From Streptomyces sp. CBMA29 (lineage in GTDB: Bacteria; Actinomycetota; Actinomycetes; Streptomycetales; Streptomycetaceae), in assembly GCF_014596445.1 (NCBI RefSeq), contig NZ_MECL01000220.1, positions 1-64,000 on the forward strand: DNA of 64,000 bases, written 5' to 3'. The notes under the pieces were generated by a model. The model was not told the origin of the DNA, made no database searches, and saw only the letters and a list, made by a program, of their open reading frames with translations. The number at the start of each line of letters is the position of its first letter. The stretch's first letter is position 1. Positions 1 through 64,000 of this stretch are shown here, piece after piece. The position numbers were made by a program, and so were the translations under genes.

Positions 1-1
1 G

Positions 2-1612
2 GCGGTGGGCCAATGGGCCTTCGGCACGGCCTCGTTCGGGGCGACGGCAGGCGCGGCGGCGGGCTGGTTCGTGGCCGCACCGCTGCTGGGGCTGCTCGTC
101 GCGGCGGCGGCCGTGCTCGTACCCGCCGTGCGTGACGTACGCGGCGGCACGGTCGCCCAGGCCCGCCGTGTCGTCGGCCGCGCCCGCTCCCCGTGGTGGA
201 CGCGCTTCGGCCTGGACCTGGTGCTGCTCGCCGCGTCGCTGCTGGTGTTCCGCGCGTCCAGCGGCAACCAGTACGCGCTGGTGCTGGCGCCCGAGGGCGT
301 GGCGAGCATCTCCGTGTCGTACTGGGCGTTCCTCGGCCCGGCTCTGCTGTGGCTCGGCGCCGCACTGCTGCTGTGGCGGTGCGCGACGCTCGTGATGGCG
401 TACGGGCAACGGCCGTTGACCCGGCTGGTCCGGCCGCTGACCGGGACGCTGGCCCGTACCACCGCCGCCGGTATGTCCCGCAGGCGCCGTCCGCTCGCCA
501 GGTCCGTCGTCCTGCTGGCGCTCGCGGTGTCCTTCGCGATCTCGACGGCGACCTTCAACAGCACGTACAGGCAACAGGCCGAGGTCGACGCGCGGCTCAC
601 CAACGGCGCCGACGTCACCGTCACGCAGTCGCCCGGCACGAGCGTCGGCCCCGGCGCGGCCCGCGCGCTGTCGTCCGTCCACGGCGTACGGCACGTCGAA
701 CCCGTACAGCACCGCTTCGCCTACGTTGGGGCCGATCTCCAGGATCTCTACGGCGTGCGGCCGGGCACGATCACCTCCGCGACCTCCCTCCAGGACGCCT
801 ACTTCGCGGGCGGCACCGCCAAGAGCCTGATGGCCGGGCTCGCGGCGCGCCCCGACTCGGTCCTCGTCAGCGACGAGACGGTCAAGGACTTCCAGCTCTC
901 GCCCGGCGACACCCTCAACCTGCGGCTCCAGGACAGCCGTACCAAGGCCCTGAAGACCGTGCGCTTCCACTACGCGGGCATCGTCAAGGAGTTCCCGACC
1001 GCGCCGAAGGACAGCTTCTTCGTCGCCAACGCCGACTACGTGGCGGAGGCGACCGGCAGCAACGCGGTCGGCGCCTTCCTCGTCGACACCGGCGGTACGG
1101 GGCAGGCGGGCGTCGCGGCGCGGCTGCGCGGGCAGTTGGGCACATCGGCGACCGTCACTGACATCAACGGCGCGCGCTCGTCGGTCGGTTCCAGCCTCAC
1201 CTCGGTCGACCTGGCCGGACTCACCCGTATCGAGCTGGCGTTCGCCGTCGTGCTCGCCGCGGCGGCCGGCGGCATCGTCCTCGCACTGGGCCTGGCCGAG
1301 CGCCGCCGCACCTTCGCCATCGCGACCGTCCTGGGCGCCGGGCGCCGCCAGTTGCGCGGCCTCGTCCTCAGCGAGGCCGCCGCCGTCACCCTCGGCGGCC
1401 TCGGCGGCGGCGCTCTCATCGGCTGGGCCCTCTCCGAGATGCTGGTCAAGGTCCTCACCGGCGTCTTCGACCCGCCGCCGTCCGTCATCTCCGTACCGTG
1501 GCCGTACCTCGCCCTCACCGCCGTGGCCGCCGTCACGGCCATCACCGCCGCGGCCCTGAACGCCGCCCGCCGCTCGTCCCGCCCCGCGGTGGAGGAGCTG
1601 CGGGAGCTGTGA
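2..1612 (+). CDS. FtsX-type ABC transporter permease (5' partial)
   Basis: The reading frame is open at the left edge, so this is the C-terminal ~535 residues of a longer permease. Hydrophobic segments near the start are followed by a ~300-residue extracytoplasmic MacB-PCD-like region. The C-terminus is a typical FtsX domain: a membrane segment rich in A/V/L, then AERRRTFAIATVLGAGRRQL, two more membrane segments, and the tail AVEELREL. These proteins work with an ABC ATPase to move lipids or peptides or to transmit signals across the membrane. The ATPase must lie to the left if it is linked. It ends 170 bp before the response regulator. Family assignment is firm; substrate is unknown. Confidence 0.85.
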   Translation, partial: AVGQWAFGTASFGATAGAAAGWFVAAPLLGLLVAAAAVLVPAVRDVRGGTVAQARRVVGRARSPWWTRFGLDLVLLAASLLVFRASSGNQYALVLAPEGVASISVSYWAFLGPALLWLGAALLLWRCATLVMAYGQRPLTRLVRPLTGTLARTTAAGMSRRRRPLARSVVLLALAVSFAISTATFNSTYRQQAEVDARLTNGADVTVTQSPGTSVGPGAARALSSVHGVRHVEPVQHRFAYVGADLQDLYGVRPGTITSATSLQDAYFAGGTAKSLMAGLAARPDSVLVSDETVKDFQLSPGDTLNLRLQDSRTKALKTVRFHYAGIVKEFPTAPKDSFFVANADYVAEATGSNAVGAFLVDTGGTGQAGVAARLRGQLGTSATVTDINGARSSVGSSLTSVDLAGLTRIELAFAVVLAAAAGGIVLALGLAERRRTFAIATVLGAGRRQLRGLVLSEAAAVTLGGLGGGALIGWALSEMLVKVLTGVFDPPPSVISVPWPYLALTAVAAVTAITAAALNAARRSSRPAVEELREL

Positions 1613-1675
1613 GGCGCTGGGGGCCGCGGACCGCCCCACGCGGTACGTCCCCGGCCCCCCGGCGGGTGGCGCGCC

Positions 1676-1772
1676 GCGTGGTGGCGGGCGGTGGCGTGCC
1701 GGGCGGCGTAGTGCTGGGCGGCGTGGTGGCGGGCGGTGTCGTGGCGCGCCGCGTCGTGGCGGGCGACGGCCT
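1676..1772 (+). repeat. GC-rich imperfect short tandem repeat
   Basis: The intergenic stretch between the permease and the response regulator is built of imperfect copies of a roughly 15-bp unit resembling GTGGCGGGCGGTGTC alternating with GTGGCGCGCCGCGT. It carries no convincing gene. It probably forms secondary structure and may attenuate read-through; that is inference only. Confidence 0.5.
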
Positions 1773-1784
1773 ACGCTGCACGGC

Positions 1785-2597
1785 ATGAGCACACCGGCAC
1801 CCGCACCGGGCCAGGGTCCGGGACCCGCGCCCGGCCCGCCGGACGGCACGACCGTCCTGGTCATCGAGGACGACGCGACCATCGGGCGCCACCTGGACGC
1901 GGGTCTGCGCGGGCACGGCTACCGCAGCACGTGGTGCAGGACCGGGACCAGCGGCATCGCGCAGGCGCGGGCGGTGCGGCCGGACGCGGTGCTGCTCGAC
2001 CTCGGGCTGCCGGACATGGACGGCATCGACGTGGCGCGGGCGCTGCGCGCGGAGTTCCCGGGCCTGCTCGTCGTCGTGCTGACCGCGCGCGGCGACGACA
2101 TCGACGTGGTGGCGGGGCTGGACGCGGGAGCGGACGACTATCTGACGAAACCGTTCACGCTGACGGTGCTGCTGGCCCGGCTCAGGGCCCACCTCCGCCG
2201 CCGCCCGCCGGACCGGGACCGGCGGCGGGAGCCGGTCCGCCTCGGCGACCTGACCGTGGACCTCTCGGCGCGCCGCTGCCTGCTCGGGGAGGCCGAAATC
2301 CCGCTGCGGCCAAAGGAGTTCGAGCTGCTGGCGGTCCTGGCCCGGCACGCGGGCGCCGCGCTGTCGCGCGAGACGCTGATGGCACGGGTGTGGGACGAGA
2401 ACTGGTTCGGCCCGACCAAGACCCTGGACGTCACCCTCGCCTCCCTCCGCCAGCGTCTCCAGCAGGCCGCCGCGACCGCCCCCACCGTCCCCCGCATGCC
2501 CACCGTCACCACCCTGCGCGGCCACGGCTACCGCCTCGACCCGCCGCCGCCCTCGCGCCGTCCGCCAGGGGGTGCCGGGGAACCCCGGCCGCAGTAA
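1785..2597 (+). CDS. OmpR/PhoB-family response regulator (orphan)
   Basis: 270 residues. The receiver domain (about 22-140) has the acidic pair E28/D29 (VLVIEDD), phospho-acceptor D72 in LLDLGLPDMDG, T100, and K122 in TKPF. A winged-helix DNA-binding domain follows (about 150-252: RPKEFELLAVL, TLDVTLASLRQRL, TTLRGHGYRL). It is therefore a phosphorylation-controlled transcription factor. No histidine kinase lies next to it in the window; a FtsX permease is upstream and a Ser/Thr kinase downstream. The proline-rich N-terminal ~20 residues and the proline tail are probably disordered. The ATG has only a weak Shine-Dalgarno sequence. Confidence 0.9.
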   Translation: MSTPAPAPGQGPGPAPGPPDGTTVLVIEDDATIGRHLDAGLRGHGYRSTWCRTGTSGIAQARAVRPDAVLLDLGLPDMDGIDVARALRAEFPGLLVVVLTARGDDIDVVAGLDAGADDYLTKPFTLTVLLARLRAHLRRRPPDRDRRREPVRLGDLTVDLSARRCLLGEAEIPLRPKEFELLAVLARHAGAALSRETLMARVWDENWFGPTKTLDVTLASLRQRLQQAAATAPTVPRMPTVTTLRGHGYRLDPPPPSRRPPGGAGEPRPQ

Positions 2598-2681
2598 TCT
2601 GCGTCGACGCCTACGAGCGCGCGTGAGCGCGGCGACAGCCGCCGGGGGGCGGGCAGGGGCGGATGAGGGGGACGGCACGCG

Positions 2682-4565
2682 ATGGACGGAAACGACGGCT
2701 CCGGCAGACCGGCGTACGACCCGGCCAAGGGGTACGGCGGCACGCCCGCGAGCGGCGGCGGCACGGGTCAGGGCGCTACGGGCCACAGCGGTACGGGCGG
2801 TACGGGCGGCACCGGCGGCACCGGGCAGTGGACCGTGCCCGGCTACACCCACGAACGCGACCTCGGCGCGGGCGCGTCCGGCCGGGTCGTGCTGGCCACG
2901 CACCTCGCCACGGGAACGGCGGTCGCCGTCAAATACCTCGCGGGACCGCTCGGCGGCGACCCGCGCTTCAGAACCGCCTTCCGCGCCGAGGCGGAACTCC
3001 TCGGCGGCCTGCACTCGCCGTACATCGCGCGCTTCTACGAGTACGTGGAGGACGGCGGGAACGCCGCGATCGTGATGGAGCTGGTCGACGGCATCGCGCT
3101 GCACGCGCTGCTGCGGCAGGAGGGCGCGACCGGTCCTGAACCGGCGCTCGCGGTGCTGAAGGGCTCGCTGCTCGGCCTGGCCGCCGCGCACGCGGCGGGG
3201 GTGGTGCACCGCGACTACAAACCCGCGAACGTGCTGGTCACCACGGACGGCGTCTCCAAGCTGGTGGACTTCGGCGTCGCGGTGCGCAGCGGCGAGACGG
3301 GCGCGGTCGCGGGCACGCCGTCGTACATGGCGCCCGAGCAGTGGGCGGGCGGCCCCGCGACCCCGGCGACCGACGTGTACGCGGCCACCGCGACCTTCTA
3401 CGAGTGCCTGACCGGCAGCAAGCCGTACTCCGGCTCGACGATGTTCGAACTGGCCGTGCAGCACGCCGAAGCGCCCATCCCCGACGAGCGGGTGCCGGAG
3501 CCGGTGCGCGGTCTGGTCACCCGCGGCCTGGGCAAGACACCGCAGGAACGCCCGCAGAGCGCGGCCGAATTCGTCGAGGAACTCCAGGCGGTGGCGGGCG
3601 CCGCGTACGGCGAGGACTGGGAGGAGCGCGGGCAGCGCAAACTCGCCGCCCTCGTGGCCCTGCTGCCGCTGCTGCTGCCGTTCGGCGGCGGCAGCGGCGC
3701 CTCGGGTACGACGGCCTTCGCGCACACGCGGCTCGGGCAGGGGCCGGGCGTCACCTCCGGCGCGGCCCCCGCGCCGGCTCCGGGCGCGGCGGCCCCGGGT
3801 GAGGCCCTGGTCGCGCTGGAGCGGCACCGCGCGGTGCGCCCGGCCCGCTTCGGGCGGCGCGCCAAACTGGTCGCGGGCGCGGTCGCGGCCGTCCTGATAT
3901 CCACCGGGCTCGTCGTGACCGCGGTGGCCACAGGCGGCGGCGGCCCCTCCGACGAGGTCACCACCGCCTCGACCCCCTCGGCCCTGACCTCCCTGACCTC
4001 CGGCCACCCCGTCGCCCCCGCGACCGGCTCCCCGACGTCCGGCTCCCCGTCCGCATCCCCTTCGACGCCGGCGTCCGCGTCCCCGTCCCCGTCCGCCTCG
4101 GACAGCGCCAGCGCCTCACCGAGCGGTACGACGACGACGGCGCCGGTCGCTCCCCCGACGGCGTCGGCGCCGACGGCGACACCCTCCACGACGGCGCCCA
4201 CGACGCCGCCGACGACACCGCCGACGACGACGGCGCCACCAGCGCTGGTCGTGGACTCGGTCGCCATCGTGCGGTTCATATGCGGCGCGGGCGCCGCGCA
4301 CACGGCGGTCGCGGCGGTCACCGTGCGGGGCAACGGAGCCGACGACGGCACCTTGGTCCTCACCTGGGCGCACACCACGGCGTCGGGACTCGTGTCGGGA
4401 GCGGTCACCGAGTCGTACCCGATCCCCAAGGGGCAGACGTCCTCCACCCAGTCCTCCACGCACGCGTTCGGCGTCAGCCGCCTCCCCGGCTGGACGCTCA
4501 CCGTCTCCTCGACGCCCGCCGCGGGCAAGGGGAACGGCTCCTCACAGACGATCGACGCCTGCTGA
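2682..4565 (+). CDS. Membrane-anchored Ser/Thr protein kinase with extracytoplasmic C-terminal domain
   Basis: 627 residues. A Gly/Thr-rich N-terminus (1-50) precedes a complete Hanks-type kinase domain (~55-305): G-loop GAGASG 62-67, VAVK with K84, catalytic loop HRDYKPAN 176-183 with D178, DFG 196-198, APE 217-219. A juxtamembrane region leads to a membrane segment at ~395-417. Then comes a Ser/Thr/Pro linker (~420-520) and a ~100-residue C-terminal domain ending in Cys. There are no PASTA repeats. The kinase should phosphorylate cytoplasmic targets in response to an external cue sensed by the C-terminal domain. The next gene encodes a membrane protein with a similar outer domain. The ATG is preceded by GAGGGGGA. 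Confidence 0.9.
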   Translation: MDGNDGSGRPAYDPAKGYGGTPASGGGTGQGATGHSGTGGTGGTGGTGQWTVPGYTHERDLGAGASGRVVLATHLATGTAVAVKYLAGPLGGDPRFRTAFRAEAELLGGLHSPYIARFYEYVEDGGNAAIVMELVDGIALHALLRQEGATGPEPALAVLKGSLLGLAAAHAAGVVHRDYKPANVLVTTDGVSKLVDFGVAVRSGETGAVAGTPSYMAPEQWAGGPATPATDVYAATATFYECLTGSKPYSGSTMFELAVQHAEAPIPDERVPEPVRGLVTRGLGKTPQERPQSAAEFVEELQAVAGAAYGEDWEERGQRKLAALVALLPLLLPFGGGSGASGTTAFAHTRLGQGPGVTSGAAPAPAPGAAAPGEALVALERHRAVRPARFGRRAKLVAGAVAAVLISTGLVVTAVATGGGGPSDEVTTASTPSALTSLTSGHPVAPATGSPTSGSPSASPSTPASASPSPSASDSASASPSGTTTTAPVAPPTASAPTATPSTTAPTTPPTTPPTTTAPPALVVDSVAIVRFICGAGAAHTAVAAVTVRGNGADDGTLVLTWAHTTASGLVSGAVTESYPIPKGQTSSTQSSTHAFGVSRLPGWTLTVSSTPAAGKGNGSSQTIDAC

Positions 4566-4599
4566 CCCGCACTTCGGCCCTCCGCCAAGGAACCCGCCC

Positions 4600-5382
4600 A
4601 TGCCGCACGACCGTGACCGCGACCAGAGCCGTGACCCGCGCCTGCACTTCAGCACCCGGCCGCAGGCCGCCCCCGCCCCCGCCCCCGCCGCGCCGGACGA
4701 CGGCACCTTCCGGCTGAGCGACCTCGGCTTCGGCGGCGCGAGCGCCGGGGGCGGCTTCGGCGCTACGGACGGCACCGGGGAGCCGGACGGGGCGACCGTG
4801 CTCGACCCCGGCTCCTGGTCCAGCGAGGTCCCGGGGACGGAGCCCTTCGCACCCGGGCTGCGCCGCTTCGGGCCCGGGGTGCCGGAAGGGCCCGAGCCTT
4901 CCGTCGGCACGGAGCGGACCGCCGCCGTGTGGCACGGCACCGTGCGGCCGGGGGAGGAGCCGGTGCTGCCGCCCGAACAGCCGCGTAGAAAAGGGGCGTT
5001 GGGCGGGTGGCTGCTCGCGCTGCTGGTGCTGCTCGGGGTGGTGGCGTATCTGCTGTGGCAGCACTGGCCGGGCTCGGTGAAGGTCGAAGGGGTCAGCGTC
5101 CGCAACGACACCGCCGTCCAGGGCTGCCACAGTACGGCGAAGGTGGTGGGCACGCTGCGGACCAGCGGGGACGCGGGGACGGTCCGCTACCGGTGGCGGC
5201 GCAGCGACGGCACGCTCTCCGACGAGCTGCGGCAGCGGGTGGCGAAGGGGCGGCGCAGTACGGACGTCGTGCTGCTGTGGTCCTTCGACGGCCGCGGCAC
5301 GCTCCAGGCGACCGCGACCCTCGAAGTGCTCTCCCCGCAGCGGCAGTCGGGGTCGTACACCTTCACCTACCGCTGCTCCTGA
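4600..5382 (+). CDS. Single-pass membrane protein, partner of the adjacent kinase
   Basis: 260 residues; AAGGAA lies upstream of the ATG, 34 bp after the kinase stop. The N-terminal ~135 residues are cytoplasmic and low complexity (Ala/Pro/Gly/Asp). A membrane segment (~138-158: WLLALLVLLGVVAYLLW) leads to a ~100-residue outer domain that begins VKVEGVSVRNDTAVQGC and ends TYRCS. That domain has the same length, spacing and Cys pattern as the kinase's outer domain (a C early, a C as last or next-to-last residue, and GTVRYRW versus GTLVLTW). I do not recognise a named family. It is probably co-transcribed with the kinase and may be its substrate or co-sensor. Confidence 0.75.
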   Translation: MPHDRDRDQSRDPRLHFSTRPQAAPAPAPAAPDDGTFRLSDLGFGGASAGGGFGATDGTGEPDGATVLDPGSWSSEVPGTEPFAPGLRRFGPGVPEGPEPSVGTERTAAVWHGTVRPGEEPVLPPEQPRRKGALGGWLLALLVLLGVVAYLLWQHWPGSVKVEGVSVRNDTAVQGCHSTAKVVGTLRTSGDAGTVRYRWRRSDGTLSDELRQRVAKGRRSTDVVLLWSFDGRGTLQATATLEVLSPQRQSGSYTFTYRCS

Positions 5383-5650
5383 CGCCGTCGACGCGCGCGG
5401 TCGGCCGATCCGCGCCGATCCGCCGCACGCGTCCGGTCCACAGGTCCAGCAGGTACGGGACGTGTCGGGCGCCGGCTGGCCCCGCGTCCGCCCCGCGCTG
5501 GCCCCGCGCCGGACTCCGCGTCACGCTCCGCCGTATGGAGGAAAGTTTCATCCGCACTCTGTTCTGCGGTGGTCACTTGGCATTAAGTTCCAACGGCAGT
5601 CGCCCGCACGGAATTTGACGCTCTCCCTCACCCCCACCACGGGAGCACAC

Positions 5651-6364
5651 ATGTCGGTCCCTGAGCACTTCGCCATGCCCCGCACCGCCCAGTCCCGTAC
5701 CGCCGAGTCCCGCACCGCCCTGTCCCGCCGCCGCTTCCTCGCCTCGGCCGCCGTGCTCGGCGCGAGCGCGGGAGCCGTGATCGTCGGCGCCGCGCCCGCC
5801 TCCGCCGCGCGGATCGTGCCCGAGCCGAACATGTTCGACACCACGGCGTGGAGCGCCCGCCCGCCGTCCTCCCCGGTCAGCCTGGCCGGGAACAACCCCA
5901 ACAAGATCGTCGTGCACCACACCGCGTTCGCGAACACCGCCGACTCCGGCACGTCCGGCTCGTTCGCCATCGCGCACGAGATCCAGGACCTGCACATGGA
6001 CACCAACGGCTGGATCGACACCGGCAACCACTTCACCATCAGCCGGACCGGCATCATCATGGAGGGCCGCCACCGCAGCCTGGAACGGCTGCTCGCGGGC
6101 AGCAACATGGTCGTCGGCGCCCATACCGTCGGCCAGAACACGCAGGGCATCGGCATCGAGAACAACGGCACGTACACCTCCGTCGCGCCGCCGTCGATCC
6201 TCTACGCCAGCCTCGTCAGCCTCTGCTCGTACATCTGCTACAAGTACGGCCTCGCGCCGACGCAGATCTTCGGACACCGGGACTTCAACGTCACCGAGTG
6301 CCCAGGCGACAAGCTCTACGCGATGCTGCCGCAGCTCCGTACGGACGTGGCGTCCCGGATGTAG
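5651..6364 (+). CDS. Secreted PGRP-family N-acetylmuramoyl-L-alanine amidase (Tat signal)
   Basis: 237 residues from the ATG preceded by GGGAG; the frame is open further upstream but without a site as good. A Tat signal (SRRRFLASAA) is followed by a hydrophobic stretch and ASA. The amidase_2/PGRP fold is shown by NKIVVHHTAF (zinc His), HMDTNGWIDTGNHFTISR, a second His in VVGAHTVG, and FGHRDFNVTECPGD (zinc Cys). It should cleave the MurNAc-L-Ala bond of peptidoglycan outside the cell. It is a paralogue of the larger amidase at 12616-13749, with which it shares the HMDTNGW and MEGRHRSLE blocks. No wall-binding domain is present. Confidence 0.88.
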   Translation: MSVPEHFAMPRTAQSRTAESRTALSRRRFLASAAVLGASAGAVIVGAAPASAARIVPEPNMFDTTAWSARPPSSPVSLAGNNPNKIVVHHTAFANTADSGTSGSFAIAHEIQDLHMDTNGWIDTGNHFTISRTGIIMEGRHRSLERLLAGSNMVVGAHTVGQNTQGIGIENNGTYTSVAPPSILYASLVSLCSYICYKYGLAPTQIFGHRDFNVTECPGDKLYAMLPQLRTDVASRM

Positions 6365-6523
6365 CGGCGGCTCCGCCCGGTGCGGTGCCGGTCCCGCGCG
6401 GACCCGGTGCGGCGCCGGGCCCGCGCGGGCCCCCGCGGGCCCCCGCGTACTGTCGGCCGGACAGGCCCTGCCCTGACCGCCGCCGCGACCCCTGCGCGGG
6501 GGACGTCCGTACGGAGGAGCACC

Positions 6524-7150
6524 ATGCCCGACGCCGCCGCCGGATTCGCCGAGATCCCGCCGACCACGCTCGCCGACCTGCTCGGCCGCGAGCAGGTCAT
6601 GGACATCGGCGTCCGCCCCCTGTGGACCCCGGTCCCGCGCGTCGCGGGCCCCGCGTACACCGTCCGCTGCGCCCCCGGCGACAACCTGATGCTGCACGCC
6701 GCCATCCACCGGGCCGAGCCCGGCTCGGTCGTCGTCGTCCAGTCCGGCGACCTCGGCCACGCCGTCGCGGGCGGCAACGTCTGCGCAGTCGCCAGACGTC
6801 GGGGCATCGCCGCCTTCGTCGTCGACGGCGTCATCCGCGATCTCGCCGAGGTCCGCGCGCTGGGCTTCCCCGTCTTCGCGCGCGGTGTCATCCCCGTCCC
6901 CGGCGCCAAGGCCGCCGTCCACCCCCTCAACACCCCCGTCACCTGCGGCGGAGTCCTCGTCCACCCCGGCGACATCGTCGTGGCCGACGAAGAGGGCGTC
7001 GTCGTCACCCCCGCCGCGCGCGCCCCCGAGATCCTCGGCTCCGCGAGGGCGGTCCTGGCCAAGGAGGCGGCCGAGTCCCTCGACACCTGGCAGTCCGCCC
7101 ACGAGTCCCGCATCGCGGCCCTGCTGACGAAGCACGGCTACGAGGACTGA
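6524..7150 (+). CDS. RraA-like / 4-hydroxy-4-methyl-2-oxoglutarate aldolase family protein
   Basis: 208 residues; ATG preceded by GGAGGAG. The single RraA-like domain has the central GGNVCAVARRRGIAAFVVDG-VIRD block, whose Asp and Arg bind Mg and oxo-acid in the aldolase branch, and the C-terminal HPGDIVVADEEGVVVTP turn. Members of this family are either class II aldolases/oxaloacetate decarboxylases or RNase E inhibitors. The active-site-like DG..RD and the actinobacterial setting favour the aldolase branch. It stands alone between an amidase and a lipoprotein gene, so no pathway can be read from context. Confidence 0.85.
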   Translation: MPDAAAGFAEIPPTTLADLLGREQVMDIGVRPLWTPVPRVAGPAYTVRCAPGDNLMLHAAIHRAEPGSVVVVQSGDLGHAVAGGNVCAVARRRGIAAFVVDGVIRDLAEVRALGFPVFARGVIPVPGAKAAVHPLNTPVTCGGVLVHPGDIVVADEEGVVVTPAARAPEILGSARAVLAKEAAESLDTWQSAHESRIAALLTKHGYED

Positions 7151-7357
7151 GCCCGGCTACGGCACGCCTCCCACGTTTCCGTCCGTACTCACCCCCGCCC
7201 GCCGCCCCCGCCCGCCGCCCCCGCACTCCGTACGCACGCTCCGTACCCACACGCCGTACCCACCGCGACCTGAGTACGAGCACGGATGATTCGGACACAT
7301 CCGTCCGGCGACACTGATCCCGGAGCGAAGATCACCTACGCGAGAGGCGGCAGCGCC

Positions 7358-7675
7358 GTGCAGAGCAACCATCCCCGTCGGCCCCGGATTCCCGCCGGCC
7401 CCCGGCTCACCCTGATCGGCCTGTCGCTGGCGGGCGTCGCCTTCATGGGGCTCTGCTCGGCGTGCAGCATGCAGGACGCGATGTGCTCGGGCGGGGAGTA
7501 CCCGGTGGCGTCGGTCGGGTCCCCGGCGGGCGGGGCTTGCGTGTCGGACAAGGAGGAGCCCCCGAAGGGCTTCGTGCGCTACCCGAAGGGCAAGGTCCCC
7601 CGGCACGTGGACGACACGTGGGACAAGTACTGGCAGGAGCACTCCCTGGACGCCGACGGCAACGAGGTGAAGTGA
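7358..7675 (+). CDS. SCO0607-family small lipoprotein
   Basis: 105 residues from a GTG preceded by GAGAGGCGG; an ATG lies 72 bp further upstream but would place residues ahead of the export signal. A short basic N-terminus, a hydrophobic segment and LCSACSMQDAMC form a lipobox-like site (the -3 residue is Cys, slightly unusual). The mature part has PKGFVRYPKGKVPRHVDD, which I recognise from the SCO0607-type lipoproteins of Streptomyces. Its function is unknown; it should be anchored on the outer face of the membrane. Confidence 0.75.
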   Translation: MQSNHPRRPRIPAGPRLTLIGLSLAGVAFMGLCSACSMQDAMCSGGEYPVASVGSPAGGACVSDKEEPPKGFVRYPKGKVPRHVDDTWDKYWQEHSLDADGNEVK

Positions 7676-7701
7676 GGCCCCGCCGCAGGGGCGGGACCTC
7701 A
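7673..7701. terminator. Bidirectional hairpin between convergent genes
   Basis: The arms TGAGGCCCCGCC and GGGCGGGACCTCA pair around a GCAG loop, with a small internal mismatch. The hairpin begins at the stop codon of the lipoprotein gene and lies 27 bp from the convergent stop at 7728, so it can serve both. Confidence 0.6.
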
Positions 7702-7727
7702 CCGGGACCTCACCGGAGCCGTACCGG

Positions 7728-10700
7728 CTACTTCAGCGTCACCGTCACCGACGCCGTCAGCCCGCCCGAGGCGACCGTCACCGTGACCGTCCCGCGCCGC
7801 AGCGCGGTGAGCGTGGCGGTCGTCGGGTCCAGGACCGCGAGGGTCCTGGGACGGCGCCTGGCGGCCTTGGCCTCGGCGGGCGAGTCGGTGACCAGGACGC
7901 CCGCGTCCCCCGACCAGACCACCGTGGCGGGGAAGCGCAGCGGAAAGCGCAGTCCGAACTCGCTGGTGATGCCGGTGGCCGCCAGCGCGGCCGACGTGCC
8001 GACCGGCACGGGACCGTCCACCGCCAGCTCGATCCCGTCGATGACGGGGCGGCTCTCGGCCCGAAGCCACTCACGGGTCTGCGGGCTCGGCTGCCCGGCC
8101 CGGACGCGCGCGGGCCTGGGATCGACGCCGACATGCATCCAGCCGAAGAAGCCGCCCTGGTCGGGCGAGCTGTACGGCGTCTTGCCCACGGCCGGGGTGG
8201 TGACCTCCAGGACGCCGTCGGTCCGCGTGACCGACGCGGTGTGCGCGTGGCCGGTGAAGAGCGCGACCGGTTTGCCGGAGGTCTCCCGGAAGTCGGCCAG
8301 CCACCGCTGGAGGAGCCCGGCCTCAAGCTGGTCGGCGAGCTGTGAGGCGCCCGCGCCCGAGGGGTCGACCAGCGGGTGGTGGAAGGACAGCACGACACCG
8401 GTCACCGACCTGTCCCTGGCCGCCTTCGCCAACTCGGCCTGGAGCAGCGGCACTTGGTCCCAGTCCGAGGTCCGCATGTCGCCGGTGTGCGAGTCCAGCA
8501 GGATGAAACGGGTCCCCTTGTGGTCGAAGACCTGCCGGTTGGGGCGGCCGGTCACGGCGAGGAACGCGTCGAGCCCGCCGGTCGCGGACAGCCCCGCCTC
8601 GTGGTTGCCGGGCGTCCAGTAGACGGGCAGCCCGGCCGGTACGTGGTCGCGCAGCAGCCCGTTGGCGAGTTCGAAGTCCTCGGGGTTGTTGTTGTCCACG
8701 AAGTCGCCGTTGACCAGCAGGAAGTCGGGCTTGCTCGCGACGGCCTGGCCGAGCGCGATGACCGCCTGGCGCCCGGAGAAGGAGTCGAGCCCGGCCGCCG
8801 CGCTGACGTGCAGGTCGGACAGGACCGCGAAGGTCCACCGCCGGTCCGGCAGCCCGCCCTGCTCGACCACGTACGGATCGGGCTGCGGGGCCTGCGAGGT
8901 GTCCGGCCGCTGCCCGACCTGCGCGGCGAGCCCGTCGAAGTCGAGTTGTCCCGCGTTCTTGTTGGTCTGCGAGGTCTCCGCGATGTAGATCCGCAGCAGC
9001 GTGACCGGCTCCGAGTACCCGGCCGGGAGGTCCCCCACGACCCGCCGCCACCCCGTCCAGTCCACGGTCAGCGCGAGCGTGAACGGCACATTGGTGGTGC
9101 CCTGCGAGTACATCATGCAGCGCAGCCAGTGGTTGTTGCCGTCCCCGTTGACCCACAGCGCGAGCCGCTTCGTGCCCGTGGGCAGCGTGATCGGACCGCC
9201 CCCGGCCACCGCGTACGCCGCCGACGTACTGGTCTGCCCGGTGAAGTCGTACGTGAGCCGCAGCGCGTGGTTGTCGGCCGCCGCGCCCGGCCGGTCGGGG
9301 GCGGCGACGAAGGCGACCGACGCCGTGCCGCGCGCGGCGAGCGCCGTCCAGTTCTCGGCCGGCTCGAACTCGGCCAGCGACACGTCGACCAGGCCGACCG
9401 TCACCGGCAGCCGCGCCGTCACACCCCCCACCGTCGCGGTGAGGACGGTGGCCTTGCCCACCGCGCCCGCGTCACCGGTGATCCGGAGGCTGCCGTCGGC
9501 CTGCGCGGCCACCGTGATCAGGCCCTTGTCGTAGGCGAGTTGGACGTCACGCGGCGCGACGGGCGCGTCGAAGCCGTCCGCGTCGTATCCGGTCAGGCTG
9601 ACCGACGCGGTCGCGCCGGGGTCGATGGTGACGGTCCGCTCGGTGAACGCCAGCCGGTGCAGGTCGCCGAGGACCCGCAACTCGTGCTCGCCGTCCGCGC
9701 CGCCGGTACGGGCCCGCAGCGTCCCGGCGCCGGGCCTCCTGGCGCGGAAGACGCCGTCACGCGCGGTGCCGAGTGAGTCGGGGGAGGCCGACCACCGTAC
9801 GGGGTCGCGGTGTTCGTCGATCGGCACCGGCGCCCACGTCTCGTCGTAACCCGCCGCCGCGACGTCCACGGTCAGCCCCGGCACGACGCGGTCGGCGCGT
9901 GGGCGTACGTCGAGGCCGCGCAGCCGCCCCGAGCCCTTGCGGGCGGCGAAGAGGCCGACGCCGTTGGGCACGGGCCGCTCGCCGCCGTCCGAGGGGGTGT
10001 TGACGACCCCGGCCTCGGTGTCGCCCGGCCTGCGGGCGACGATCTCGGTGGAGCCGCCGCCGTCGAGCATGAACGCCTCGGTGGCGCCGAGCCGCACCAG
10101 CAGCTTCGCGGTGTCGTCGAAGCTCAGCCCGGCGGAGAAGTTGGCCGAGCCGTCGATCGCGACGAGCAGCAGGCGGTGCCCGCCGTCCAGCCATGCGATG
10201 GCGGTGCGCGGCTTGGCCGCGTCGTTGCCGGTGCTCGGCGGGAAGTCGACCGCCGTGCCGCCGCGTACCAGCACCTCGCCGCTGCCGAGCGCGGTACGCA
10301 GCGCGACGGGCGCGTCCGTCTGCGGCGCGAAATCGACGGTGACGGCGTCACCGGGCGCGGCGGTGGCCAGTTGGGCCGCCGCCGCGCCCCGGCCGAGCAC
10401 GACGAGGCCGCCGTCCGGCACCGCGGTGTCGGTGAGTTGGGCGTTGACGGCGGTGATCTTCCCGCCCGCGACGACGAGTTCGGTGTACGGGCCCGCGTCC
10501 TGGATCAGCGTGCGGCGCCCGGCGCCCCACCGTGGGGTGTACGCGGCGACGCCGTCGGCGGGCACCGAGGGCGAGTTGAGGGCGGTGAGCGGCCGTCGTG
10601 TCCCGGCGACCGTGACCGTACCGGTGAGCACCAGATCGGCCAGCCGGGCCACCCGGTCGGCGCCGATCGCCGCGACGGTCGCCGTCTTGTTCGTGCCTTT

Positions 10701-11219
10701 GCGGAGTGTGCCGTCCTGGATCTCCGGGCCCTCGGCCGCGAAGGTCTCGGTGATGTCGAAATAGTCGCCGTTGACGGCGGCCACGGCGTGCTGCGCGTTC
10801 GCGGCCCCGGCGAGCGGACGCGGGTCGCTCACCTTGTCCGCGACGAGGTCCACGCCGACCGACGCGTTGCCGAGATCGGCGTTGAGCACATGGACCCGCG
10901 TCCAGCCGGTGCGGCCGAATGTGTCGAAGGAGGTGAGGACGATACCGGGCGCGACCGGGTAGTCCGCGCGGCCCGCCACGAGGGATTCCCCCGGAACGGC
11001 CAACTGGTAATTCGGCGGCTTGTATTCGGCGTAACCGGGGTATTTCGCCGATTCCGGCGGAGTGAACGCCGGTGTGCTCCCGGCCTGTCCCGATGTGCCC
11101 TGTCGGCTCGTTTGCGCGCTCGCGGTTCCGGCGGTCGCGGTGAGCCCGGCGGCGACGGCGCCGACGATGAGGCCGCGCCGCGTTATCCCCGAGGCACTGC
11201 TGGTTTGCTGATTCTCCAT
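7728..11219 (-). CDS. Secreted phosphodiester glycosidase / metallophosphoesterase fusion
   Basis: 1163 residues. A Tat signal (TRRGLIVGAVAAG) is followed by a NAGPA-type phosphodiester glycosidase domain (~60-430; AAVNGDYFD, AIAWLDGGHRLLLVAIDG, FMLDGGGSTEIVARRPGD). A long region of beta-sandwich/Ig-like segments follows (~430-790). A calcineurin-like metallophosphoesterase (~795-1060) has DLH 802-804, NGDF, GNHE 871-874, SFHHPL and GHAH 990-993. The last ~100 residues form a Big-type beta domain. Both catalytic modules retain their key residues, so it may unwrap phosphodiester-linked sugars and hydrolyse phosphate outside the cell. It lies alone, divergent from the SCO2400-type gene. Confidence 0.85.
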   Translation of the reverse strand: MENQQTSSASGITRRGLIVGAVAAGLTATAGTASAQTSRQGTSGQAGSTPAFTPPESAKYPGYAEYKPPNYQLAVPGESLVAGRADYPVAPGIVLTSFDTFGRTGWTRVHVLNADLGNASVGVDLVADKVSDPRPLAGAANAQHAVAAVNGDYFDITETFAAEGPEIQDGTLRKGTNKTATVAAIGADRVARLADLVLTGTVTVAGTRRPLTALNSPSVPADGVAAYTPRWGAGRRTLIQDAGPYTELVVAGGKITAVNAQLTDTAVPDGGLVVLGRGAAAAQLATAAPGDAVTVDFAPQTDAPVALRTALGSGEVLVRGGTAVDFPPSTGNDAAKPRTAIAWLDGGHRLLLVAIDGSANFSAGLSFDDTAKLLVRLGATEAFMLDGGGSTEIVARRPGDTEAGVVNTPSDGGERPVPNGVGLFAARKGSGRLRGLDVRPRADRVVPGLTVDVAAAGYDETWAPVPIDEHRDPVRWSASPDSLGTARDGVFRARRPGAGTLRARTGGADGEHELRVLGDLHRLAFTERTVTIDPGATASVSLTGYDADGFDAPVAPRDVQLAYDKGLITVAAQADGSLRITGDAGAVGKATVLTATVGGVTARLPVTVGLVDVSLAEFEPAENWTALAARGTASVAFVAAPDRPGAAADNHALRLTYDFTGQTSTSAAYAVAGGGPITLPTGTKRLALWVNGDGNNHWLRCMMYSQGTTNVPFTLALTVDWTGWRRVVGDLPAGYSEPVTLLRIYIAETSQTNKNAGQLDFDGLAAQVGQRPDTSQAPQPDPYVVEQGGLPDRRWTFAVLSDLHVSAAAGLDSFSGRQAVIALGQAVASKPDFLLVNGDFVDNNNPEDFELANGLLRDHVPAGLPVYWTPGNHEAGLSATGGLDAFLAVTGRPNRQVFDHKGTRFILLDSHTGDMRTSDWDQVPLLQAELAKAARDRSVTGVVLSFHHPLVDPSGAGASQLADQLEAGLLQRWLADFRETSGKPVALFTGHAHTASVTRTDGVLEVTTPAVGKTPYSSPDQGGFFGWMHVGVDPRPARVRAGQPSPQTREWLRAESRPVIDGIELAVDGPVPVGTSAALAATGITSEFGLRFPLRFPATVVWSGDAGVLVTDSPAEAKAARRRPRTLAVLDPTTATLTALRRGTVTVTVASGGLTASVTVTLK

Positions 11220-11570
11220 GACGCATCACGCTATTGGTTTTCGCCGTCGATGAGATGAACGAAAACGTAGGTAAGGACATCGGGTTGCCCGTGCGCGGGC
11301 GCATTGCGCCCGGACGGCGTCGCGGGCGGTGCCGTGGATGGCGTCGCGGGCGGCACTTCGCGGGGGTGACGCGGGTGGGGTACGTCCGCATTTGGCGGGC
11401 ACGTCGGGATATTGCCGCCCAGGAGGCGGTGCGGCTTTTCAAAAAACACACAGGTCGCTTGCAACCTCTCCTGTTACGGCTGTTAGTTTCGGTCGGCTGC
11501 CCCTTCGCGGGGGACGTGGACATCCCTGCGGCCCACCCTCGGCCGCGAAGCCAGCGGAGAAAGACCACGA
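11220..11570. other. Divergent intergenic region with a 23-24 bp duplication
   Basis: This 351-bp gap separates two divergent starts and must hold both promoters. Within about 11312-11357 a unit containing GGCGTCGCGGGCGG is present twice in tandem. A relatively A-rich stretch (CTTTTCAAAAAACACACAGG, ~11435) and TTGCAACC follow, possibly part of the promoter for the 11571 gene. I see no gene here. Confidence 0.4.
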
Positions 11571-12311
11571 ATGGATTACTGCTACACATGCCGACGCTCC
11601 GTCAACGGGGCGCTGGTGTGCCCGGGTTGCGGTGCCTACGCCCCGGAGACGGACGAGCCCGTCGCGTACATACCGGCGCCCCCCGTCCTCCCGGCGGCGG
11701 CCCCTGAGGAGGACGTCCTCGGGCCCTCCTCGCTCGCACCCCGCTCGCAGGGCGGACGCGCCGCCCGGCGGCGGCAGTTGGAGCGGTGGAAGAAGAACCG
11801 GCGCCGTGCGGGCGTTGCCACGGCGGTGGCCCTCTTCGGCGGCGGCGTGACCGTCGCGTCCATGCAGAACCACGGCTCCGGCCGGGGCACGACGGCGTCC
11901 TCGTCGTACGACACCGTGACGCCGGTGACGCTGCGCACCGGCAACGCGCCTGCGGCTGCCCCCGCATCGGCCCCTGCTTCGGTCCCGCACGCCGCCGCGC
12001 CCGCCGCGCAGCGGCACACTCGCGCCGGCGCTCCGGCCCTCCCCGCGGCCGAGGCGACCCAACCGGTCACCACCAGCGCCGGTACGGCCCCGCTGCCCGT
12101 CACTTCCCCGGCCGCCCGGCCCGCCCCGTCCACCTCGACGGCCCCCTCGACCGGTACGCAGGCCGCCAAGACGGGCACGGCGACGACGGCGCCTCCCGCC
12201 ACGACCGCGCCCGTCACCACCACGCCTGTCACCACCGCGCCCGCGACCTCGGACCCGACGACCCCGCCCGCCCACCAGGGCCTGTGCATCCTGATCCTCT
12301 GCCTGCCGTAA
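11571..12311 (+). CDS. SCO2400-family protein (N-terminal zinc-ribbon-like, membrane anchored)
   Basis: 246 residues. The N-terminus MDYCYTC-x10-CPGCGAY carries two CxxC pairs (C4/C7 and C18/C21), typical of the SCO2400 family of Streptomyces. A basic stretch (RRRQLERWKKNRRRAG, ~76-91) precedes a short hydrophobic segment (~91-107), and the rest is an Ala/Thr/Pro-rich low-complexity tail ending CILILCLP. The layout suggests a cytoplasmic zinc ribbon with a membrane anchor and an outer disordered tail. Function is not known to me. It is divergent from the glycosidase gene and followed by dispersed intergenic repeats. Confidence 0.75.
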   Translation: MDYCYTCRRSVNGALVCPGCGAYAPETDEPVAYIPAPPVLPAAAPEEDVLGPSSLAPRSQGGRAARRRQLERWKKNRRRAGVATAVALFGGGVTVASMQNHGSGRGTTASSSYDTVTPVTLRTGNAPAAAPASAPASVPHAAAPAAQRHTRAGAPALPAAEATQPVTTSAGTAPLPVTSPAARPAPSTSTAPSTGTQAAKTGTATTAPPATTAPVTTTPVTTAPATSDPTTPPAHQGLCILILCLP

Positions 12312-12338
12312 GCCTCCGGCCAGGACGGGCCCCGTCAG

Positions 12339-12533
12339 GGGCGCGAGGAACTGCGCGACAAGCCCCCACCGGGCCTGCGGCCCGAAAACCCACGGCGACT
12401 GCCCCGCTGGGGCCGGTTCTTCACCCGCGCCACCGCGCGGGCTGGCCGCGCAGTTCCCCGCGCCCCTGAAAAGATCGGCCCACGGCCCGGACGAAAGACG
12501 GTGGGCCCCGTCAGGGGCGCGAGGAACTGCGCG
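12339..12533. repeat. Three copies of a dispersed Streptomyces intergenic repeat
   Basis: The 20-mer GGGGCGCGAGGAACTGCGCG occurs at 12339-12358 and 12514-12533, and in reverse at 12447-12466. Copies in opposite orientation can form a long hairpin downstream of the SCO2400-type gene. The flanks (CCCCGTCA before, CCAGCCCCCACCGG after) are also conserved between the direct copies. The gap 12312-12615 contains nothing else I can support. Confidence 0.7.
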
Positions 12534-12615
12534 GCCAGCCCCCACCGGCCGGTGGTCCGGAGACAACCGAACTGTCCCTACGGGGCTCGGGCGCAGCGCG
12601 CCCGTAAGGGGCTGG

Positions 12616-13749
12616 TTAGCAGAACGCCTCGCGGACGGACCCGCCGACCGCAGCACACCACGTACTCAGGTCGACCTTGCCGTTGGGGTGCAGGCCGTGC
12701 AGCCGCTGGAGGTCCTGGACGGCCTTCTGGGTGGCGTGGTCGAAGGCGCCGTTGACCGTGACACCGGCGAAGCCCTTGAGGGCCAGGATCGACTGGAGGC
12801 CGCTCACCGGCAGCCCGGTGGCGTGCTTGTCCAGCACGGGGGCCAGCGCCTCCCAGGTGGCGGTGTCGAAGGTGGCGTCGGGCGTGACCGGAATGCCGTG
12901 CGTGGTCTGGAAGTCGGCGACCACGGCGTTCATGTCGGTGCCGAAGACGCCGTCGGGCGTGAGCGCGGTGTACCCGGCGTTGTTGAGCAGGTACTGCGCG
13001 ACCCCGACGACCTGGCTGTCCACGAACCGCCAGATGTCCGGCCACCGCCGCGCGGGGATGTCCCTGCGCGGGGTGCGCATCTCGGAGAGCACGCGCGAGC
13101 GGATCGTCGGGAACTGCGCGTAGAAGGCGGCGCCGGGACACTCGGTGCCGAGCCGGAAGTCCCAGTGTCCGAAGATGTCCCAGGCGTGCAGGTCGAACTG
13201 CCGGCACACCGCGACGCACAGCTCCACCAGGGAGTTGAGCAGCGCGCGCGGCGGTGTCTCCGTGATGTACGTGCCTTCGTTCTCGATGCCGATCGCGTTG
13301 CCGTTCTCACCGGGGCAGTGCGCGGCGGTGACCTGGTGCTCCCCGGTGACCAGCGTCTCCAGGCTGCGGTGCCTGCCCTCCATGACGTAGCCGCCGCGGC
13401 TGACGGTGAAGTGCTGGCCGGTGTCGGCCCAGCCGTTGGTGTCCATGTGCAGGTCCTGGCAGTCCTTGGCGAGCTGGACCGCGTGGGCGCGCGAGTAGTC
13501 CGTGACGTTGGGGAACGCCATGTGGTGCAGGATGATCTTGTTCGTGGTGTTGCCCGTGATCTGGACCGGGCTGGACGGCGGCCGGGCGCCCCACGTGTCG
13601 CAGTCGATGATCCACGGGAATTGCGGCGACGGCGCGGCAACGGCCGCCCCGGGCAAGGCCAGTTCGGTACCGACGACGGCGGCGACCGCTCCGCCCAGGC
13701 CGACTCTGAACAACGTGCGACGGTCGACCTCGTGCTCGTGTATGGCCAA
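12616..13749 (-). CDS. Secreted PGRP amidase with two peptidoglycan-binding domains
   Basis: 377 residues from a TTG that has GGGGAG six bases upstream; a GTG 30 bp earlier lacks a ribosome site. A twin-Arg-like start (VDRRTLFRVGLGG) leads into a signal sequence ending AAVAAP. The amidase domain (~45-205) has IILHHMAF, HMDTNGWADTGQHFTVSR, VTAAHCPGE and FGHWDF..TECPG, the His/His/Cys zinc set. Two C-terminal PG_binding_1-like repeats follow (~235-290 and ~305-365), each with a DGVFG or NGAFD turn. It is likely a wall-bound autolysin. It is paralogous to 5651-6364 but with binding domains added. It is divergent from the lamin-tail protein. Confidence 0.88.
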   Translation of the reverse strand: MAIHEHEVDRRTLFRVGLGGAVAAVVGTELALPGAAVAAPSPQFPWIIDCDTWGARPPSSPVQITGNTTNKIILHHMAFPNVTDYSRAHAVQLAKDCQDLHMDTNGWADTGQHFTVSRGGYVMEGRHRSLETLVTGEHQVTAAHCPGENGNAIGIENEGTYITETPPRALLNSLVELCVAVCRQFDLHAWDIFGHWDFRLGTECPGAAFYAQFPTIRSRVLSEMRTPRRDIPARRWPDIWRFVDSQVVGVAQYLLNNAGYTALTPDGVFGTDMNAVVADFQTTHGIPVTPDATFDTATWEALAPVLDKHATGLPVSGLQSILALKGFAGVTVNGAFDHATQKAVQDLQRLHGLHPNGKVDLSTWCAAVGGSVREAFC

Positions 13750-13967
13750 TGCATGCTCCCCGAGGAACGTGGCAGTCACTGTTAACTGCCGTGCACACGG
13801 AGACTATTGAGCCTTCTGATGTCTGACCAGAATTGTTTCAAGATCGTGATGAGCGAAGACGCGCGCGCTGTTCGCCCGCAGTTTGCCCGCCATTCGCCGG
13901 GCTGCCGGAAGCTTCGCAGGACCCCTGCTCGTTTTCCTGCCGCTTCGACAGAAGAGGGACACCAGCC

Positions 13968-16796
13968 TTGCAAACCTTGCATAAGAGATGGCGTGCGTCA
14001 ATCACTCTGGTCGTCGCGTTCCTGACCGCGATTCCCTTCTTCGTCGCGGCCTCACCCGCCGCCTCGGCGGCTTCCTCGGCGGCTTCCTCGGCTGCTTCCT
14101 CCGCTGCCGAAGTCCCGCCTTCCACCGTGAAAATCAATGAGGTCGAGTCCAATGGCGGAACGCCTGGCGACTGGGTCGAGTTGGTCAATTCGGGTGCGAT
14201 TGCTGTTGATGTGTCGGGTTGGCTCGTCAAGGACAATGACGACTCCCATGTGTTCACGATTGCGGCCGGTACGTCGCTCGCGCCCGGCGGTTTTCTCGCG
14301 CTCGACGTCGACCCCGTCTTCGGGCTGGGAAGCGCGGATTCCGCGCGGCTTTTCCTGCCCGACGGTGTGACCTTGGTGGACGCGTACTCCTGGACCGCCC
14401 ACGCGGCGACCACGTACGGCCGTTGCCCCGACGGCACCGGCGGTTTCGTCACCACGACCGCCTCCACCAAGGGCGCCGCGAACGACTGCGGAGCGCCCTC
14501 GTCGGCCGTGAAGATCAATGAGGTCGAGTCCAATGGCGGAACGCCCGGCGACTGGGTCGAGTTGACCAACACAAGTCCCGCGTCCGTGGACATATCGGGC
14601 TGGCTCGTCAAGGACAACGACGACTCCCACGTCTTCACGGTCCCCGCCGGTACGTCGGTCGCGCCCGGCGGTTTCCTCGCCCTCGACGTCGAGTCGGCCT
14701 TCGGTCTCGGCAGCGCCGACTCCGCCCGCCTCTTCCTGCCGGACGGCACGACGCTCGTCGACGCGTACTCCTGGACCGCCCACGCGGCGACCACGTACGG
14801 GCGTTGCCCCGACGGCACCGGCGACTTCGAGACGACGGCCGCCTCCACGAAGGGCGCGGCCAACGCCTGCGCCGGTCAGGTCGCGGCCTCCCCGTGGCCG
14901 GGCGGCTCCTCGGTGACCACGGTCGACGGCGCGAACGTCTTCGGTACGAATCTGAGCGGCCTGGCGTACGAGGGTTCCGGCGGGCCGACTCCCGGTGTGC
15001 TGTGGGCGGTCAAGAACGGCCCCTCCACGCTGTACCGGCTGGAGTGGGACGGCGCCAAGTGGGCGCCCGACACCGCCGACGGGTGGAGCGCGGGCAAGGC
15101 GTTGCACTACCCGGACGGGACCGGTGACCCCGACGCCGAGGGGGTCGCCCTGACGGGCGCGGGACCTTCGGGCGGCGTCTTCGTCTCGACCGAGCGCGAC
15201 AACTCCCACAGCGGCGTGAGCCGCCCCGAGGTGCTGCGCTTCGACCCGCCGGGTCCGTCGTCGGGCACGAGCCTGAATGCCACCCGCGAGTGGAATCTGA
15301 CCTCGGACCTGCCGCCGGTCGGCGCCAACAGCGGTCTTGAGGGCATCACTTGGGTCCCCGACAGCTACCTGACCTCACACGGCTTCCGCGACCAGCACAC
15401 GGGCGCCGCGTACTCCCCGGCCGTCTACCCCGGCCACGGCGACGGCCTCTTCTTCGTCGGCCTCGAAGGCAACGGCAGCGTCTACGCGTACGCCCTCGAC
15501 CAGTCCGGCAGCGGCTTCACCCGCGTCGCCGCCTTCGCCAGCGGCTTCCCGAGCGTCATGGAGCTCCAGTTCGACGCCGGGGCCGACCGGCTGTGGGTCG
15601 TGTGCGACGACACCTGCAACGGGCGTACGGCGACGTTCGCCGTGGGCGCCGACGGTGACTTCGCCGCCACCGACCTCTACGAGCGCCCCGCCTCGATGCC
15701 CAACCTCAACAACGAGGGCTTCGTCTTCGCCCCGCAGTCGGAGTGCGTGTCCGGCCGCAAGCCGGTCTTCTGGTCCGACGACAGCGACGACGACGGGCAC
15801 GCGCTGCGGGCCGGGACAATCAACTGCCCTGCGGGCAGCGGAACTTACCTGCCGGACGCGTTCTCCGACGTGGCCGCCGGCGGCACCACCTCGGGCCGTG
15901 TCGTCGTACGCGGCGGCCGTACGGTCCTGGTCTCCGACGCCCGCGACCCCGCGGGCGTGCTGGTGTACGTCGGCCCCGGATCCTCCCCCGCCCAGGTTCA
16001 GTTGACCGGCAGCGCCGTCACGCTCTCCCTCGGGCGCGGCTCCTACGAGATCACCGGCTCCGGCCGCACGACCACCGTGCGTACGGTCGACGGCGAGCCC
16101 GCCGTCCTCACGGCCCCGGTCGCGGTGACCGTCGCCCGCGGCGCCTCCCTCACCTACACCGAGACCCCCTCGGGCCTTTCGGGTGTCCGCCACACCGGGT
16201 CCGTCACCTTCGGCCCCTGCACCGGCATCGACATCGACAACGTCATCGTCGGCACCCCCGGCAACGACCGCCTCACCGGCACCCCCGCCAACGACCTCAT
16301 CCTCGGCCGCGGCGGCAACGACACCGTCGACGGCGGCGGCGGAAGCGACTGCGTCGTCACCGGCACCGGCAACGACCGCATCTCCCTGACGGGCAACGGC
16401 CCTTCCTACATCGACGCGGGCGGCGGCAACAACGTCGTCTCCGCGGGCGGCGGTGCCAATGTCGTCCTCGCGGGCAGCGGCAACGACCAGATCACGACGG
16501 GTGGCGGCGACGACCGCATTGACGCCGGCGGCGGCAACAACGTGGTGAACGCGGGCGACGGTGCGAATGTGGTCCTCACGGGCAGCGGCAACGACCGCAT
16601 CACGACTGGTGGAGGCGCCGACACCATCGACGCGGGCGCTGGCAACAACGTCGTGAGCGCCGGCGACGGCCCCGACACCGTCCGCTCGGCGAGCGGCAAC
16701 GACTCGATCGACTGCGGCCCCGGCCTCGACACCGCCCACCCGGGCCCCGGCAACAACACCAACGTCGGCGCCCGTTGCGAAACCTTCTCCGGCTGA
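13968..16796 (+). CDS. Large secreted protein: two lamin-tail domains, phytase-esterase-like propeller, RTX-like repeats
   Basis: 942 residues from a TTG preceded by GAGGGA; the open frame extends 45 codons upstream without a good site. A signal peptide ends in repeated SAASSAAS. Two lamin-tail domains (LTD, ~54-176 and ~181-303) are near-identical copies 381 bp apart (VKINEVESNGGTPGDWVEL). A ~300-residue region resembles the esterase-like domain of phytase-type proteins (NLSGLAYEG, NSGLEGITWVPD, NEGFVFAPQ). From ~750 onwards glycine-rich GxGND repeats form a calcium-binding beta-roll. The protein is probably extracellular, binding surfaces or hydrolysing phosphoesters. The first LTD has noticeably more A/T-ending codons than the rest. 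Confidence 0.8.
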   Translation: MQTLHKRWRASITLVVAFLTAIPFFVAASPAASAASSAASSAASSAAEVPPSTVKINEVESNGGTPGDWVELVNSGAIAVDVSGWLVKDNDDSHVFTIAAGTSLAPGGFLALDVDPVFGLGSADSARLFLPDGVTLVDAYSWTAHAATTYGRCPDGTGGFVTTTASTKGAANDCGAPSSAVKINEVESNGGTPGDWVELTNTSPASVDISGWLVKDNDDSHVFTVPAGTSVAPGGFLALDVESAFGLGSADSARLFLPDGTTLVDAYSWTAHAATTYGRCPDGTGDFETTAASTKGAANACAGQVAASPWPGGSSVTTVDGANVFGTNLSGLAYEGSGGPTPGVLWAVKNGPSTLYRLEWDGAKWAPDTADGWSAGKALHYPDGTGDPDAEGVALTGAGPSGGVFVSTERDNSHSGVSRPEVLRFDPPGPSSGTSLNATREWNLTSDLPPVGANSGLEGITWVPDSYLTSHGFRDQHTGAAYSPAVYPGHGDGLFFVGLEGNGSVYAYALDQSGSGFTRVAAFASGFPSVMELQFDAGADRLWVVCDDTCNGRTATFAVGADGDFAATDLYERPASMPNLNNEGFVFAPQSECVSGRKPVFWSDDSDDDGHALRAGTINCPAGSGTYLPDAFSDVAAGGTTSGRVVVRGGRTVLVSDARDPAGVLVYVGPGSSPAQVQLTGSAVTLSLGRGSYEITGSGRTTTVRTVDGEPAVLTAPVAVTVARGASLTYTETPSGLSGVRHTGSVTFGPCTGIDIDNVIVGTPGNDRLTGTPANDLILGRGGNDTVDGGGGSDCVVTGTGNDRISLTGNGPSYIDAGGGNNVVSAGGGANVVLAGSGNDQITTGGGDDRIDAGGGNNVVNAGDGANVVLTGSGNDRITTGGGADTIDAGAGNNVVSAGDGPDTVRSASGNDSIDCGPGLDTAHPGPGNNTNVGARCETFSG

Positions 16797-16799
16797 CCG

Positions 16800-16829
16800 C
16801 CTCGCGTCGCGTCGCGGCACGCGACGAGG
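16800..16829 (+). terminator. Possible hairpin after the lamin-tail gene
   Basis: Imperfect arms CCTCGCGTCGCG and CGCGACGAGG flank an 8-base loop a few bases after the stop codon. The pairing has one bulge, so this is a moderate call. It also separates the gene from the CRISPR leader that follows. Confidence 0.4.
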
Positions 16830-16845
16830 TAAAGGGTGGACGGGA

Positions 16846-16985
16846 CAACGGAGTGTGTCGTCCCGCCCACCCTTACTCTGTATGCGACCCGCCACGATGC
16901 CTTGGCGCTTTCGCCCCATTGGCCCGATCCTCGACAACTCCTAAAATCGCGGCCCTCCGGCCGGCATCCCCGCAGGTCAACTAGT
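16846..16985 (+). promoter_or_regulatory. CRISPR leader of array A
   Basis: This gene-free stretch before the first repeat contains motifs repeated before the other arrays: TTCGCCCCATTGGCCCGATC, then CTCCGGCCGGCA and CAGGTCAACTAGT just before the repeat. It is the most diverged of the five leaders at its repeat-proximal end (others read ACGTCAGCAAG). It is the expected site of array transcription start and spacer integration. Confidence 0.65.
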
Positions 16986-17908
16986 CTGCACCCCGCGCAC
17001 GCGGGGATGACCCCGTCCCTGAGATCGGCATCTCAGGTCGCCTTACCTGCTCCCCGCGCACGCGGGGATGACCCCTCCAAGGCCCCCTTGAACCGCCACC
17101 TCGTGTACTGCTCCCCGCGCACGCGGGGATGACCCCGATGTCGAAACGTCGGCGCAACTCGTGAATAACTGCTCCCCGCGCACGCGGGGATGACCCCAGC
17201 ACGGGCCCGAACACGGCTTCGTCGTCCATCTGCTCCCCGCGCACGCGGGGATGACCCCTTGTCCATCATGTCCCGCGCCTCTTGGGACTGCTGCTCCCCG
17301 CGCAGGCGGGGATGACCCCGTCCTGCACGTCCTCGGCAAGGGCGACCGAGACTGCTCCCCGCGCACGCGGGGATGACCCCTACCGGCCCGACACGTCCAC
17401 CGCCGACTCCGCCTGCTCCCCGCGCACGCGGGGATGACCCCGTCCAGGCCGAATTCGACGTTGGTGGTCATCGCTGCTCCCCGCGCACGCGGGGATGACC
17501 CCTGCGCCATCTGCACACGGCGGCGGCCCAACGCCTGCTCCCCGCGCGCGGGGATGCCCCTGGGGGCTACGCGGCACTGTGCCCCGCGCATAGCGGCTCC
17601 CCGCGCGCCGCGGGGATGCCCCCGCGTTGTGCGGCACGCCGCGCTCGCGCTCCAACTGCTCCCCGCGCGAGCGGGGATGACCCCCGCCTGCGGATGCTGC
17701 GGGAGACCGGCCTGCTCTGCTCCCCGCGCAAGCGGGCTCCTCGTGCGGCCGCCGCCGTCTGCTCCCCGCCCGCGCGGGGATGCCCCCTGGACCGCGTACT
17801 CGTTGAAGGTGTCCAACAACCGCTCCCCGCGCGTGCGGGGATGGCCCCGGGGGCTATCTGGCGCTGTGCCCCGCGCATAGCGGCTCCCCGCGCGCCGCGG
17901 GGATGACG
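16986..17908 (+). CRISPR. Type I-E-like CRISPR array A, about 16 repeats
   Basis: 29-bp repeats with 5' part CTGCTCCCCGCG and 3' part CGGGGATGACCCC occur every 61 bp (32-bp spacers) from 16986. The first nine are nearly perfect. From 17535 the repeats decay: missing bases at 17535-17560, a truncated copy at 17717-17738, and the CGGCTCCCC variants at 17594 and 17881. Decay at the right end and the leader at the left fix transcription as +. The spacer at 17562-17593 and the one at 17849-17880 match at 28 of 32 positions. No cas gene is adjacent. Confidence 0.95.
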
Positions 17909-17938
17909 CGTCCGCTCAGGGCACGGCCCCGCCGAGGG

Positions 17939-18604
17939 TTATTCGAGGGCCGCCACGGCGGCGAGGATGGCGGCGGGTTCCGACCGCGTCGTGTAATCGG
18001 GGTGGACGTCGATCCAGCGGATCGCACCGTCGGCGTCGACGAGGACGGTCGTGGCGAGCGGGAGCGCAGCGGAACCGTCGGCGTTGACGTCGGTGAGGCG
18101 GACACCGACCGACGCCTGGGCGTCCTGCGCGCTCTCGGCGAGGGTGAAGACGATGCCGAGCTTGGCGGCGATCTGGTTGCCCGGGTCAGAGAGGACGGCG
18201 TACGAGAGGCCGAGCTTCTCGGTCATGCTCAGCGAACCGTCCGGCTTTTGCGGGCTGAGGGCGACGAACGCGACCCCCCGAGCGCGGAGTTGGTCGACCA
18301 GGGTCTCCTGGTACGTGCGCAGGGTCAGGTTGCAGTACGGGCACCAGGCGCCGCGGTAGAAGACGACGACGGCCGGGCGCCCGGCCCGTACAGCGGAAAG
18401 GCTCGTCGGCCGACCCGCCGCGTCGAGCAGGTCACCGTCGGGCATGGCGGTGCCGGGAGCGGCGACACCGTCCGGGACACCGGCGGCCATCAGCCGCCGC
18501 CGCTCGTTCTCGAAGGCGGCCCCGACCTCGGCGGGGAGCCGCCCGGCGACCTGCGCCTGGACCGCGGCGGCCCGGTCGGCGATCGGGGTTGCGATGTCGT
18601 TCAT
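17939..18604 (-). CDS. Peroxiredoxin-like / AhpC-TSA-family redoxin
   Basis: 221 residues from an ATG preceded by AGGGGCG. After a helical N-terminus (~1-45), a thioredoxin-fold redoxin domain starts: VVVFYRGAWCPYCNLTLR with C88 and C91, then FVALSPQKPD, YAVLSDPGN and TTVLVDADGAIRWIDVHPDY. The CPYC pair places it in the AhpC/TSA-like group that reduces peroxides or acts as a thiol-disulfide enzyme; it is cytoplasmic. It is divergent from a TetR regulator with a 122-bp shared promoter region, a strong hint that the regulator controls it. Its stop lies about 30 bp from the end of CRISPR array A. Confidence 0.85.
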   Translation of the reverse strand: MNDIATPIADRAAAVQAQVAGRLPAEVGAAFENERRRLMAAGVPDGVAAPGTAMPDGDLLDAAGRPTSLSAVRAGRPAVVVFYRGAWCPYCNLTLRTYQETLVDQLRARGVAFVALSPQKPDGSLSMTEKLGLSYAVLSDPGNQIAAKLGIVFTLAESAQDAQASVGVRLTDVNADGSAALPLATTVLVDADGAIRWIDVHPDYTTRSEPAAILAAVAALE

Positions 18605-18726
18605 GAGAGCGCCCCTTGCGTGCTGCGATTCGTGCTGCGATTCGCCCAGTGGTTTCTGGGTCACAGATTCCACTCTCGCGCCGAAAAAATGGGTTCTCAA
18701 GTCCAAAACGGTGTTAGCGTGACGTC

Positions 18727-19344
18727 ATGGCTACCGATACGCGCCCCACGGCCAAGCTGACGCCCAAGGGGCGGCGGACCCGGGCCCGTATCGTGGACGC
18801 CGCCGCCGAACTCGTTCATGAACGCGGCGTCGCGGGCGCCACCCTCGAAGACGTCAAGGCTGCCGCCCAGGTCAGCGGCTCGCAGCTCTACCACTACTTC
18901 GCCGACAAGGAAGCGCTCGTGCAGGCGGTGATCGACCGCCGGGCCGACGCCATCGTCACCACCACCGAGCAGGCGGGGCTCGATACGGTCGAAGGGCTGC
19001 GCGCCTGGCGCGACCTCGTCGTCGCCGAGGCCGGGCGCCTCGACGGCCGGGGCGGCTGCCCCCTCGGGTCCCTCGGCGGTCAACTCGCCGAGAGCGACGC
19101 GCGGGCGCGGGCGCGGGTCTCGGTCGGGTTCGGCCGCTGGTCCACCGTCATCGGCCAAGGGCTGGCCGCCCTGCACGCCGCCGGGCGCCTCCGGCCCGGC
19201 ATCGATCCTGACGACCTGGCCGTCACCCTCCTCTGCGCCTTGCAGGGCGCGCTTCTGCTCGCGCAGATCCAGCGGGACAGCCTTCCGCTGGAGACCGCAC
19301 TCGACACCGTCCTGGCCCTGAGCCTCAGCCCAACCCCGGCTTGA
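18727..19344 (+). CDS. TetR/AcrR-family transcriptional regulator
   Basis: 205 residues. The N-terminal HTH (about 15-62) reads RTRARIVDAAAELVHERGVA followed by GSQLYHYFADKEALVQAVI, the TetR recognition helix and turn. The C-terminal ligand domain contains GGCPLGSLGGQLAE, typical of the LmrA/YxaF-type TetR subgroup. It is divergently placed from the redoxin gene, which is its likely target. The intergenic segment just before the start (around 18690-18715) holds an imperfect dyad GTTCTCAAG / TCCAAAAC that could be its operator. The signal sensed may be oxidative or chemical stress; that is inference. Confidence 0.88.
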   Translation: MATDTRPTAKLTPKGRRTRARIVDAAAELVHERGVAGATLEDVKAAAQVSGSQLYHYFADKEALVQAVIDRRADAIVTTTEQAGLDTVEGLRAWRDLVVAEAGRLDGRGGCPLGSLGGQLAESDARARARVSVGFGRWSTVIGQGLAALHAAGRLRPGIDPDDLAVTLLCALQGALLLAQIQRDSLPLETALDTVLALSLSPTPA

Positions 19345-19404
19345 CGCCCGACGGTTCACTGCCCACCGCTTGAACGTCCCCCACCCCGCCATCCCCGCCT
19401 GGCC

Positions 19405-19521
19405 CTACCCTGGACGTGAGCCCTCCGGACCGCCCCCACAGACGGCTCGCCCGATATGCCCGATCCTCGCAAGTTGGTTCATCCGGCCCCTGTCCGCGCC
19501 CAAACCCGCACGTCAGCAAGA
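19405..19521 (+). promoter_or_regulatory. CRISPR leader of array B
   Basis: The stretch between the TetR gene and the first repeat holds the shared leader blocks: ATATGCCCGATCCTCGCAAG, TTCATCCGGCCCC, and CGCACGTCAGCAAGA directly before the repeat. The last block is the same as in the leaders at 28318 and 30237. Confidence 0.75.
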
Positions 19522-20697
19522 CTGCTCCCCGCGCGAGCGGGGATGACCCCTTCAGCATCAGATCCGGCCGTGTCCGGAAGCTCTGCTCCCCGCGCGAGCG
19601 GGGATGACCCCGCGATTACGACCTCTCCGCCCGCGGCGGCGGTCTGCTCCCCGCGCGAGCGGGGATGACCCCAACACCCCGCGCGGCGACGCAGGGCAGA
19701 TGTCCTGCTCCCCGGGCGAGCGGGGATGACCCCGGCACCCAGCAGCCGCGCGAAGTCTTCTCCGGCTGCTCCCCGGGCGAGCGGGGATGACCCCACCGGC
19801 GCGAACGTCTACGGGACCGTGCCCACCTGCTCCCCGCGCGAGCGGGGATGACCCTCCGGTCACGGCTGCGGAGTAGACGCGGGCGCCCTGCTCCCCGCGC
19901 GAGCGGGGATGACCCCTCGAACGCCTCATGGGACAGCCCACCGTGACCACTGCTCCCCGCGCGAGCGGGGATGTCCCCCCTACCGACAAATCCGGCTCGC
20001 CGCTCTGCTTCTGCTCCCCGCGCGTGCGGGGATGACCCCCAAGCCCGCATGGTGTTCGATGCTGCTAAGCACTGCTCCCCGCGTATGCGGGGATGACCCC
20101 AGCCACGAGACGCCGACGCCGGAGAGCGCCGAGCGCCCCCCGCGACAGCGGGGATGGCCCCTGAGTCGCGCGGGCGGCGTCCCCGCACGCGCGCTGCTCC
20201 CCGCGTCCGTGCCGTGGGGATGACCCCTCCATGAAGATGGGGCCAGCGGGGGCCACGTCCTGCTCCCCGCGCGAGCGGGGATGACCCCGCCCACGGGATG
20301 GCCGTGGTCCTATCGTCGTACTGCTCCCCCCCGCGAGCGGGGATGACCCGAAACACTCGGGCACGGCACCTCGCCGCGCCCCTGCTCCCCACACACATGC
20401 CGTGGGGATGACCCCATGCGGGCGCTGATGGCCTCGCCCGCCGTGGACTGCTCCCCGCGCGAGCGGGGATGACCCCTCGATCGAGTCCGCCTCGGAGTCG
20501 ACCTGTCCCTGCTCCCCGCGCGAGCGGGGATGACCCCAGCCGCCGCGTGACCTGCACGCCGTGTGCTCCCCGCTCCCCGCGTATGCGGGGATGAACCCTG
20601 GTGCTGGTTGACGTCCGCGTCGTAGACGCGCTGCTCCCCGCGTCCGTGCGGGCGCGGATGGCCTTGCCCGGTGCGGACTGGTCCCCGCGCGGGAGGG
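19522..20697 (+). CRISPR. Type I-E-like CRISPR array B, about 19 repeats
   Basis: Repeats with 5' part CTGCTCCCCGCG, centre CGAG, and 3' part CGGGGATGACCCC start at 19522 with a 61-62 bp period. Two repeats (19705, 19766) have CCCGGGCGAG in the loop. Two (20194-20227 and 20382-20415) are lengthened by about 5 bp and read GCCGTGGGGATG. Repeats from 20567 onward are strongly altered, and the array runs out at the stop codon of the first DUF397 gene. Orientation is +, by leader position and distal decay. Confidence 0.95.
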
Positions 20698-20698
20698 G

Positions 20699-20911
20699 TC
20701 AGGAGGTGGGGAGGTGGTGGGACTTGAGGGTGGTGAGGAAGGCGGTCCAGGCGGTGGGGGTGAAGGTGAGGGTGGGGCCGTGGGGGTCTTTGGAGTCGCG
20801 GACCGGGACGGCGTTGGGGCAGTTGGTGGCGACCTCTACGCAGTCGCCACCGTTGGAGCTGCTGTAACTGGACTTGTGCCACGTCAGGGCGGGCGAGCCG
20901 TATGAAGGCAT
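20699..20911 (-). CDS. DUF397 protein (copy 1)
   Basis: 70 residues. It carries the DUF397 hallmarks WHKSSYSSSNGGDCVEV, VPVRDSKDPHGPTLTFTP and WTAFLTTLK. DUF397 proteins are small partners of XRE/DUF5753 regulators in actinobacteria and act as anti-sigma-like or co-regulatory factors. It is the last gene of a three-gene operon (XRE, DUF397, DUF397) and a near-identical duplicate of the gene at 20937. Its stop codon abuts the decayed end of CRISPR array B. Confidence 0.88.
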   Translation of the reverse strand: MPSYGSPALTWHKSSYSSSNGGDCVEVATNCPNAVPVRDSKDPHGPTLTFTPTAWTAFLTTLKSHHLPTS

Positions 20912-20936
20912 CGATTCGGCTCCTTGCGGGAGGGGG

Positions 20937-21149
20937 TCAGGAGGTGGGGAGTTGGCCGGACTTGAGGGTGGTGAGGAAGGCGGTCCAGGCGGTGGGGGTG
21001 AAGGTGAGGGTGGGGCCGTGGGGGTCTTTGGAGTCGCGGACCGGGACGGTGCCGGGGCAGTTGTCGGCGACCTCTACGCAATCGCCCCCGTTGTCGCTGC
21101 TGTAGGTGGACTTGCGCCAGGCCAGGGCGGACGAGCCGTGTGTAGTCAT
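20937..21149 (-). CDS. DUF397 protein (copy 2)
   Basis: 70 residues: WRKSTYSSDNGGDCVEVADN, VPVRDSKDPHGPTLTFTP, WTAFLTTLKSGQLPTS. The ATG overlaps the stop of the upstream XRE gene (ATGA), so translation is coupled to it. It differs from copy 1 mainly in the N-terminal third and the last six residues. It is the ancestral member of the pair judging by the coupled start. Confidence 0.88.
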   Translation of the reverse strand: MTTHGSSALAWRKSTYSSDNGGDCVEVADNCPGTVPVRDSKDPHGPTLTFTPTAWTAFLTTLKSGQLPTS

Positions 21150-22001
21150 CGGTTCAGTTCCTTCATGGTGATCCGGATCATGTCGAGCGATACGGATGGA
21201 GACAGTGCTACTGCGGTGAGCAGATCGTATGCCCGTTCAGCCGCCTTCACCTCGGCCGGATCGGCCAGGATCTGTCCTTGGGCGAAGCTCTCCGCGTAGA
21301 CCACATCAGGTCCCTCGTCCATCGACAACAGGGTGAAGGGTCCTGCCATCCCGGCATGACCTCCGGCCGCGTACGGCACAACCTGGATCACCGTGCTCGG
21401 AGCCTCGGAAGCCTGCAACAACTTGCTCAACTGCGCTCAACTGCGCGCCGAACACCTGCGCAGAGCCGACGCGTACACGTAGCACGCTCTCATGAAGGAT
21501 CACCCACAGGTCAGGCGGATCGGGCCGGGCGAGGATGCGTTGGCGCTCCATACGAGCCGTCAGCAGATCGTCCACCCGCCGGGTACCCAAACGCAGCCGA
21601 CCGGCCTCCATCACGGCCCGCGCGTACTCGGGGGTCTGGAGCAGGCCGGGGACGACCTGTACTTGGAACGACCGGATGGTTGCCGCCGCAGCCTCAAGCT
21701 CTACGAACGGCCGGAACCAGCTCGGATAGGCGTACTTGATGACCAGCGGCCACAGGCGGCCGAAGCGGCCGTTGGCGTCGGGGAAGGCGCGGTCGCACGC
21801 CTCTGCGAAGTCGAACGCGGGCATACGTTCACCGGCCTCGATCTTCGCGACTAACGAGTAGCCGCAGCTCGCCTCCTTGCCCAACTCGGCGCGAGAGAGG
21901 CGCGTTCGCTCGCGCTCCAGCTTCACCTCGCGCCCGAAGTGCTTGAGAGGTGAGGCCGAGGGGTCGTCTTCCGGCTCGGTGGACTCCGGTTCGATGTTCA
22001 T
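21146..22001 (-). pseudogene. XRE/DUF5753 regulator, frameshifted by a 10-bp tandem duplication
   Basis: The N-terminal part (from ATG 22001) has an HTH (ELGKEASCGYSLVAKIEAGE) and the DUF5753 start (FQVQVVPGLLQTPEYARAV). The frame then breaks at GAQLS. The rest of DUF5753 continues in another frame from ~21430: KLLQASEAPSTVIQVVP, GPFTLLSM, DVVYAES, ending MKELNR at 21146. The cause is visible: GCTCAACTGC occurs twice in a row at 21425-21444. Removing one copy restores a continuous 280-residue family-typical protein. The gene is therefore inactive, or could switch phase by losing a copy. It precedes two DUF397 genes and is divergent from an ATPase gene. Confidence 0.85.
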
Positions 22002-22053
22002 GCGAATTTTCCCGGTGGCTTTGGACAGTCGGGGCTGTCTCAGCGGTCGCTCT

Positions 22054-22066
22054 ATCACTCTGTGAT
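22054..22066. promoter_or_regulatory. Candidate operator ATCAC-TCT-GTGAT
   Basis: A perfect 5+5 inverted repeat with a 3-base centre sits between the divergent XRE and ATPase genes. A second dyad, GACAG-N6-CTGTC, lies at 22024-22039. Either could bind the XRE protein; assignment is inference. Confidence 0.4.
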
Positions 22067-22126
22067 GCCGGTCATCAGGCTATGAGTAATCAAGCCTCTA
22101 CGTGACCGAATCCGGAAGGTCAGCAC

Positions 22127-22618
22127 ATGCCGACAGGTTCTTCACCCGCACGGGAACTCCCACTCGGAGAGCCTGCGTATCCCTTACGGCTGTGGCCTCC
22201 CACCAAGCGGTCCGTGCACCGCGCACGGCATTTGCTCGTCGAAACCCTCCACGAGTGGAAACTGGGCGACCTCGCCGACTCCGCCTCCCTCGTCATCGCT
22301 GAGCTGATGACCAACTCGGTTCAGCACGGGAGGCCGTGCGGCGGCCCCGGACTGGCCGGTCACCAGATCGGCGTCCGCCTCTCCCGCCTCGACCACGGCG
22401 TCCGTATCGAGGTCCACGACGGCTCTGACCTGGCACCGAAGGGACGTTCCTCGGACCCCGAGCTGCTTGACGAGCACGGCCGGGGCCTGGCCCTGGTCGA
22501 CGCCATCACCGATGGGTGCTGGGGTGTCGGCCCACGGGGCGGAATCGGGAAGGTGGTGTGGGCGGAGGTCAGGGGGGAGGGTGCCGAATGCGGTGTACCG
22601 CTCACGGATAATTCCTAA
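22127..22618 (+). CDS. ATP-binding anti-sigma-factor-like protein (HATPase_c_2)
   Basis: 163 residues. A GHKL-type ATPase core is visible: N-box IAELMTNSVQHG, G1-like IEVHDGSD and G2-like EHGRGLALVDAITDGCWG. No dimerisation or receiver domain is present, as in the RsbW/SpoIIAB-like regulators of actinobacteria. It is divergent from the XRE/DUF397 cluster and forms with it the same three-part module found at 48072-49894. It likely binds a sigma factor or the DUF397 partner. Confidence 0.87.
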   Translation: MPTGSSPARELPLGEPAYPLRLWPPTKRSVHRARHLLVETLHEWKLGDLADSASLVIAELMTNSVQHGRPCGGPGLAGHQIGVRLSRLDHGVRIEVHDGSDLAPKGRSSDPELLDEHGRGLALVDAITDGCWGVGPRGGIGKVVWAEVRGEGAECGVPLTDNS

Positions 22619-22685
22619 GGTGACTTCTGCATACGTGCGAACGTGCTCCGCGCACTTTCGCGAATTGCGCTGCCGGGGTGTGTGG

Positions 22686-22711
22686 CAACGCCCGAATACA
22701 TGCGGGCGTTG
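22686..22711 (+). terminator. Hairpin after the ATPase gene
   Basis: Perfect 9-bp arms CAACGCCCG and CGGGCGTTG flank the 8-base loop AATACATG, 68 bp after the ATPase stop. No T-run follows, as is usual in this group. Confidence 0.65.
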
Positions 22712-22770
22712 TGCATTGCGCGTCGCGCGTTACGCATCACCGGTAGACGCGTCTGCGGATTCGCCTAAAT

Positions 22771-22799
22771 CCGCTCTCCGCACGTGCGGGGATAACCCC
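22771..22799 (+). CRISPR. Solitary decayed CRISPR repeat
   Basis: The sequence begins CCGCTCTCCGCACG and ends CGGGGATAACCCC, a degenerate copy of the array repeat. No second repeat lies within 200 bp and no leader is recognisable. It is a relic of an array or a transposed unit. Confidence 0.6.
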
Positions 22800-22881
22800 G
22801 GCCCGCAGGCGGTGCGTTGCAGGAACAGCGATGCGACCGTGGCGGTCGAGAGTCCTGCGGCCCTCACGGCCCTCACGGTCC

Positions 22882-23571
22882 TTACGGCCGGGGCGGCGTC
22901 GGCGGCGTCGGCGGCGGCACCGTAGAACGTACGACGCGGAAACCGACGTCGTCGATCCGGTAGGTGGGGTGGCTGCGCCGCCGTACGGAGGCCCGGCAGC
23001 TCCAGTGCTCGTCGGCCCAGCCGCCGCCCCGCAGTACCCGGTAGGTCCCGTAGACCTCGGCGTCGTAGAGGTCCCAGCACCAGTTCCAGACGTTGCCCAA
23101 CATGTCGTACAGACCGAATGCGTTGGGCTGCTTGCCGCCGACCGAATGGACCCGGTCGTCGGAGTTGCCCCGGTGCCAGGCGACCTCGTCGAGTTGGCCG
23201 TACCTCGGCCCCGTCGTGCCCGCCCGGCAGGCGTACTCCCACTCGGCCTCCGTCGGCAGCCGGTAACCGTCCGCCGACGCGTCCCACTCCGCCCGCTCTT
23301 CCTCAACGCCCAGTCGATACGCGGGCGTCAGCCCTTCCCGCCGGGACAGGGCGTTGCAGAACTCCGCCGCGTCCCACCACGAAACCCCCTCCACCGGCAG
23401 CCGCCCGCCCTGCACGCTGCTCGGCCTCCGGTCGGTGACCTCCGCGTACGCCGCCTGCGTCACCGGCACCGCCGCCATCTCGAACGCCGCGACCTCGACC
23501 TGCCAGGTCTTCTGCGTCCGCCGGTCCGACACCGTCACCCGTCCCGCCGGGACCCCCACCATGTCCTCCAC
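22882..23571 (-). CDS. SUMF1/formylglycine-generating-enzyme-family protein
   Basis: 229 residues: VEGVSWWDAAEFCNALS, YRLPTEAEWEYACRAGT, AFGLYDMLGNVWNWCWDLY, VLRGGGWADEHWSCRASVR, GFRVVRS. These are the ordered hallmarks of the FGE-sulfatase domain. The protein is shorter than true FGE and lacks an obvious paired active-site Cys arrangement, so it may be one of the many SUMF1-fold proteins that bind or modify substrates rather than a sulfatase activator. No sulfatase gene is nearby. The start is uncertain: GTG 23571 or GTG 23559, the latter better spaced from GGAGG. Confidence 0.82.
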   Translation of the reverse strand: MEDMVGVPAGRVTVSDRRTQKTWQVEVAAFEMAAVPVTQAAYAEVTDRRPSSVQGGRLPVEGVSWWDAAEFCNALSRREGLTPAYRLGVEEERAEWDASADGYRLPTEAEWEYACRAGTTGPRYGQLDEVAWHRGNSDDRVHSVGGKQPNAFGLYDMLGNVWNWCWDLYDAEVYGTYRVLRGGGWADEHWSCRASVRRRSHPTYRIDDVGFRVVRSTVPPPTPPTPPRP

Positions 23572-23642
23572 AGCAGGCCACCCTACCGACGGCCTCGGAC
23601 CGCTGGCCGGGGGCAGCGCCGGCGCGGAACGAGGTGCATTCT

Positions 23643-23691
23643 GGGACGCGGGACGCGGGACGCGGGACGCGGGACGCGGGACGCGGGACGC
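23643..23691. repeat. 7-bp tandem repeat, seven copies of GGGACGC
   Basis: Seven exact copies of GGGACGC are followed by one altered copy (GGGGTGC). The tract lies in the 187-bp gap between the divergent FGE-like and uridine-kinase genes, about 70 bp before the kinase start. Slippage here would change promoter spacing. Confidence 0.9.
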
Positions 23692-23758
23692 GGGGTGCGG
23701 GGCGGGGCGGGTCGGACGCTGGTGTGTCCTGGGCGCGGAGGCCGGGAGAGGGGCGGCA

Positions 23759-24460
23759 ATGGGTCAAGGTACGCGCGGCGAGCTGGTCGGTCGGCTGGCG
23801 GAGGCGGTCGGGGCGGTTGGGGCGGTCAGGGCAGTCGGGGCCGTCGCGGGCGGGCATCCGGTGCGGGTCGCGGTCGACGGGCCGCCGGCGGCGGGGAAGA
23901 CGACGCTGGCCGACGAACTCGCCGTCGTGCTGCGGGCGCGGGGCCGCGAGGTCATCCGGGCGACCGTGGACGACTTCCTCTTCCCCCGGGCGCGGCGTTA
24001 CCGACGCGGCCGGTACTCCGCCGAAGGCTGCTACTTCGACGCGCACGACCGCGCCGCGCTGTGCCGGTTCCTGCTCGACCCGCTGGGACCGGGCGGAGAC
24101 CGAACGTTCCGAACGGCGGCCTACGACGCGGACACCGACACCGTACGGTCGCCACCGGCCGCGACCGCCCCGGCGGACGCCGTACTCCTCTTCGACGGCG
24201 TCTTCCTCCTCCGTCCCGAACTCCTCGACCGGTGGGACCTGCGCGTCTTCGTGTCCGTCCCCTTCGAGCAGACCGTGGACCGGGCTCGGAGCCGAGACGC
24301 GGCGCTGGCGGCCACCGCCGAGATCGAACGGTCCTGGCACGACCGTTACATCCCCGCCCAGCGGCTCTACGCCGCCACGGCCCACCCGACCGACCACGCC
24401 GACGTCATCGTGTACAACGCCCTTCCACAGCAGCCGACTTGGGAGGTCCGGCCGCGCTGA
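23759..24460 (+). CDS. Uridine kinase-like P-loop kinase
   Basis: 233 residues from an ATG preceded by GAGAGGGG. The P-loop GPPAAGKTT (~43-51) is followed by VDDFLFPRARRYRRGRY, CYFDAHD, LLFDGVFLLRPELLDRWDLR and RSRD, the substrate and lid motifs of the uridine kinase/AAA-17 group found widely in Streptomyces. It should phosphorylate a nucleoside or a related small molecule using ATP. An Ala/Val/Gly repeat (AVGAVGAVRAVGAVAGG) precedes the P-loop. It ends 15 bp from the convergent NmrA-like gene. Confidence 0.85.
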   Translation: MGQGTRGELVGRLAEAVGAVGAVRAVGAVAGGHPVRVAVDGPPAAGKTTLADELAVVLRARGREVIRATVDDFLFPRARRYRRGRYSAEGCYFDAHDRAALCRFLLDPLGPGGDRTFRTAAYDADTDTVRSPPAATAPADAVLLFDGVFLLRPELLDRWDLRVFVSVPFEQTVDRARSRDAALAATAEIERSWHDRYIPAQRLYAATAHPTDHADVIVYNALPQQPTWEVRPR

Positions 24461-24475
24461 CCGGGACTCAGCGCC

Positions 24476-25327
24476 TCAGCGGAAGGCGGCGATGTTACGG
24501 GTGACCCAGTCGTGGAAGGGGCGCGGGGCGCGGCCGAGGACGCGCTGGACGTCCGGGCTGACGGCCAACTCGGCCGGTTTCGGGGCGGAGAGGATGTCGA
24601 GGGTGTCGTCGGCGAGTTCCAGCGGAACGAAGCGGGTCATCGCCAACCGGGCCTCGTCGCGGGTGAGTTCGTGGAACCGTATAGGCGAGTCGAGCGCGGC
24701 GGCGATGGCCGCGGCCTGCTGACGTGGGGTGATGACCTCGGGCCCGGTCAGTTCGTACACCCCGCCGCTGTGCCGGTCGTCCAGGAGGCAGGCCGCCGCG
24801 ACCTCGGCGATGTCGGCCGGGTCGACGACCGGAACCCCCACGTCGCCGAAGGGCGCGGCGACCGTCCTTTCCGTACGGACGGACTCCGCCCAGGCGAGGG
24901 CGTTGGAGGCGAAGCCGCCCGGTCGTACGATCGCCCAGTCCAGGCCGGAGCCCCGCAACGCGTCCTCCACCGCGCGCATCGCGACCCGCGACGGGTCGAG
25001 CGGCCTGGTCGACACGCCCTGCGAGGACAGCAGGACGACCCGGCGGACGCCGTGGGCGGCGGCGAGGCCGATGAGGTCGGCGGGCCTGGCCTCGGGGGCG
25101 TGCAGGTCGCCGGACAGGAGGAGGAACAGGGCCTTCGCTCCGTCCAACGCCGTTGTGAGGCTGGCCGGTTCGGCCAGGTCGGCGGACAAGTGACGTACGC
25201 CGTCCGGCAGTTGCGCCGGGTCGGCCGGGTGGCGCCGCGACACCGCCGTCACCTGCTCGCCCGCCTCGGCCAGGGCCTGCGTCAAAGGTCGGCCCACATT
25301 TCCGGTAGCACCGGTCACCACGATCAT
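24476..25327 (-). CDS. NmrA/SDR-a family NAD(P)-binding oxidoreductase
   Basis: 283 residues from an ATG preceded by GAGGAG. The Rossmann start MIVVTGATGNVGRPL has the GxxGxxG dinucleotide site. DWAIVRPGGFASNAL and GGVYELTGPEVIT are typical of the NmrA-like subgroup (YwnB/QorB-like). It lacks the catalytic YxxxK of classical SDRs, so it is a redox sensor or quinone/NADPH reductase. It is divergent from an HxlR regulator, the classic partner of this family, with an inverted-repeat operator between them. Confidence 0.88.
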   Translation of the reverse strand: MIVVTGATGNVGRPLTQALAEAGEQVTAVSRRHPADPAQLPDGVRHLSADLAEPASLTTALDGAKALFLLLSGDLHAPEARPADLIGLAAAHGVRRVVLLSSQGVSTRPLDPSRVAMRAVEDALRGSGLDWAIVRPGGFASNALAWAESVRTERTVAAPFGDVGVPVVDPADIAEVAAACLLDDRHSGGVYELTGPEVITPRQQAAAIAAALDSPIRFHELTRDEARLAMTRFVPLELADDTLDILSAPKPAELAVSPDVQRVLGRAPRPFHDWVTRNIAAFR

Positions 25328-25415
25328 GTTCGGCTCCTCGTTCCTGCTGCGGTTCCTGCTGCTGCTTCTGCTGCGTTGTCCCTTGTGGGTGCGGGGATTG
25401 ACGCTAGGAGCCGGG

Positions 25416-25430
25416 CTTACTTTCCGTAAG
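25416..25430. promoter_or_regulatory. Candidate HxlR operator CTTAC-N5-GTAAG
   Basis: A perfect 5+5 inverted repeat (CTTAC TTTCC GTAAG) lies between the divergent NmrA-like and HxlR genes; a further half-site GGTAAG is at 25443-25448, next to the HxlR start. Position and symmetry suit autoregulation and control of the oxidoreductase. Confidence 0.6.
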
Positions 25431-25456
25431 GACATACCCAGAGGTAAGCTCCGAAC

Positions 25457-25819
25457 ATGGAGGAAGGCGCGCAGCTGAAGCCGGTCGCGACGGACCATCG
25501 GTATGAGGTGTTTCACACCGACTGCCCCGCGCGCGACATGGTTGACCACGTCACGAGCCGGTGGGGCATCTGGGTGCTGATCTCCTTGCGGGCCAACGAC
25601 CTTCGCTTCTACGAGCTGCGCGACAGCATCCGGGGCATCAGCGAGAAGATGCTGGCGCAGACCTTGCGCGCCCTGGTCCAGGACGGCCTGCTCCGGCGCG
25701 AGGTCGAGCCGACGACGCCGCCCCAAGTCACGTACGGCCTCACCGAGTTCGGCCGTGACCTCGGTGAGCCCCTCACCGACCTGTTCGACCGCATCACCCG
25801 GCAACTACCACCGCGATAG
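25457..25819 (+). CDS. HxlR-family winged-helix regulator
   Basis: 120 residues. It has the HxlR layout: an N-terminal Cys (C23, in HTDCPARD), SRWGIWVLISLRANDLRFYEL, ISEKMLAQTLRALVQDGLL and TYGLTEFGRDL. The family responds to electrophiles or oxidants through the conserved Cys. It shares its promoter region with the NmrA-like oxidoreductase, its probable target. Confidence 0.9.
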   Translation: MEEGAQLKPVATDHRYEVFHTDCPARDMVDHVTSRWGIWVLISLRANDLRFYELRDSIRGISEKMLAQTLRALVQDGLLRREVEPTTPPQVTYGLTEFGRDLGEPLTDLFDRITRQLPPR

Positions 25820-25861
25820 CCCGTGCGGGCGGCCAGCACTGGCCCTTGCGGCTGGCCGCCG

Positions 25862-25985
25862 TGGCTTTACCCTGTGCCGTACGGCCGTGCGGCCCGCGTT
25901 CACAAGCCGCCTGCCCCGTATGCCCGTTCCCCGGCAGCCGGTCGAATCCGGCATCGGCTGCCGAGGAACCCGCTGGTTAGCAAGA
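25862..25985 (+). promoter_or_regulatory. CRISPR leader of the mini-array
   Basis: Leader-like blocks are recognisable but diverged: GTATGCCCGTTCC, GTCGAATCCGGC and GGTTAGCAAGA directly before the repeat. A leader this complete in front of only two repeats suggests an array that lost its spacers or never expanded. Confidence 0.6.
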
Positions 25986-26072
25986 CTGCTCCTGGCGCGT
26001 GCGGGGATGACCCCGCGGTGCCAGGCGGTGGAGACGCTGATTCCCACTGCCCCCGCGCACGCGGGATGGTGC
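25986..26072 (+). CRISPR. Two-repeat CRISPR mini-array
   Basis: The first repeat (25986-26014) reads CTGCTCCTGGCGCG then TGCGGGGATGACCCC. One 32-bp spacer follows (26015-26046), and a shortened second repeat (from 26047, CTGCCCCCGCGCACGCGGGA). The second repeat ends about 15 bp before the stop of the XRE gene on the other strand. Confidence 0.8.
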
Positions 26073-26087
26073 GCGCTCGGCTGGGGC

Positions 26088-26312
26088 TCAGGCGGGGTCG
26101 TGGGTGATGAGGTCACCCGGCTGGCAGTGGAGGACGTCGCAGATCCTCGACAGGGTTGAGAAGCGGATGGCCTTGGCTCTGTCGTTCTTGAGGACGGACA
26201 GGTTGACGACGGTGATGCCGACCTGTGCGGACAGTTCGGTGAGCGTCATGCCGCGCTCGGCGAGCAGCCGGTCGAGGTGGATCCGGATCGAGTGGAGTTC
26301 CTCTTCGGGCAT
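26088..26312 (-). CDS. YozG-like small XRE regulator
   Basis: 74 residues, almost entirely an HTH: LLAERGMTLTELSAQVGITV, NLSVLKNDRAKAIRFSTL, ICDVLHCQPGDL. This is the Cro/CI subgroup that accompanies DUF2975 membrane proteins. Its ATG overlaps the stop of the upstream gene by one base (TGATG), so the two are translationally coupled. The palindrome at 26905 upstream of the operon is its likely binding site. Confidence 0.88.
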   Translation of the reverse strand: MPEEELHSIRIHLDRLLAERGMTLTELSAQVGITVVNLSVLKNDRAKAIRFSTLSRICDVLHCQPGDLITHDPA

Positions 26313-26896
26313 CAGATGGTCCCTTCGAGGTCCTCTCGCATGCGCACGCCCTCGCGCATGATCTTCCCCATGATCACCGCGGTGAGCCCCGCGAGGATGA
26401 GCACCATCGGCCCGGAGAGCTCCGGCCCTGAGCCCACGACGGGGGCCATGCTCGCGACGAGCCAGGACCGCGACCAGCCGACGACGAGGCCGGTCAGCGG
26501 CGTGCCCACGGTGACGAACCAGCCGAGTACGGAGAGCCGTTGCGACACCGCGTCGGTGAACGGCCCCTCCAGCAGCACCGACTTCAGCAGCCGGGAGAAG
26601 ATCAGCAGCGCGAGCGCGCCGAACAGGAGCCAGGGCAGTCCTCCTCCGAGGTCGGCGGCGCGCTGCCCGGTGGAGGGGCTGTCCTGACACAGGCGCGTCG
26701 CATTGCTGCCGGCGTCCACGCCCTGGCTTATCGGCAGGTGGTCCGTGAGCGAGGCGTTCGCCCAGAAGCCCGTCTGCGCGCAGACCGCACCGTCGTCGAG
26801 CATGTGGCTGAGTCCCTTGCCGAGGAAGGCGAGCCCGCAGAGCACTGCCAGGGCGAAGGTGATCGAGGACAGGGTCTTGACGAGCCGCGTGTTCAT
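26312..26896 (-). CDS. DUF2975 integral membrane protein
   Basis: 194 residues with four hydrophobic segments (about 12-30, 92-108, 126-146, 158-176). A loop between segments 1 and 2 carries Cys residues. The order, length and the coupled YozG-like regulator downstream match the DUF2975 family. Function is unknown; a sensory or stress role is usually proposed. GGAGG precedes the ATG and lies inside the palindromic operator region. Confidence 0.8.
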   Translation of the reverse strand: MNTRLVKTLSSITFALAVLCGLAFLGKGLSHMLDDGAVCAQTGFWANASLTDHLPISQGVDAGSNATRLCQDSPSTGQRAADLGGGLPWLLFGALALLIFSRLLKSVLLEGPFTDAVSQRLSVLGWFVTVGTPLTGLVVGWSRSWLVASMAPVVGSGPELSGPMVLILAGLTAVIMGKIMREGVRMREDLEGTI

Positions 26897-26904
26897 CGCG
26901 TGCC

Positions 26905-26955
26905 TCCATATCGAAGTTCGATATGGAGAGGCTAGCGACCATATCGATATTCGAC
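26905..26955 (-). promoter_or_regulatory. Palindromic operators of the DUF2975/XRE operon
   Basis: Perfect 11-bp arms TCCATATCGAA (26905-26915) and TTCGATATGGA (26917-26927) are separated by one base. A second, imperfect copy with CATATCGATATTCGA lies at 26940-26954. The first overlaps the ribosome-binding region of the DUF2975 gene. The A/T-rich core stands out strongly from the surroundings. Confidence 0.7.
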
Positions 26956-26999
26956 AAGCTCGTGATCGTCGGCGAGGCGGTGAGTCTGGTTTCGGGGCC

Positions 27000-27467
27000 T
27001 CAGGCGAGGGCGGTGGCCAGGAAGGCGAAGGCGGCGACGATGACGGCGACGCGGACGTAGTGGAAGCGGTCCCAGCGGTTCGTCTGCCGCTTCCAGTCGG
27101 CGGGCCGGTTCTCGGGGGTCCAGGTCTTGCTCCGGTTGTTGATCGGCACGAGCAGCAGGATCGACATGATCACGCTGACGATCAGCAGCGCGGCGCCGGT
27201 GACGACGAGGCCGACGCTGTCACCGGCGCCGTCACCGTCGCCGTGCCGTCCGGCGGCGACAGCCCAGATGGCGGCGAGGACGAGTGAGCCGACGTACCAG
27301 AACGGCATCACGGCGCCGAGCATCCGGCCCCCGTGGGCGCGGGCGAGCTGGCCGCTGTCGTCGGGGAGCGCGTTGAAGATCCGGTTCATGACGAAGGCGA
27401 CGGAGAACTCCACCCCCACCATCACGCCGACGACCACGGTGGTGATGACCCCAAGTGCGTTGAGCAT
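27000..27467 (-). CDS. DUF1772 (anthrone oxygenase-like) membrane protein
   Basis: 155 residues, four membrane segments. LNALGVITTVVVGVMVGVEF, then FNALPDD, a segment with MPFWYVGSL, then VPINNRSKTW and NRWDRFHYVRVAVIVAAFA fit the DUF1772/anthrone-oxygenase family, whose conserved N-x-x-x-x-W and RW..H motifs are present. It is divergent from a TetR regulator whose operator-like repeats fill the gap. Confidence 0.82.
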   Translation of the reverse strand: MLNALGVITTVVVGVMVGVEFSVAFVMNRIFNALPDDSGQLARAHGGRMLGAVMPFWYVGSLVLAAIWAVAAGRHGDGDGAGDSVGLVVTGAALLIVSVIMSILLLVPINNRSKTWTPENRPADWKRQTNRWDRFHYVRVAVIVAAFAFLATALA

Positions 27468-27485
27468 GGTGACCCTCCCGAGGAT

Positions 27486-27549
27486 CTAGCGTTGCTAGCC
27501 GTTGATGCAACGCTAGACCTGCTGTCGCTCGATTGTCTAGCGGTGCTAG
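27486..27549. promoter_or_regulatory. Repeated TetR operator CTAGCGNTGCTAG
   Basis: CTAGCGTTGCTAG (27486-27498) and CTAGCGGTGCTAG (27537-27549) are 13-bp palindromes. A third partial site GCAACGCTAG (27507-27516) forms 10-bp arms with the first. The array sits between the divergent DUF1772 and TetR genes, ten bases before the TetR start. Confidence 0.75.
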
Positions 27550-27558
27550 AATCGAGTC

Positions 27559-28164
27559 ATGTCGGTACAGGAACGCAAGGAGCGCGAACGGGCGGGCCGC
27601 GAACGCCTCATCGTGGCGACGGCCCGCGAACTCGCCGAGCGGCAGGGCTGGGACGCGGTCACCACGCGTCGGCTCGCCGAGCGCATCGAGTACAGCCAGC
27701 CCGTCCTCTACAGCCACTTTCGCGGCAAGCGCGAGATCATCGGCGCCGTCGCTCTCCAGGGCGCCGCCGAGATGGCCGCCGCGATACGGGCCGCGGCTTC
27801 TGCGGCTTCCGCGGCTTCCGCGGCTTCTGCCGTGGACGACCCGCGTGCCCGGGTCACCGCCCTCGCCCGCGCCTACCTGAACTTCGCCGAACGCAACCCG
27901 GCGGTCTACGACGCCATGTTCAACCTCGACGGCGGCCTCGCCTTCGCGCACGAGGACACGCCGGAGCCGCTGAAGGACGCGTTCGCCGCCCTGCTGGAGA
28001 CACTCGGCGAGGTCGCCGGGGACGGCGTCCCCCCGGGCCTGTTCACCGAACTCTTCTGGGCGTCCCTCCACGGACTCGCCACCCTGACCCGGGCCGGGCG
28101 GCTCCCGCCGGGGGACACCGACCGTAGGACGGCGCTGCTGGTCGACCGCCTCGCCGTCCTCTGA
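27559..28164 (+). CDS. TetR-family regulator with WHG-type C-terminal domain
   Basis: 201 residues. The HTH reads RERLIVATARELAERQGWD, then TTRRLAERIEYSQPVLYSHF and GKREIIGAVA. The C-terminal half has YLNFAERNPAVYDAMF and FWASLHGLATLTRAGRLP, the WHG signature. An Ala/Ser run (AAASAASAASAASA) in the linker is coded by short tandem repeats and may vary in length. It is divergent from the DUF1772 gene, its probable target. Confidence 0.9.
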   Translation: MSVQERKERERAGRERLIVATARELAERQGWDAVTTRRLAERIEYSQPVLYSHFRGKREIIGAVALQGAAEMAAAIRAAASAASAASAASAVDDPRARVTALARAYLNFAERNPAVYDAMFNLDGGLAFAHEDTPEPLKDAFAALLETLGEVAGDGVPPGLFTELFWASLHGLATLTRAGRLPPGDTDRRTALLVDRLAVL

Positions 28165-28289
28165 CGCGCCGCCGGTCGGTGGCCGGTGGTCGGTGGCGAA
28201 GGGCAGGGCGGGGCCCTCGGCGCAACTGTCCGGCTCCACCCCGCCGCTGTAGGACGACTCGCGCCACCCGGGGTCGCGCGCCCGGGTGC

Positions 28290-28317
28290 CTGCTCCCGCC
28301 TTCGCGGGGATGACCCC
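28290..28317 (+). CRISPR. Isolated CRISPR repeat ahead of array D leader
   Basis: CTGCTCCCGCCTTCG then CGGGGATGACCCC, a 28-bp copy of the repeat with one base missing. It precedes the array D leader rather than following it, so it is a remnant of an older array end or a duplication scar. Confidence 0.75.
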
Positions 28318-28507
28318 ACCCACACCACGAACCTCCGCGACGACCTCGACCTCGCCTTCGCCGCGAGCACGCTGGCTGGCCATGAGGGCCCTACGCTGTC
28401 CCCGTGCCGCCCCGGCCTTGGCGCAATCCGGTTCGCCCCATTCCCCCGATCCTCGCCAACGCGCCCACCCCGCCCTCTCCGGCCGGCAACCCCCCACGTC
28501 AGCAAGC
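28318..28507 (+). promoter_or_regulatory. CRISPR leader of array D
   Basis: About 170 bp align with the leader of array E: CCACCCACACCACGAACCTC at the far end, CCCTACGCTGT, GGTTCGCC, CCCGATCCTCGCCA, CCGGCCGGCAA and CACGTCAGCAAGC next to the repeat. No gene is evident. Confidence 0.8.
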
Positions 28508-29446
28508 CTGCTCCCCGCGTACGCGGGGATGACCCCAGGGCGGGGCGGCCCTTGCCGATGTCGAGTGCCTGCTCCCCGCCCACGCGGGGATGATCCCTTC
28601 CGCCACGCGGTGGAGACGTCAGGTTGGGCCTGCTCCCCGCGCACGCGGGGATGACCCCCCGAGGGTCTGGAGCGGCACACGCTCGTACGCTGCTCCTCGC
28701 CATGCGGGGATGACCCCTCGTCCATCGTGTCGCCCTCGATCCGAGCCGCCTGCTCCCCGCCCATGCGGGGATGGCCCCTACAGCGACCAGTGCGAGTTGC
28801 CCGCCGGACACTGCTCCCCGCCCGCGCAGGGATGACCCCACCCGCCCGGCGTCTGTGCCCGTGCTCTGCCCCTGCTTCCCGCGTACGCGGGGATGACCCC
28901 AGCGAGCCCCGCTCCAGCGGGTTGGTGATGCCCTGCTCCCCGACCTCGCGGGGATGGCCCCGCCTCATCCACGTACACGTCCGTGATCAGGTGCTGCTCC
29001 CCGCGCACGCGGGGATGACCCCGTGCACGGGGCGATCATCGACGAGCTGCACGACTGCTCCCCGCACGCGGGGATGACCCTGGTGTGGTCGTCCACCACA
29101 CCGTTACCCAGGGCTGGTCCCCGCACTTGCGGGGACGACCCCGCCTGCCCGCGTCGGCGTGGTCCTTGCGCTGCTGCTCCCTGCGCACGCGGGGATGAAC
29201 CCGACGTGGAGACCGCCCTGGCCAAAGGCACCGACTGCTTCTCGCCCCCGCGGGGATGATCCCCCGGACGTGAACGGCTCCATCCGCATGAGCGGCTGCT
29301 GCCCGCACACGCGGGGATGACCCCAAAACGGCACCCGGCACCTACGGCGGTGACGCCTGCTCCCCGCCCTCGCGGGGATGAACCTGGGGTGGTCGTCCAC
29401 CACACCGTTACCCAGGGCTGGGCCCTGCACATGCGGGGATGACTCA
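28508..29446 (+). CRISPR. Type I-E-like CRISPR array D, 16 repeats
   Basis: Repeats begin at 28508 with a ~61-bp period. They are more variable than in array E: ATGATCCC at 28569 and 29235, ATGGCCCC at 28750 and 28933, CCTCGCC at 28690. The last ones (29114, 29418) are clearly decayed. The spacer at 29082-29113 recurs at 29386-29417 with one mismatch in 32, each copy being followed by a degenerate repeat starting CTGG. Orientation is +. Confidence 0.95.
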
Positions 29447-29603
29447 CCGACGCTGGACGGGGGAGCGGGCCTCCCGTTTCTCTGCACGGGCGGGGCGGGC
29501 GGACGGCGGGAGTTGTGGTCGCAGAGGGGAGCGGGGCGCTGGGCCGCTGACGTCGATACGGGGTGGGGGCGGACGAACGGTCGCCTCGTGTGATGCTGGC
29601 GGG

Positions 29604-30104
29604 ATGAGCGATCAACCTGAGGTTGCCGTGGTTCGGTGGCCGGACCGGGCGCCTCCGGTCGGGGACGGGCTGGCCGGGCTGTTGGCGGCCTACCATCTGC
29701 GGACCGAGGCCGAGAAGGGGGCGCCGGTCGCGGGGGTGGACGGGCTGCCGGACCGGTACCGGGCGGAGATCACCGACCCTCGGAGCGCGTTCGCCGACGA
29801 TGTCGTGCTGGTGGCGCTCGTGGGGGACGCAGCCGTGGGCTGTGTGGTGGCGACGCGCCCTGACCACGGGCACTCCGAGGTCAAGAGGCTCTGGACCGAC
29901 CCCGAGTCGCGAGGCCGGGGCGTCGCGTCCGCCTTGCTCAGCGCGGCGTTCGCGCAGGCGGCGGAGAACGGCGCGGACACGGTCCGGCTCTCGGTGTGGA
30001 CGTGGCGGACCGGGGCCATCACGCTGTACGAACGGCTCGGCTTCACCGTCACCGAGTCGTGGGACGAGCGGGACCAACTGGTCTGCATGCAGCGCGCCTT
30101 GTGA
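29604..30104 (+). CDS. GNAT-family N-acetyltransferase
   Basis: 166 residues from ATG 29604. The acetyl-CoA motif A is KRLWTDPESRGRGVASALLS (R/Q-x-x-G-x-G/A as RGRGVA), followed by LSVWTWRTGAITLYERLGFT, the C-terminal beta strand and the YERLGF signature. A typical small-molecule or protein N-acetyltransferase; the substrate cannot be read. It lies between two CRISPR arrays with no operon partner. The Shine-Dalgarno sequence is weak. Confidence 0.88.
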   Translation: MSDQPEVAVVRWPDRAPPVGDGLAGLLAAYHLRTEAEKGAPVAGVDGLPDRYRAEITDPRSAFADDVVLVALVGDAAVGCVVATRPDHGHSEVKRLWTDPESRGRGVASALLSAAFAQAAENGADTVRLSVWTWRTGAITLYERLGFTVTESWDERDQLVCMQRAL

Positions 30105-30168
30105 ACGGTCGCCGTCATCCGTTGACGTCCGCACAATCGCGTATCGCGCGGCGACGGCACGGCGCGTC

Positions 30169-30196
30169 GTGGCCCCCGCGTCAGCCGGGATGGCCC
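30169..30196 (+). CRISPR. Strongly decayed CRISPR repeat ahead of array E leader
   Basis: GTGGCCCCCGCGTCAGCC then GGGATGGCCC resembles the repeat at roughly 20 of 28 positions. Its place, just upstream of the array E leader, mirrors the isolated repeat at 28290 before leader D. Confidence 0.35.
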
Positions 30197-30236
30197 AGCC
30201 GTCTGGACGGCCGTCGTGCCGCGCGTCGCACTGGTG

Positions 30237-30410
30237 CCCACCCACGCCACGAGCCTCGTGACGACCTCAGCCGCTCCTGCCCGTGCCCTCGGGGCGGCTC
30301 TACGCTGTACGCGGGCCGTCTCCATCCGCGCCGGTTCGCCGCCTTTGCCCGATCCTCGCCACCTGATGAAATCCGGCCCCAACCGCCGGCAAACCCCGAC
30401 GTCAGCAAGC
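30237..30410 (+). promoter_or_regulatory. CRISPR leader of array E
   Basis: CCCACCCACGCCACGAGCCT at the far end, CTCTACGCTGT, GGTTCGCC, TTTGCCCGATCCTCGCCA, AAATCCGGCCCC, CCGCCGGCAA and GACGTCAGCAAGC next to the repeat. It is the cleanest of the five leaders and aligns over its whole length with leader D. Confidence 0.82.
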
Positions 30411-30800
30411 CTGCTCCCCGCGCACGCGGGGATGATCCCTTCGCGGTCTCGTTCTCCGCGATGTCCGACGGCTGCTCCCCGCGCACGCGGGGATGATCCC
30501 GGGTCGTGCCCGGCGCTCTCCATCCAGCCGTGCTGCTTCCCGCGCGAGCGGGGATGATCCCGCCGCCTACCTCGCGGCGGCCGGTGTCGCCAACTGCTTC
30601 CCGCGCACGCGGGGATGATCCCGCCACGGACCTGAGGGGCAACAGCAACAGCACCTCCTCCCCGCGCACGCGGGGATGATCCCTTGGCGAAGGCATACGC
30701 CGAGCACCAGACCCACTGCTCCCCGCGCACGCGGGGATGATCCCTGTCCACGCGTTCCGGGCAGACGGATACCCCCCTGCTCCCCGCGCACGCGGGGATA
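30411..30800 (+). CRISPR. Type I-E-like CRISPR array E, 7 repeats, truncated
   Basis: Seven repeats at exact 61-bp spacing with 5' part CTGCTCCCCGCGCACG and 3' part CGGGGATGATCCC. They are the most uniform set in the window and differ from the others by ending GATGATCCC. The seventh (30777-30800) stops after CGGGGATA and runs straight into a coding-like fragment, so the distal part of the array has been lost. Confidence 0.95.
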
Positions 30801-30931
30801 TGGATGTGTGGCACGCGCCGCAGGTGGCCGCGAGGCTCATGGCGGGTGGGGCGATTGCGGTCCTCGGCGCCCTGGTCCTGGCCCGGTCGGCGGGCCGGAT
30901 GGCCATCGCCTTGGTGCTGTACACCGAGTAG
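30800..30931 (+). pseudogene. Membrane-protein fragment fused to the last repeat of array E
   Basis: The last repeat's GGGGAT continues in frame as ATGGATGTGTGGCACGCGCC, giving DVWHAPQVAARLMAGGAIAV, then LGALVLARSAGRMAIALVLY and TE. A VWHA...A.RLM start followed by a membrane segment resembles the SdpI/YhfL-like membrane family, but only about 40 residues remain and no ribosome site precedes it. It is best read as the C-terminal scrap of a gene left by a recombination event that also cut the array. Confidence 0.35.
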
Positions 30932-31008
30932 ATCATCCGGCGGCACCAGCATCTGGAACCGGCCCGAGGCAGCCGACGGCACCCCTGCGGGCGGCTCAGG
31001 GCTCCGGC

Positions 31009-31821
31009 TCAGGGGGCCGTGAAGAGCGTCGGGAAGCGGGGCGCGAGCCAGGGCCTGCGGCCCCAGGCCAGGATCGCGCCGCGCGCGAGCGCGCTCGTGG
31101 TGGTGCGGCGGCCGAGGGCGATGAGGAGGAAGGTGACGGGCTCGGTGACGATCGTGCAGTCGGGGCGGCGGGGCGGGGCGTCGGTGACGGCGAGGGCCCC
31201 GTCGGTGAAGGTGGCGGTGAAGCGGGGGCCGCCGCGCAGGCGGAGGTCGTAGCAGGCGGTGTGCCCGGCGGTGGCGCGGGGCTCGACGACGCGGGGCATG
31301 GCGGTGATGAGGAACGGGACGGTGAGCAGGGCCCGTTGGGGGCTGATCATGTGGGGGCGGCGGAGGGCGACGGCGATGTCGTAGCCGTGTCCGAGCATGT
31401 GGGCGAGGAGGTACGCGCCGAGGTGGCCGAGGTCCATGGGGCCCATCGGGGTGGCCAGTTGGGCGCCCGGCTCCATGGACGGCGCCGTGTCCGTGAACGC
31501 CCGCGCGTGCCGGACGATCCCGGCCGCCAGGATCGCCGGGTCGCGCTCCGTAAAGGCGTTCAGGGAAGCGGTGTTGGCGGCGGCCAGGCCGCCCGGCGTG
31601 CCGTCGCCGTACGACCGCTCGCGTCCGGCGGCGAGGTCCGCCATCAGGGCGTTGGCCAGCATCAGATGCGCCGCCGCCTCCCCAACTGTCCACTGCGCAC
31701 CGGGAATCGGCACGGCCATGTCCTCGGGCGACCGCAGCAGCGCCGCGATCCGCTCGGCGACGGCCGGGACGGCCACGGACAGCGGCGAGTCCGCGCTGAT
31801 CAGGGGGCGGGGTACCGTCAT
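31009..31821 (-). CDS. Mycothiol-dependent maleylpyruvate isomerase-family protein (DinB-like + SCP2-like)
   Basis: 270 residues from ATG 31821. The N-terminal half (IPGAQWTVGEAAAHLMLANA, then LGAYLLAHMLGHGYDIA) is the DinB/MDMPI four-helix metal-binding fold with conserved His. The C-terminal third (YDLRLRGGPRFTATFTDGAL and DCTIVTEPVTFLLIALGR) is SCP2-like. Proteins of this type use mycothiol as a thiol cofactor in isomerase or transferase reactions. It stands alone, with 270 bp of gene-free, high-G+C sequence upstream (31822-32091). Confidence 0.83.
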   Translation of the reverse strand: MTVPRPLISADSPLSVAVPAVAERIAALLRSPEDMAVPIPGAQWTVGEAAAHLMLANALMADLAAGRERSYGDGTPGGLAAANTASLNAFTERDPAILAAGIVRHARAFTDTAPSMEPGAQLATPMGPMDLGHLGAYLLAHMLGHGYDIAVALRRPHMISPQRALLTVPFLITAMPRVVEPRATAGHTACYDLRLRGGPRFTATFTDGALAVTDAPPRRPDCTIVTEPVTFLLIALGRRTTTSALARGAILAWGRRPWLAPRFPTLFTAP

Positions 31822-32091
31822 GCTGCAGAAGAGTGACCGAGCCCGCCGCTTCTGTCCAGGGTGCGCGTCGCGCGACGGGTGGTCATACGCCGGGCGCGGC
31901 CCCGTACAGCCGTACGGCCGCCGGCCGCCGCGTCGTACGAACGGGCTCACGCCGTACGCGTGCCGCCGCGCCGCGACAGCCGGGCCCGGAGGACGACGAG
32001 GGCGCCGATGCGGCGCGCGAGACGGTCAAGGGCGCGCTGGGATGAGGGGCTCCTCCGTTCGTGAGCCGCATGGAGGAGCCGCTCACTCGTC

Positions 32092-32580
32092 CTACTCGTA
32101 TCGCGGCACGTCGCACGCGCTCAGCCACACGGCGGTGATCGCGCTGACGTAGCGCGCCCCGCAGCGGTCCGAGGGCACGACGAGCTGGCTCCCCTCGCCG
32201 TCCAGCGGGCGGCCGTCCATGGCGGCGGCCAGCAGGATCGGCGCGTTGCCGAAGTCGGAGTCGATCTCGGCCCAGGACAGGACGGTGTGGTGGCCGTCGC
32301 CGCCGGTCACCGCGAGCAGGAAGCGGGAGCGCTCCTTGCGGCGCCCGGCGTCGAAGGCCGGTTCGGCCGCCATGACGACCTGCCGCAGCAGCGGGCCCTC
32401 GAAGGTGTGGCGCCGCGGCCCGCTCGTCGCGCAGTCGAAGACGACCTCGGCGCGCTGCTGCTCCCACCCCTGCCGCAACTGCGCGACGCTCAGCCGCATG
32501 GGCCTGCGCACCTCGCCGTGCAGCACGAAGCCGGCCGCCGTCGCCGTGCCGTTTCCCCCGCGCGCCGCGAGATGAGTCAT
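32092..32580 (-). CDS. Molybdopterin-dependent oxidoreductase-domain protein (SUOX-like)
   Basis: 162 residues from ATG 32580 with GGGAG upstream. LHGEVRRPMRLSVAQLRQGW, then VVFDCATSG, WEGPLLRQV-like TFEGPLLRQVV, HHTVLSWAEID, and LVVPSDRCGARYVSAI-TAVWL match the molybdopterin-binding fold of sulfite-oxidase-type proteins in the short form lacking signal and dimerisation domains. The expected Mo-ligand Cys is in DCATSG. It is probably a cytoplasmic, possibly non-catalytic member. It lies near the PIN toxin but not in an operon with it. Confidence 0.75.
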   Translation of the reverse strand: MTHLAARGGNGTATAAGFVLHGEVRRPMRLSVAQLRQGWEQQRAEVVFDCATSGPRRHTFEGPLLRQVVMAAEPAFDAGRRKERSRFLLAVTGGDGHHTVLSWAEIDSDFGNAPILLAAAMDGRPLDGEGSQLVVPSDRCGARYVSAITAVWLSACDVPRYE

Positions 32581-32790
32581 CGGCTGCTCCCGTGAACGAA
32601 CGATCCGCCACGCCACGTGCGTCCGTGCCCCGATGTCATGCCCGCCCCGCACCCCGCGGAACCTCACAAGCGAGGAAAAGCCCGAATCCGGCTGGCATGT
32701 GCGGCAACTGCTGTCCGTGCGCCTGGCAGGTGCCGCGCGGCGACGCGCTGTGGCTGCGCGGCAGCCGTACGCGCCTACCGGCCTACCGGC

Positions 32791-33255
32791 CTACCGGTCG
32801 TGGAGCACGACGGGCCGGGTGACGGGGACGACGGTGAGGAGGGCGTCGAGGTCCTCGTAGTCGTCGGGGTCGGTGGTGAAGAGCGGCAGCCGCTCGGCGA
32901 TGGCGATGGCGGCGATCATGAGACCGGCGATCCGCCGCCGCGGCGTGCGTCCGGCGCCGATCACGGCCGCGCAGACCCTGCCGTAGACGCGGGCGGCTTC
33001 GGCGTCGAAGGGGATGGGGTCGAACTCGTTCTCGGCGCGTTGCAGGATGTCGATGCGACGCGCCCGCTCGGCGTACTCGTCGTAGTCGTCCTGCTCCTCA
33101 TCGCGGCCTACCTGGTGCGGCCCCGCGGAGAGTTCGGCCAGGGTGACCGCGGTGATCGCCACTTCGGCGGGAAGCTCCGCCGGGTCGATCCACTCGCGCA
33201 GGATGACGATGTTGGTGTCGAGCAGCCCTTGTGCCCAGGCGGCTTCAGCGGGCAT
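32791..33255 (-). CDS. PIN-domain (VapC-like) ribonuclease toxin
   Basis: 154 residues from ATG 33255. The PIN fold is shown by LLDTNIVILREW (first acidic residue D14), AITAVTLAELSAG (acidic E), RRIAGLMIAAIAIAERLPLF and TTDPDDYEDL (remaining acidic residues). VapC toxins cleave tRNA or rRNA. The stop codon lies inside an 8-bp tandem repeat, CCTACCGG three times (32774-32797), so slippage would alter the C-terminus. The start overlaps the end of a small upstream frame that looks like its antitoxin. Confidence 0.85.
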   Translation of the reverse strand: MPAEAAWAQGLLDTNIVILREWIDPAELPAEVAITAVTLAELSAGPHQVGRDEEQDDYDEYAERARRIDILQRAENEFDPIPFDAEAARVYGRVCAAVIGAGRTPRRRIAGLMIAAIAIAERLPLFTTDPDDYEDLDALLTVVPVTRPVVLHDR

Positions 33256-33340
33256 ACGGATCGTTCGTCTCCTGGTCGGCCGCACTGTCCTGGTCGGCCC
33301 GGAACGCCTCCAGGGAGACGCCTGACGCGGTACGGGACAT
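33245..33340 (-). CDS. Short antitoxin-like ORF upstream of the PIN toxin
   Basis: 31 residues (MSRTASGVSLEAFRADQDSA and ADQETNDPYAR). The stop overlaps the toxin start by 11 bases, the usual antitoxin-toxin coupling. The frame is open for 15 codons upstream (RRRFVPRSEFAA just before the Met) but has no start codon there. The antitoxin may therefore be N-terminally truncated, start at a non-standard codon, or have decayed. Confidence 0.5.
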   Translation of the reverse strand: MSRTASGVSLEAFRADQDSAADQETNDPYAR

Positions 33341-33613
33341 GGCCGCGAACTCGGAGCGCGGTACGAACCGCCTCCGCCCCCGCTGTCACGGGGATCAGGG
33401 TAGTGCTTCACAGCACAGCGTGCCACCAGGTGCTACATGGGGGTGCGGGCACCGGGTTTGTGAGATTCATCGGGGGGACACCGGGAGGTCGGCGGGGTGG
33501 CACCGGAGGGCGGGTCAATGGGCGGCGCGGGTTCCACCTGCGGGTTTCGTCACGTCGGCCGCGTCCCCACGTCGCCACCACGGCACGGCGGCCTCGACAG
33601 AGGGTAGATTGTC

Positions 33614-34381
33614 ATGACCACGCCACTGTCTGTTCGTTCCTACGTCACTTCCATCGCCTCCACTGCGGAGGAGATCCGCGCGGCGCAGCGCCTGCGCTAC
33701 CAGGTCTTCGCCGAGGAGAAGGGCGCGGTGCTGCACACCCCGCTCGCGGGGCACGACATCGACGAGTTCGACGCGTACGTCGACCACCTGATCGTCACCG
33801 ACCGCGCCAACGGCGACGTCGTGGGCACGTACCGGCTGCTTCCGCCCGGCCGCTCGGCGCGGCTGTACTCCGACGGCGAGTTCGACCTCACGGCGCTGGA
33901 CGGGCTGCGCGGGTCGCTGGTCGAGACGGGCCGGGCGTGCGTGCACCCCGACCACCGCGACGGCACCGTCATCAACCTGATGTGGTCCGGGCTCGCCCGC
34001 TATGTGCTGCTGTCCGGGCACCGCTACCTCGCGGGCTGCGCCTCGGTGCCGCTGGCCGACGGCGGTCGGAGTGCGGCCGACGCGATGCTGCTCGGCGCCA
34101 CCAAGTACGCCTGCCCGCCGGAATACCGCGTCCGCCCGCGCGAACCCTGGACGCCCGCAGGGCAGTTGACCGGCCGCCCGGCCCCGGCCCCGCTCCCGGC
34201 CCCCGCCCCGGCCCTGGCCTCGCTGCCGCCGCTGCTGCGCGGGTACCTGCGGGTCGGCGCGTGGATGTGTGGAACGCCCGCGCACGACCGGGACTTCGGG
34301 GACGCCGACTTCTTCGTCCTGCTCGACCTGGAGCGGATGAACGAGCGCTACCGGAGGTACTACCTGGGCGAAGAGAGGTGA
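33614..34381 (+). CDS. OlsB-like acyl-ACP-dependent N-acyltransferase (GNAT fold)
   Basis: 255 residues. AAQRLRYQVFAEEKGA, DIDEFDAYVDHLIV, GTYRLLPP and LVETGRACVHPDHRDG follow the order seen in ornithine-acyl-ACP N-acyltransferase and related N-acyl amino acid synthases (autoinducer-synthase-like GNAT fold). DADFFVLLDLERMNERYRRYY at the end is also typical. It would add a 3-hydroxyacyl group to ornithine or another amino acid. The next gene starts at its stop (GTGA) and encodes the O-acyltransferase that completes such lipids. A Pro/Ala-rich insert lies at ~187-200. Confidence 0.85.
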   Translation: MTTPLSVRSYVTSIASTAEEIRAAQRLRYQVFAEEKGAVLHTPLAGHDIDEFDAYVDHLIVTDRANGDVVGTYRLLPPGRSARLYSDGEFDLTALDGLRGSLVETGRACVHPDHRDGTVINLMWSGLARYVLLSGHRYLAGCASVPLADGGRSAADAMLLGATKYACPPEYRVRPREPWTPAGQLTGRPAPAPLPAPAPALASLPPLLRGYLRVGAWMCGTPAHDRDFGDADFFVLLDLERMNERYRRYYLGEER

Positions 34382-35184
34382 ACGGCCCTGTTCCGGGCGG
34401 CCCTTGGGCCGCCTTCTCGCCCTGCACGGAGGCGTGCGTCACCGACCGACTGCCGCCGGTCGGCGCGGGTCCCGTCACGACCGTACGGCGGTGCGCCGCC
34501 TTCCTCGCGACCCTCGCGGGGACGGCGGCCGTCGGCAGGCGGCTCGGCGCCGGGCCCGAACTCCAGCGGCAGGCGGGCCTGTTGCTGGCGGACCTCGGCG
34601 TCGCCGTCGTACCCGAGGGCGGGGGACTGAGGGTGCCGGGCACCGGCGCGGGCACCCTCGTCGTCGCCAACCACATCTCCTGGCTGGACGTCCTCGTCCT
34701 GCTGGCCGTCCAGCCCGCCACCCTGCTCGCCAAGCGCGAGGTGGGCCGGTGGCCGGTGGTCGGAACGCTCGTCCGGCGGGCCGGAACCCGCTTCATCGAC
34801 CGCGAGAACGTACGCCGACTGCCCGACACTGTGAGGGAGTTGGCCGGACTGCTGCGCTCGGGGGAGTCGGTGGTCGTCTTCCCCGAGGGCACCACCTGGT
34901 GCTCGGTGCCGGGCGGCGCCTTCCGCCGCGCGACCTTCCAGGCGGCCCTCGACGCGGGCGCCCCGGTCCGGCCCGTCACCCTCTCCTACACCTGCCACGG
35001 CGCCCCCACCACGCTTCCCGCCTTCGTCGGCGAGGGCGCCTTCCTGCCGTCCTTCCGCCGCGTCGCCGCCGCCCACGGGCTCACGGCCCACGTCACCGCG
35101 CACCCCGCGCTCAGCCCCGTGGGCCACGACCGCCGCACCCTGGCGGCCCTGGCCCACGCTGCCGTGACGTCCGCGCGCGGATGA
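34378..35184 (+). CDS. OlsA/PlsC-like lysophospholipid acyltransferase
   Basis: 268 residues from the GTG that overlaps the previous stop (GTGA), preceded by GAGAGG. The PlsC motifs are clear: NHISWLD (HX4D), RRAGTRFIDRENVRRL, FPEGTTWCSVPG and PVTLSY. It transfers an acyl chain to a hydroxyl, here most likely that of the lyso-lipid made by the upstream enzyme. It ends 10 bp from the convergent LAXTG protein gene. Confidence 0.88.
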   Translation: MNGPVPGGPWAAFSPCTEACVTDRLPPVGAGPVTTVRRCAAFLATLAGTAAVGRRLGAGPELQRQAGLLLADLGVAVVPEGGGLRVPGTGAGTLVVANHISWLDVLVLLAVQPATLLAKREVGRWPVVGTLVRRAGTRFIDRENVRRLPDTVRELAGLLRSGESVVVFPEGTTWCSVPGGAFRRATFQAALDAGAPVRPVTLSYTCHGAPTTLPAFVGEGAFLPSFRRVAAAHGLTAHVTAHPALSPVGHDRRTLAALAHAAVTSARG

Positions 35185-35194
35185 CGGAAGACCG

Positions 35195-36379
35195 TCAGCG
35201 GTGGCTGTTGCGGTGGCGAGTGGCGGCCGTCACGACCGCGCCGCCCGCCAGGAGGAGGGCGGCGGCGCCGACGGCCATGGCCGAGGAGTCGTCGCCGGTC
35301 TTGGCGAGCTGGGCGGCGGTGTCGGGGCCCGCTCCCGAAGCGCTCGCAGTCGGAGTGCCGGACGGGGTGCCGGACGGGGTGCCGGACGGGGTCGAGGAGG
35401 CGGTGGCGGACGGAGCCGAGGAGGCCGGGGACTTGACGGTGATCGAGATCTGCCGGCTGCAGAAGGTGCTGCCGGACAGGGGGTTGGCGCCCGCGTTGAC
35501 CAGGACGCAGTCGCTCACCGTGCTCGTGGTGCCGCCCGCGTTCCTGGCGTACGCGAGGCGCACCTTGGTGACCGTGTCGGTGTGCGCGCCGACCGAGGAG
35601 TCCTTGCCGCCCAGGGCGAAGACGGCGTATCCGTCGGTGGTCTCCGGCGTCAGCTTGACCCAGCCGCCGGAGCGGCGCACCTCGACGGTGGCGAAGGTGT
35701 TGGTGACCAGGACGTGGGAGAGGTTCTTGTAGTCCGACGCGGTGGCGTTGGACAGTTCGGCGTCGAAGGCGGCCGGGGCGCCGCCCGCGGTCATGGAGGA
35801 GGGCACGCCCGTCAGCGCGGAGGCCGGGGCGTCCACCGCGATGGTGTGGTCGTCCTTGACGGCGGCGGCGCCCCCGGCCGAACGCGACACGCTCGTACGC
35901 ACCTTCAGGGCGTCGGTGCCGCCGTTGCTGTCGCCGTGGTGGGCCGTGCCCATGGGCAGGCCGATGCGCAGGTGGACGCTGCGCGAGGCGCCGGGCGCGA
36001 GCGTGAAGGTGCCTGGCAGGGTGCCGGAGAAGACGGCGTCGGCGTAGTGCAGCGGTACCGGCTGCCAACTGCCGCCCTCGGCGCGGTACTCCAGGCTCGC
36101 CGCGTTGGGCGGCAGGCCCGCGCCGCCGTCGAGGAGGAAGCGCATCGCCAGCCCGTCGGTGGCGTCCGCGCCGGTGTTGGTGACGGTGTCGGTGTACTCC
36201 ACCGGCTGTCCCGCCAGGCCGATCTCCGCGGGAGCGGGGGCGGACAACGAGATGCTGAGCGGGCGCGGCGCGGTGTCGGCGAGCGCCGCCGGTGCGAGGC
36301 CGAAGCCCGCGACGGACAGCAGCAGGGCGATTCCCCCGGCCGCCGCGGACGACCTGATCTTGTGTGCGGTGCGGTTCAA
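35195..36379 (-). CDS. LAXTG-anchored surface protein
   Basis: 394 residues from a TTG preceded by GGGGGGA. A signal peptide (AAAGGIALLLSVAGF ending ALADTA) is followed by two to three beta-sandwich repeats (PVEYTDTVTNTGADATDGL; AAFDAELSNATASDYKNLSH). A Ser/Thr/Pro linker with repeated SGTP follows. The C-terminal sorting signal is LAKTG (about 361-365), then a hydrophobic stretch and RHRNSHR. LAXTG is the substrate motif of class E sortases in Streptomyces. No sortase gene lies in the window. Confidence 0.85.
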   Translation of the reverse strand: MNRTAHKIRSSAAAGGIALLLSVAGFGLAPAALADTAPRPLSISLSAPAPAEIGLAGQPVEYTDTVTNTGADATDGLAMRFLLDGGAGLPPNAASLEYRAEGGSWQPVPLHYADAVFSGTLPGTFTLAPGASRSVHLRIGLPMGTAHHGDSNGGTDALKVRTSVSRSAGGAAAVKDDHTIAVDAPASALTGVPSSMTAGGAPAAFDAELSNATASDYKNLSHVLVTNTFATVEVRRSGGWVKLTPETTDGYAVFALGGKDSSVGAHTDTVTKVRLAYARNAGGTTSTVSDCVLVNAGANPLSGSTFCSRQISITVKSPASSAPSATASSTPSGTPSGTPSGTPTASASGAGPDTAAQLAKTGDDSSAMAVGAAALLLAGGAVVTAATRHRNSHR

Positions 36380-36606
36380 CGTATCCCCCCAGGATGCGTG
36401 GCCCGCGCGGCTCTCGGCCGCGCCGGGTGACAGGGGCGCTTTCGTGCTCCCCGCCTGGCTTGACCGTAATGCGGGGTGAAGGGTTGTCCGGCGGTGACAC
36501 GCTGTTCCCCGCCTGTGACAGGGACGCGACGGCTCCGTGTCCCGGCGCGTGTCCCGGCGCGCGCCCGGCCCGCGCCCGGCCCCCGTATCCCGGCCTGCGG
36601 CGCGCC

Positions 36607-37959
36607 CTAGAAGCGGGGCAGCGGCGTGCGGTGGACCCAGGCCGTGAAGAGGGGGTCGAGCGGGTCGGAGGTGTACCGCGCCGCGTGCGCGGCGAGGTCG
36701 GCCGTGACCACCGTCGAGTGGCGGTTTATGGTCGCCCACGCCTTGAGCATCCGGAAGAACGCGCCTTCGCCGAGGGCCAGTCGCAGGGCGTGGACGGTGA
36801 GGCCGCCGCGCTGGTAGAGGCGGTCGTCGAACATCAGACGGCGTCCCGGGTCGCCCAGGCGCAGGTCCTGCGGGAGCCGGGACAGCCGGTCGTGGGCGGT
36901 GGCGGCGTGCGCGGCGGCGAGCGGGCCGCCGGTGTGCTCCGACCACAGCCACTCGGCGTATTTGGCGAAGCCCTCGTTGAGCCATATGTGCCGCCAGTCG
37001 CCGATGGACAGGCTGTTGCCGAACCACTGGTGGGCCAGCTCGTGAGCGACCAGCCGTTCCGAACGCCGCCTGCCCCCCAGGTGGTTGGTGCCGAAGGTGG
37101 CCAGACCCTGCGCCTCCACCGGCACGTCCAGCTCCTCGTCGGCGACGACCACCGCGTACTCGCCGAACGGATACGGACCGAAGACGTCCTCGAAGAAGTC
37201 CATCATGCGGGTCTGCCGCTCGAAGTCGACGGCGAATTCGCCGCGCAGCCGGGCCGGTACGTAACCGGTCTGCGGTACGGGGCGGCGCGGGGCGAACAGC
37301 GAGGAGCCGCCGGTGAGTTGGACGGTCTCGTAGCGGCCGATCGACACCGTCGTCAGGTAGCTGGAGGTGGGCGCCGCCTGCTCGTACACCCACGTGGTGC
37401 CGCTGGCCTTGGTGGTCCTGGACAGCAGCCGCCCGCCGACGACCACGGTGTACGCGGACGGCGCGGTGACCGCGATCTGGTACGACGCCTTGTCCGCCGG
37501 CCGGTCGTTGCACGGGTACCAGGACGGCGCGCCGACCGGCTGGCTCGCCACCAGCGCGCCGTCGGTCAACTCCTCCCAGCCCAGGCCGCCCCACTGGCTG
37601 TTGATGGGCTGCGGGTTGCCGGTGTAGGCCACCTCGACGGTGAAGGCCGCGCCCGCCTCCACCGGCTTCGCGGGCCGTACGCGCAGCCGTCCCGCCCGGT
37701 GCGTGTAGTGCGCGGGCCGCCCGTCGACCACGACCCGCTGGAGCCTGAAGTCGGCCAGGTCCAGGGCGAATTCACGCAGCGGCGCGCCGCCCGCGACCGC
37801 GCTGAGGCGCGCCGTGCCGCGCAGTCGGTTGGACGCGGGCCGGTAGTCCAGGGCCAGTTCGTACCGGTGGACGCCGTAACGGCTGTCGCCGTGTCCCGGG
37901 AAGTACGGGTCCGCCTCCGGCGCGGCGGCTCGTTTCTGGCTCAACGGTTCCTCGCTCAT
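36607..37959 (-). CDS. M1-family zinc metallopeptidase (aminopeptidase N-like)
   Basis: 450 residues from ATG 37959. The zinc site is HELAH (H306, E307, H310) with E329 in NEGFAKY, the HExxH-x18-E of M1. The upstream exopeptidase motif GxMEN is replaced by EAQGLATFG at the same place. An N-terminal beta-saddle domain precedes it; the C-terminal helical domain of full-length aminopeptidase N is missing, as in the short bacterial M1 group. No signal peptide is seen, so it is probably cytoplasmic. Its 3' end faces the promoter of the LAXTG gene. Confidence 0.88.
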   Translation of the reverse strand: MSEEPLSQKRAAAPEADPYFPGHGDSRYGVHRYELALDYRPASNRLRGTARLSAVAGGAPLREFALDLADFRLQRVVVDGRPAHYTHRAGRLRVRPAKPVEAGAAFTVEVAYTGNPQPINSQWGGLGWEELTDGALVASQPVGAPSWYPCNDRPADKASYQIAVTAPSAYTVVVGGRLLSRTTKASGTTWVYEQAAPTSSYLTTVSIGRYETVQLTGGSSLFAPRRPVPQTGYVPARLRGEFAVDFERQTRMMDFFEDVFGPYPFGEYAVVVADEELDVPVEAQGLATFGTNHLGGRRRSERLVAHELAHQWFGNSLSIGDWRHIWLNEGFAKYAEWLWSEHTGGPLAAAHAATAHDRLSRLPQDLRLGDPGRRLMFDDRLYQRGGLTVHALRLALGEGAFFRMLKAWATINRHSTVVTADLAAHAARYTSDPLDPLFTAWVHRTPLPRF

Positions 37960-38045
37960 CGTTCCCACCGGGCCGCACCACCGTACGATCCGGTCGTTCC
38001 CCCGGGCGGGCCGGGCATGCGTGCCGGCGCACCACCGCTCGCGCT

Positions 38046-38100
38046 TGGCGTGCGGGCCGACGCGTCTGGCGTGCGGGCCGACGCGTCTGGCGTGCGCGCC
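38046..38100. repeat. 21-bp tandem repeat
   Basis: TGGCGTGCGGGCCGACGCGT plus C is present twice exactly and once partially, upstream of the M1 peptidase start, in a gap without other features. Confidence 0.8.
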
Positions 38101-38210
38101 GCCGGACCGCGTCCGCCCGTGGACCGCCGCAGGCCCGAGGCCGGTGGTCCGAGGACCACCGAACCGCCCCGCCGGGCCCGGTGGTGACGTGCGAGCCGCT
38201 GACGGCTGGC

Positions 38211-38230
38211 CGCGCAGTTCCCCGCGCCCC
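38211..38230 (-). repeat. Fourth copy of the dispersed intergenic repeat
   Basis: CGCGCAGTTCCCCGCGCCCC, the reverse complement of the 20-mer at 12339 and 12514. It lies between the M1 peptidase and Pls-like genes. Confidence 0.7.
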
Positions 38231-38325
38231 TACGGGGCGCAGGCACTCCGCCGGGGAGCCACCCGCCCCGCCACGCCGTGACCACGTTACGCCCAGTCAA
38301 GCGCACCCCCGCGCCGGGCGGCCCC

Positions 38326-41300
38326 TCACGCCTCGCCCCGCCGCGCGGGCGGCTCCTCCTCGAACCACACCTCGGCCGGATTCCCCAGCCAGCGGCTGTC
38401 CGCCGGGATGGACTCGGCGCGCATCACCAGGGACGCGGGCCCCAGGGTGCTGCGGGCGCCGATCTCGCTGCCGGGCAGCACGATGCCGCCGGGACCGAGG
38501 GTCGCGCCCGTACGGAGCACGACCGTGTCCATGCGCATGATCCGGTCGTGGAAGAGGTGGGTCTGGAGGACGCAGCCGCGGTTGACGCTGACGCCGTCCT
38601 CCAGGGTGACGAGGTCGGCCTCGGGCAGCCAGTAGCTCTCGCACCACACACCCCGGCCGACCCGCGCGCCGAGCCCGCGCAGCCACAGGCTCATCACGGC
38701 GGTGCCGGGCACCGCGCCGACCAGCCACGGCACGGCCAGCACCTCCACGAAGGTGTCGGCCAGCTCGTTGCGCCACACGAAACCGCTCCACAGCGGGCGC
38801 TCGACCGCCCGGAAGCGGCCGACCAGCAGCCACTTCGCGGCGATCGACACCACGCAGGCGGCGCCGCCCGCGGCGAGCAGCACGGGCCCCGACAGCAGCG
38901 CCACCGCAAGAGTCCCGGCCTCCGAGAGCCGGGCCAGCACCGCCAGGACGACTATCGCCAGCGCGGCGGACGCCAGCACCGGCACCAGGCGGCAGACCTC
39001 GACCAGCCCGCGCGCCCACACCAGCCGTACCGGCGGCGCGTACGTCAGGCTCTGGTCGGCCTCGTCGGCCGTGCGCGGCAGCCGTACCGGCGGCATGCCC
39101 AGGTACGAGCGGCCCTCCTTGGCCTTCTTCGGCGTCGCCGACAGCACCCCGACCAGGCCGCGGTCCGGGACGGCGCGCCCCGGCGCCGTCATCCCCGAAT
39201 TGCCGAGGAACGCGCGCTCGCCGATCTCGGCCGCGCCGATCCGCAGCCAGCCGCCGCCGAGCTGGTACGGGGCGACGAGGACGTCGTCGGCGAGGAACGC
39301 GCCGTCGCCGACGGTGGTCAGGCTCGGCATCGCCAGCACCGTGGAGACCTCGGCGCCGCTGCCGACCTTCATGCCGAGCGCCCGCAGCCACACGGGCGTG
39401 ATGAGGCCCGCGTACAGCGGGAAGAGCTTGTCGCGGGCGGCGTCCATGAGCTGGATGACCGTCCAGGACTGCCAGCCGACGCGGCTGTGCAGCGGGTGCC
39501 AGCCGGGCCGCAGGCCCAGGCTCAGCAGCCGTACGGCGGCGATCAGCAGCGCCGCGTACACCAGCGCGAAGGCGAGGGTGGCGGGGACGAGCGCGATGAG
39601 CGCGCCCTTCGCGGCGGCGCCGAGACCGCTGTGGGTGGGCACCAGGCAGGCCGCGACGGCCAGCGCCGCGAGTCCGGCGATCAGCGGCAGCAGCGTCACG
39701 CCGACGCCGCTCGCGCCGTACGCCGCCGCCCAGCGGGTCCGGCGCGCGGGCCGCTGCTTGGGCCAGCGCCGCTCGGCCTTGCCGACCTTGACGGCGGGCG
39801 CGCCCGCCCAGCTCTGCCCGGTCGGCACCTGCCCGGTGACGCTGGACCCGGCCGTGATCTGCGCGCGCTTGCCGATCCTGGCGCCCGGCAGCAGGGTGCT
39901 GCGGGTGCCGACGACGGCGCCCGAGCCGACCTTCACCGGGCCGACCTCAAGACGGTCGCCGTCCAGCCAGTACCCGGCGAGGTCCACCTCGGCCTCGACC
40001 GCGCAGCCCCGGCCGAGCTTGAGCATGCCGGTGACCGGCGGCAGCGAGTGCAGGTCCACGTCAGGGCCGATCCGCGCGCCGAGCGCCCGGCCGTACCGGA
40101 TCAGCCAGGCCCCGGACAGCGAGGTCGCGCCGGTCGCCTCGGCCAGCCGCTCGGCCGCCCACAGCCGCAGGTGGACGCCGCCGCCGCGCGGGTAGCTGCC
40201 GGGGGTCAGCCCGCGCAGCAGCAGCCGGGCCCCGGCCGCGGCCAGCGCGAGGCGGCCCGGCGGGCTGAAGAGCAGGACGGCCCCGGCGCCGACCAGCCAC
40301 CAGGACGCGGTGGGCGCCCACGGGTAGTGGCCGGTCCAGGCCAGCATGTTGCCCAGCGCCAGCAGGCCGGTCGTCCAGCGCAGCCCGGTCAGCGCGAACA
40401 GCGGCAGCAGCGCGAGCAGTTGGACGGCCTTGGCGCGGGCGGGCACCGGCGCGATCTCGCGGGCCGGGCGGTCGTCCCGTACGGAACGGTCCAGCATCCT
40501 GGCCAGCTTGCGGACGGTCGGCGCCTGGTAGATGTCGACGACGGCCACCGAGGGGAAGCGGGTCCGCAGCAGTGTCGTGAGCTGGGCCGCGGCCAGGCTG
40601 CCGCCGCCGATCGCGAAGAAGTCGTCGCGCGGCTCGACCACCGGCACGCCGAGGACCTCGGTCCACTGCTCGGCCACCCACGCCTCGGTGCCGCGCAGCG
40701 GTTCCGCTTCCTCCGGCGCGGGCCCCGCGGTCTCCGGCAGCGGCCAGGGCAGCGCCGCCCGGTCCACCTTCCCCGAGGTGCGGGTCGGCAGCTCGGGGAC
40801 GGTCGCCAGCAGCGGTACGAGGGCGGCGGGCAGCTTCGTGGACAGCTCGGCGACGGCCGCGGCCCGGTCCCAGCCGCGTCCACCGGCTTCACCGGGCCCT
40901 GAGGGCCCACTGGCTTCACCAGCCGCACCGGCCTCCTCCGCGACCACCACGTAACCGACGAGCAGCTGATGGCCGCTCCTGGCCGTCCGTACGGCGGCCG
41001 CGGCCCCCGCGACGCCCGGCAGCGCCTGGAGCGCCGCGTCCACCTCGCCCAGTTCGATCCGGCGCCCGCCGAGTTTGACCTGCTCGTCGGCGCGGCCCAG
41101 GAACAGCAGCCCCTCGGGCTCGGCGCGTACGAGGTCGCCGCTGCGGTACGCGCGCGCCCAGCCCATCGACTCCAGCGGCGCGTACTTCTCCGCGTCCTTC
41201 GCGGCGTCCAGATACCGGGCCAGGCCGACGCCGCCGATGATGAGCTGGCCGCTGCCGCCCATCGGCACCGGCTCGCCCGCCTCGTCCACCACGGCCAACT

Positions 41301-42411
41301 CCCAGCCGTCCAGCGGCAGCCCGATCCGTACCGGGCCCTCGCCGGTCAGCAGCGCCGCGCAGGCGACGACGGTGGCCTCGGTCGGACCGTAGGTGTTCCA
41401 GACCTCGCGCCCCTCGGTGACCAGCCGCTCGACCAGTTCCGGCGGGCACGCCTCGCCGCCGAAGATCAGCAGCCGCACCTCGTTCAGCGCCTCGGCGGGC
41501 CACAGGGCCGCCAGCGTCGGCACCGTCGAGACCACCGTGATCTCCTGCTCGGCCAGCCACGGCCCGAGGTCGCTGCCGCCGCGCACCTGCGAGCGGGGGA
41601 CCGGGACCAGGCAGGCGCCGTTGCGCCAGGCCAGCCACATCTCCTCGCACGACGCGTCGAAGGCCACCGACAGGCTCGCCATCACGCGGTCGCCGGGACC
41701 GATCGGCTCGTCCTGGAGGAACAGCGCGGCCTCGGCGTCCACGAACGCCGCCGCGTTGCGGTGCGTGACCGCGACGCCCTTGGGGCGGCCGGTCGATCCC
41801 GAGGTGAAGATGATCCAGGCGTCGTCGTCGGGGGAGGGGCGGCGCGCGGATTTCGCCTGGGGCGGGCCGGCCGGGGGGAGGGCGTGGGGGGTGCCGGTCG
41901 TGGTGAGGGCGCGGCCCGCGCCCAGCACGGCGGCCACCTCCGCCTCGCCGAAGACCAGCTCGGCCCGCTCGTCCGGGTCCTCGGCGTCCACCGGTACGTA
42001 GGCGGCGCCCGCCGCGAGCACGGCCAGGACGCTGACGTACAGGTCGTTGCTGCCCGAGGGCACCCGCACGCCGACCCGGTCGCCCGGCCCGATTCCGGCC
42101 GCCGCGAGCCCGCGCCGCAGCGTGTCGACCTCGGCGGCCAGCGCGCGGTATGTCAGCGCGGTGCGGCCGTCGTCCAGCGCGGGCTCCTGCGGGTGCGCGA
42201 GCACGGTCGCGTCGAGCACGTCCAGCAGCGTCCGCGCCCCGGCGGCCGTACCTCCCGAGAAGTGGGCGCCTCCCGCGAGGTGGGCACCTTCCGCGAGGTG
42301 GGCACCTCCCGCGAGGTGGGCGTACGGAACGTTCGGCCGTTCGGCCGCGTCCAGCACTCCCGGCAGCAGGTCCACATCCCGCAGCGGGCCGCTCTCCACG
42401 CTCAGATCCAT
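38326..42411 (-). CDS. Pls/PosA-family non-ribosomal peptide synthetase
   Basis: 1361 residues. An adenylation domain (~60-520) has IIFTSGSTGRPKGVAVTHRN, SVAFDASCEEMWLAWRNGA and YRSGDLVRAEPEG. A carrier domain (~570-645) carries the phosphopantetheine Ser in DDFFAIGGGSLAAAQL. A ~700-residue C-terminal part has multiple membrane segments alternating with three hexapeptide (left-handed beta-helix) segments such as VGTRSTLLPGARIGKRAQIT. This architecture is that of Pls (epsilon-poly-lysine synthetase) and PosA-like single-module enzymes that make homo-poly amino acids. An N-terminal AHLAGGAHLAEG repeat is unusual. There is no obvious hydrolase or exporter next to it. Confidence 0.9.
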   Translation of the reverse strand: MDLSVESGPLRDVDLLPGVLDAAERPNVPYAHLAGGAHLAEGAHLAGGAHFSGGTAAGARTLLDVLDATVLAHPQEPALDDGRTALTYRALAAEVDTLRRGLAAAGIGPGDRVGVRVPSGSNDLYVSVLAVLAAGAAYVPVDAEDPDERAELVFGEAEVAAVLGAGRALTTTGTPHALPPAGPPQAKSARRPSPDDDAWIIFTSGSTGRPKGVAVTHRNAAAFVDAEAALFLQDEPIGPGDRVMASLSVAFDASCEEMWLAWRNGACLVPVPRSQVRGGSDLGPWLAEQEITVVSTVPTLAALWPAEALNEVRLLIFGGEACPPELVERLVTEGREVWNTYGPTEATVVACAALLTGEGPVRIGLPLDGWELAVVDEAGEPVPMGGSGQLIIGGVGLARYLDAAKDAEKYAPLESMGWARAYRSGDLVRAEPEGLLFLGRADEQVKLGGRRIELGEVDAALQALPGVAGAAAAVRTARSGHQLLVGYVVVAEEAGAAGEASGPSGPGEAGGRGWDRAAAVAELSTKLPAALVPLLATVPELPTRTSGKVDRAALPWPLPETAGPAPEEAEPLRGTEAWVAEQWTEVLGVPVVEPRDDFFAIGGGSLAAAQLTTLLRTRFPSVAVVDIYQAPTVRKLARMLDRSVRDDRPAREIAPVPARAKAVQLLALLPLFALTGLRWTTGLLALGNMLAWTGHYPWAPTASWWLVGAGAVLLFSPPGRLALAAAGARLLLRGLTPGSYPRGGGVHLRLWAAERLAEATGATSLSGAWLIRYGRALGARIGPDVDLHSLPPVTGMLKLGRGCAVEAEVDLAGYWLDGDRLEVGPVKVGSGAVVGTRSTLLPGARIGKRAQITAGSSVTGQVPTGQSWAGAPAVKVGKAERRWPKQRPARRTRWAAAYGASGVGVTLLPLIAGLAALAVAACLVPTHSGLGAAAKGALIALVPATLAFALVYAALLIAAVRLLSLGLRPGWHPLHSRVGWQSWTVIQLMDAARDKLFPLYAGLITPVWLRALGMKVGSGAEVSTVLAMPSLTTVGDGAFLADDVLVAPYQLGGGWLRIGAAEIGERAFLGNSGMTAPGRAVPDRGLVGVLSATPKKAKEGRSYLGMPPVRLPRTADEADQSLTYAPPVRLVWARGLVEVCRLVPVLASAALAIVVLAVLARLSEAGTLAVALLSGPVLLAAGGAACVVSIAAKWLLVGRFRAVERPLWSGFVWRNELADTFVEVLAVPWLVGAVPGTAVMSLWLRGLGARVGRGVWCESYWLPEADLVTLEDGVSVNRGCVLQTHLFHDRIMRMDTVVLRTGATLGPGGIVLPGSEIGARSTLGPASLVMRAESIPADSRWLGNPAEVWFEEEPPARRGEA
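42251..42322 (-). repeat. 18-bp in-frame tandem repeat in the Pls-like gene
   Basis: Four imperfect copies of CCTCCCGCGAGGTGGGCA code for four AHLAGG-like hexapeptides near residue 31. The unit is a multiple of three, so copy number changes keep the frame. Confidence 0.85.
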
Positions 42412-42933
42412 GCGCTCCTCGTCCCTCGTCCCCCGTCCGGGGGCCCGGCACCCTGCTCAGGGCGTACAAAGCAAGACAAGCCGACCGATCTTACGGGCGG
42501 CCTTTCCGCGCCGCCTCCCGGGCGACCCCGCGCCCACCCGCGTTTCGAACGCGTTTCCGCCCCCTCCCGCGCCCCCTCTGACCTGCGCGGCGACCGCCCC
42601 TTCCACCCCGCCCGCCGACGCCCGGCCGACGCGGGCGAACGTGCCGCAACACACACGAGGAGCCGTGACGAGATGGCCGTGCGATGTCATCGCGGCGAAT
42701 GTGCGGTGTACGGCGGATGTACGTTCGGGGTCGGGCCGTTTCTCGGGCCGCCGACGGCCGCGCGCATACGTCAACTCCAGCCGCGCGGAACGGTCGTTGA
42801 CGTTTGCGAAGGGGCGGCGGGAGCAGGCCGCCTCCGGATGCGTACGAGCGGCGCGCGCGGCCAACGGCGGGCGGCGAGCGGCGGGCCCGCGACCGTGTCC
42901 GCCTCCGGTTGTCCGGCCGCCGCCGGGGGGGGG
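42412..42933. other. Intergenic region upstream of the Pls-like gene, no clear gene
   Basis: 522 bp between the Pls-like start and the WYL gene's stop. It is slightly less G+C-rich around 42640-42800 and contains a well-formed GAGGAG-N2-GTG at 42654-42667 that opens a 91-codon frame of low-complexity sequence ending at 42940; I do not accept it as a gene. An eight-G run is at 42926. The Pls promoter must be here, but no element stands out. Confidence 0.4.
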
Positions 42934-43899
42934 CTACTGACCGGCGGTGGCGGCGAAGCGCCGGGCGAGGGCCGCGAAGGCGTTCTTGAGCGCGGGCGGG
43001 CCGATGACCTCGACGGTGGTGTCGAACTGGGCGAGGGCGGCGGCGAGCGCGGGCCAGGACCAGGAGCCGAGGGTGAGGCGACAGCGGTCGGCGGTGAGGG
43101 GTTCGACGAGGCCGTCACGGGCGTAGGGGGCGACGGCGGAGGCGGGCAGGCCGAGGACGACGTCGCCGCGGCAGGGCCAGTCGGCCGCGCCCCGCGCGGG
43201 GGCTTCGGCGCCGCGGAAACGGGCGGTGACAAAGGCCGCCACGTCGTCGCCGGGCAGGTCGCGGGGGGTGAACCGAGGTCCCGTGGGGGTGCGCGGGCGC
43301 ATCCGGTCGGCGCGGAAGGTGCGCCAGTCGGCGCGGTCGAGGTCCCAGGCCAGGAGGTACCAGCGCCCGCCGCGCGCGACGAGGTGGTGGGGCTCGACGC
43401 GGCGGGGCTCCTCGGCGTCCCCGTAGTCGAAGCGCAGCACCTCGCGGGCGTGGACGGCGGCGCCCAGCGCGGTCAGGACACCGCTGTCGGCGGTCGCGGC
43501 GCCGGGCGGCGGGACGGCCGTCACCTCCAGGGCGTCGATCCGGTGCCGCAGCCGCGCCGGCATCACCTGCCGTACGGTCGCCAGCGCGCGGGCCGCGGCC
43601 TCCTCGATGCCCGCGCCCGCCCCCGCCCCCGTGGCCATCCGCAGGGCGATGGCGAGGGCCACGGCCTGGTCGTCGTCGAAGAGCAGCGGCGGCAGCCGCG
43701 CCCCGGCGTCGAGCCGGTAGCCGCCGTCGGGGCCCTTGAAGGCCGCGATCGGATAGCCCAGCTCGCGCAGCCGGTCCACGTCCCGGCGGACCGTGCGGGC
43801 GCTGACGTCCAGGCGTTCCGCCAGCTCGCCGCCCGGCCAGTCCCTGCGGGTCTGGAGCAGGGACAGGAGGGAGAGCAGCCGGGCCGACGTATTCCGCAT
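42934..43899 (-). CDS. YafY-type HTH/WYL-domain regulator
   Basis: 321 residues from ATG 43899. A DeoR-like HTH (LAERLDVSARTVRRDVDRL) and GYPIAAFKGPDGGYRL are followed by a WYL domain (LVARGGRWYLLAWDLDRADW; FRADRM) and a WCX domain at the C-terminus. WYL proteins sense nucleic acid or small ligands. It is divergent from a VOC-protein gene; the perfect palindrome at 43924 lies between. Confidence 0.9.
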   Translation of the reverse strand: MRNTSARLLSLLSLLQTRRDWPGGELAERLDVSARTVRRDVDRLRELGYPIAAFKGPDGGYRLDAGARLPPLLFDDDQAVALAIALRMATGAGAGAGIEEAAARALATVRQVMPARLRHRIDALEVTAVPPPGAATADSGVLTALGAAVHAREVLRFDYGDAEEPRRVEPHHLVARGGRWYLLAWDLDRADWRTFRADRMRPRTPTGPRFTPRDLPGDDVAAFVTARFRGAEAPARGAADWPCRGDVVLGLPASAVAPYARDGLVEPLTADRCRLTLGSWSWPALAAALAQFDTTVEVIGPPALKNAFAALARRFAATAGQ

Positions 43900-43923
43900 A
43901 CGCCGGATTCTCTCCCGAGTAGC

Positions 43924-43938
43924 GGACAGAAACTGTCC
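43924..43938. promoter_or_regulatory. Candidate WYL-regulator operator GGACAGAAACTGTCC
   Basis: A perfect 6+6 inverted repeat with an AAA centre lies 25 bp upstream of the WYL gene start and 83 bp before the VOC gene. Both genes could be controlled from it. Confidence 0.65.
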
Positions 43939-44020
43939 TGTACGGGTGCGAGGGTGGGTCGCAGGCCGAGAAACACGCAGGTCACGAAGGTTCGACCCCC
44001 GACAGCGCAAGGAGCCGTCC

Positions 44021-44440
44021 ATGTCCGTCACGACCGCCACCCACCTGAATTTCCGGGGCGACGCCCGCGCGGCGCTCGACTTCTACCGGTCCGTCTTCGG
44101 CGGACGCCTCACCGCCGTCACGTACAAGGACGCCGGTGCCGTACCGGCCGGAAGCGAGGCCGACTGGATCATGTGGGGCGAGGTCGTGTCCGACGACGGC
44201 TTCCACGTCATGGCGTACGACGTCCCGTCGCACCTGCCCTGGGACCAGGGCCGTAACGCCTTCTTCGTCTCGGTGCGCTGCGACAGCGCCGAGGAGATCA
44301 CCGCGCTCTGGGAGAAGCTGGCGGACGGCTCGACGGTCGTGCAGCCGCTCGCGCCCGCGCAGTGGGCGCCGCTGTACGGCATGCTCACCGACCGCTTCGG
44401 GGTCGTGTGGGTGCTGGACGTCGCGGCCGTCGCACCGTGA
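44021..44440 (+). CDS. VOC-family (PhnB-like) protein
   Basis: 139 residues from an ATG preceded by AAGGAG. HLNFRGDARAALDFYRSVFG, WGEVVSDDGFHVMAYDVP and ALWEKLADGSTVVQPL, then YGMLTDRFGVVWVLDV are the 3-demethylubiquinone methyltransferase-like/PhnB signature of the VOC fold. Catalytic or binding function is unknown. The stop overlaps the start of the AlkZ-like gene (GTGA), so the two are coupled. Confidence 0.86.
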   Translation: MSVTTATHLNFRGDARAALDFYRSVFGGRLTAVTYKDAGAVPAGSEADWIMWGEVVSDDGFHVMAYDVPSHLPWDQGRNAFFVSVRCDSAEEITALWEKLADGSTVVQPLAPAQWAPLYGMLTDRFGVVWVLDVAAVAP

Positions 44441-45543
44441 CCCCGCTCGACGCCCGCGCCCTGAACCGGGCGACCCTGGCCCGCCAACTCCTGCTGGAGC
44501 GTTCGGACTTGCCCGCCCTGGAGGCCGTCGCGCACCTCGGCGGCGTCCAGGCGCAGGAACCGCAGGAGCCGTTCACCGGCCTCTGGTCACGGCTGCGCGG
44601 CTTCCAACCCGCCTTTCTGGACGGCCTGTTGACCGGCCGCGAGGTGGTGCGCACCCATCTGATGCGCCGCACCGTCCATCTCGTCACCGCCGAGGACGCC
44701 CTCGCCTGGCGGGCCCGCCACGATCCGATGCTGCGGCAGCGCGTCCTGGGCACGTACCGCGACGAGCTGGCCGGGATCGACCTGGCCGACTTGGCGGCGG
44801 CGGGCCGCGCCGTCATGGCCGACGGCGAGGCCCGCACGATGGCCGAGATCGTCGCGGCGCTGTCCGACCGCTGGCCCGCACCGCCCCGGCGCGCCCTCGG
44901 CGAACTCCTCGTCGCCGCGCTCCTGCCGATGGCGCAGCGGCCCCCGCGCGGCCTGTGGCGTACGAAGGCGGGTGTCCGCAATGTCCTGCTGTCGTCCTGG
45001 CTGGGCCGCGACATCGACCCGCCGCCCGAGCGCCTGTCCGACGACGCGGCGGAAGACCTCGTCGGACAGGCGCTCGTACGCCGCTACCTCGCCGCGTACG
45101 GCCCCGCGGCCACCGCCGACCTGCGCGCCTGGTCCGGCCTCGCGGGACTCCCCGCCGCGGTCGCCGCCGTACGGCCCCAACTCGTCGCCTTCCGCGACAC
45201 CTTGGGCCGTGAACTGCTCGACCTCCCCGACGCCCCGCGCCCCGACCCCGGCACGCCCGCGCCCGTACGCTTCCTGCCCGCCTTCGACAACGCCCTTCTC
45301 GGCTACGCCGACCGAACCAGGATCGTGGACGACGCCCACCGCGGCCTGTCCGTCGCGGGCCAGCGCGTCGTCCTGGTCGACGGCCGTGTCGCCGCCACGT
45401 GGACGGTGGAGGCGGAGGGCGTCACCGTCACCCCGTTGAGGCCGCTGCGGCGGGCGGAGCGCGACGCGGTCATGGACGAGGGCCGGGCCCTGGCGTCCTT
45501 CCTCACGGACGGGGCGAGCGACCGGGTCAGGACGGCGTCCTAG
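44437..45543 (+). CDS. AlkZ/YcaQ-like (HTH_42) DNA glycosylase
   Basis: 368 residues from a GTG overlapping the VOC stop. Tandem winged-helix protein with the HTH_42 hallmarks: LGGVQAQEPQEPF (Q38-A39-Q40, the QxQ catalytic motif of AlkZ-type rather than the QxD of YcaQ), VVRTHLMRRTVHLV, FLPAFDNALLGYADRTRI and RVVLVDGRVAATW. Family members unhook bulky N-alkyl lesions or interstrand crosslinks. It is coupled to a VOC protein, a pairing also seen for self-resistance genes, but no biosynthetic genes are nearby. Confidence 0.83.
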   Translation: MTPLDARALNRATLARQLLLERSDLPALEAVAHLGGVQAQEPQEPFTGLWSRLRGFQPAFLDGLLTGREVVRTHLMRRTVHLVTAEDALAWRARHDPMLRQRVLGTYRDELAGIDLADLAAAGRAVMADGEARTMAEIVAALSDRWPAPPRRALGELLVAALLPMAQRPPRGLWRTKAGVRNVLLSSWLGRDIDPPPERLSDDAAEDLVGQALVRRYLAAYGPAATADLRAWSGLAGLPAAVAAVRPQLVAFRDTLGRELLDLPDAPRPDPGTPAPVRFLPAFDNALLGYADRTRIVDDAHRGLSVAGQRVVLVDGRVAATWTVEAEGVTVTPLRPLRRAERDAVMDEGRALASFLTDGASDRVRTAS

Positions 45544-46099
45544 ACGGCCAGGCGTCGGCGCGCGCGAGGTCGAGGACGAGGGCGGCGATGTTCCAGGCGT
45601 CGTCCTCACCCCGGTGGTGCCGCCCTTCGAGCGGCAGCCCGGCCACGCGCAGCGCCTCCGCCATCCCCGGCCGCTTGCGCAGCCCGTACGCCCGCGTGAA
45701 CACCGCCTTCGCGTTCACATGCGACCTTCCGAAGGGGTACGTGACCCGCGTCGCCCGGCACTGCCGCGTGAACTGGTGCCGGTCGTAGTCCCCCCAACTC
45801 GCCCATACCCGCGCCCCCGCCAGGTGCTCCCGCGCCAACTCCCCACAGGCGTCGGCGAACGACACCCCGAGGTCCACCTTCGTCTGCGTCAGCCCCGTCA
45901 ACTCCGTGCAGAACGCGCTCACCCGTGACCGCGCAGGCCGCACCACCCACCGGTGCCGCGCCACCCGCTCCCCGGCCGCCAGGTCCACCACGGTCAGCCC
46001 GATCTCGACGATCTCGCTCACCGCCCCCGGCGGCGGCTCCCCGTCCCAGCACGTCGCCTCGACATCCACGACATTCAGCAACTCCCCGCCCCACTCCAT
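45527..46099 (-). CDS. DEDDh-type 3'-5' exonuclease
   Basis: 190 residues. DVEATCW (acidic pair at D12/E14), FCTELTGLTQ, WASWGDYDRHQF and HHRGEDDAWNIAAL are the ExoI, ExoII and ExoIII motifs of the DEDDh family (KapD/ERI-1-like subgroup). It should degrade single-stranded RNA or DNA ends with two metal ions. Its 3' end overlaps that of the AlkZ-like gene by 17 bp (convergent). Confidence 0.87.
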   Translation of the reverse strand: MEWGGELLNVVDVEATCWDGEPPPGAVSEIVEIGLTVVDLAAGERVARHRWVVRPARSRVSAFCTELTGLTQTKVDLGVSFADACGELAREHLAGARVWASWGDYDRHQFTRQCRATRVTYPFGRSHVNAKAVFTRAYGLRKRPGMAEALRVAGLPLEGRHHRGEDDAWNIAALVLDLARADAWPSRTPS

Positions 46100-46217
46100 C
46101 CGCCGAGCATAGGCAGACGGCCGCCGTACGCCGAACGATTTGTCCGCCAGGACCGACCTCTCGAAAACGTGCGGCTCCCGCCTCTTCCCGTTCCCGGCCG
46201 TCTCCTACGCTGACGGT

Positions 46218-46366
46218 ATGGATCGTCGTGAGCGCGCGGCCGGCGCCGTGGTGGGTTCAGCGGTGGGGGACGCGCCGCACATCGTCGAATCGCTCCTGGT
46301 GCGCGGCGGATTGGATCTGCCGGACGTCGTCGCCCGGTTCCGGCCCCGCTCAGGGCTTCGGCAGCG
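46218..46366 (+). pseudogene. ADP-ribosylglycohydrolase (DraG-like) remnant with internal deletion
   Basis: The frame starts MDRRERAAGAVVGSAVGDA, the usual N-terminus of DraG-type hydrolases. It then jumps without the expected ~100 residues to HIVESLLVRGGLDLPDVVAR, which in intact proteins lies far downstream. The frame then continues into sequence antisense to the methyltransferase. This is a gene scrap formed by deletion, not a working enzyme. Confidence 0.55.
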
Positions 46367-47549
46367 GAAGGCTGGGCATCTGGGGGTGGCGCAGGTGCTG
46401 CCCGGCGTCGTCTACGTCCAGCCGAAACGTCTCAGGGCCCGGACGACTCGCCGCGTCGTAGGCACTCAGGACCGCCTCAACGCGGTCCCACAGCTTGACC
46501 GGGCCGCCTTGTCTCACTTGCCATGCGCCGTCGCCCGGGGTGAGGGTAGCCGCTGATCCGGTGACGACGTCGATCAGATGAATGACCTCGCCGACCGTGG
46601 TCATCTGTGCGTCCGGTACAGCGCTTTGGGCGAGGAACCGCAGGTGGAAGGCTTCCTCGGTGGCTGCGGTGATCCGCTGAGGGCTGTACTTCGCCTTGTG
46701 GCCGCTCTCGGGGAGGCCCGCGGCCCAGTGGGAGGGGTTCCCGAACGCGGGGGCGGCGTGTGTCCGCGCGGACATGAAGGAGACGGTGCCGCTGAGCAGT
46801 TGGCCTCCGGCGGTGCCGTCGCCCTCGACGGTCAGCAAGACGCGAGCGTATCCGTAGAGCCAGCCGCTGAGGGTCAGCAGGATCTTCCCGCCGGGCCTGG
46901 TCTGGGAGATGAGCGCCGGAGGGACGGCGCGGAAGGAGCACGCGGCGACGATCCGGTCGAAGGGCGCCTCGGGCCAGTACCCGTAGAGCCCGTCGGCGAC
47001 CGCGAGCGTGGGGGTATAGCCCAGGCCGAACAGTGCGTTCGCCGATGTCTCCAGGCGATGCGGGTCCACCTCGATGCTGGTGAGGTTGGCGGAACCGAGG
47101 CGTTCACACGCCAGCGCGGTGGAGTAGCCGGCCCCGGTGCCGATCTCCAGCACGGTGTGCCCCTCGGCGACCTCTGCGTCCGCCCACATCCGCAGCACGA
47201 GCGACGGCAGTGTGGACGATGAGGTCGGGGCCCCGCCGTGCCGAACGCCCTTGCTCTTCCAGTCCACTTCGTCGCCGTCGAACTGCGTGATCAGCGTGGT
47301 GTCGGAGTACGCGGCGGCCAGCCACCGGCCGTAGTCGAGTTCCGCGGTGACCGGCTCCCACACCGTCATCCCCTGCCCGTCGCGCTCGTCGGCGGGCAGG
47401 TAGAAGCCGGGCACGAACCGGTGACGTGGCACCGTCTCGACCGCTTGGCGCCACGTTGGATCGGCGAGAACGCCATCCGTGGCGAGGGCCTTCGTCATGG
47501 CCTCGCGCAGGCGGGCCGCGTCAGTCTCAAGGTCGGCGGGCAAGGTCAT
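46350..47549 (-). CDS. Methyltransferase of an ATP-grasp RiPP maturation system
   Basis: 399 residues. The N-terminal domain resembles protein-L-isoaspartate methyltransferases: VPRHRFVPGFYLP, then the SAM site VLEIGTGAGYSTALACERLG, and TSIEVDP. A C-terminal extension (KAKYSPQRITAATEEAFHLR; WDRVEAVLSAYDAASRPG) matches the methyltransferases of ATP-grasp-ligase peptide systems in actinobacteria. Its start overlaps the end of a truncated ATP-grasp frame, preserving the usual gene order. No precursor peptide gene is visible. It may survive as an orphan. Confidence 0.8.
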   Translation of the reverse strand: MTLPADLETDAARLREAMTKALATDGVLADPTWRQAVETVPRHRFVPGFYLPADERDGQGMTVWEPVTAELDYGRWLAAAYSDTTLITQFDGDEVDWKSKGVRHGGAPTSSSTLPSLVLRMWADAEVAEGHTVLEIGTGAGYSTALACERLGSANLTSIEVDPHRLETSANALFGLGYTPTLAVADGLYGYWPEAPFDRIVAACSFRAVPPALISQTRPGGKILLTLSGWLYGYARVLLTVEGDGTAGGQLLSGTVSFMSARTHAAPAFGNPSHWAAGLPESGHKAKYSPQRITAATEEAFHLRFLAQSAVPDAQMTTVGEVIHLIDVVTGSAATLTPGDGAWQVRQGGPVKLWDRVEAVLSAYDAASRPGPETFRLDVDDAGQHLRHPQMPSLPLPKP

Positions 47550-47736
47550 GGGGCGCCGCCTCCTTTCCGCTCAGGATGTCGGCGAACGCCTCGGTGATGG
47601 CCGGGGCTTCGGGCAGCCAGCCCCACTGCCCGTTCGGGTTGCACTCGATGGCCGTCCAGGATTCCGGCAGGCGTTCGTCTCCGGTGAGGGCGAAGTCGAA
47701 ACAGCCGAAGGCCAGGCCGAACGAGGCCAGGTAGCT
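47527..47736 (-). pseudogene. C-terminal stub of an ATP-grasp RiPP ligase
   Basis: In the frame ending at TGA 47527-47529, the sequence reads SYLASFGLAFGCFDFALTGD, then WTAIECNPNGQWGWLPE and ITEAFADILSG. ECNPNGQW is the metal-binding signature of ATP-grasp peptide ligases (E and N ligands). Upstream of 47736 the frame has no family resemblance and no plausible start, so about 250 N-terminal residues are missing. The stub overlaps the start of the methyltransferase. Confidence 0.65.
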
Positions 47737-47808
47737 GTGCGGTTTTCGTCGCCCGCGTGATCCGGCCGAGGTCGCATGGTGTGGCGACCGGGCCGGCCGG
47801 TTGCGGGG

Positions 47809-48042
47809 CTAATCGGGTTCCGTGGCGTGCTCGGCCGCCCGTACCCGAATCCACTCCGCCAGCAGGCGGACCGTCTCGGCGGAGGCGCCGCCCAGTTGCA
47901 CATGGGGCTTGTGGCCCGCCGCCGGGAAGTCGCCTTGGAGGGACGGCAGTTTGATACCGGCCAGGCCGAGTGCGGTGGCCAAGTCGTCGGCGGCGGCCTG
48001 GCCCTCGTTCAGGGCGTGGTTGTCGATGGTGGGGTGCGTCAT
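47809..48042 (-). CDS. Small conserved actinobacterial protein downstream of the ATPase gene
   Basis: 77 residues; ATG preceded by GAGAGG, 29 bp after the ATPase stop. ADDLATALGLAGIKLPSLQG and VQLGGASAETVRLLAEWIRV resemble the short proteins often encoded after HATPase regulators in Streptomyces. No domain name is known to me. It is probably part of the same regulatory operon. The sequence just downstream marks the junction where the RiPP ligase was truncated. Confidence 0.6.
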   Translation of the reverse strand: MTHPTIDNHALNEGQAAADDLATALGLAGIKLPSLQGDFPAAGHKPHVQLGGASAETVRLLAEWIRVRAAEHATEPD

Positions 48043-48071
48043 GGCGTGGGCCTCTCGGAGCCGGTCAACGG

Positions 48072-48608
48072 TCAGGTGTGGACGAGCGGGCCGCTCATGG
48101 CGCGGACCCGCGCGAACGGGTCGGCGGCCGGTATCGGCGGTACGGGTCCTGCGTCCCAGCCGTTTTCCGCCGCACCAGGGGGCCTTTGCGCGAGGCGAAG
48201 TTCGGCCAGGACGGCCTTGCCCTCACCCTCCTCGGGGCGCGGGAAGCGGTAGCCCCAGCCGTCGCTCAACTCGCTCACGAGGAAGAGGCCGCGCCCGCCC
48301 GTGCCGTCATCGGTCGGTTCCCGCACGACCGGCGGCCGGGGGTCCTCGTCGGCCAGGCAGATCCGCAGTGTCGTCGGCAGACGGCACAACGTCAGTACGA
48401 AGTGGCTGCCGCCGCCTTCGGGCGACCTGACGTGCTGGACGGAGTTGGTCGCCAACTCCGAGACGATCAGCTCCGCGTCATCGATGACGTCGTCCTTCAC
48501 CTCCCACGCACTCAAGGTGCGGCGCGTGTGCGCCCGCGCCGCATGGACGGCGGCGGGTTCGAGCGGTAATTCCAGACGGCTGATCCACAGCGGCGGTTCG
48601 GTGGTCAC
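48072..48608 (-). CDS. ATP-binding anti-sigma-factor-like protein (HATPase_c_2)
   Basis: 178 residues from GTG 48608 (AGGTGG upstream); the frame remains open to 48785 but the earlier part is low complexity. N-box IVSELATNSVQHVR, G1-like ICLADEDPRPP and G2-like GTGGRGLFLVSELSDGWGYR. It is the counterpart of 22127-22618 and is divergent from an intact XRE/DUF397 pair. The C-terminal ~35 residues are Pro/Ala rich. Confidence 0.85.
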   Translation of the reverse strand: MTTEPPLWISRLELPLEPAAVHAARAHTRRTLSAWEVKDDVIDDAELIVSELATNSVQHVRSPEGGGSHFVLTLCRLPTTLRICLADEDPRPPVVREPTDDGTGGRGLFLVSELSDGWGYRFPRPEEGEGKAVLAELRLAQRPPGAAENGWDAGPVPPIPAADPFARVRAMSGPLVHT

Positions 48609-48736
48609 GGTCGCACCACCTGGCCGCTGGTGACGGGCGGGTGGTGCGCCAGGCGCGTGGCTGACACGGGTGGATGGTTCGGCACGATCAAGCCCCCAAC
48701 GTCCGGGGTCGGCTGTTACGTTCTTTCCATGAGTGT

Positions 48737-48753
48737 GCGCTACTAGCGCGCTA
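48737..48753. promoter_or_regulatory. Overlapping palindromes in the XRE/ATPase intergenic region
   Basis: GCGCTA-C-TAGCGC (48737-48749) overlaps TAGCGCGCTA (48744-48753). The site lies 75-91 bp before the XRE start and between it and the ATPase gene. It is a good candidate for an XRE autoregulatory operator. Confidence 0.5.
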
Positions 48754-48827
48754 CTTCGCAATAGCATCGACTCATGCAATCCCACGGACAGTTGCTACGG
48801 CGACGGATTGTGGCGACACTGGTCCGC

Positions 48828-49670
48828 ATGACGACAACCAGCCCCGTGGTGCGGCGCAGGCGGCTTGGCCTGGAGTTTCGCGCTCTCCGGGAGCGTGCTG
48901 GACTCAAGGGGGACGAAGCCGCGAAGCGGCTGAAGTGGTCCAACTCGAAGCTGTCACGCGTGGAGTTGGGGCGCAGCCCGGTGACACCGGCCGATATGGC
49001 CAAACTGCTGGACTTGTACGACGTCCACGACCAGGAGCGCCGCGACGAGCTGGCCAAACTCAACCGCGAGGCGAGGCGCAAGGGTTGGTGGCAGCTCTAC
49101 AGCGACATCCCGTACTCGACGTACATCGGTCTTGAGGCGGAGGCGAAGACGTTGCTGACGTACCAGCACGTCATCCCCGGCCTGCTCCAGACGGAGGCGT
49201 ACGCCGAAGCGATCAATCGGGAGACCCTGACCGATCCCCCGATCGAGGCGTTGGAACAGCAGCTTGAGGTCCGGATGCAGCGGCAAGGTTTGCTCACCCG
49301 GCCGGACCCGATGCAGGTACGCGCGGTTCTGGACGAAGCCGCGCTTCGACGTCTGGTCGGGGGCGAAGAGGTCATGAAGGCCCAACTTCAAAGACTCCTG
49401 GAGCTGAGCACCCGGCGGAACGTCATCATCCAGGTGATCCCGTTCTCCGCCGGGGCCTACCCGGGCACTCGGACAGGCCCGTTCCTCATCCTCCGATACG
49501 AGCACCCTGCCGACCCCGACGTGATCTACGTCGAAGGTGACAGCGATCCCTTTCCGGACCGCGAAGGCACCGCCCACCGCTACGGAGTCATCTTCGACAA
49601 TCTGCGGGCCTGCGCCATGAGCGCGGCCGAGAGCCAGGCCCTCATCAAGAAACTCGTGGCAGAACTGTGA
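48828..49670 (+). CDS. XRE-family regulator with DUF5753 domain (intact)
   Basis: 280 residues from ATG 48828. HTH: LGLEFRALRERAGLKGDEAA, then RLKWSNSKLSRVELGRSPVT. DUF5753: YQHVIPGLLQTEAYAEAINR, VRAVLDEAALRRLVGGEEVM, QVIPFSAGAYPGTRTGPFLI, DVIYVEGDSD. This shows what the frameshifted gene at 21146-22001 should look like. It overlaps the following DUF397 gene (GTGA). Confidence 0.92.
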   Translation: MTTTSPVVRRRRLGLEFRALRERAGLKGDEAAKRLKWSNSKLSRVELGRSPVTPADMAKLLDLYDVHDQERRDELAKLNREARRKGWWQLYSDIPYSTYIGLEAEAKTLLTYQHVIPGLLQTEAYAEAINRETLTDPPIEALEQQLEVRMQRQGLLTRPDPMQVRAVLDEAALRRLVGGEEVMKAQLQRLLELSTRRNVIIQVIPFSAGAYPGTRTGPFLILRYEHPADPDVIYVEGDSDPFPDREGTAHRYGVIFDNLRACAMSAAESQALIKKLVAEL

Positions 49671-49894
49671 ACCGTGAACTGGATGGAGCGGTCATGACCA
49701 CAGACCTCACTCGTGCCCGGTGGCGCAAGTCCACCGCCAGCGTGGGCAACGGCGAATGCGTCGAGGTGGCGTTCGTCCCGAACGCCGTTGCCATGCGCGA
49801 CAGCAAAGACCCCACCGGCCCGGCACTCCTCTTCACCCCCGGCGAGTGGTCGGCCTTCACGCGGGGCGTCCAGGACGGCGAGTTCGACCGGTAG
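49667..49894 (+). CDS. DUF397 protein
   Basis: 75 residues from the GTG that overlaps the XRE stop; an ATG at 49694 with GGAG upstream is an alternative. ARWRKSTASVGNGECVEVAF, AMRDSKDPTGPALLFTP and WSAFTRGVQDGEF. It is the partner of the upstream XRE regulator and ends just before a strong hairpin. Confidence 0.9.
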   Translation: MNRELDGAVMTTDLTRARWRKSTASVGNGECVEVAFVPNAVAMRDSKDPTGPALLFTPGEWSAFTRGVQDGEFDR

Positions 49895-49907
49895 AGCCGG
49901 AAAGCGG

Positions 49908-49947
49908 GCGAGGCCCCGACTGCCAGCAACGGTGGTCGGGGCCTCGC
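49908..49947. terminator. Strong hairpin between convergent genes
   Basis: Perfect 13-bp arms GCGAGGCCCCGAC and GTCGGGGCCTCGC flank a 14-base loop. It begins 14 bp after the DUF397 stop and lies 32 bp from the stop of the convergent expansin-like gene. Confidence 0.8.
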
Positions 49948-49979
49948 GTGTTGGGGCCGTACAGCCCGGCGCAGCCGGG

Positions 49980-50870
49980 TCAGCAGGGGCCGTTGTCGGT
50001 CCAGACGGCCCAGGAGGCGGGGTCGGTGGGGGCGGCGTTCGTGGAGTAGTACGTGGACGTGAATTTGTGGCCGCTGTAGGAGACGACGTTGCCGGGGACG
50101 TAGGAGGTGGCGGGGTTCCAGGGGGTGGGGCAGCCGCCGGGGTTGCCGGTGCCGCCGCCGGTCGTGGTGGCGGAGACGGGAGTTGAGGTGGGGCTGAGGG
50201 TGCCGGAGGCGGTGGCGGCGGCGACCGTGTAGGTGTAGGCGGTGCCCGCGGTGAGGCCGGTGTCGGTGAAGGACGTGCCGCCGGTGGTGCCGACCTGGGA
50301 GCCGCCGCGGTAGACGGTGTACGAGGCCGCGCCGGAGACGCCGGTCCAGGACAGGGCGACCGAGGTGCCGGTGGTTGCGGTCGCGTGCAGGCCGGTGGGC
50401 GCGGCGAGCGGCGGGGGAGTGCCGTTCGAGGAGACGAACTGCCAGGTGATGCCGGTGACGACACCCGTGCCGAGCGGTGCGAACTCCGCGAAGGCGGGCT
50501 GGCTCAGGTCGATGTGCGTCGCGTCGCACGTCGGGCACTTGTCGGCCACCGGCACCGTGAGCGTCTTGCCGTTGTACGTGACCTGGACCGAAATCCCGCT
50601 GCACAGAGGGTCGTTGTTGGGGTTGGCCGAGGTCCACCACTGGTACGACACCGCGACCAGATACTGCGTGGACGCGTCGATCTGCGTCCCGCACGCGCCG
50701 TACCCGACGTCGTTGTAGTACGTCATCGACCCGCTCATCGGCTGCCCGACCGGCACGGCGGCCGACGCGGGGCCGTTGGTGAGAAGGACGAGCGCCGAGG
50801 CGGCGGCGAGGGCGCCTGTCCAGCGGGCGATACGTCGGCTGCGTCGGGTGCGTCGGGTGCGTCGCGGCAT
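49980..50870 (-). CDS. Secreted expansin/barwin-like protein with Fn3 and carbohydrate-binding domains
   Basis: 296 residues from ATG 50870 (GAGGAGAGG upstream; a GTG two codons earlier is too close to it). After a signal peptide ending ASA come a double-psi-barrel domain (~42-145: GSMTYYNDVGYGACGTQID, VADKCPTCDATHIDLSQPAF with the DLS Asp), an Fn3 domain (~158-240: APTGLHATATTGTSVALSW) and a CBM5/12-like domain (~252-296: WNPATSYVPGNVVSYSGHKF). It probably binds and loosens polysaccharide such as chitin or cellulose without hydrolysis. Confidence 0.87.
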   Translation of the reverse strand: MPRRTRRTRRSRRIARWTGALAAASALVLLTNGPASAAVPVGQPMSGSMTYYNDVGYGACGTQIDASTQYLVAVSYQWWTSANPNNDPLCSGISVQVTYNGKTLTVPVADKCPTCDATHIDLSQPAFAEFAPLGTGVVTGITWQFVSSNGTPPPLAAPTGLHATATTGTSVALSWTGVSGAASYTVYRGGSQVGTTGGTSFTDTGLTAGTAYTYTVAAATASGTLSPTSTPVSATTTGGGTGNPGGCPTPWNPATSYVPGNVVSYSGHKFTSTYYSTNAAPTDPASWAVWTDNGPC

Positions 50871-50975
50871 GCGCACGGTACCTCTCCTCTACGTCTGTTC
50901 AGTGGGGGGCAGACGAGCTGGGCGGTGCGCCGCTGACAGTACGCGAACAAGGGGTCGTGTGGTGGCGGTGTGCCG

Positions 50976-51677
50976 TCACACCGAACGGTTCAGGACGCCG
51001 TCGCCCGGCGCGCCCCCGGCCAGCAACCCGTCCACGAACGTCCGCAGCCCGTCGCGATACGTGTCCCGTATGGCCAGTTCGTGCCACCGGCCGCTGACGG
51101 CCGCCAGATGCGGCACCTTCTCCGCGTCGAACGTCTCGCGGAACACGGGAGGTTCGCCGCCGCTCGGCCACCGTACGGAGTGCGCGCGCACCAGGATCTC
51201 GCCGACCGTGTAGTACCAGACGCTGCGGAAGACATGCACGGACTGCTCCTGCGTACAGCCGTGTTCGTCCGCCCCTGACACGATGCCCTCGACCATCCAC
51301 AGCGCCGATTCGTCGAGCAGCCCGACGAAACCGTCCGTGGTCAGCACCTCCGCCGCCCACGGCCAGGCGGCGAGCGCGTCGTGCATCGCGGTGGCCGACG
51401 CCACGATGCGGTCGCGCGGGTCGCGGGGGAGTTCGGGGCGTTCGAGCTGGCTGATGTGGTGTTCGAGCAGCTGGACGAGGAGGTCTTCCTTGTCCCGGAT
51501 GTGGTGGTAGAGCGTCGTCGCGCCGATGCCCAGCTCGGCGGCCAGCCGCCGGATCGTCAGCTTCTCCCAGCCGTCGCGGTCGATGAGCCGGCGGGTCGCC
51601 GTGAGGATTTCCGCGCGGGAGGTCACGGGCGGGCGGCCGGTGCGGCCTCGCCGTGCGGCGGGCGTGGGTGGGGGCAT
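50976..51677 (-). CDS. TetR-family regulator of the adjacent MFS gene
   Basis: 233 residues from ATG 51677. HTH: RAEILTATRRLIDRDGWEKL, TIRRLAAELGIGATTLYHHI, RDKEDLLVQLLEHH, followed by a TetR_C (tetracycline-repressor-like) C-terminal domain. It is divergent from a DHA2-type exporter with a near-perfect dyad in between, the classic repressor/efflux pair. Confidence 0.9.
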   Translation of the reverse strand: MPPPTPAARRGRTGRPPVTSRAEILTATRRLIDRDGWEKLTIRRLAAELGIGATTLYHHIRDKEDLLVQLLEHHISQLERPELPRDPRDRIVASATAMHDALAAWPWAAEVLTTDGFVGLLDESALWMVEGIVSGADEHGCTQEQSVHVFRSVWYYTVGEILVRAHSVRWPSGGEPPVFRETFDAEKVPHLAAVSGRWHELAIRDTYRDGLRTFVDGLLAGGAPGDGVLNRSV

Positions 51678-51840
51678 GGGCCCATCATGCCGCGCCGCCG
51701 CCCACGGACCGCGCCCCTGCCGCGTACGCGGCCCGCCGTGACCTGCGCGGCCCGCGTACGCCCGCCCGCTCCCGGCCCGCGTACGCCCGTCCGCCCCCGG
51801 TCCACCCCCTCCCGATTCCCATCCGGCGCATCCGGTGCTA

Positions 51841-51862
51841 CTTTCGGAACACGTTCCTAAAG
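51841..51862. promoter_or_regulatory. Candidate TetR operator between regulator and exporter
   Basis: CTTTCGGAAC and GTTCCTAAAG are inverted repeats (9 of 10) around AC. The dyad lies 56 bp before the MFS start and 164 bp from the TetR start. Confidence 0.72.
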
Positions 51863-51917
51863 TCGGGGGCGGCAGAGAGAGGCGGCGCGCGCCGCCGCCG
51901 AGAACGGGGAGTCCGCG

Positions 51918-53453
51918 ATGCGGAAGAGGATGAGGATGAGGAAGAGTCCGAGCAGCAGCCCGATCGAACCGGGGGGCCCGGACACCCCGGCGCCCCCGAC
52001 AGCCCCGCCGAGCGGGGTCCCGGCGGCCGTCCGCCCGGGGCTGACCCTCGCGGTCGTCGCCGTCGTCCAGTTCATGGTGTCGCTCGACGTGTCCGTCGTG
52101 AACGTCGGACTGCCCCAGATCGCGTCCGGCCTCGGCTTCGGCCCGGTCGGCCTGACCTGGGTGATCCACGCGTACGCCCTCACGTACGGCGGCCTGCTCC
52201 TGCTCGGCGGCAAGGCGGCCGACCGCTACGGCCGCAAGCGGGTGCTGCTGCTCGGGCTCGCCCTGTTCGGCCTGGCCTCCCTCGGCGGCGGCCTCGCCCA
52301 GAGCCCCGCCCAACTCGTCGCCGCCCGCACGATCCAGGGCATCGGCGCCGCCGCACTCGCCCCCGCCGCGCTGGCGCTGCTGACCGGGACGTTCCCCGAA
52401 GGCCGGGCGCGCGTAAAGGCGTTCGGCATCTGGAGCGCGGTCAACGCGGCGGGCGGCGCCTTCGGCGTCGTGATCGGCGGTGTCCTGACGCAGTACGCGA
52501 GTTGGCGCTGGGTCATGCTGGTCAACGTGCCAATGGCCGCGTGTGCGCTGGCACTTGCCTGGCGCGGGGTCACCGCGACCGCGCCCAACGCGCGCGCCGG
52601 CCGCCCCGACGTACTCGGCGCCGTACTCGCCACCGCGGGCATGACGCTCCTGGTCTTCGGCGTCGTCCGCACCGACCGGCACGGCTGGACCTCGGCCGCC
52701 ACCCTCTCGACGCTCGCCGTCGCCGTCGTCCTGCTGGCCGCCTTCCTCTACGTCGAGCGGACCACGGTCCGCGAACCCCTCATCCGGCTCGGCCTGTTCG
52801 CCAACCGCTCGGTCTCCGGCGCGAACGCGTTCAACCTCCTGGTCGGCGCCGCGATGACCCCGTCCTTCTACTTCGTGTCCCTCTACCTCCAGGACATCCT
52901 CGGCAAGGGGCCCGCGCTGACCGGCGCCATGTTCCTGCCCTTCACCTTCGGCCTGATCGGCGGCTCCGTGCTCGCCATCAAGCTGGGCTACCGCTTCCCG
53001 CCGCGCACCCTGCTCGTCACCGGCGGCATCCTGACGGCCGTCGGGCTCGGCTGGTTCGGCATGATCAGCGCCGACGGGTCCTTCGCCGCCGACATCCTCG
53101 GCCCCTCGATCGTCGCCAGCGTCGGCTTCGGACTCTGCCTCGGCCCGGTCGTCTCCACCGCCACGGCGGGCGTCGCGCCCCACGAGACCGGCACCGCCTC
53201 CGGCCTGCTCAACAGCTCCCGCCAGATCGGCGCCTCCCTCGGCCTCGCCGCACTGGGCACCGCCGCGCAGCACCGCACGGGCGGACGCGCGACGCTCGGT
53301 GCGCTTTGCGACGGTTACGGGTTCGGGCTGACGCTGGGCGCCGCGCTGCTGGTCGCGGCGGTAGCCGTCGCCCTGACCGTGCTGCGGCGGACCGGGGCGC
53401 CGGGGCGTGAAGCCCCGTCCGTGGAGCGGGACTTGGTGCCGGCGGGGGACTGA
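51918..53453 (+). CDS. DHA2-type MFS multidrug exporter
   Basis: 511 residues, 14 predicted membrane segments. Motif A is GGKAADRYGRKRVLLLGLAL; motif C is in GAAFGVVIGG-like NAAGGAFGVVIGGVLTQY; the first segment has QFMVSLDVSVVNVGLPQIA, typical of the EmrB/QacA group. It should export drugs or toxic metabolites by proton antiport. The N-terminal 40 residues are Arg- then Pro-rich. It is controlled most likely by the divergent TetR gene. Confidence 0.92.
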   Translation: MRKRMRMRKSPSSSPIEPGGPDTPAPPTAPPSGVPAAVRPGLTLAVVAVVQFMVSLDVSVVNVGLPQIASGLGFGPVGLTWVIHAYALTYGGLLLLGGKAADRYGRKRVLLLGLALFGLASLGGGLAQSPAQLVAARTIQGIGAAALAPAALALLTGTFPEGRARVKAFGIWSAVNAAGGAFGVVIGGVLTQYASWRWVMLVNVPMAACALALAWRGVTATAPNARAGRPDVLGAVLATAGMTLLVFGVVRTDRHGWTSAATLSTLAVAVVLLAAFLYVERTTVREPLIRLGLFANRSVSGANAFNLLVGAAMTPSFYFVSLYLQDILGKGPALTGAMFLPFTFGLIGGSVLAIKLGYRFPPRTLLVTGGILTAVGLGWFGMISADGSFAADILGPSIVASVGFGLCLGPVVSTATAGVAPHETGTASGLLNSSRQIGASLGLAALGTAAQHRTGGRATLGALCDGYGFGLTLGAALLVAAVAVALTVLRRTGAPGREAPSVERDLVPAGD

Positions 53454-53616
53454 GGGGCGGGTGCGGCCGTACGGGGGCGGGCTCTTTCCCGCCACCGTAC
53501 GGTCAACTACCGGCCGAAGACGGCTCTTTCGGGTCCGGCCAGGTTGTCATGGGCATGACCTCATGCGTAACGCGAGCCCCATGCACCACCCGGCCCTCCG
53601 AGAGGATCGCATCAGA

Positions 53617-54663
53617 GTGAGAAGTCCGAGAAGCCTCGTGAGCAGTCTGAAGCCGAAATCGACGGCGACCGTTTTCGTGACCGCGGCGGCGCTGGCCCTG
53701 GGCTGCGGCCTGGGAACGGCCGCGGCGGCCCCTTCGTCCCCCTCTCCGTCCGCCGTTGCCGTTGCCGCCGCCGCTCCCGCCTGCGGCTCTGCGGCGGTCT
53801 CCGGCCGTACCGTCAGCGGAGCGCTGTCCGCGGCTGAGGTCCACCGTCAGCTCAACTCCCTGACGCAGCAGCACCGTTCGCAGTACGGGACGCCGTCCGG
53901 GATCGCGGCCAAGGGCCCGCTCGGCGACACGGCCGCCACGGGCACGGCCACGGCCACGGCCACGGCCACGGGCACGGCCACGGGCACCGTCGTACGGCCG
54001 CTGCTCGACATCCACCCGGCGCAGGGCACGGCGTTCAAGTCGCTGTCCGGCTCGGACGGTTCGTGCGCCACCCAGTCCGTCTCGACCCAGCTCACGGTGC
54101 ACGACAGCGGCACCACCATCTACACCCCGACGATGTACCCGGCGGGCGGCTCCTGCGTCGAACTCGTCACCGTCTACACGCGGACGGTCCGCTCGGTCTC
54201 CGCCTGGGACTGGTGCCGCAGCGTCAACTTCGCCGCCTCCGTCACCATCAACAGCTCCTTCCTCACCACCTACACCGGCGGCACCGGGGCCTACACCGGC
54301 CGCGTCGTGAAGACCTCCGCCGCCTCCAACACCTGGTCCGCGGACCTCTACAACTACTCGACCGGCCGGTGGGACACCCTCTTCGCCCAGTCCGGCACCA
54401 ACCAGTCCGGCCGCACCGACGGCTGGGACATCGAAGAGCTCTACTCCACCGTCGGCGCCTCCGGGCAGGCGTCCTCCTGCACCGACATGGCCAACCTCAC
54501 GTTCGAGTCCGCCAACATCGCCGTCCGCACCAACGGCACGTGGTCCCCCGCCTCCACCGCCAACGCCGACACCCACTACGACTCCCCCGCCGGCTCCTTC
54601 TACTGCCCCACCCGCACCTTCCAGATGCTCACCGCGTACACCCACTGGAAAGCCACCGGCTGA
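53617..54663 (+). CDS. Secreted protein of unknown function
   Basis: 348 residues from a GTG preceded by AGAGGA. A signal peptide (TATVFVTAAALALGCGLG ending AAAAP) is followed by a helical stretch (SGALSAAEVHRQLNSLTQQH), a low-complexity TATATATATGTATG segment coded by 6-bp tandem repeats (53936-53988), and a ~220-residue beta-rich domain. That domain has several Cys and many aromatic residues (YTRTVRSVSAWDWCRSVNFA; DGWDIEELYSTVG). I recognise no family. The layout suggests an extracellular binding protein. Confidence 0.75.
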   Translation: MRSPRSLVSSLKPKSTATVFVTAAALALGCGLGTAAAAPSSPSPSAVAVAAAAPACGSAAVSGRTVSGALSAAEVHRQLNSLTQQHRSQYGTPSGIAAKGPLGDTAATGTATATATATGTATGTVVRPLLDIHPAQGTAFKSLSGSDGSCATQSVSTQLTVHDSGTTIYTPTMYPAGGSCVELVTVYTRTVRSVSAWDWCRSVNFAASVTINSSFLTTYTGGTGAYTGRVVKTSAASNTWSADLYNYSTGRWDTLFAQSGTNQSGRTDGWDIEELYSTVGASGQASSCTDMANLTFESANIAVRTNGTWSPASTANADTHYDSPAGSFYCPTRTFQMLTAYTHWKATG

Positions 54664-54664
54664 C

Positions 54665-54727
54665 CTCGCCCCGTCCCCCCGGCCCCGACCGGCCTCGTCC
54701 CGCACGTGGGGGGCCGGGCGGGGCGGC
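54665..54727 (+). terminator. Possible long hairpin after the secreted-protein gene
   Basis: GCCCCGTCCCCCCGGCC pairs imperfectly with GGGGGGCCGGGCGGGGC around a ~28-base loop directly after the stop codon. Confidence 0.5.
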
Positions 54728-54741
54728 ACTAGGGTGGGGTG

Positions 54742-55173
54742 ATGGCGGCGATTCGGCAGATCCAGGTGACCTTTGACTGCGCGGAGCCCGAGCGGGTCGC
54801 TCGGTTCTGGTGCGAGGTGCTGGGGTATGTGGTGCCGGCGCCGCCGGAGGGGTTCGGGACGTGGGGGGAGTACGACGCCGCGCAGGCTCCGGAGGAGCGG
54901 GGGTCGTGGTTCGCGTGTGTGGATCCCTCGGGGGCGGGGCCGCGGTTGTATTTCCAGCGGGTTCCCGAGGGGAAGGCCGTCAAGAACCGGGTGCACCTCG
55001 ACGTGCGGGTGGGCACCGGTCTGGCGGGGGAGGAGCGGCTGGCCGCGCTGGAGGCGGAATGCGCGCGGCTGATCCCGCTCGGCGCGGTCCGCGTACGGCT
55101 GCTGTACGACGGCGGCAGCGACTCGTGCATCGCGATGCAGGACATCGAGGGCAACGAGTTCTGCCTCGACTGA
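54742..55173 (+). CDS. VOC-family glyoxalase-like protein
   Basis: 143 residues. AIRQIQVTFDCAEPERVARF, WCEVLGYVVPAPPEG, PRLYFQRVPEGKAVKNRVHL and DVRV, then AMQDIEGNEFCLD: the glyoxalase-like fold common in actinobacteria. No substrate can be assigned. It is followed by the ArsR-type operator and the ABC transporter, but 135 bp separate them, so it is probably a separate unit. Confidence 0.83.
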   Translation: MAAIRQIQVTFDCAEPERVARFWCEVLGYVVPAPPEGFGTWGEYDAAQAPEERGSWFACVDPSGAGPRLYFQRVPEGKAVKNRVHLDVRVGTGLAGEERLAALEAECARLIPLGAVRVRLLYDGGSDSCIAMQDIEGNEFCLD

Positions 55174-55204
55174 CCCGCCCGTGGGGACCCGCGCCGGAAG
55201 CTGC

Positions 55205-55224
55205 TATTTGCGTATCGACGCAAT
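55205..55224 (+). promoter_or_regulatory. ArsR-type operator upstream of the ABC transporter
   Basis: TATTTGCGTATCGACGCAAT contains the inverted repeat TTGCGT-N4-ACGCAA. A closely matching site (15 of 20) covers the start codon of the arsR-like gene at 59289. This links the regulator to the transporter operon. Confidence 0.68.
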
Positions 55225-55307
55225 AAGCGGCACACTTCTCGGGTCGGACCCCGGCGGAGCCGTCACGGCGCCACGGGGGCGGAATGTGTCGTGGAAGGAG
55301 GCAGCTC

Positions 55308-55355
55308 ATGGGTGCAGACCCTCCTAGTCCGCGCTGCCTCCGGGCCGCCGCGTAG
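55308..55355 (+). CDS. 15-residue leader ORF with a strong ribosome site
   Basis: GGAAGGAGG lies seven bases before ATG; the peptide is MGADPPSPRCLRAAA, then TAG. It sits 85 bp after the operator and 265 bp before the permease start. Short leader ORFs with a Cys are known upstream of transport genes in actinobacteria and can act by translation-dependent attenuation. The Pro-Pro-Ser-Pro run may also slow ribosomes. Coding status is inferred from the ribosome site alone. Confidence 0.5.
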   Translation: MGADPPSPRCLRAAA

Positions 55356-55620
55356 CCCGGATCGCCTGAGCCGTACGCGCGCACGCCCGGCCCGTACGCC
55401 CGCACGCCAGGCCCGTACGCCCGGCCCGTATCCCCATGTGCCTGGCGCGTACCGCGTACCCCCGTACCCCGTATCCCCTCCCCGGCCGCCCCCGGCGACC
55501 CCCCTTCTGCCTGCCCGCACCCGCGAGCACCCCCGCTCCGTACCGCGAAACCGGCTGTCGGCATGTCCGGCGCGGTACGGGTGCGGTGGCGTGCGCACAG
55601 TGTGGGCGGAGGTCACTGTG

Positions 55621-57399
55621 ATGTCGTTCCGCACGGACAAGACGGACAAGAGTGTGAGCCGCGCACCCCGAACGCCCCCGGGGCCGCTGCGGCGCGCGAC
55701 GCGGCTGCCGGGCCGGATGTCGTGGGTGGATCTGGTGGTGGCGGCGGCCGTACTGGTGCTGCTGTACCTCGCGCTGCGCGTGGGCCAGGGGACGACGGTG
55801 TCGTTCAGCCCGAACCGCTCCGTGACGGTGGACACCGATCCGGCCCGGCTGCCGTACGACGCGGCGCGCAGCCTGCTGCGGATGTTCATCGCGCTGGCGG
55901 CGTCCACGGTCTTCACCTTCGGGTACGCGTACGCCGCCGCCAAGAGCCGGCGGCTGGAGCGCATCCTGATCCCGGCGCTGGACATTCTCCAGTCGGTCCC
56001 CGTGCTGGGCTTCCTGACGGTCGCCGTGACCGGCTTCATCGCGCTGTTCCCCGGCAGCCTCCTCGGCCTGGAGTGCGCGTCGATCTTCGCGATCTTCACC
56101 TCGCAGGCGTGGAACATGACGTTCGGCTTCTACCACTCCCTCATCTCGCTGCCGCGCGAACTGGACGAGCTGTCACGGTCGTTCGGCTTCACGCGCTGGA
56201 TGCGGTTCTGGAACGTGGAGCTGCCGTCGGGCGCCATCAGCCTGGTCTGGAACGGAATGATGAGTTTCGGCGGCGGCTGGTTCTTCCTCGTGGCGTCCGA
56301 GGCGATCAGCGTCAACAACAAGAACTACGCGCTGCCGGGGGTCGGTTCGTACGCGGGAGCGGCCATCGCGGACGGCGATCTCGGCCGGGTCGGCTGGGCC
56401 ATCGCCACGATGGCGGTCATGGTCATCGGCGTGAACTTCCTGTTCTGGCGGCCCCTGACCGCGTGGGCGGAGAAGTTCAAGAACGAGCAGTTCGAGGCCA
56501 CCGAGGTGCAGCGCTCGATCGTGCTGGACTTCCTGCGCCGCTCCAACTGGCCCCGCCTGCTGGGCCGCGCGCTGCGCCCGCTCGGCCGGGCCGTCAACCG
56601 CGCGGGCCGCGTCTTCGGCGTCGACGACCGCCCGCTCGCCGTCGATCCGGCCCGGCGGCGTACCGGCGACATCGTCTTCACCCTCGCCGCGAGCGGGCTG
56701 ATCGGCTGGGGCCTGTACGATCTCGCCGGATATCTGCGCGCCCGTACGGGACTCGGGGTGTTCGGCGAGCCGCTGCTGCTGGGTCTGGCCACCCTCGCCC
56801 GGGTCGTGGTCCTGGTGGTCGTCGCGACGGTGGTGTGGGTGCCGGTCGGCGTACGCGTCGGGCTCTCGCCGAAGCTGACCCGGATCGCCCAGCCGGTTGT
56901 CCAGGTGCTGGCCAGCTTCCCCGCCAACTTCCTCTTCCCGCTGGCCGTTTGGTTCTTCCTCAAGACCGGTCTGTCCATCAACGTCGGCGGCATCCTGCTG
57001 ATGGCCCTCGGCGCCCAGTGGTACATCCTCTTCAACGCCATCGCCGGTGCCATGTCCATCCCCACCGACCTGCGCGAGGCCATGGACGACCTGGGCGTAC
57101 GCGGTTGGCAGCGCTGGCGCCGCCTCATCATTCCCGGCATCTTCCCGTCGTACGTGACCGGCGGTATCACCGCGTCCGGCGGCGCCTGGAACGCCTCGAT
57201 CGTCGCCGAGGTCGTCACCTTCGGCGGTACGACGCTCACCGCCACCGGCCTCGGCGCGTACATCGCCAAGGCCACGGCGAGCGGCGACTTCCCGCATCTG
57301 CTGGCCGGGGTGGCCGTGATGAGCGTGTACGTCGTCGGCCTCAACCGGCTGGTGTGGCGCCGTATGCAACGGCTGGCCGAGACCCGCTACTCCCTCTGA
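55621..57399 (+). CDS. ABC transporter permease, duplicated (two BPD-type domains in one chain)
   Basis: 592 residues from ATG 55621 (GGAGG upstream). Two copies of a six-segment permease domain are joined in one chain (about 35-285 and 350-585). Each has an EAA-like loop: ELDELSRSFGFTRWMRFWNV and DLREAMDDLGVRGWQRWRRL. This is the duplicated permease of nitrate/sulfonate/anion-type ABC systems (COG4986-like). It pairs with the ATPase 43 bp downstream. No binding protein gene is present. The long frame open upstream is Pro/Arg-rich filler, not part of the protein. Confidence 0.88.
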   Translation: MSFRTDKTDKSVSRAPRTPPGPLRRATRLPGRMSWVDLVVAAAVLVLLYLALRVGQGTTVSFSPNRSVTVDTDPARLPYDAARSLLRMFIALAASTVFTFGYAYAAAKSRRLERILIPALDILQSVPVLGFLTVAVTGFIALFPGSLLGLECASIFAIFTSQAWNMTFGFYHSLISLPRELDELSRSFGFTRWMRFWNVELPSGAISLVWNGMMSFGGGWFFLVASEAISVNNKNYALPGVGSYAGAAIADGDLGRVGWAIATMAVMVIGVNFLFWRPLTAWAEKFKNEQFEATEVQRSIVLDFLRRSNWPRLLGRALRPLGRAVNRAGRVFGVDDRPLAVDPARRRTGDIVFTLAASGLIGWGLYDLAGYLRARTGLGVFGEPLLLGLATLARVVVLVVVATVVWVPVGVRVGLSPKLTRIAQPVVQVLASFPANFLFPLAVWFFLKTGLSINVGGILLMALGAQWYILFNAIAGAMSIPTDLREAMDDLGVRGWQRWRRLIIPGIFPSYVTGGITASGGAWNASIVAEVVTFGGTTLTATGLGAYIAKATASGDFPHLLAGVAVMSVYVVGLNRLVWRRMQRLAETRYSL

Positions 57400-57442
57400 A
57401 CACACCCCGCTTCAGCCCCGCTCACATCCTCAGGAGGCCGTC

Positions 57443-58846
57443 ATGGTTCTCGACTCGTGGCGCAATCTGCGCGCCGCCCGCCACTCCGCGAGCACCACCG
57501 CTGGCAGGCGGTACCCGCGCGCCGCCGACGGCCAAGTCCTCGTTGAAGCGCGGGAGTTGACGAAGTCCTACGCCGGGGCCGACCGCGAGCTGCCGGTCCT
57601 GGGCGGCATCGACCTCCAGGTCAAGGCGGGCGAAGTCGTCGCGCTGCTCGGCAAGTCCGGGTCCGGCAAGTCGACGCTGCTGCGCTGCCTGGCCGGGCTG
57701 ATCCCGCCCAGCTCGGGCGCCGTCACCTACCGGGGCGAGCCGCTGACCGGCGCCAACCCCGGTACGGCCATGGTCTTCCAGACGTTCGCGCTGCTGCCGT
57801 GGCTGACGGTCCAGGAGAACGTCGAACTCGGCCTGGAAGCCAGGGGAGTTCCGGCCGCGCAACGCGCCGACGCCGCCGTCCAGGCCATCGACCTCATCGG
57901 CCTCGACGGCTTCGAGACCGCGTATCCAAAGGAGCTGTCCGGCGGCATGCGCCAACGCGTCGGCTTCGCAAGGGCGTTGGTCGTGGAGCCGGACGTGCTG
58001 ATGATGGACGAGCCGTTCTCCGCGCTGGACGTGCTGACCGCCGAGAATCTGCGCGGCGAGCTGATGGAGCTGTGGGAGTCGGGGCAGTTCCCGACCCGCG
58101 CGATCGTGCTGGTCACGCACAACATCGAGGAGGCCGTCCTGATGGCCGACCGGATCGTCGTGCTGGGCTCGCGCCCCTACGGAACGATCCGCGAGACGTT
58201 CGAGGTCGGCCTCGACCGGCCCCGGGACCGTAACGCCGCCGCTTTCGAGGACCTGATCGACCGCGTCTACCGGACGATGACCGGCCGCGCGAAGGAGACC
58301 CGGCTGCCGGGGCGCGCGGAGGGCGTCGGCCGCCCCGAGGGCGTGGAACTCGACAAGCGGACCGCCGCCAACACGCCGCTGCCGCCCTCCAGCGTGGACG
58401 GCCTGTCCGGCATGGCGGAGATGGTCGCCCACCGGGGCGGCGCATGCGACCTCGCCGATCTCGCCGACGACCTCGGCCTGGAGATCGACGACGTCCTGCC
58501 GATCGTCGACGCCCTCGACCTGCTCGGCTTCGCCACCGTCAGCGGCGACGACCTGCTGCTCACCGACGTCGGCGCCGCCTTCGCCGGGGCCGACGTCCAG
58601 GAGTCCAAGACGCTCTTCGCCGAGGCCGTCGTCGCCGGCGCCCCGCTCGTCCGCCTCATCACCACCAGTCTCCGCCAGAACCCGGACGGCGCCCTCCGCG
58701 CGGGCTTCTTCCGCGACGTCCTCGCCCACCACTTCACCAGCGAACAGGTCACCCGACAGCTCGACGTCGCCACGGACTGGGGCCGGTACGCGGAGCTCTA
58801 CGCGTACGACGCGGAGCGACAGGAGTACCGGCTCGACACGGAGTAG
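57443..58846 (+). CDS. ABC transporter ATPase with C-terminal AAA-associated domain
   Basis: 467 residues; AGGAGG precedes ATG. Walker A GKSGSGKST (70-78), Q-loop AMVFQTFALLPWL, signature LSGGMRQRVGFARAL, Walker B VLMMDEPFSALD, switch His in VLVTHNIEEAV: the nitrate/sulfonate/taurine ATPase subgroup. A C-terminal domain (~315-467) resembles the AAA-associated domain seen fused or adjacent to such ATPases. Together with the duplicated permease it would import an anion or thio-compound; direction is inferred from the family. Confidence 0.88.
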   Translation: MVLDSWRNLRAARHSASTTAGRRYPRAADGQVLVEARELTKSYAGADRELPVLGGIDLQVKAGEVVALLGKSGSGKSTLLRCLAGLIPPSSGAVTYRGEPLTGANPGTAMVFQTFALLPWLTVQENVELGLEARGVPAAQRADAAVQAIDLIGLDGFETAYPKELSGGMRQRVGFARALVVEPDVLMMDEPFSALDVLTAENLRGELMELWESGQFPTRAIVLVTHNIEEAVLMADRIVVLGSRPYGTIRETFEVGLDRPRDRNAAAFEDLIDRVYRTMTGRAKETRLPGRAEGVGRPEGVELDKRTAANTPLPPSSVDGLSGMAEMVAHRGGACDLADLADDLGLEIDDVLPIVDALDLLGFATVSGDDLLLTDVGAAFAGADVQESKTLFAEAVVAGAPLVRLITTSLRQNPDGALRAGFFRDVLAHHFTSEQVTRQLDVATDWGRYAELYAYDAERQEYRLDTE

Positions 58847-58872
58847 GGGGCCTGGGGGCGCGGCTTTCCGGA

Positions 58873-59289
58873 CTACTGGCCCGTCGCGGGGCGGGTGCGC
58901 CGGGCCCGCGCGGGCTGCCGCTGCTCCTGGCGTACGGGAGCGGCCTCGTCCTGTCCGCTCCCGCCGCCGGACCCCGGCCCCGCACCGGCGTCCTCCGCCG
59001 CCAGCGTCGCCTCCTCCAGCAGCCCGCGCACATGCCCGCCCGCCGCGCGGTAGTACATACGGGTCCCCTCCCGCCGCGACGTGACCAGCCCCGCCGCCCG
59101 CAGCCGCGCCAAATGCTGCGACGTCGCCGCCACATGCGCCCCCAGCAGCTCCGCGAGCGCGCTCACCGGCAACTCCTGCCCGCTCAAAGCCCACAGCAGC
59201 CGGTACCGCGACGGATCCGCCACCGCCTTCAACACCGCCACGGCCCGCTCGGCCCCAGCAGCGTCCCAAGCTCTCACTTGCGTACCCAT
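58873..59289 (-). CDS. ArsR/SmtB-family regulator
   Basis: 138 residues. VLKAVADPSRYRLLWALSG, LAELLGAHVAATSQHLARLR, AAGLVTSRREGTRMYYRAAG is a canonical ArsR winged helix. It has no Cys at all, so a thiol-based metal site is excluded; AGGHVRGLLEEA keeps only part of the alpha-5 His/Glu site. A low-complexity C-terminal tail (~95-138) is unusual. Its start codon lies inside the operator described at 59277, which points to autoregulation, and possibly a leaderless mRNA. The ABC operon is the probable target. Confidence 0.88.
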   Translation of the reverse strand: MGTQVRAWDAAGAERAVAVLKAVADPSRYRLLWALSGQELPVSALAELLGAHVAATSQHLARLRAAGLVTSRREGTRMYYRAAGGHVRGLLEEATLAAEDAGAGPGSGGGSGQDEAAPVRQEQRQPARARRTRPATGQ

Positions 59290-59296
59290 GCAAATA
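59277..59296 (-). promoter_or_regulatory. ArsR operator covering the arsR start codon
   Basis: On the minus strand TATTTGCATGGGTACGCAAG; the inverted repeat is TTGCAT-N4-ACGCAA in that direction. The ATG is part of it. It matches the site at 55205-55224 at 15 of 20 positions. Confidence 0.65.
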
Positions 59297-59298
59297 CC

Positions 59299-62200
59299 CT
59301 ACCTACCGGCCCCCACGCCGACGAAGCCGTGGGCTCGGGCCAGCTCCGACAAAGGGCCCAGTGCTTCGGGCGCCAGCCGGGGGAGCAGCGGAATCGCGTA
59401 CGTCCAGCCCTCGCCCTCGCCCGCGCCCGCGCCCGCGACCAGCTTCCCGACGACCGACATGGCCGTCGTGCCGTCCGGTGCGGTGCCGTCACCCGCGGCA
59501 TGGGCGAGCGCGAGGCAGAGACGGACCGCGGCGTCCTGCGACGACGGATCGACGGAGAGTGCGACGGGGGCGCCCGCGAGGTGCGTCGCGACGGCGGCCA
59601 GGGCGACGACCCGCACCGTCGGATCCGCCGCCTCGGCGAGCCGCCTGGCCTCGGCGACATCGCCCTCCACCGCTTCGAGGACGGCCAGCTCCGCGTAGGG
59701 GAGCTGGTCCCGCGACAGCGTGTGTCGCAGGTCAGCCGTCGCGTCGGCCAGGACGTCCGGCGCCGGACAGCAGCCGAGCCGTAGGAGCAGGGCCAGGACC
59801 GCCAACGACGGCGCGTGCCATTGCTGCCGGGGCTCCTCGGCGAATTCGTCAAGGACCTGCCGCATCGCCTCGCACCACGCCAGCCCTGGCCGGCGCACAT
59901 CCGGAAAACCGAGCAGGAGCTCAGCCGACCGAAGGAGCGGGTACTGGCCGCCCGCCTTCTCCGTCTGTTGGACGACCAGGCTCGCGGCCGCCTCGGGCAC
60001 TCGGCGGGCGAGCCCGGCCGCTACCGCGATCAGCGACCGGTTGTTCTGTACCCGGCGGCCGGGCTTATCGACGTCCTCGGGATCCTTCCGCTCCGCCATC
60101 CCCACCGCGGCGGCGGCCTCCCCGGCGTGGGCGAGCGCCTGAGCGATCGCACCGCGCAGCGCGGGATCATGCAGGTCGCCACCGAGCCGCGCCGCTTCCT
60201 TCGCGTACGCCACCGCGGCGCTGTCGTATCCGCCCTGGGAGCACCCCAGCGACAGTGCCGCCAGGTACCGAGCCCGGCTCTCCGGCTCTGGCGCCGCCGT
60301 CAGCAACTGGTCCGCCCGAGCCAACTCCCCTGCTGCGCCAAGCGCTTGGGCGAGTGCCAGCGGCCAACCGCCGTCGCTGGTGACCCGTCCCGCCGGAACG
60401 GGCGAGCGACGCAGAGCTTCCTCCAGACGCCCGCGGCCGAGCGGGAGGTTGCCGTCCGCCAGCAACCGCTCGGCCTGGCCGAGCAGCGCCACATGCTCGG
60501 GCGGGTCGAAGCCGTCACCGGGCTGATCGTCATGGTCCTGCGGGAAGTCGGAGGCGCGCAGGCGACGCCGTAGGGGTCTGGGCGGGTCGGACGGCTCGAC
60601 GCCGTTGGTTCGCTGGGTGGTGTCGGTCTGCTTCGGCGAATCGACCGCTGGCTCCGTCCGCCCCCGCGGTGCCACCTCCCCGCGAGCCTTTCTCTCTTTC
60701 CACTCCTGTCTGACCTTGTCCGCCTCCGCACGGCCGAGATCCTTCTGCCTTCTCCTCTCCTTCCGGTCCTCCTCCTCGATCGCCCTGAACGCGGCCTTCT
60801 CCGCGGCCCTGCGCTGCCTGGCCTCCGCGTTGTCCGCCTCCATCCGCTCCGCGAGGTCGTCGCCCAGCACGCCTGCGCGCAGTCGCTCGCGGTGCTTCGC
60901 CACCAACTCCTCGATCCTGCCGAGGGAGTTCTGGTCGATCCGGTTGTCGACGGCGGCCTGATGCAGGCGGACGAGCGTGGTGGAGATCTCCCGTCGCAGG
61001 TGGGCCTGATCAGCGGCGGAGAGCTCGTCCGGGGCGGCCAGCGCGGCGGTGAGGTGGTCCAGAGCCCGCCTCATAAGGGGAAGAGCCTCCGTCTTGCGGC
61101 TCTTCAACGCTGAGGCGCCGAGCGAGAGGACATCGACCGTCATCAGTCCGTCCGACGTATCGACGTCCTCGCAGATCGCCTTGATGCGATTCCTGGAGTC
61201 AGGTGCGCGGCTGGGAACGTTGCTGGCGATGGCGGCCAGGATGTCCACCGCGGCGGCCAGAGCCTTCGGCTTACCCGCACTCAGATCGTCGACCCGCGCT
61301 TCCACCGCCCTCAGCCAGCTCCGGTCGCCCTCCTCCGGCAGGGTGTTCACCGCCGCGATCAGCGTCTCGACATCGGCCTCCCCGCTCAGGACCACTGCCT
61401 TCAGCAGGGCGTACGCGGCTTCGGTCTCTTGGTGCGCGTGGAGTTCGTGAGCGGCCTCGGCGATCTCCGCGTACGCGACGCCTACTTCGGGCGGGCCGGG
61501 GCGTACGCGGTCAGCGCGCGCCACCCAATTCACCGCCTCCTGCGCGATCGAGGCGGCTTCTTCCGACCCCGCGCGGCTCAACTCCGCGGCGACTTGCGCC
61601 AGTCGCGCCGCCTTGACCACGGGATTCGACGCCGAGCGGGCCAACGCGCGGGCGCGCGCCGTGTCGCCGAGCCGGGCGTAGAGCACCGGTGCCCGGTACG
61701 GCACTTGACGTGCCTCGCGCAGCATCGAAGCGCGCGAGGCGGCGAACCGCAGGGCCAGCCCGAGGTGTTCAGGGCTCGTGGCCCCCTCGCCCACCTCCGA
61801 GCCGAGCGCCTCCATCTGCGCGAGGGCGACGTCGTGACCGGCCATCGCGGCGAGCCGCACCTGCCGACGGGCGTCGAGAACGTACTCCGTACGCACAGCG
61901 GTGTCGTCCAACAGCCGGAGATAGTCCGTCAGCAGATACGGCGGCGTACCGTCGGGCCAGCCCTCGACCCGCCAACGCCCGGCCCAGGCGTGCAACAACC
62001 CGGCGTGGTGCGCGACGCCGGTGTCCCCGAGCTCCTGCCGCACGGAACAGACGATCTCCGGATCACTCAGCCCGTACGTCTCGGCCGCCGGATCGGTCAC
62101 CGGCTCGCTCGATACGACGCAGCGCCCGTCCGCGCTCCGGAGGAGGCCGTCCACATCGTCGACCGGCGCCCCGGTCAACTCCGCGAGGTCTTCTACGCGC

Positions 62201-63261
62201 AGGCCCCCGCCCGCCACCGCGAGCAGATCCGTCACCGCCCTGCCCAGGTCGTTCCCGCGCAGCCGCTCCGCCGCCTCTCTTGACGCGCTGCCGTTCTCCT
62301 CGGCTCCTTCGAATGCCCCCAGCGCGCGCAGACACTCCCGCAGCCGCAGCGGGTGCCCGGCCGGAAGATCGTCGGGAAGGCGCGCAACTCCCCGGCTGGA
62401 GACGATGATTCGCAGGTTGGCGGCGGGCTCGACGGGAAGCAGCGCCGCGATGCTCTCGCCGTCCTTCCGGCCGACGGAGCCCCACGCCGCGTCTTCGTCG
62501 AGGCCGTCGACCACGAGAAGGAGCTTCCTTCCGTGCCGGGCACTCTTCGCGGCCGCCTCGCCGAACAGGCGCGACCAGCCCGCCGCGTCATGGGGGTCAG
62601 GAAGGGAAGATTTGCTCCGCCGCAGGAACGCCCGGACCTGCTGGCCCATCTCGGTGATGAAGGCCGCACGGGTGTTGGTGCCGCTCGCCTCGGACACGAA
62701 GAAGTTCAGCACATCGGCATTCGGCGGCGGCCTCCTCACGCAGTCGGCCAGCATGACGGTCTTCCCCACCCTGGAACGCGCGTACCACCACAAGTACGAA
62801 GGCGCCTCCGGCGCGGAGTCGCGGACGAAGCCGAGCATCACCTCCCGCTCGGCCCGTCGCCCCACCAGACCGTTCCGAACTCCCTGGCCCGACAGGTGGG
62901 GCCGGACGAAGGGGGCGCCCTTCCGGGCGGGGTGATCCGGAAGGGCGTGTGCCTCGCGCTGCCTCCTGTCACCTTCCCGCTGGGCTGCCCGGAGCGCAGC
63001 CTCCAAGTCCGCATCGCTGAAGACGGCGCGACCGACGGCCGCCTGTAACTTCCTCACCAGGTGCCAGAAGCGGGCTTCTGCCTCCGCCGTCGAGGCAGGG
63101 GCCGATTTGCCCTTGCGCCAACTCCCAAGGGCGGTTGGGCTTGGCGCCTCCCCTCCCCTAACGCGTACCGCCTCGCGCTCGCTCAGCCCCGAAGCCGTCA
63201 GCAGCTCTTGCACCATGGCGCCGAAACGCTCATGCGGTGTTGTTCCACCGGGGTCCGTCAC
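59299..63261 (-). CDS. STAND-type NTPase with HTH-like N-terminus and helical repeats
   Basis: 1320 residues from GTG 63261 (GGAGGCGGAG upstream). An N-terminal ~95-residue helical domain with SPTALGSWRKGKSAPAS resembles the XRE-like module of actinobacterial NTPases. The NTPase domain (~130-400) has ARSRVGKT at 161-168 as P-loop, with Ala in place of the first Gly, and LLLVVDGLDED (247-257) as Walker B. TPR-like helical repeats follow (~490-800), then a charged coiled coil (~835-900), a low-complexity linker, and a second repeat array (~960-1320). The architecture suits a sensor switch such as those used in phage defence or signalling; no effector domain is recognisable. It overlaps no neighbour and abuts arsR. 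Confidence 0.75.
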   Translation of the reverse strand: MTDPGGTTPHERFGAMVQELLTASGLSEREAVRVRGGEAPSPTALGSWRKGKSAPASTAEAEARFWHLVRKLQAAVGRAVFSDADLEAALRAAQREGDRRQREAHALPDHPARKGAPFVRPHLSGQGVRNGLVGRRAEREVMLGFVRDSAPEAPSYLWWYARSRVGKTVMLADCVRRPPPNADVLNFFVSEASGTNTRAAFITEMGQQVRAFLRRSKSSLPDPHDAAGWSRLFGEAAAKSARHGRKLLLVVDGLDEDAAWGSVGRKDGESIAALLPVEPAANLRIIVSSRGVARLPDDLPAGHPLRLRECLRALGAFEGAEENGSASREAAERLRGNDLGRAVTDLLAVAGGGLRVEDLAELTGAPVDDVDGLLRSADGRCVVSSEPVTDPAAETYGLSDPEIVCSVRQELGDTGVAHHAGLLHAWAGRWRVEGWPDGTPPYLLTDYLRLLDDTAVRTEYVLDARRQVRLAAMAGHDVALAQMEALGSEVGEGATSPEHLGLALRFAASRASMLREARQVPYRAPVLYARLGDTARARALARSASNPVVKAARLAQVAAELSRAGSEEAASIAQEAVNWVARADRVRPGPPEVGVAYAEIAEAAHELHAHQETEAAYALLKAVVLSGEADVETLIAAVNTLPEEGDRSWLRAVEARVDDLSAGKPKALAAAVDILAAIASNVPSRAPDSRNRIKAICEDVDTSDGLMTVDVLSLGASALKSRKTEALPLMRRALDHLTAALAAPDELSAADQAHLRREISTTLVRLHQAAVDNRIDQNSLGRIEELVAKHRERLRAGVLGDDLAERMEADNAEARQRRAAEKAAFRAIEEEDRKERRRQKDLGRAEADKVRQEWKERKARGEVAPRGRTEPAVDSPKQTDTTQRTNGVEPSDPPRPLRRRLRASDFPQDHDDQPGDGFDPPEHVALLGQAERLLADGNLPLGRGRLEEALRRSPVPAGRVTSDGGWPLALAQALGAAGELARADQLLTAAPEPESRARYLAALSLGCSQGGYDSAAVAYAKEAARLGGDLHDPALRGAIAQALAHAGEAAAAVGMAERKDPEDVDKPGRRVQNNRSLIAVAAGLARRVPEAAASLVVQQTEKAGGQYPLLRSAELLLGFPDVRRPGLAWCEAMRQVLDEFAEEPRQQWHAPSLAVLALLLRLGCCPAPDVLADATADLRHTLSRDQLPYAELAVLEAVEGDVAEARRLAEAADPTVRVVALAAVATHLAGAPVALSVDPSSQDAAVRLCLALAHAAGDGTAPDGTTAMSVVGKLVAGAGAGEGEGWTYAIPLLPRLAPEALGPLSELARAHGFVGVGAGR

Positions 63262-63424
63262 CGCAACTCCGCCTCCTGCGCGTCCTCGTCAAAGATTGCT
63301 GCTCTGACCTGTGTCGATCGTGCTTCTGCGAAGGTCCGGATCTTCCGGTGCACCGCCTCCCTGTCCGACGCTGGACCCATCGCCACACCAGCCCGCCCCG
63401 GGCCCCGGACGGAAGGTCGCCACC

Positions 63425-63604
63425 GTGCCCCTGCTCCCCGAACTGCTCCACAGCGCTGCCGCCCTGACCGCCACCATCGGTCTGCTCTACGGAAGCCTTC
63501 TGTCCATTGTCGCCCTCGCCTCAGTCCTCGCCCGCACCCCAGAACGCCGCCGTGACGCCCGCTCCACCCTCAGGATCCTCGTGAGGGGACGGCGGTCTGG
63601 GTGA
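63425..63604 (+). CDS. Small single-pass membrane protein divergent from the STAND NTPase
   Basis: 59 residues from a GTG preceded by GGAAGG. One membrane segment (~11-33: AALTATIGLLYGSLLSIVAL) and a basic cytoplasmic tail (RTPERRRDARSTLRILVRGR). It is divergent from the NTPase and followed by a perfect terminator hairpin, which supports it being a real transcription unit. Function is unknown; a role with the NTPase as membrane effector is possible but only inference. Confidence 0.55.
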   Translation: MPLLPELLHSAAALTATIGLLYGSLLSIVALASVLARTPERRRDARSTLRILVRGRRSG

Positions 63605-63652
63605 TCAGCCCTGCTTGGGCTCCTCTCCTCCCCGCGTTAGCCGGGACGGCCG

Positions 63653-63682
63653 CCCGCCGCCTCCCCCGCCGGAGGCGGCGGG
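63653..63682 (+). terminator. Perfect 12-bp hairpin terminator
   Basis: Arms CCCGCCGCCTCC and GGAGGCGGCGGG flank the loop CCCGCC, 48 bp after the small membrane-protein gene. It insulates that gene from the cse1-like frame that follows. Confidence 0.8.
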
Positions 63683-63790
63683 TCATCTCAAACCGCCACC
63701 GTTCCGACTATCAACTGTTAGTGTCCTCATCGTTCCAGAACGTCACTGCCGTGCCCCGCTGGCCCTGGACCAGAAAGCGGTAGCCAGCCA

Positions 63791-64000
63791 TTGTCCGAAG
63801 CGCTCACCAACGGGCCTGCTGAGCAGCGACTTAGCTGGGACCCCCGGTATAAGCCGTGCATTCCCACCGTGACCCTCGACGGTGCCACCGCCCACCACTC
63901 GCTGTGCGCCCTTCTCTCCAAGGCCGATGACCTAAGTGCGATCAACTGCGCTACGCCGGGCGAAACCGTAGCCGTCATCGAGTACTTGATGGCCATCTGC
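63791..64000 (+). CDS. Probable cse1/casA, large subunit of type I-E Cascade (5' end only)
   Basis: The frame runs off the right edge. Read from TTG 63791 it gives MSEALTNGPAEQRLSWDPRY, KPCIPTVTLDGATAHHSLCA, LLSKADDLSAINCATPGETV, AVIEYLMAIC. This follows the N-terminal pattern of Cse1: an L/F-rich start, P-x-I-P with a hydrophobic strand and DG, then SL-x-x-LL-x-x-A, a proline turn, E-x-x-A-V and an L-x-A-I helix. Cys stands where PWIP usually has Trp. GTG 63869 is an alternative but would remove the IP motif. The I-E-like repeats in this window make a nearby Cascade operon likely. No cas3 precedes it. Confidence 0.5.
   Translation, partial: MSEALTNGPAEQRLSWDPRYKPCIPTVTLDGATAHHSLCALLSKADDLSAINCATPGETVAVIEYLMAIC

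Follow-up and report, generated by a model that had tools for sequence, protein, structure and literature searches.

What does a type I-E Cascade do when the place upstream of its operon is held by a STAND ATPase and a small membrane protein instead of cas3, and how are the CRISPR arrays lying tens of kilobases away related to it? This question is raised by the window analyzed here, which comprises the first 64,000 bases of a 244,439-base contig (C220) of a Streptomyces genome (G000, 8.48 Mb in 277 contigs) and ends inside the first gene of the operon. A previous sequence-only reading of this window had taken its last 210 bases for the beginning of a Cse1/CasA gene and of a type I-E effector operon, and had expected further cas genes to the right. 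The features concerned are listed below, in coordinates of the window continued along the contig.

16986..17905, + strand: CRISPR array with repeat CTGCTCCCCGCGCACGCGGGGATGACCCC, the first nine repeats at an exact 61-bp spacing
19522..20642, + strand: CRISPR array of the same repeat family, fairly regular
28289..30805, + strand: CRISPR arrays with more degenerate repeats and gaps between clusters
28318..28349, + strand: spacer matching R4-like Streptomyces phages (30/32 in Pablito; PAM AAC)
59299..63261, − strand: STAND ATPase of 1320 aa with an N-terminal Xre-like HTH, a STAND NTPase and a TPR solenoid (PADLOC PDLC01173 STAND_TPR, 1040 bits)
63305..63313, + strand: gap element TGACCTGTG, the copy at this locus of TGACCTGCG, 120 bp before the start of the membrane peptide
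63425..63604, + strand: membrane peptide of 59 aa with one hydrophobic helix, a basic tail and a GTG start (PADLOC PDLC01143 Unk_04, E 4e-18)
63791..64000, + strand, continuing to 65401 on C220: start of cse1/cas8e, 536 aa (Pfam PF09481 CRISPR_Cse1)
65394-65987, + strand, beyond the window: cse2 (PF09485, 54 bits)
65867-67330, + strand, beyond the window: cas7e ORF (PF09344, 186 bits)
67327-68235, + strand, beyond the window: cas5e (PF09704, 133 bits)
68073-68972, + strand, beyond the window: cas6e ORF (PF08798, 128 bits)

The Cascade operon and its divergent neighbors

The frame at the right edge meets no early stop codon but runs on to 65401, and the 536-residue protein contains a Cse1 domain (CRISPR_Cse1, 198 bits against a Pfam cut-off of 24.7). 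It is directly followed by cse2, cas7e, cas5e and cas6e, every gene overlapping or abutting the preceding one, so that both the Cse1 assignment and the operon expected at this edge were borne out by extension and translation. With the NCBIfam models, cse2, cas5e and cas6e score above their cut-offs and cse1 and cas7e below; since casA_cse1 gives 56 bits (cut-off 70), this Cse1 is considered divergent. An AlphaFold model of Cse1 (pLDDT 64) was set aside, and no conclusion is drawn from it. The single ORF examined past cas6e is phytase-like according to the family search, and at 57443-59289, within the window, two ORFs were judged on visual inspection to encode an ABC transporter ATPase (+) and a small repressor of the HTH type (−).

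The lack of an upstream cas3, which had also been noticed before, holds for the whole contig, on which profile searches found no match to Cas3_HD, Cas3-like_C_2 or the cas1 models. In addition, no nuclease domain was detected by Pfam in the five Cas proteins or the STAND ATPase. The earlier view that the window contains no other cas gene, and that the operon is a complete system in an unusual order, fared differently: the absence of cas3 stands, but two CRISPR-associated genes (the STAND gene and the membrane peptide gene) had been overlooked, and it is they that hold the upstream place. An ordinary type I-E system with odd gene order was therefore rejected on the basis of the STAND_TPR match in that position, and the locus is a known derived variant of type I-E, Cas3-less and STAND-associated, which the sequence-only reading had not recognized.

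The STAND gene lies directly upstream of the Cascade operon and is divergent from it, and the peptide ORF sits in the gap between the STAND gene and cse1. Both PADLOC labels already describe this setting: PDLC01173 is annotated as "Predicted ATPase fused to Xre-HTH and TPR repeats domain, associated with cas1-less I-E system in Streptomyces" and PDLC01143 as "I-E associated membrane protein, same context as STAND NTPase". By Pfam, the ATPase matches NPHP3_N alone, below cut-off, and the peptide has no match. An AlphaFold model of the STAND homologue from G103 (L090; pLDDT 79, 13 sequences) displays an HTH, an NTPase and a long helical solenoid, and no enzyme domain is apparent in it. A Foldseek search with this model returned no match at E<=0.001; 6mfv, a STAND-TPR protein of solved structure, came fifth (E 6e-3, probability 1.00).

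Distribution and ancestry of STAND-associated Cascade loci

Two samples of relatives were used. In the first, STAND_TPR was searched at E<=1e-140 in 394 genomes of the family, which gave 21 loci in 20 genomes, the present one included, and stretches of 16-20 kb around the 20 other loci were examined. All five Cascade genes were found at 16 of these 20, that is, at 17 of 21 loci in 17 genomes when the present locus is counted. The membrane peptide occurs at 17/17 STAND-Cascade loci and at one of the four STAND_TPR loci without Cascade. In G009, the STAND gene is split into two pieces.

In the second sample, which partly overlaps the first, a profile of the 17 Cse1 sequences was used to collect 52 Cse1 loci in named genomes of Streptomyces, Actinacidiphila, Actinomadura, Nocardiopsis and Allonocardiopsis. 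A STAND gene is present at 45 of the 52, and the peptide accompanies it without exception (45/45 STAND loci versus 0/7 STAND-less loci), always adjoining the STAND gene in head-to-head, divergent orientation. The pair lies upstream of cse1 in 37 loci and downstream of cas6 in eight; since these eight form one clade of the Cse1 tree (100/100), the relocation probably happened once. By contrast, cas3 shows the opposite distribution: it is found beside cse1 in 5/7 STAND-less loci (L201 and L209-L212, with domains confirmed in L201 and L209) and gave a hit in only 2/45 STAND loci (L187 and L215). Weak hits (<100 bits) at the cse1 position were excluded from this count, the cas3 query from G239 being fused in frame to cse1, as was a 55-bit, 60-codon cas3-like stretch in L172.

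These data bear on whether the STAND gene and the peptide might be an independent two-gene defense module that hitch-hikes beside Cascade. Such a module would account for the four STAND_TPR loci (out of 21) that lack Cascade, one of which has the peptide, and for the occurrence of the pair at either end of the operon. However, 17 of the 21 STAND_TPR loci are joined to Cascade and 45 of the 52 Cse1 loci have STAND, cas3 hits are concentrated at the STAND-less loci, and the pair has remained with Cascade after its relocation within the operon, which makes hitch-hiking quite unlikely in our opinion. That three of the four Cascade-less loci are also without the peptide is nevertheless counted against the function proposed below.

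In the Cse1 tree (midpoint root), the 46 STAND-associated rows, including the present one, form one clade (99/97), with the STAND-less relatives outside it and Cse1 of canonical type I-E systems of Streptomycetaceae far away. In this phylogeny, the STAND clade is nested among Cas3-bearing relatives, and we infer that STAND and the peptide may have joined a Cas1-less, Cas3-bearing I-E lineage, Cas3 then being lost in most members. L187 (Streptomyces sp. Isolate_45) has, in addition to STAND and the peptide, a Cas3 of 1021 aa containing both the HD and the helicase domain, and is a possible intermediate of the replacement of Cas3 by STAND; as it is nested inside the STAND clade, either several losses of Cas3 or one regain must be assumed. 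L215 has cas1 and, separately, a 536-aa ORF matching cas3, and L183 has a partial cas1 match. Among the STAND-less loci, L197 (Streptomyces sp. NRRL B-24085) consists of a Cascade with an adjoining array region of ~3 kb, and no cas3, STAND or peptide was found within ~10 kb on either side, while L205 (Streptomyces acidiscabies NRRL B-16521) has a 302-aa remnant of Cas3 HD and a DDE transposase ORF inside cas7.

It could also be supposed that the locus is a decayed relic, Cascade and arrays being functionless leftovers of a Cas3 system beside which STAND happens to lie. Broken members such as the split STAND gene of G009 and the interrupted cas7 of STAND-less L205 would fit this, as would the missing cas3 and the many degenerate repeats of the present arrays, the last of which also weigh against our preferred explanation. 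On the other hand, the five Cascade genes are together in 17/17 STAND-Cascade loci of the first sample, their order is unchanged across the second sample's 45 STAND loci, Cse1 of the second sample retains 49-74% identity to the present protein over the best segment, and the peptide is kept in every STAND locus. We consider decay very unlikely.

The gap between the STAND and peptide genes contains a short element, TGACCTGCG, which is present with <=1 mismatch in 31/46 gaps and in 81/1840 random windows of the same loci; the former rate overstates independence because the loci are kin. Thirty copies begin 105-141 bp and one begins 75 bp before the peptide start, no reverse-orientation copy was found in the 46 gaps, and 15/46 gaps lack the element. 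It may be an operator for the STAND HTH or a promoter element. A regulatory role of the ATPase would follow from the former: STAND could be a transcriptional switch whose Xre-like HTH acts on the divergent gap, and Cascade binding or some other stress would alter expression of the peptide, the outcome being dormancy or control of development and not suicide upon phage infection. The N-terminal HTH, the divergent gene order in 45/45 loci and the positioned motif in 31/46 gaps speak for such a switch; yet HTH binding is a prediction, the motif could equally belong to a promoter, and the phage-matching spacers described below point to phage as the trigger. We regard this option as unlikely.

Arrays, phage-matching spacers and PAM

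The sequence-only reading had counted about 60 type I-E-like repeats in the window. The repeats are real, with 53 periodic stem matches and 48 copies at <=4 substitutions, 46 of which lie on the + strand between 16.9 and 31.0 kb. It had also tied them to effector genes about 33 kb away; the distance is correct (the last repeat is ~33 kb from cse1, and the arrays are on the same contig at 28 kb from STAND), and the tie itself is plausible. Repeat stems are found in 17/17 STAND-Cascade genomes and in many members of the genus without a close STAND_TPR as well, so that presence of repeats alone proves no association, and association was judged by linkage and by the absence of rival systems.

In 11/17 genomes, the contig that carries the STAND-Cascade locus also has an array no more than 30 kb from it. 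Besides the present one, the distance is <0.5 kb in five (G327, G070, G020, G239 and G134) and ~4-11 kb in five others (G151, G088, G009, G346 and G317). No array was detected within ~18 kb on either side of the locus in G103, G112 and G186, and in G069, G299 and G354 arrays were found on other contigs only, the locus of G069 filling its short contig. In the second sample, an array was found within the fetched stretch at 16/45 STAND loci, 1/7 STAND-less loci and 0/45 shuffled sequences.

Stretches covering part of the arrays of nine genomes were compared with 50,697 phage records, with a spacer cut of E<=0.01 that was set after the match lists had been seen. At this cut, nine spacers of four genomes are aligned with phage sequences. 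Apart from the spacer of the present genome listed above, those of G327 match phages SF3, Success, ZL12, Gilgamesh and Chymera, one of G346 matches the RusA gene of mycobacteriophages such as ThulaThula, and those of Streptomyces hydrogenans (L203) match Celia and its relatives, and PapayaSalad. This partial search gave no spacer-aligned match at E<=0.01 for G134, G020, G151, G299 or Actinomadura macrotermitis.

All nine protospacers (one from the present genome and eight from the three relatives) are preceded by an AAN PAM, AAC in five cases and AAG in four. In the fetched phage pieces, a background that spans a few kilobases, AA accounts for 2.1% of dinucleotides, and nine out of nine is therefore far from chance. 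The third PAM base equals the last base of the repeat in 8/9, the exception being a degenerate repeat before the Chymera spacer. An AAN PAM was reported for the type I-E system of S. avermitilis in the relevant passage of PMC12231136.

Several further matches were left out. Those to the Gordonia phages Ashertheman (E 0.03, G134) and Dmitri (E 0.04, G151) are out of register with the spacers. Also left out of the count were Microbacterium phage Skylord (E 0.03, L203), whose match is aligned with a spacer and preceded by the PAM AAC, VWB (E 0.03), which is hit by the same spacer as SF3, and Microbacterium phage MortySmith (E 0.3, present array). Matches at E<=0.01 to PIS 136, to ZL12 near 83.9 kb, to Salmonella and Escherichia phage records and to prophiGD05-3 are mostly longer, of ~65-81% identity and often in several pieces, and were taken as repeat-to-repeat or gene similarity. 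In two of these records, Saccharomonospora phage PIS 136 (JX006077, ~15.7-15.9 kb) and Streptomyces phage ZL12 (GQ919031, ~83.9 kb), the arrays are matched at their repeats, as if these phages carried I-E-like arrays. Similarly, many Streptomyces plasmids such as NZ_CP102510 match the present arrays over ~40-50% of the query at ~20-36 places each (among 40 of 347 records listed), which looks like plasmid-borne arrays with similar repeats.

The same genomes allow a further explanation to be weighed, namely ordinary type I-E interference with Cas3 made elsewhere in the genome. A Cas3_HD match outside the locus was indeed obtained in 8/17 STAND-Cascade genomes (weak in G020), and in G070 the STAND-linked and canonical arrays have one repeat in common (in G009 and in the present genome they differ). 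However, profile searches gave no Cas3_HD match in the other 9/17, and the Cse1 tree places the canonical proteins at a great distance. A canonical-type Cse1 is additionally present in 6/17 genomes (G000, where it is partial, G070, G103, G112, G186 and G239), five of which have an I-E cas1 above cut-off. The nine without Cas3_HD include G327 and G346, which supply 6/9 of the phage-matching spacers and have one Cse1 each and no match to Cas3_HD or I-E cas1; because of this, the STAND-associated Cascade is the only I-E effector found there that could use the array.

In the present genome, the canonical I-E locus (L004, contig C77, ~23.9-29.8 kb) is broken, with cas3 in two frames with a stop, cas1 in two frames, a Cse1 match confined to positions 1-320 of the 450-position profile and a 30-codon cas6 end nearby; its array has a different repeat, ending in ..GCGGGGCTGTTCCC. 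A further Cas3-like helicase domain lies on contig C158 (36.4-38.6 kb; L007, L010) near a 601-aa frame with a cas1 match, and perhaps belongs to another type I system. We consider a supply of Cas3 in trans highly improbable. As no cas1 was found with the locus, its spacers may have been supplied by a canonical system acting in trans, or may date from before that system was lost.

Proposed function and relation to known systems

Phage-derived guides, the lack of Cas3, a STAND ATPase without an apparent enzyme domain and a peptide inseparable from it suggest target-triggered membrane killing or dormancy. We consider it reasonably probable that this Cas3-less, STAND-associated locus serves abortive infection or dormancy under RNA guidance. 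A more specific proposal, which we put forward tentatively and at slightly less than even chances, is suicide without DNA cutting, in which a Cas3-less Cascade guided by phage spacers triggers the NLR-like STAND protein and thereby unleashes a 59-residue membrane toxin. In the former, more general scheme, Cas6e would cut transcripts of the linked I-E arrays, and possibly of further arrays whose repeats are compatible. Cascade would carry the crRNAs and stay bound where a phage protospacer is flanked by an AAN PAM. The STAND ATPase, in place of Cas3, would sense the bound Cascade and switch on, and the membrane peptide would be the executor, either released or clustered directly by STAND or, by an alternative route, induced when the HTH of STAND acts on the gap between the divergent genes. 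We infer every contact among Cascade, STAND and peptide, as well as the toxic outcome, whereas gene content, the joint inheritance of STAND and peptide, the linked arrays, the spacers that match phages with a PAM and the lack of a Cas3_HD match in many hosts are direct observations. Against the proposed function weigh the six of 17 genomes with no array near the locus, the five of nine searched genomes that yielded no spacer match, the frequency of I-E-type repeats in members of the genus without STAND, the need to explain spacer acquisition without cas1, and the 15/46 gaps in which the motif is missing.

Avs proteins are STAND/NLR-type antiphage ATPases that bind a phage protein and carry their own effector domain. 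They resemble the present system in having a STAND ATPase as a possible cell-death switch; however, in Avs a phage protein is sensed and the effector is built in, whereas the present locus would sense its target through guide RNA and act through a peptide encoded apart from the ATPase. Canonical type I-E shares with the present locus the order cse1-cse2-cas7-cas5-cas6, 29-nt repeats, mostly 32-nt spacers and the AAN PAM, but has cas3 with the operon, whereas the present locus has no adjoining cas3 or cas1 and its Cse1 is far from the canonical Cse1 of Streptomycetaceae. I-E2, I-E3 and I-F4 are comparable as type I effectors from which Cas3 is typically absent (I-E2 and I-F4) or in which another partner has joined it; according to the parts of PMC12669027 and PMC10910872 that deal with them, an HNH or other nuclease domain is fused to a Cascade subunit, while Pfam detects no nuclease domain in the five Cas proteins or STAND of the present locus.

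The closest known system is the STAND-associated I-E variant of Streptomyces itself, which goes back to Shmakov 2018 and Makarova 2020, as told in sections of PMC12231136 and PMC8730458. The present locus agrees with it in its Cascade genes, the lack of cas3 and cas1, the STAND ATPase and the small membrane protein, and both PADLOC models of the variant match its proteins. Minimal Streptomyces I-E variants without cas1, cas2 and cas3, located beside STAND NTPases and small membrane proteins, have been hypothesized to signal cell death or dormancy, for which the 2025 review states, in the section concerned, that there is no experimental evidence (PMC12231136). Short statements on the variant are found in passages of PMC6452270 and PMC11507055, and the 2025 classification (PMC12669027) lists STAND among its figure-legend abbreviations and does not discuss the variant in the passages available.

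In a portion of a 2022 review (PMC8730458), STAND-associated I-E modules are said to have no array, in contrast to the arrays within 30 kb in 11/17 genomes found here, some of them with phage-matching spacers and an AAN PAM; we take this mismatch as a correction of the description of the variant and not as a reason to exclude the present locus from it. A literature search, mostly outside subscription papers, retrieved no experimental study of the variant and no report of its arrays. As far as this search shows, the linked arrays in 11/17 genomes, the lack of a Cas3_HD match in 9/17, the AAN PAM, the co-occurrence of peptide and STAND, the nested clade and the gap motif are new.

A variant devoid of arrays would offer no clue to its guide RNAs or targets. 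Linked arrays containing phage-matching spacers with a PAM represent the missing input, and the inseparable STAND-peptide pair is the likely output. The older hypothesis of cell death or dormancy therefore becomes directly testable, with one cloned locus and phages such as R4, SF3, ZL12 and Gilgamesh. If the proposal is true, the locus would be a type I CRISPR system that kills at the membrane by way of a STAND switch.
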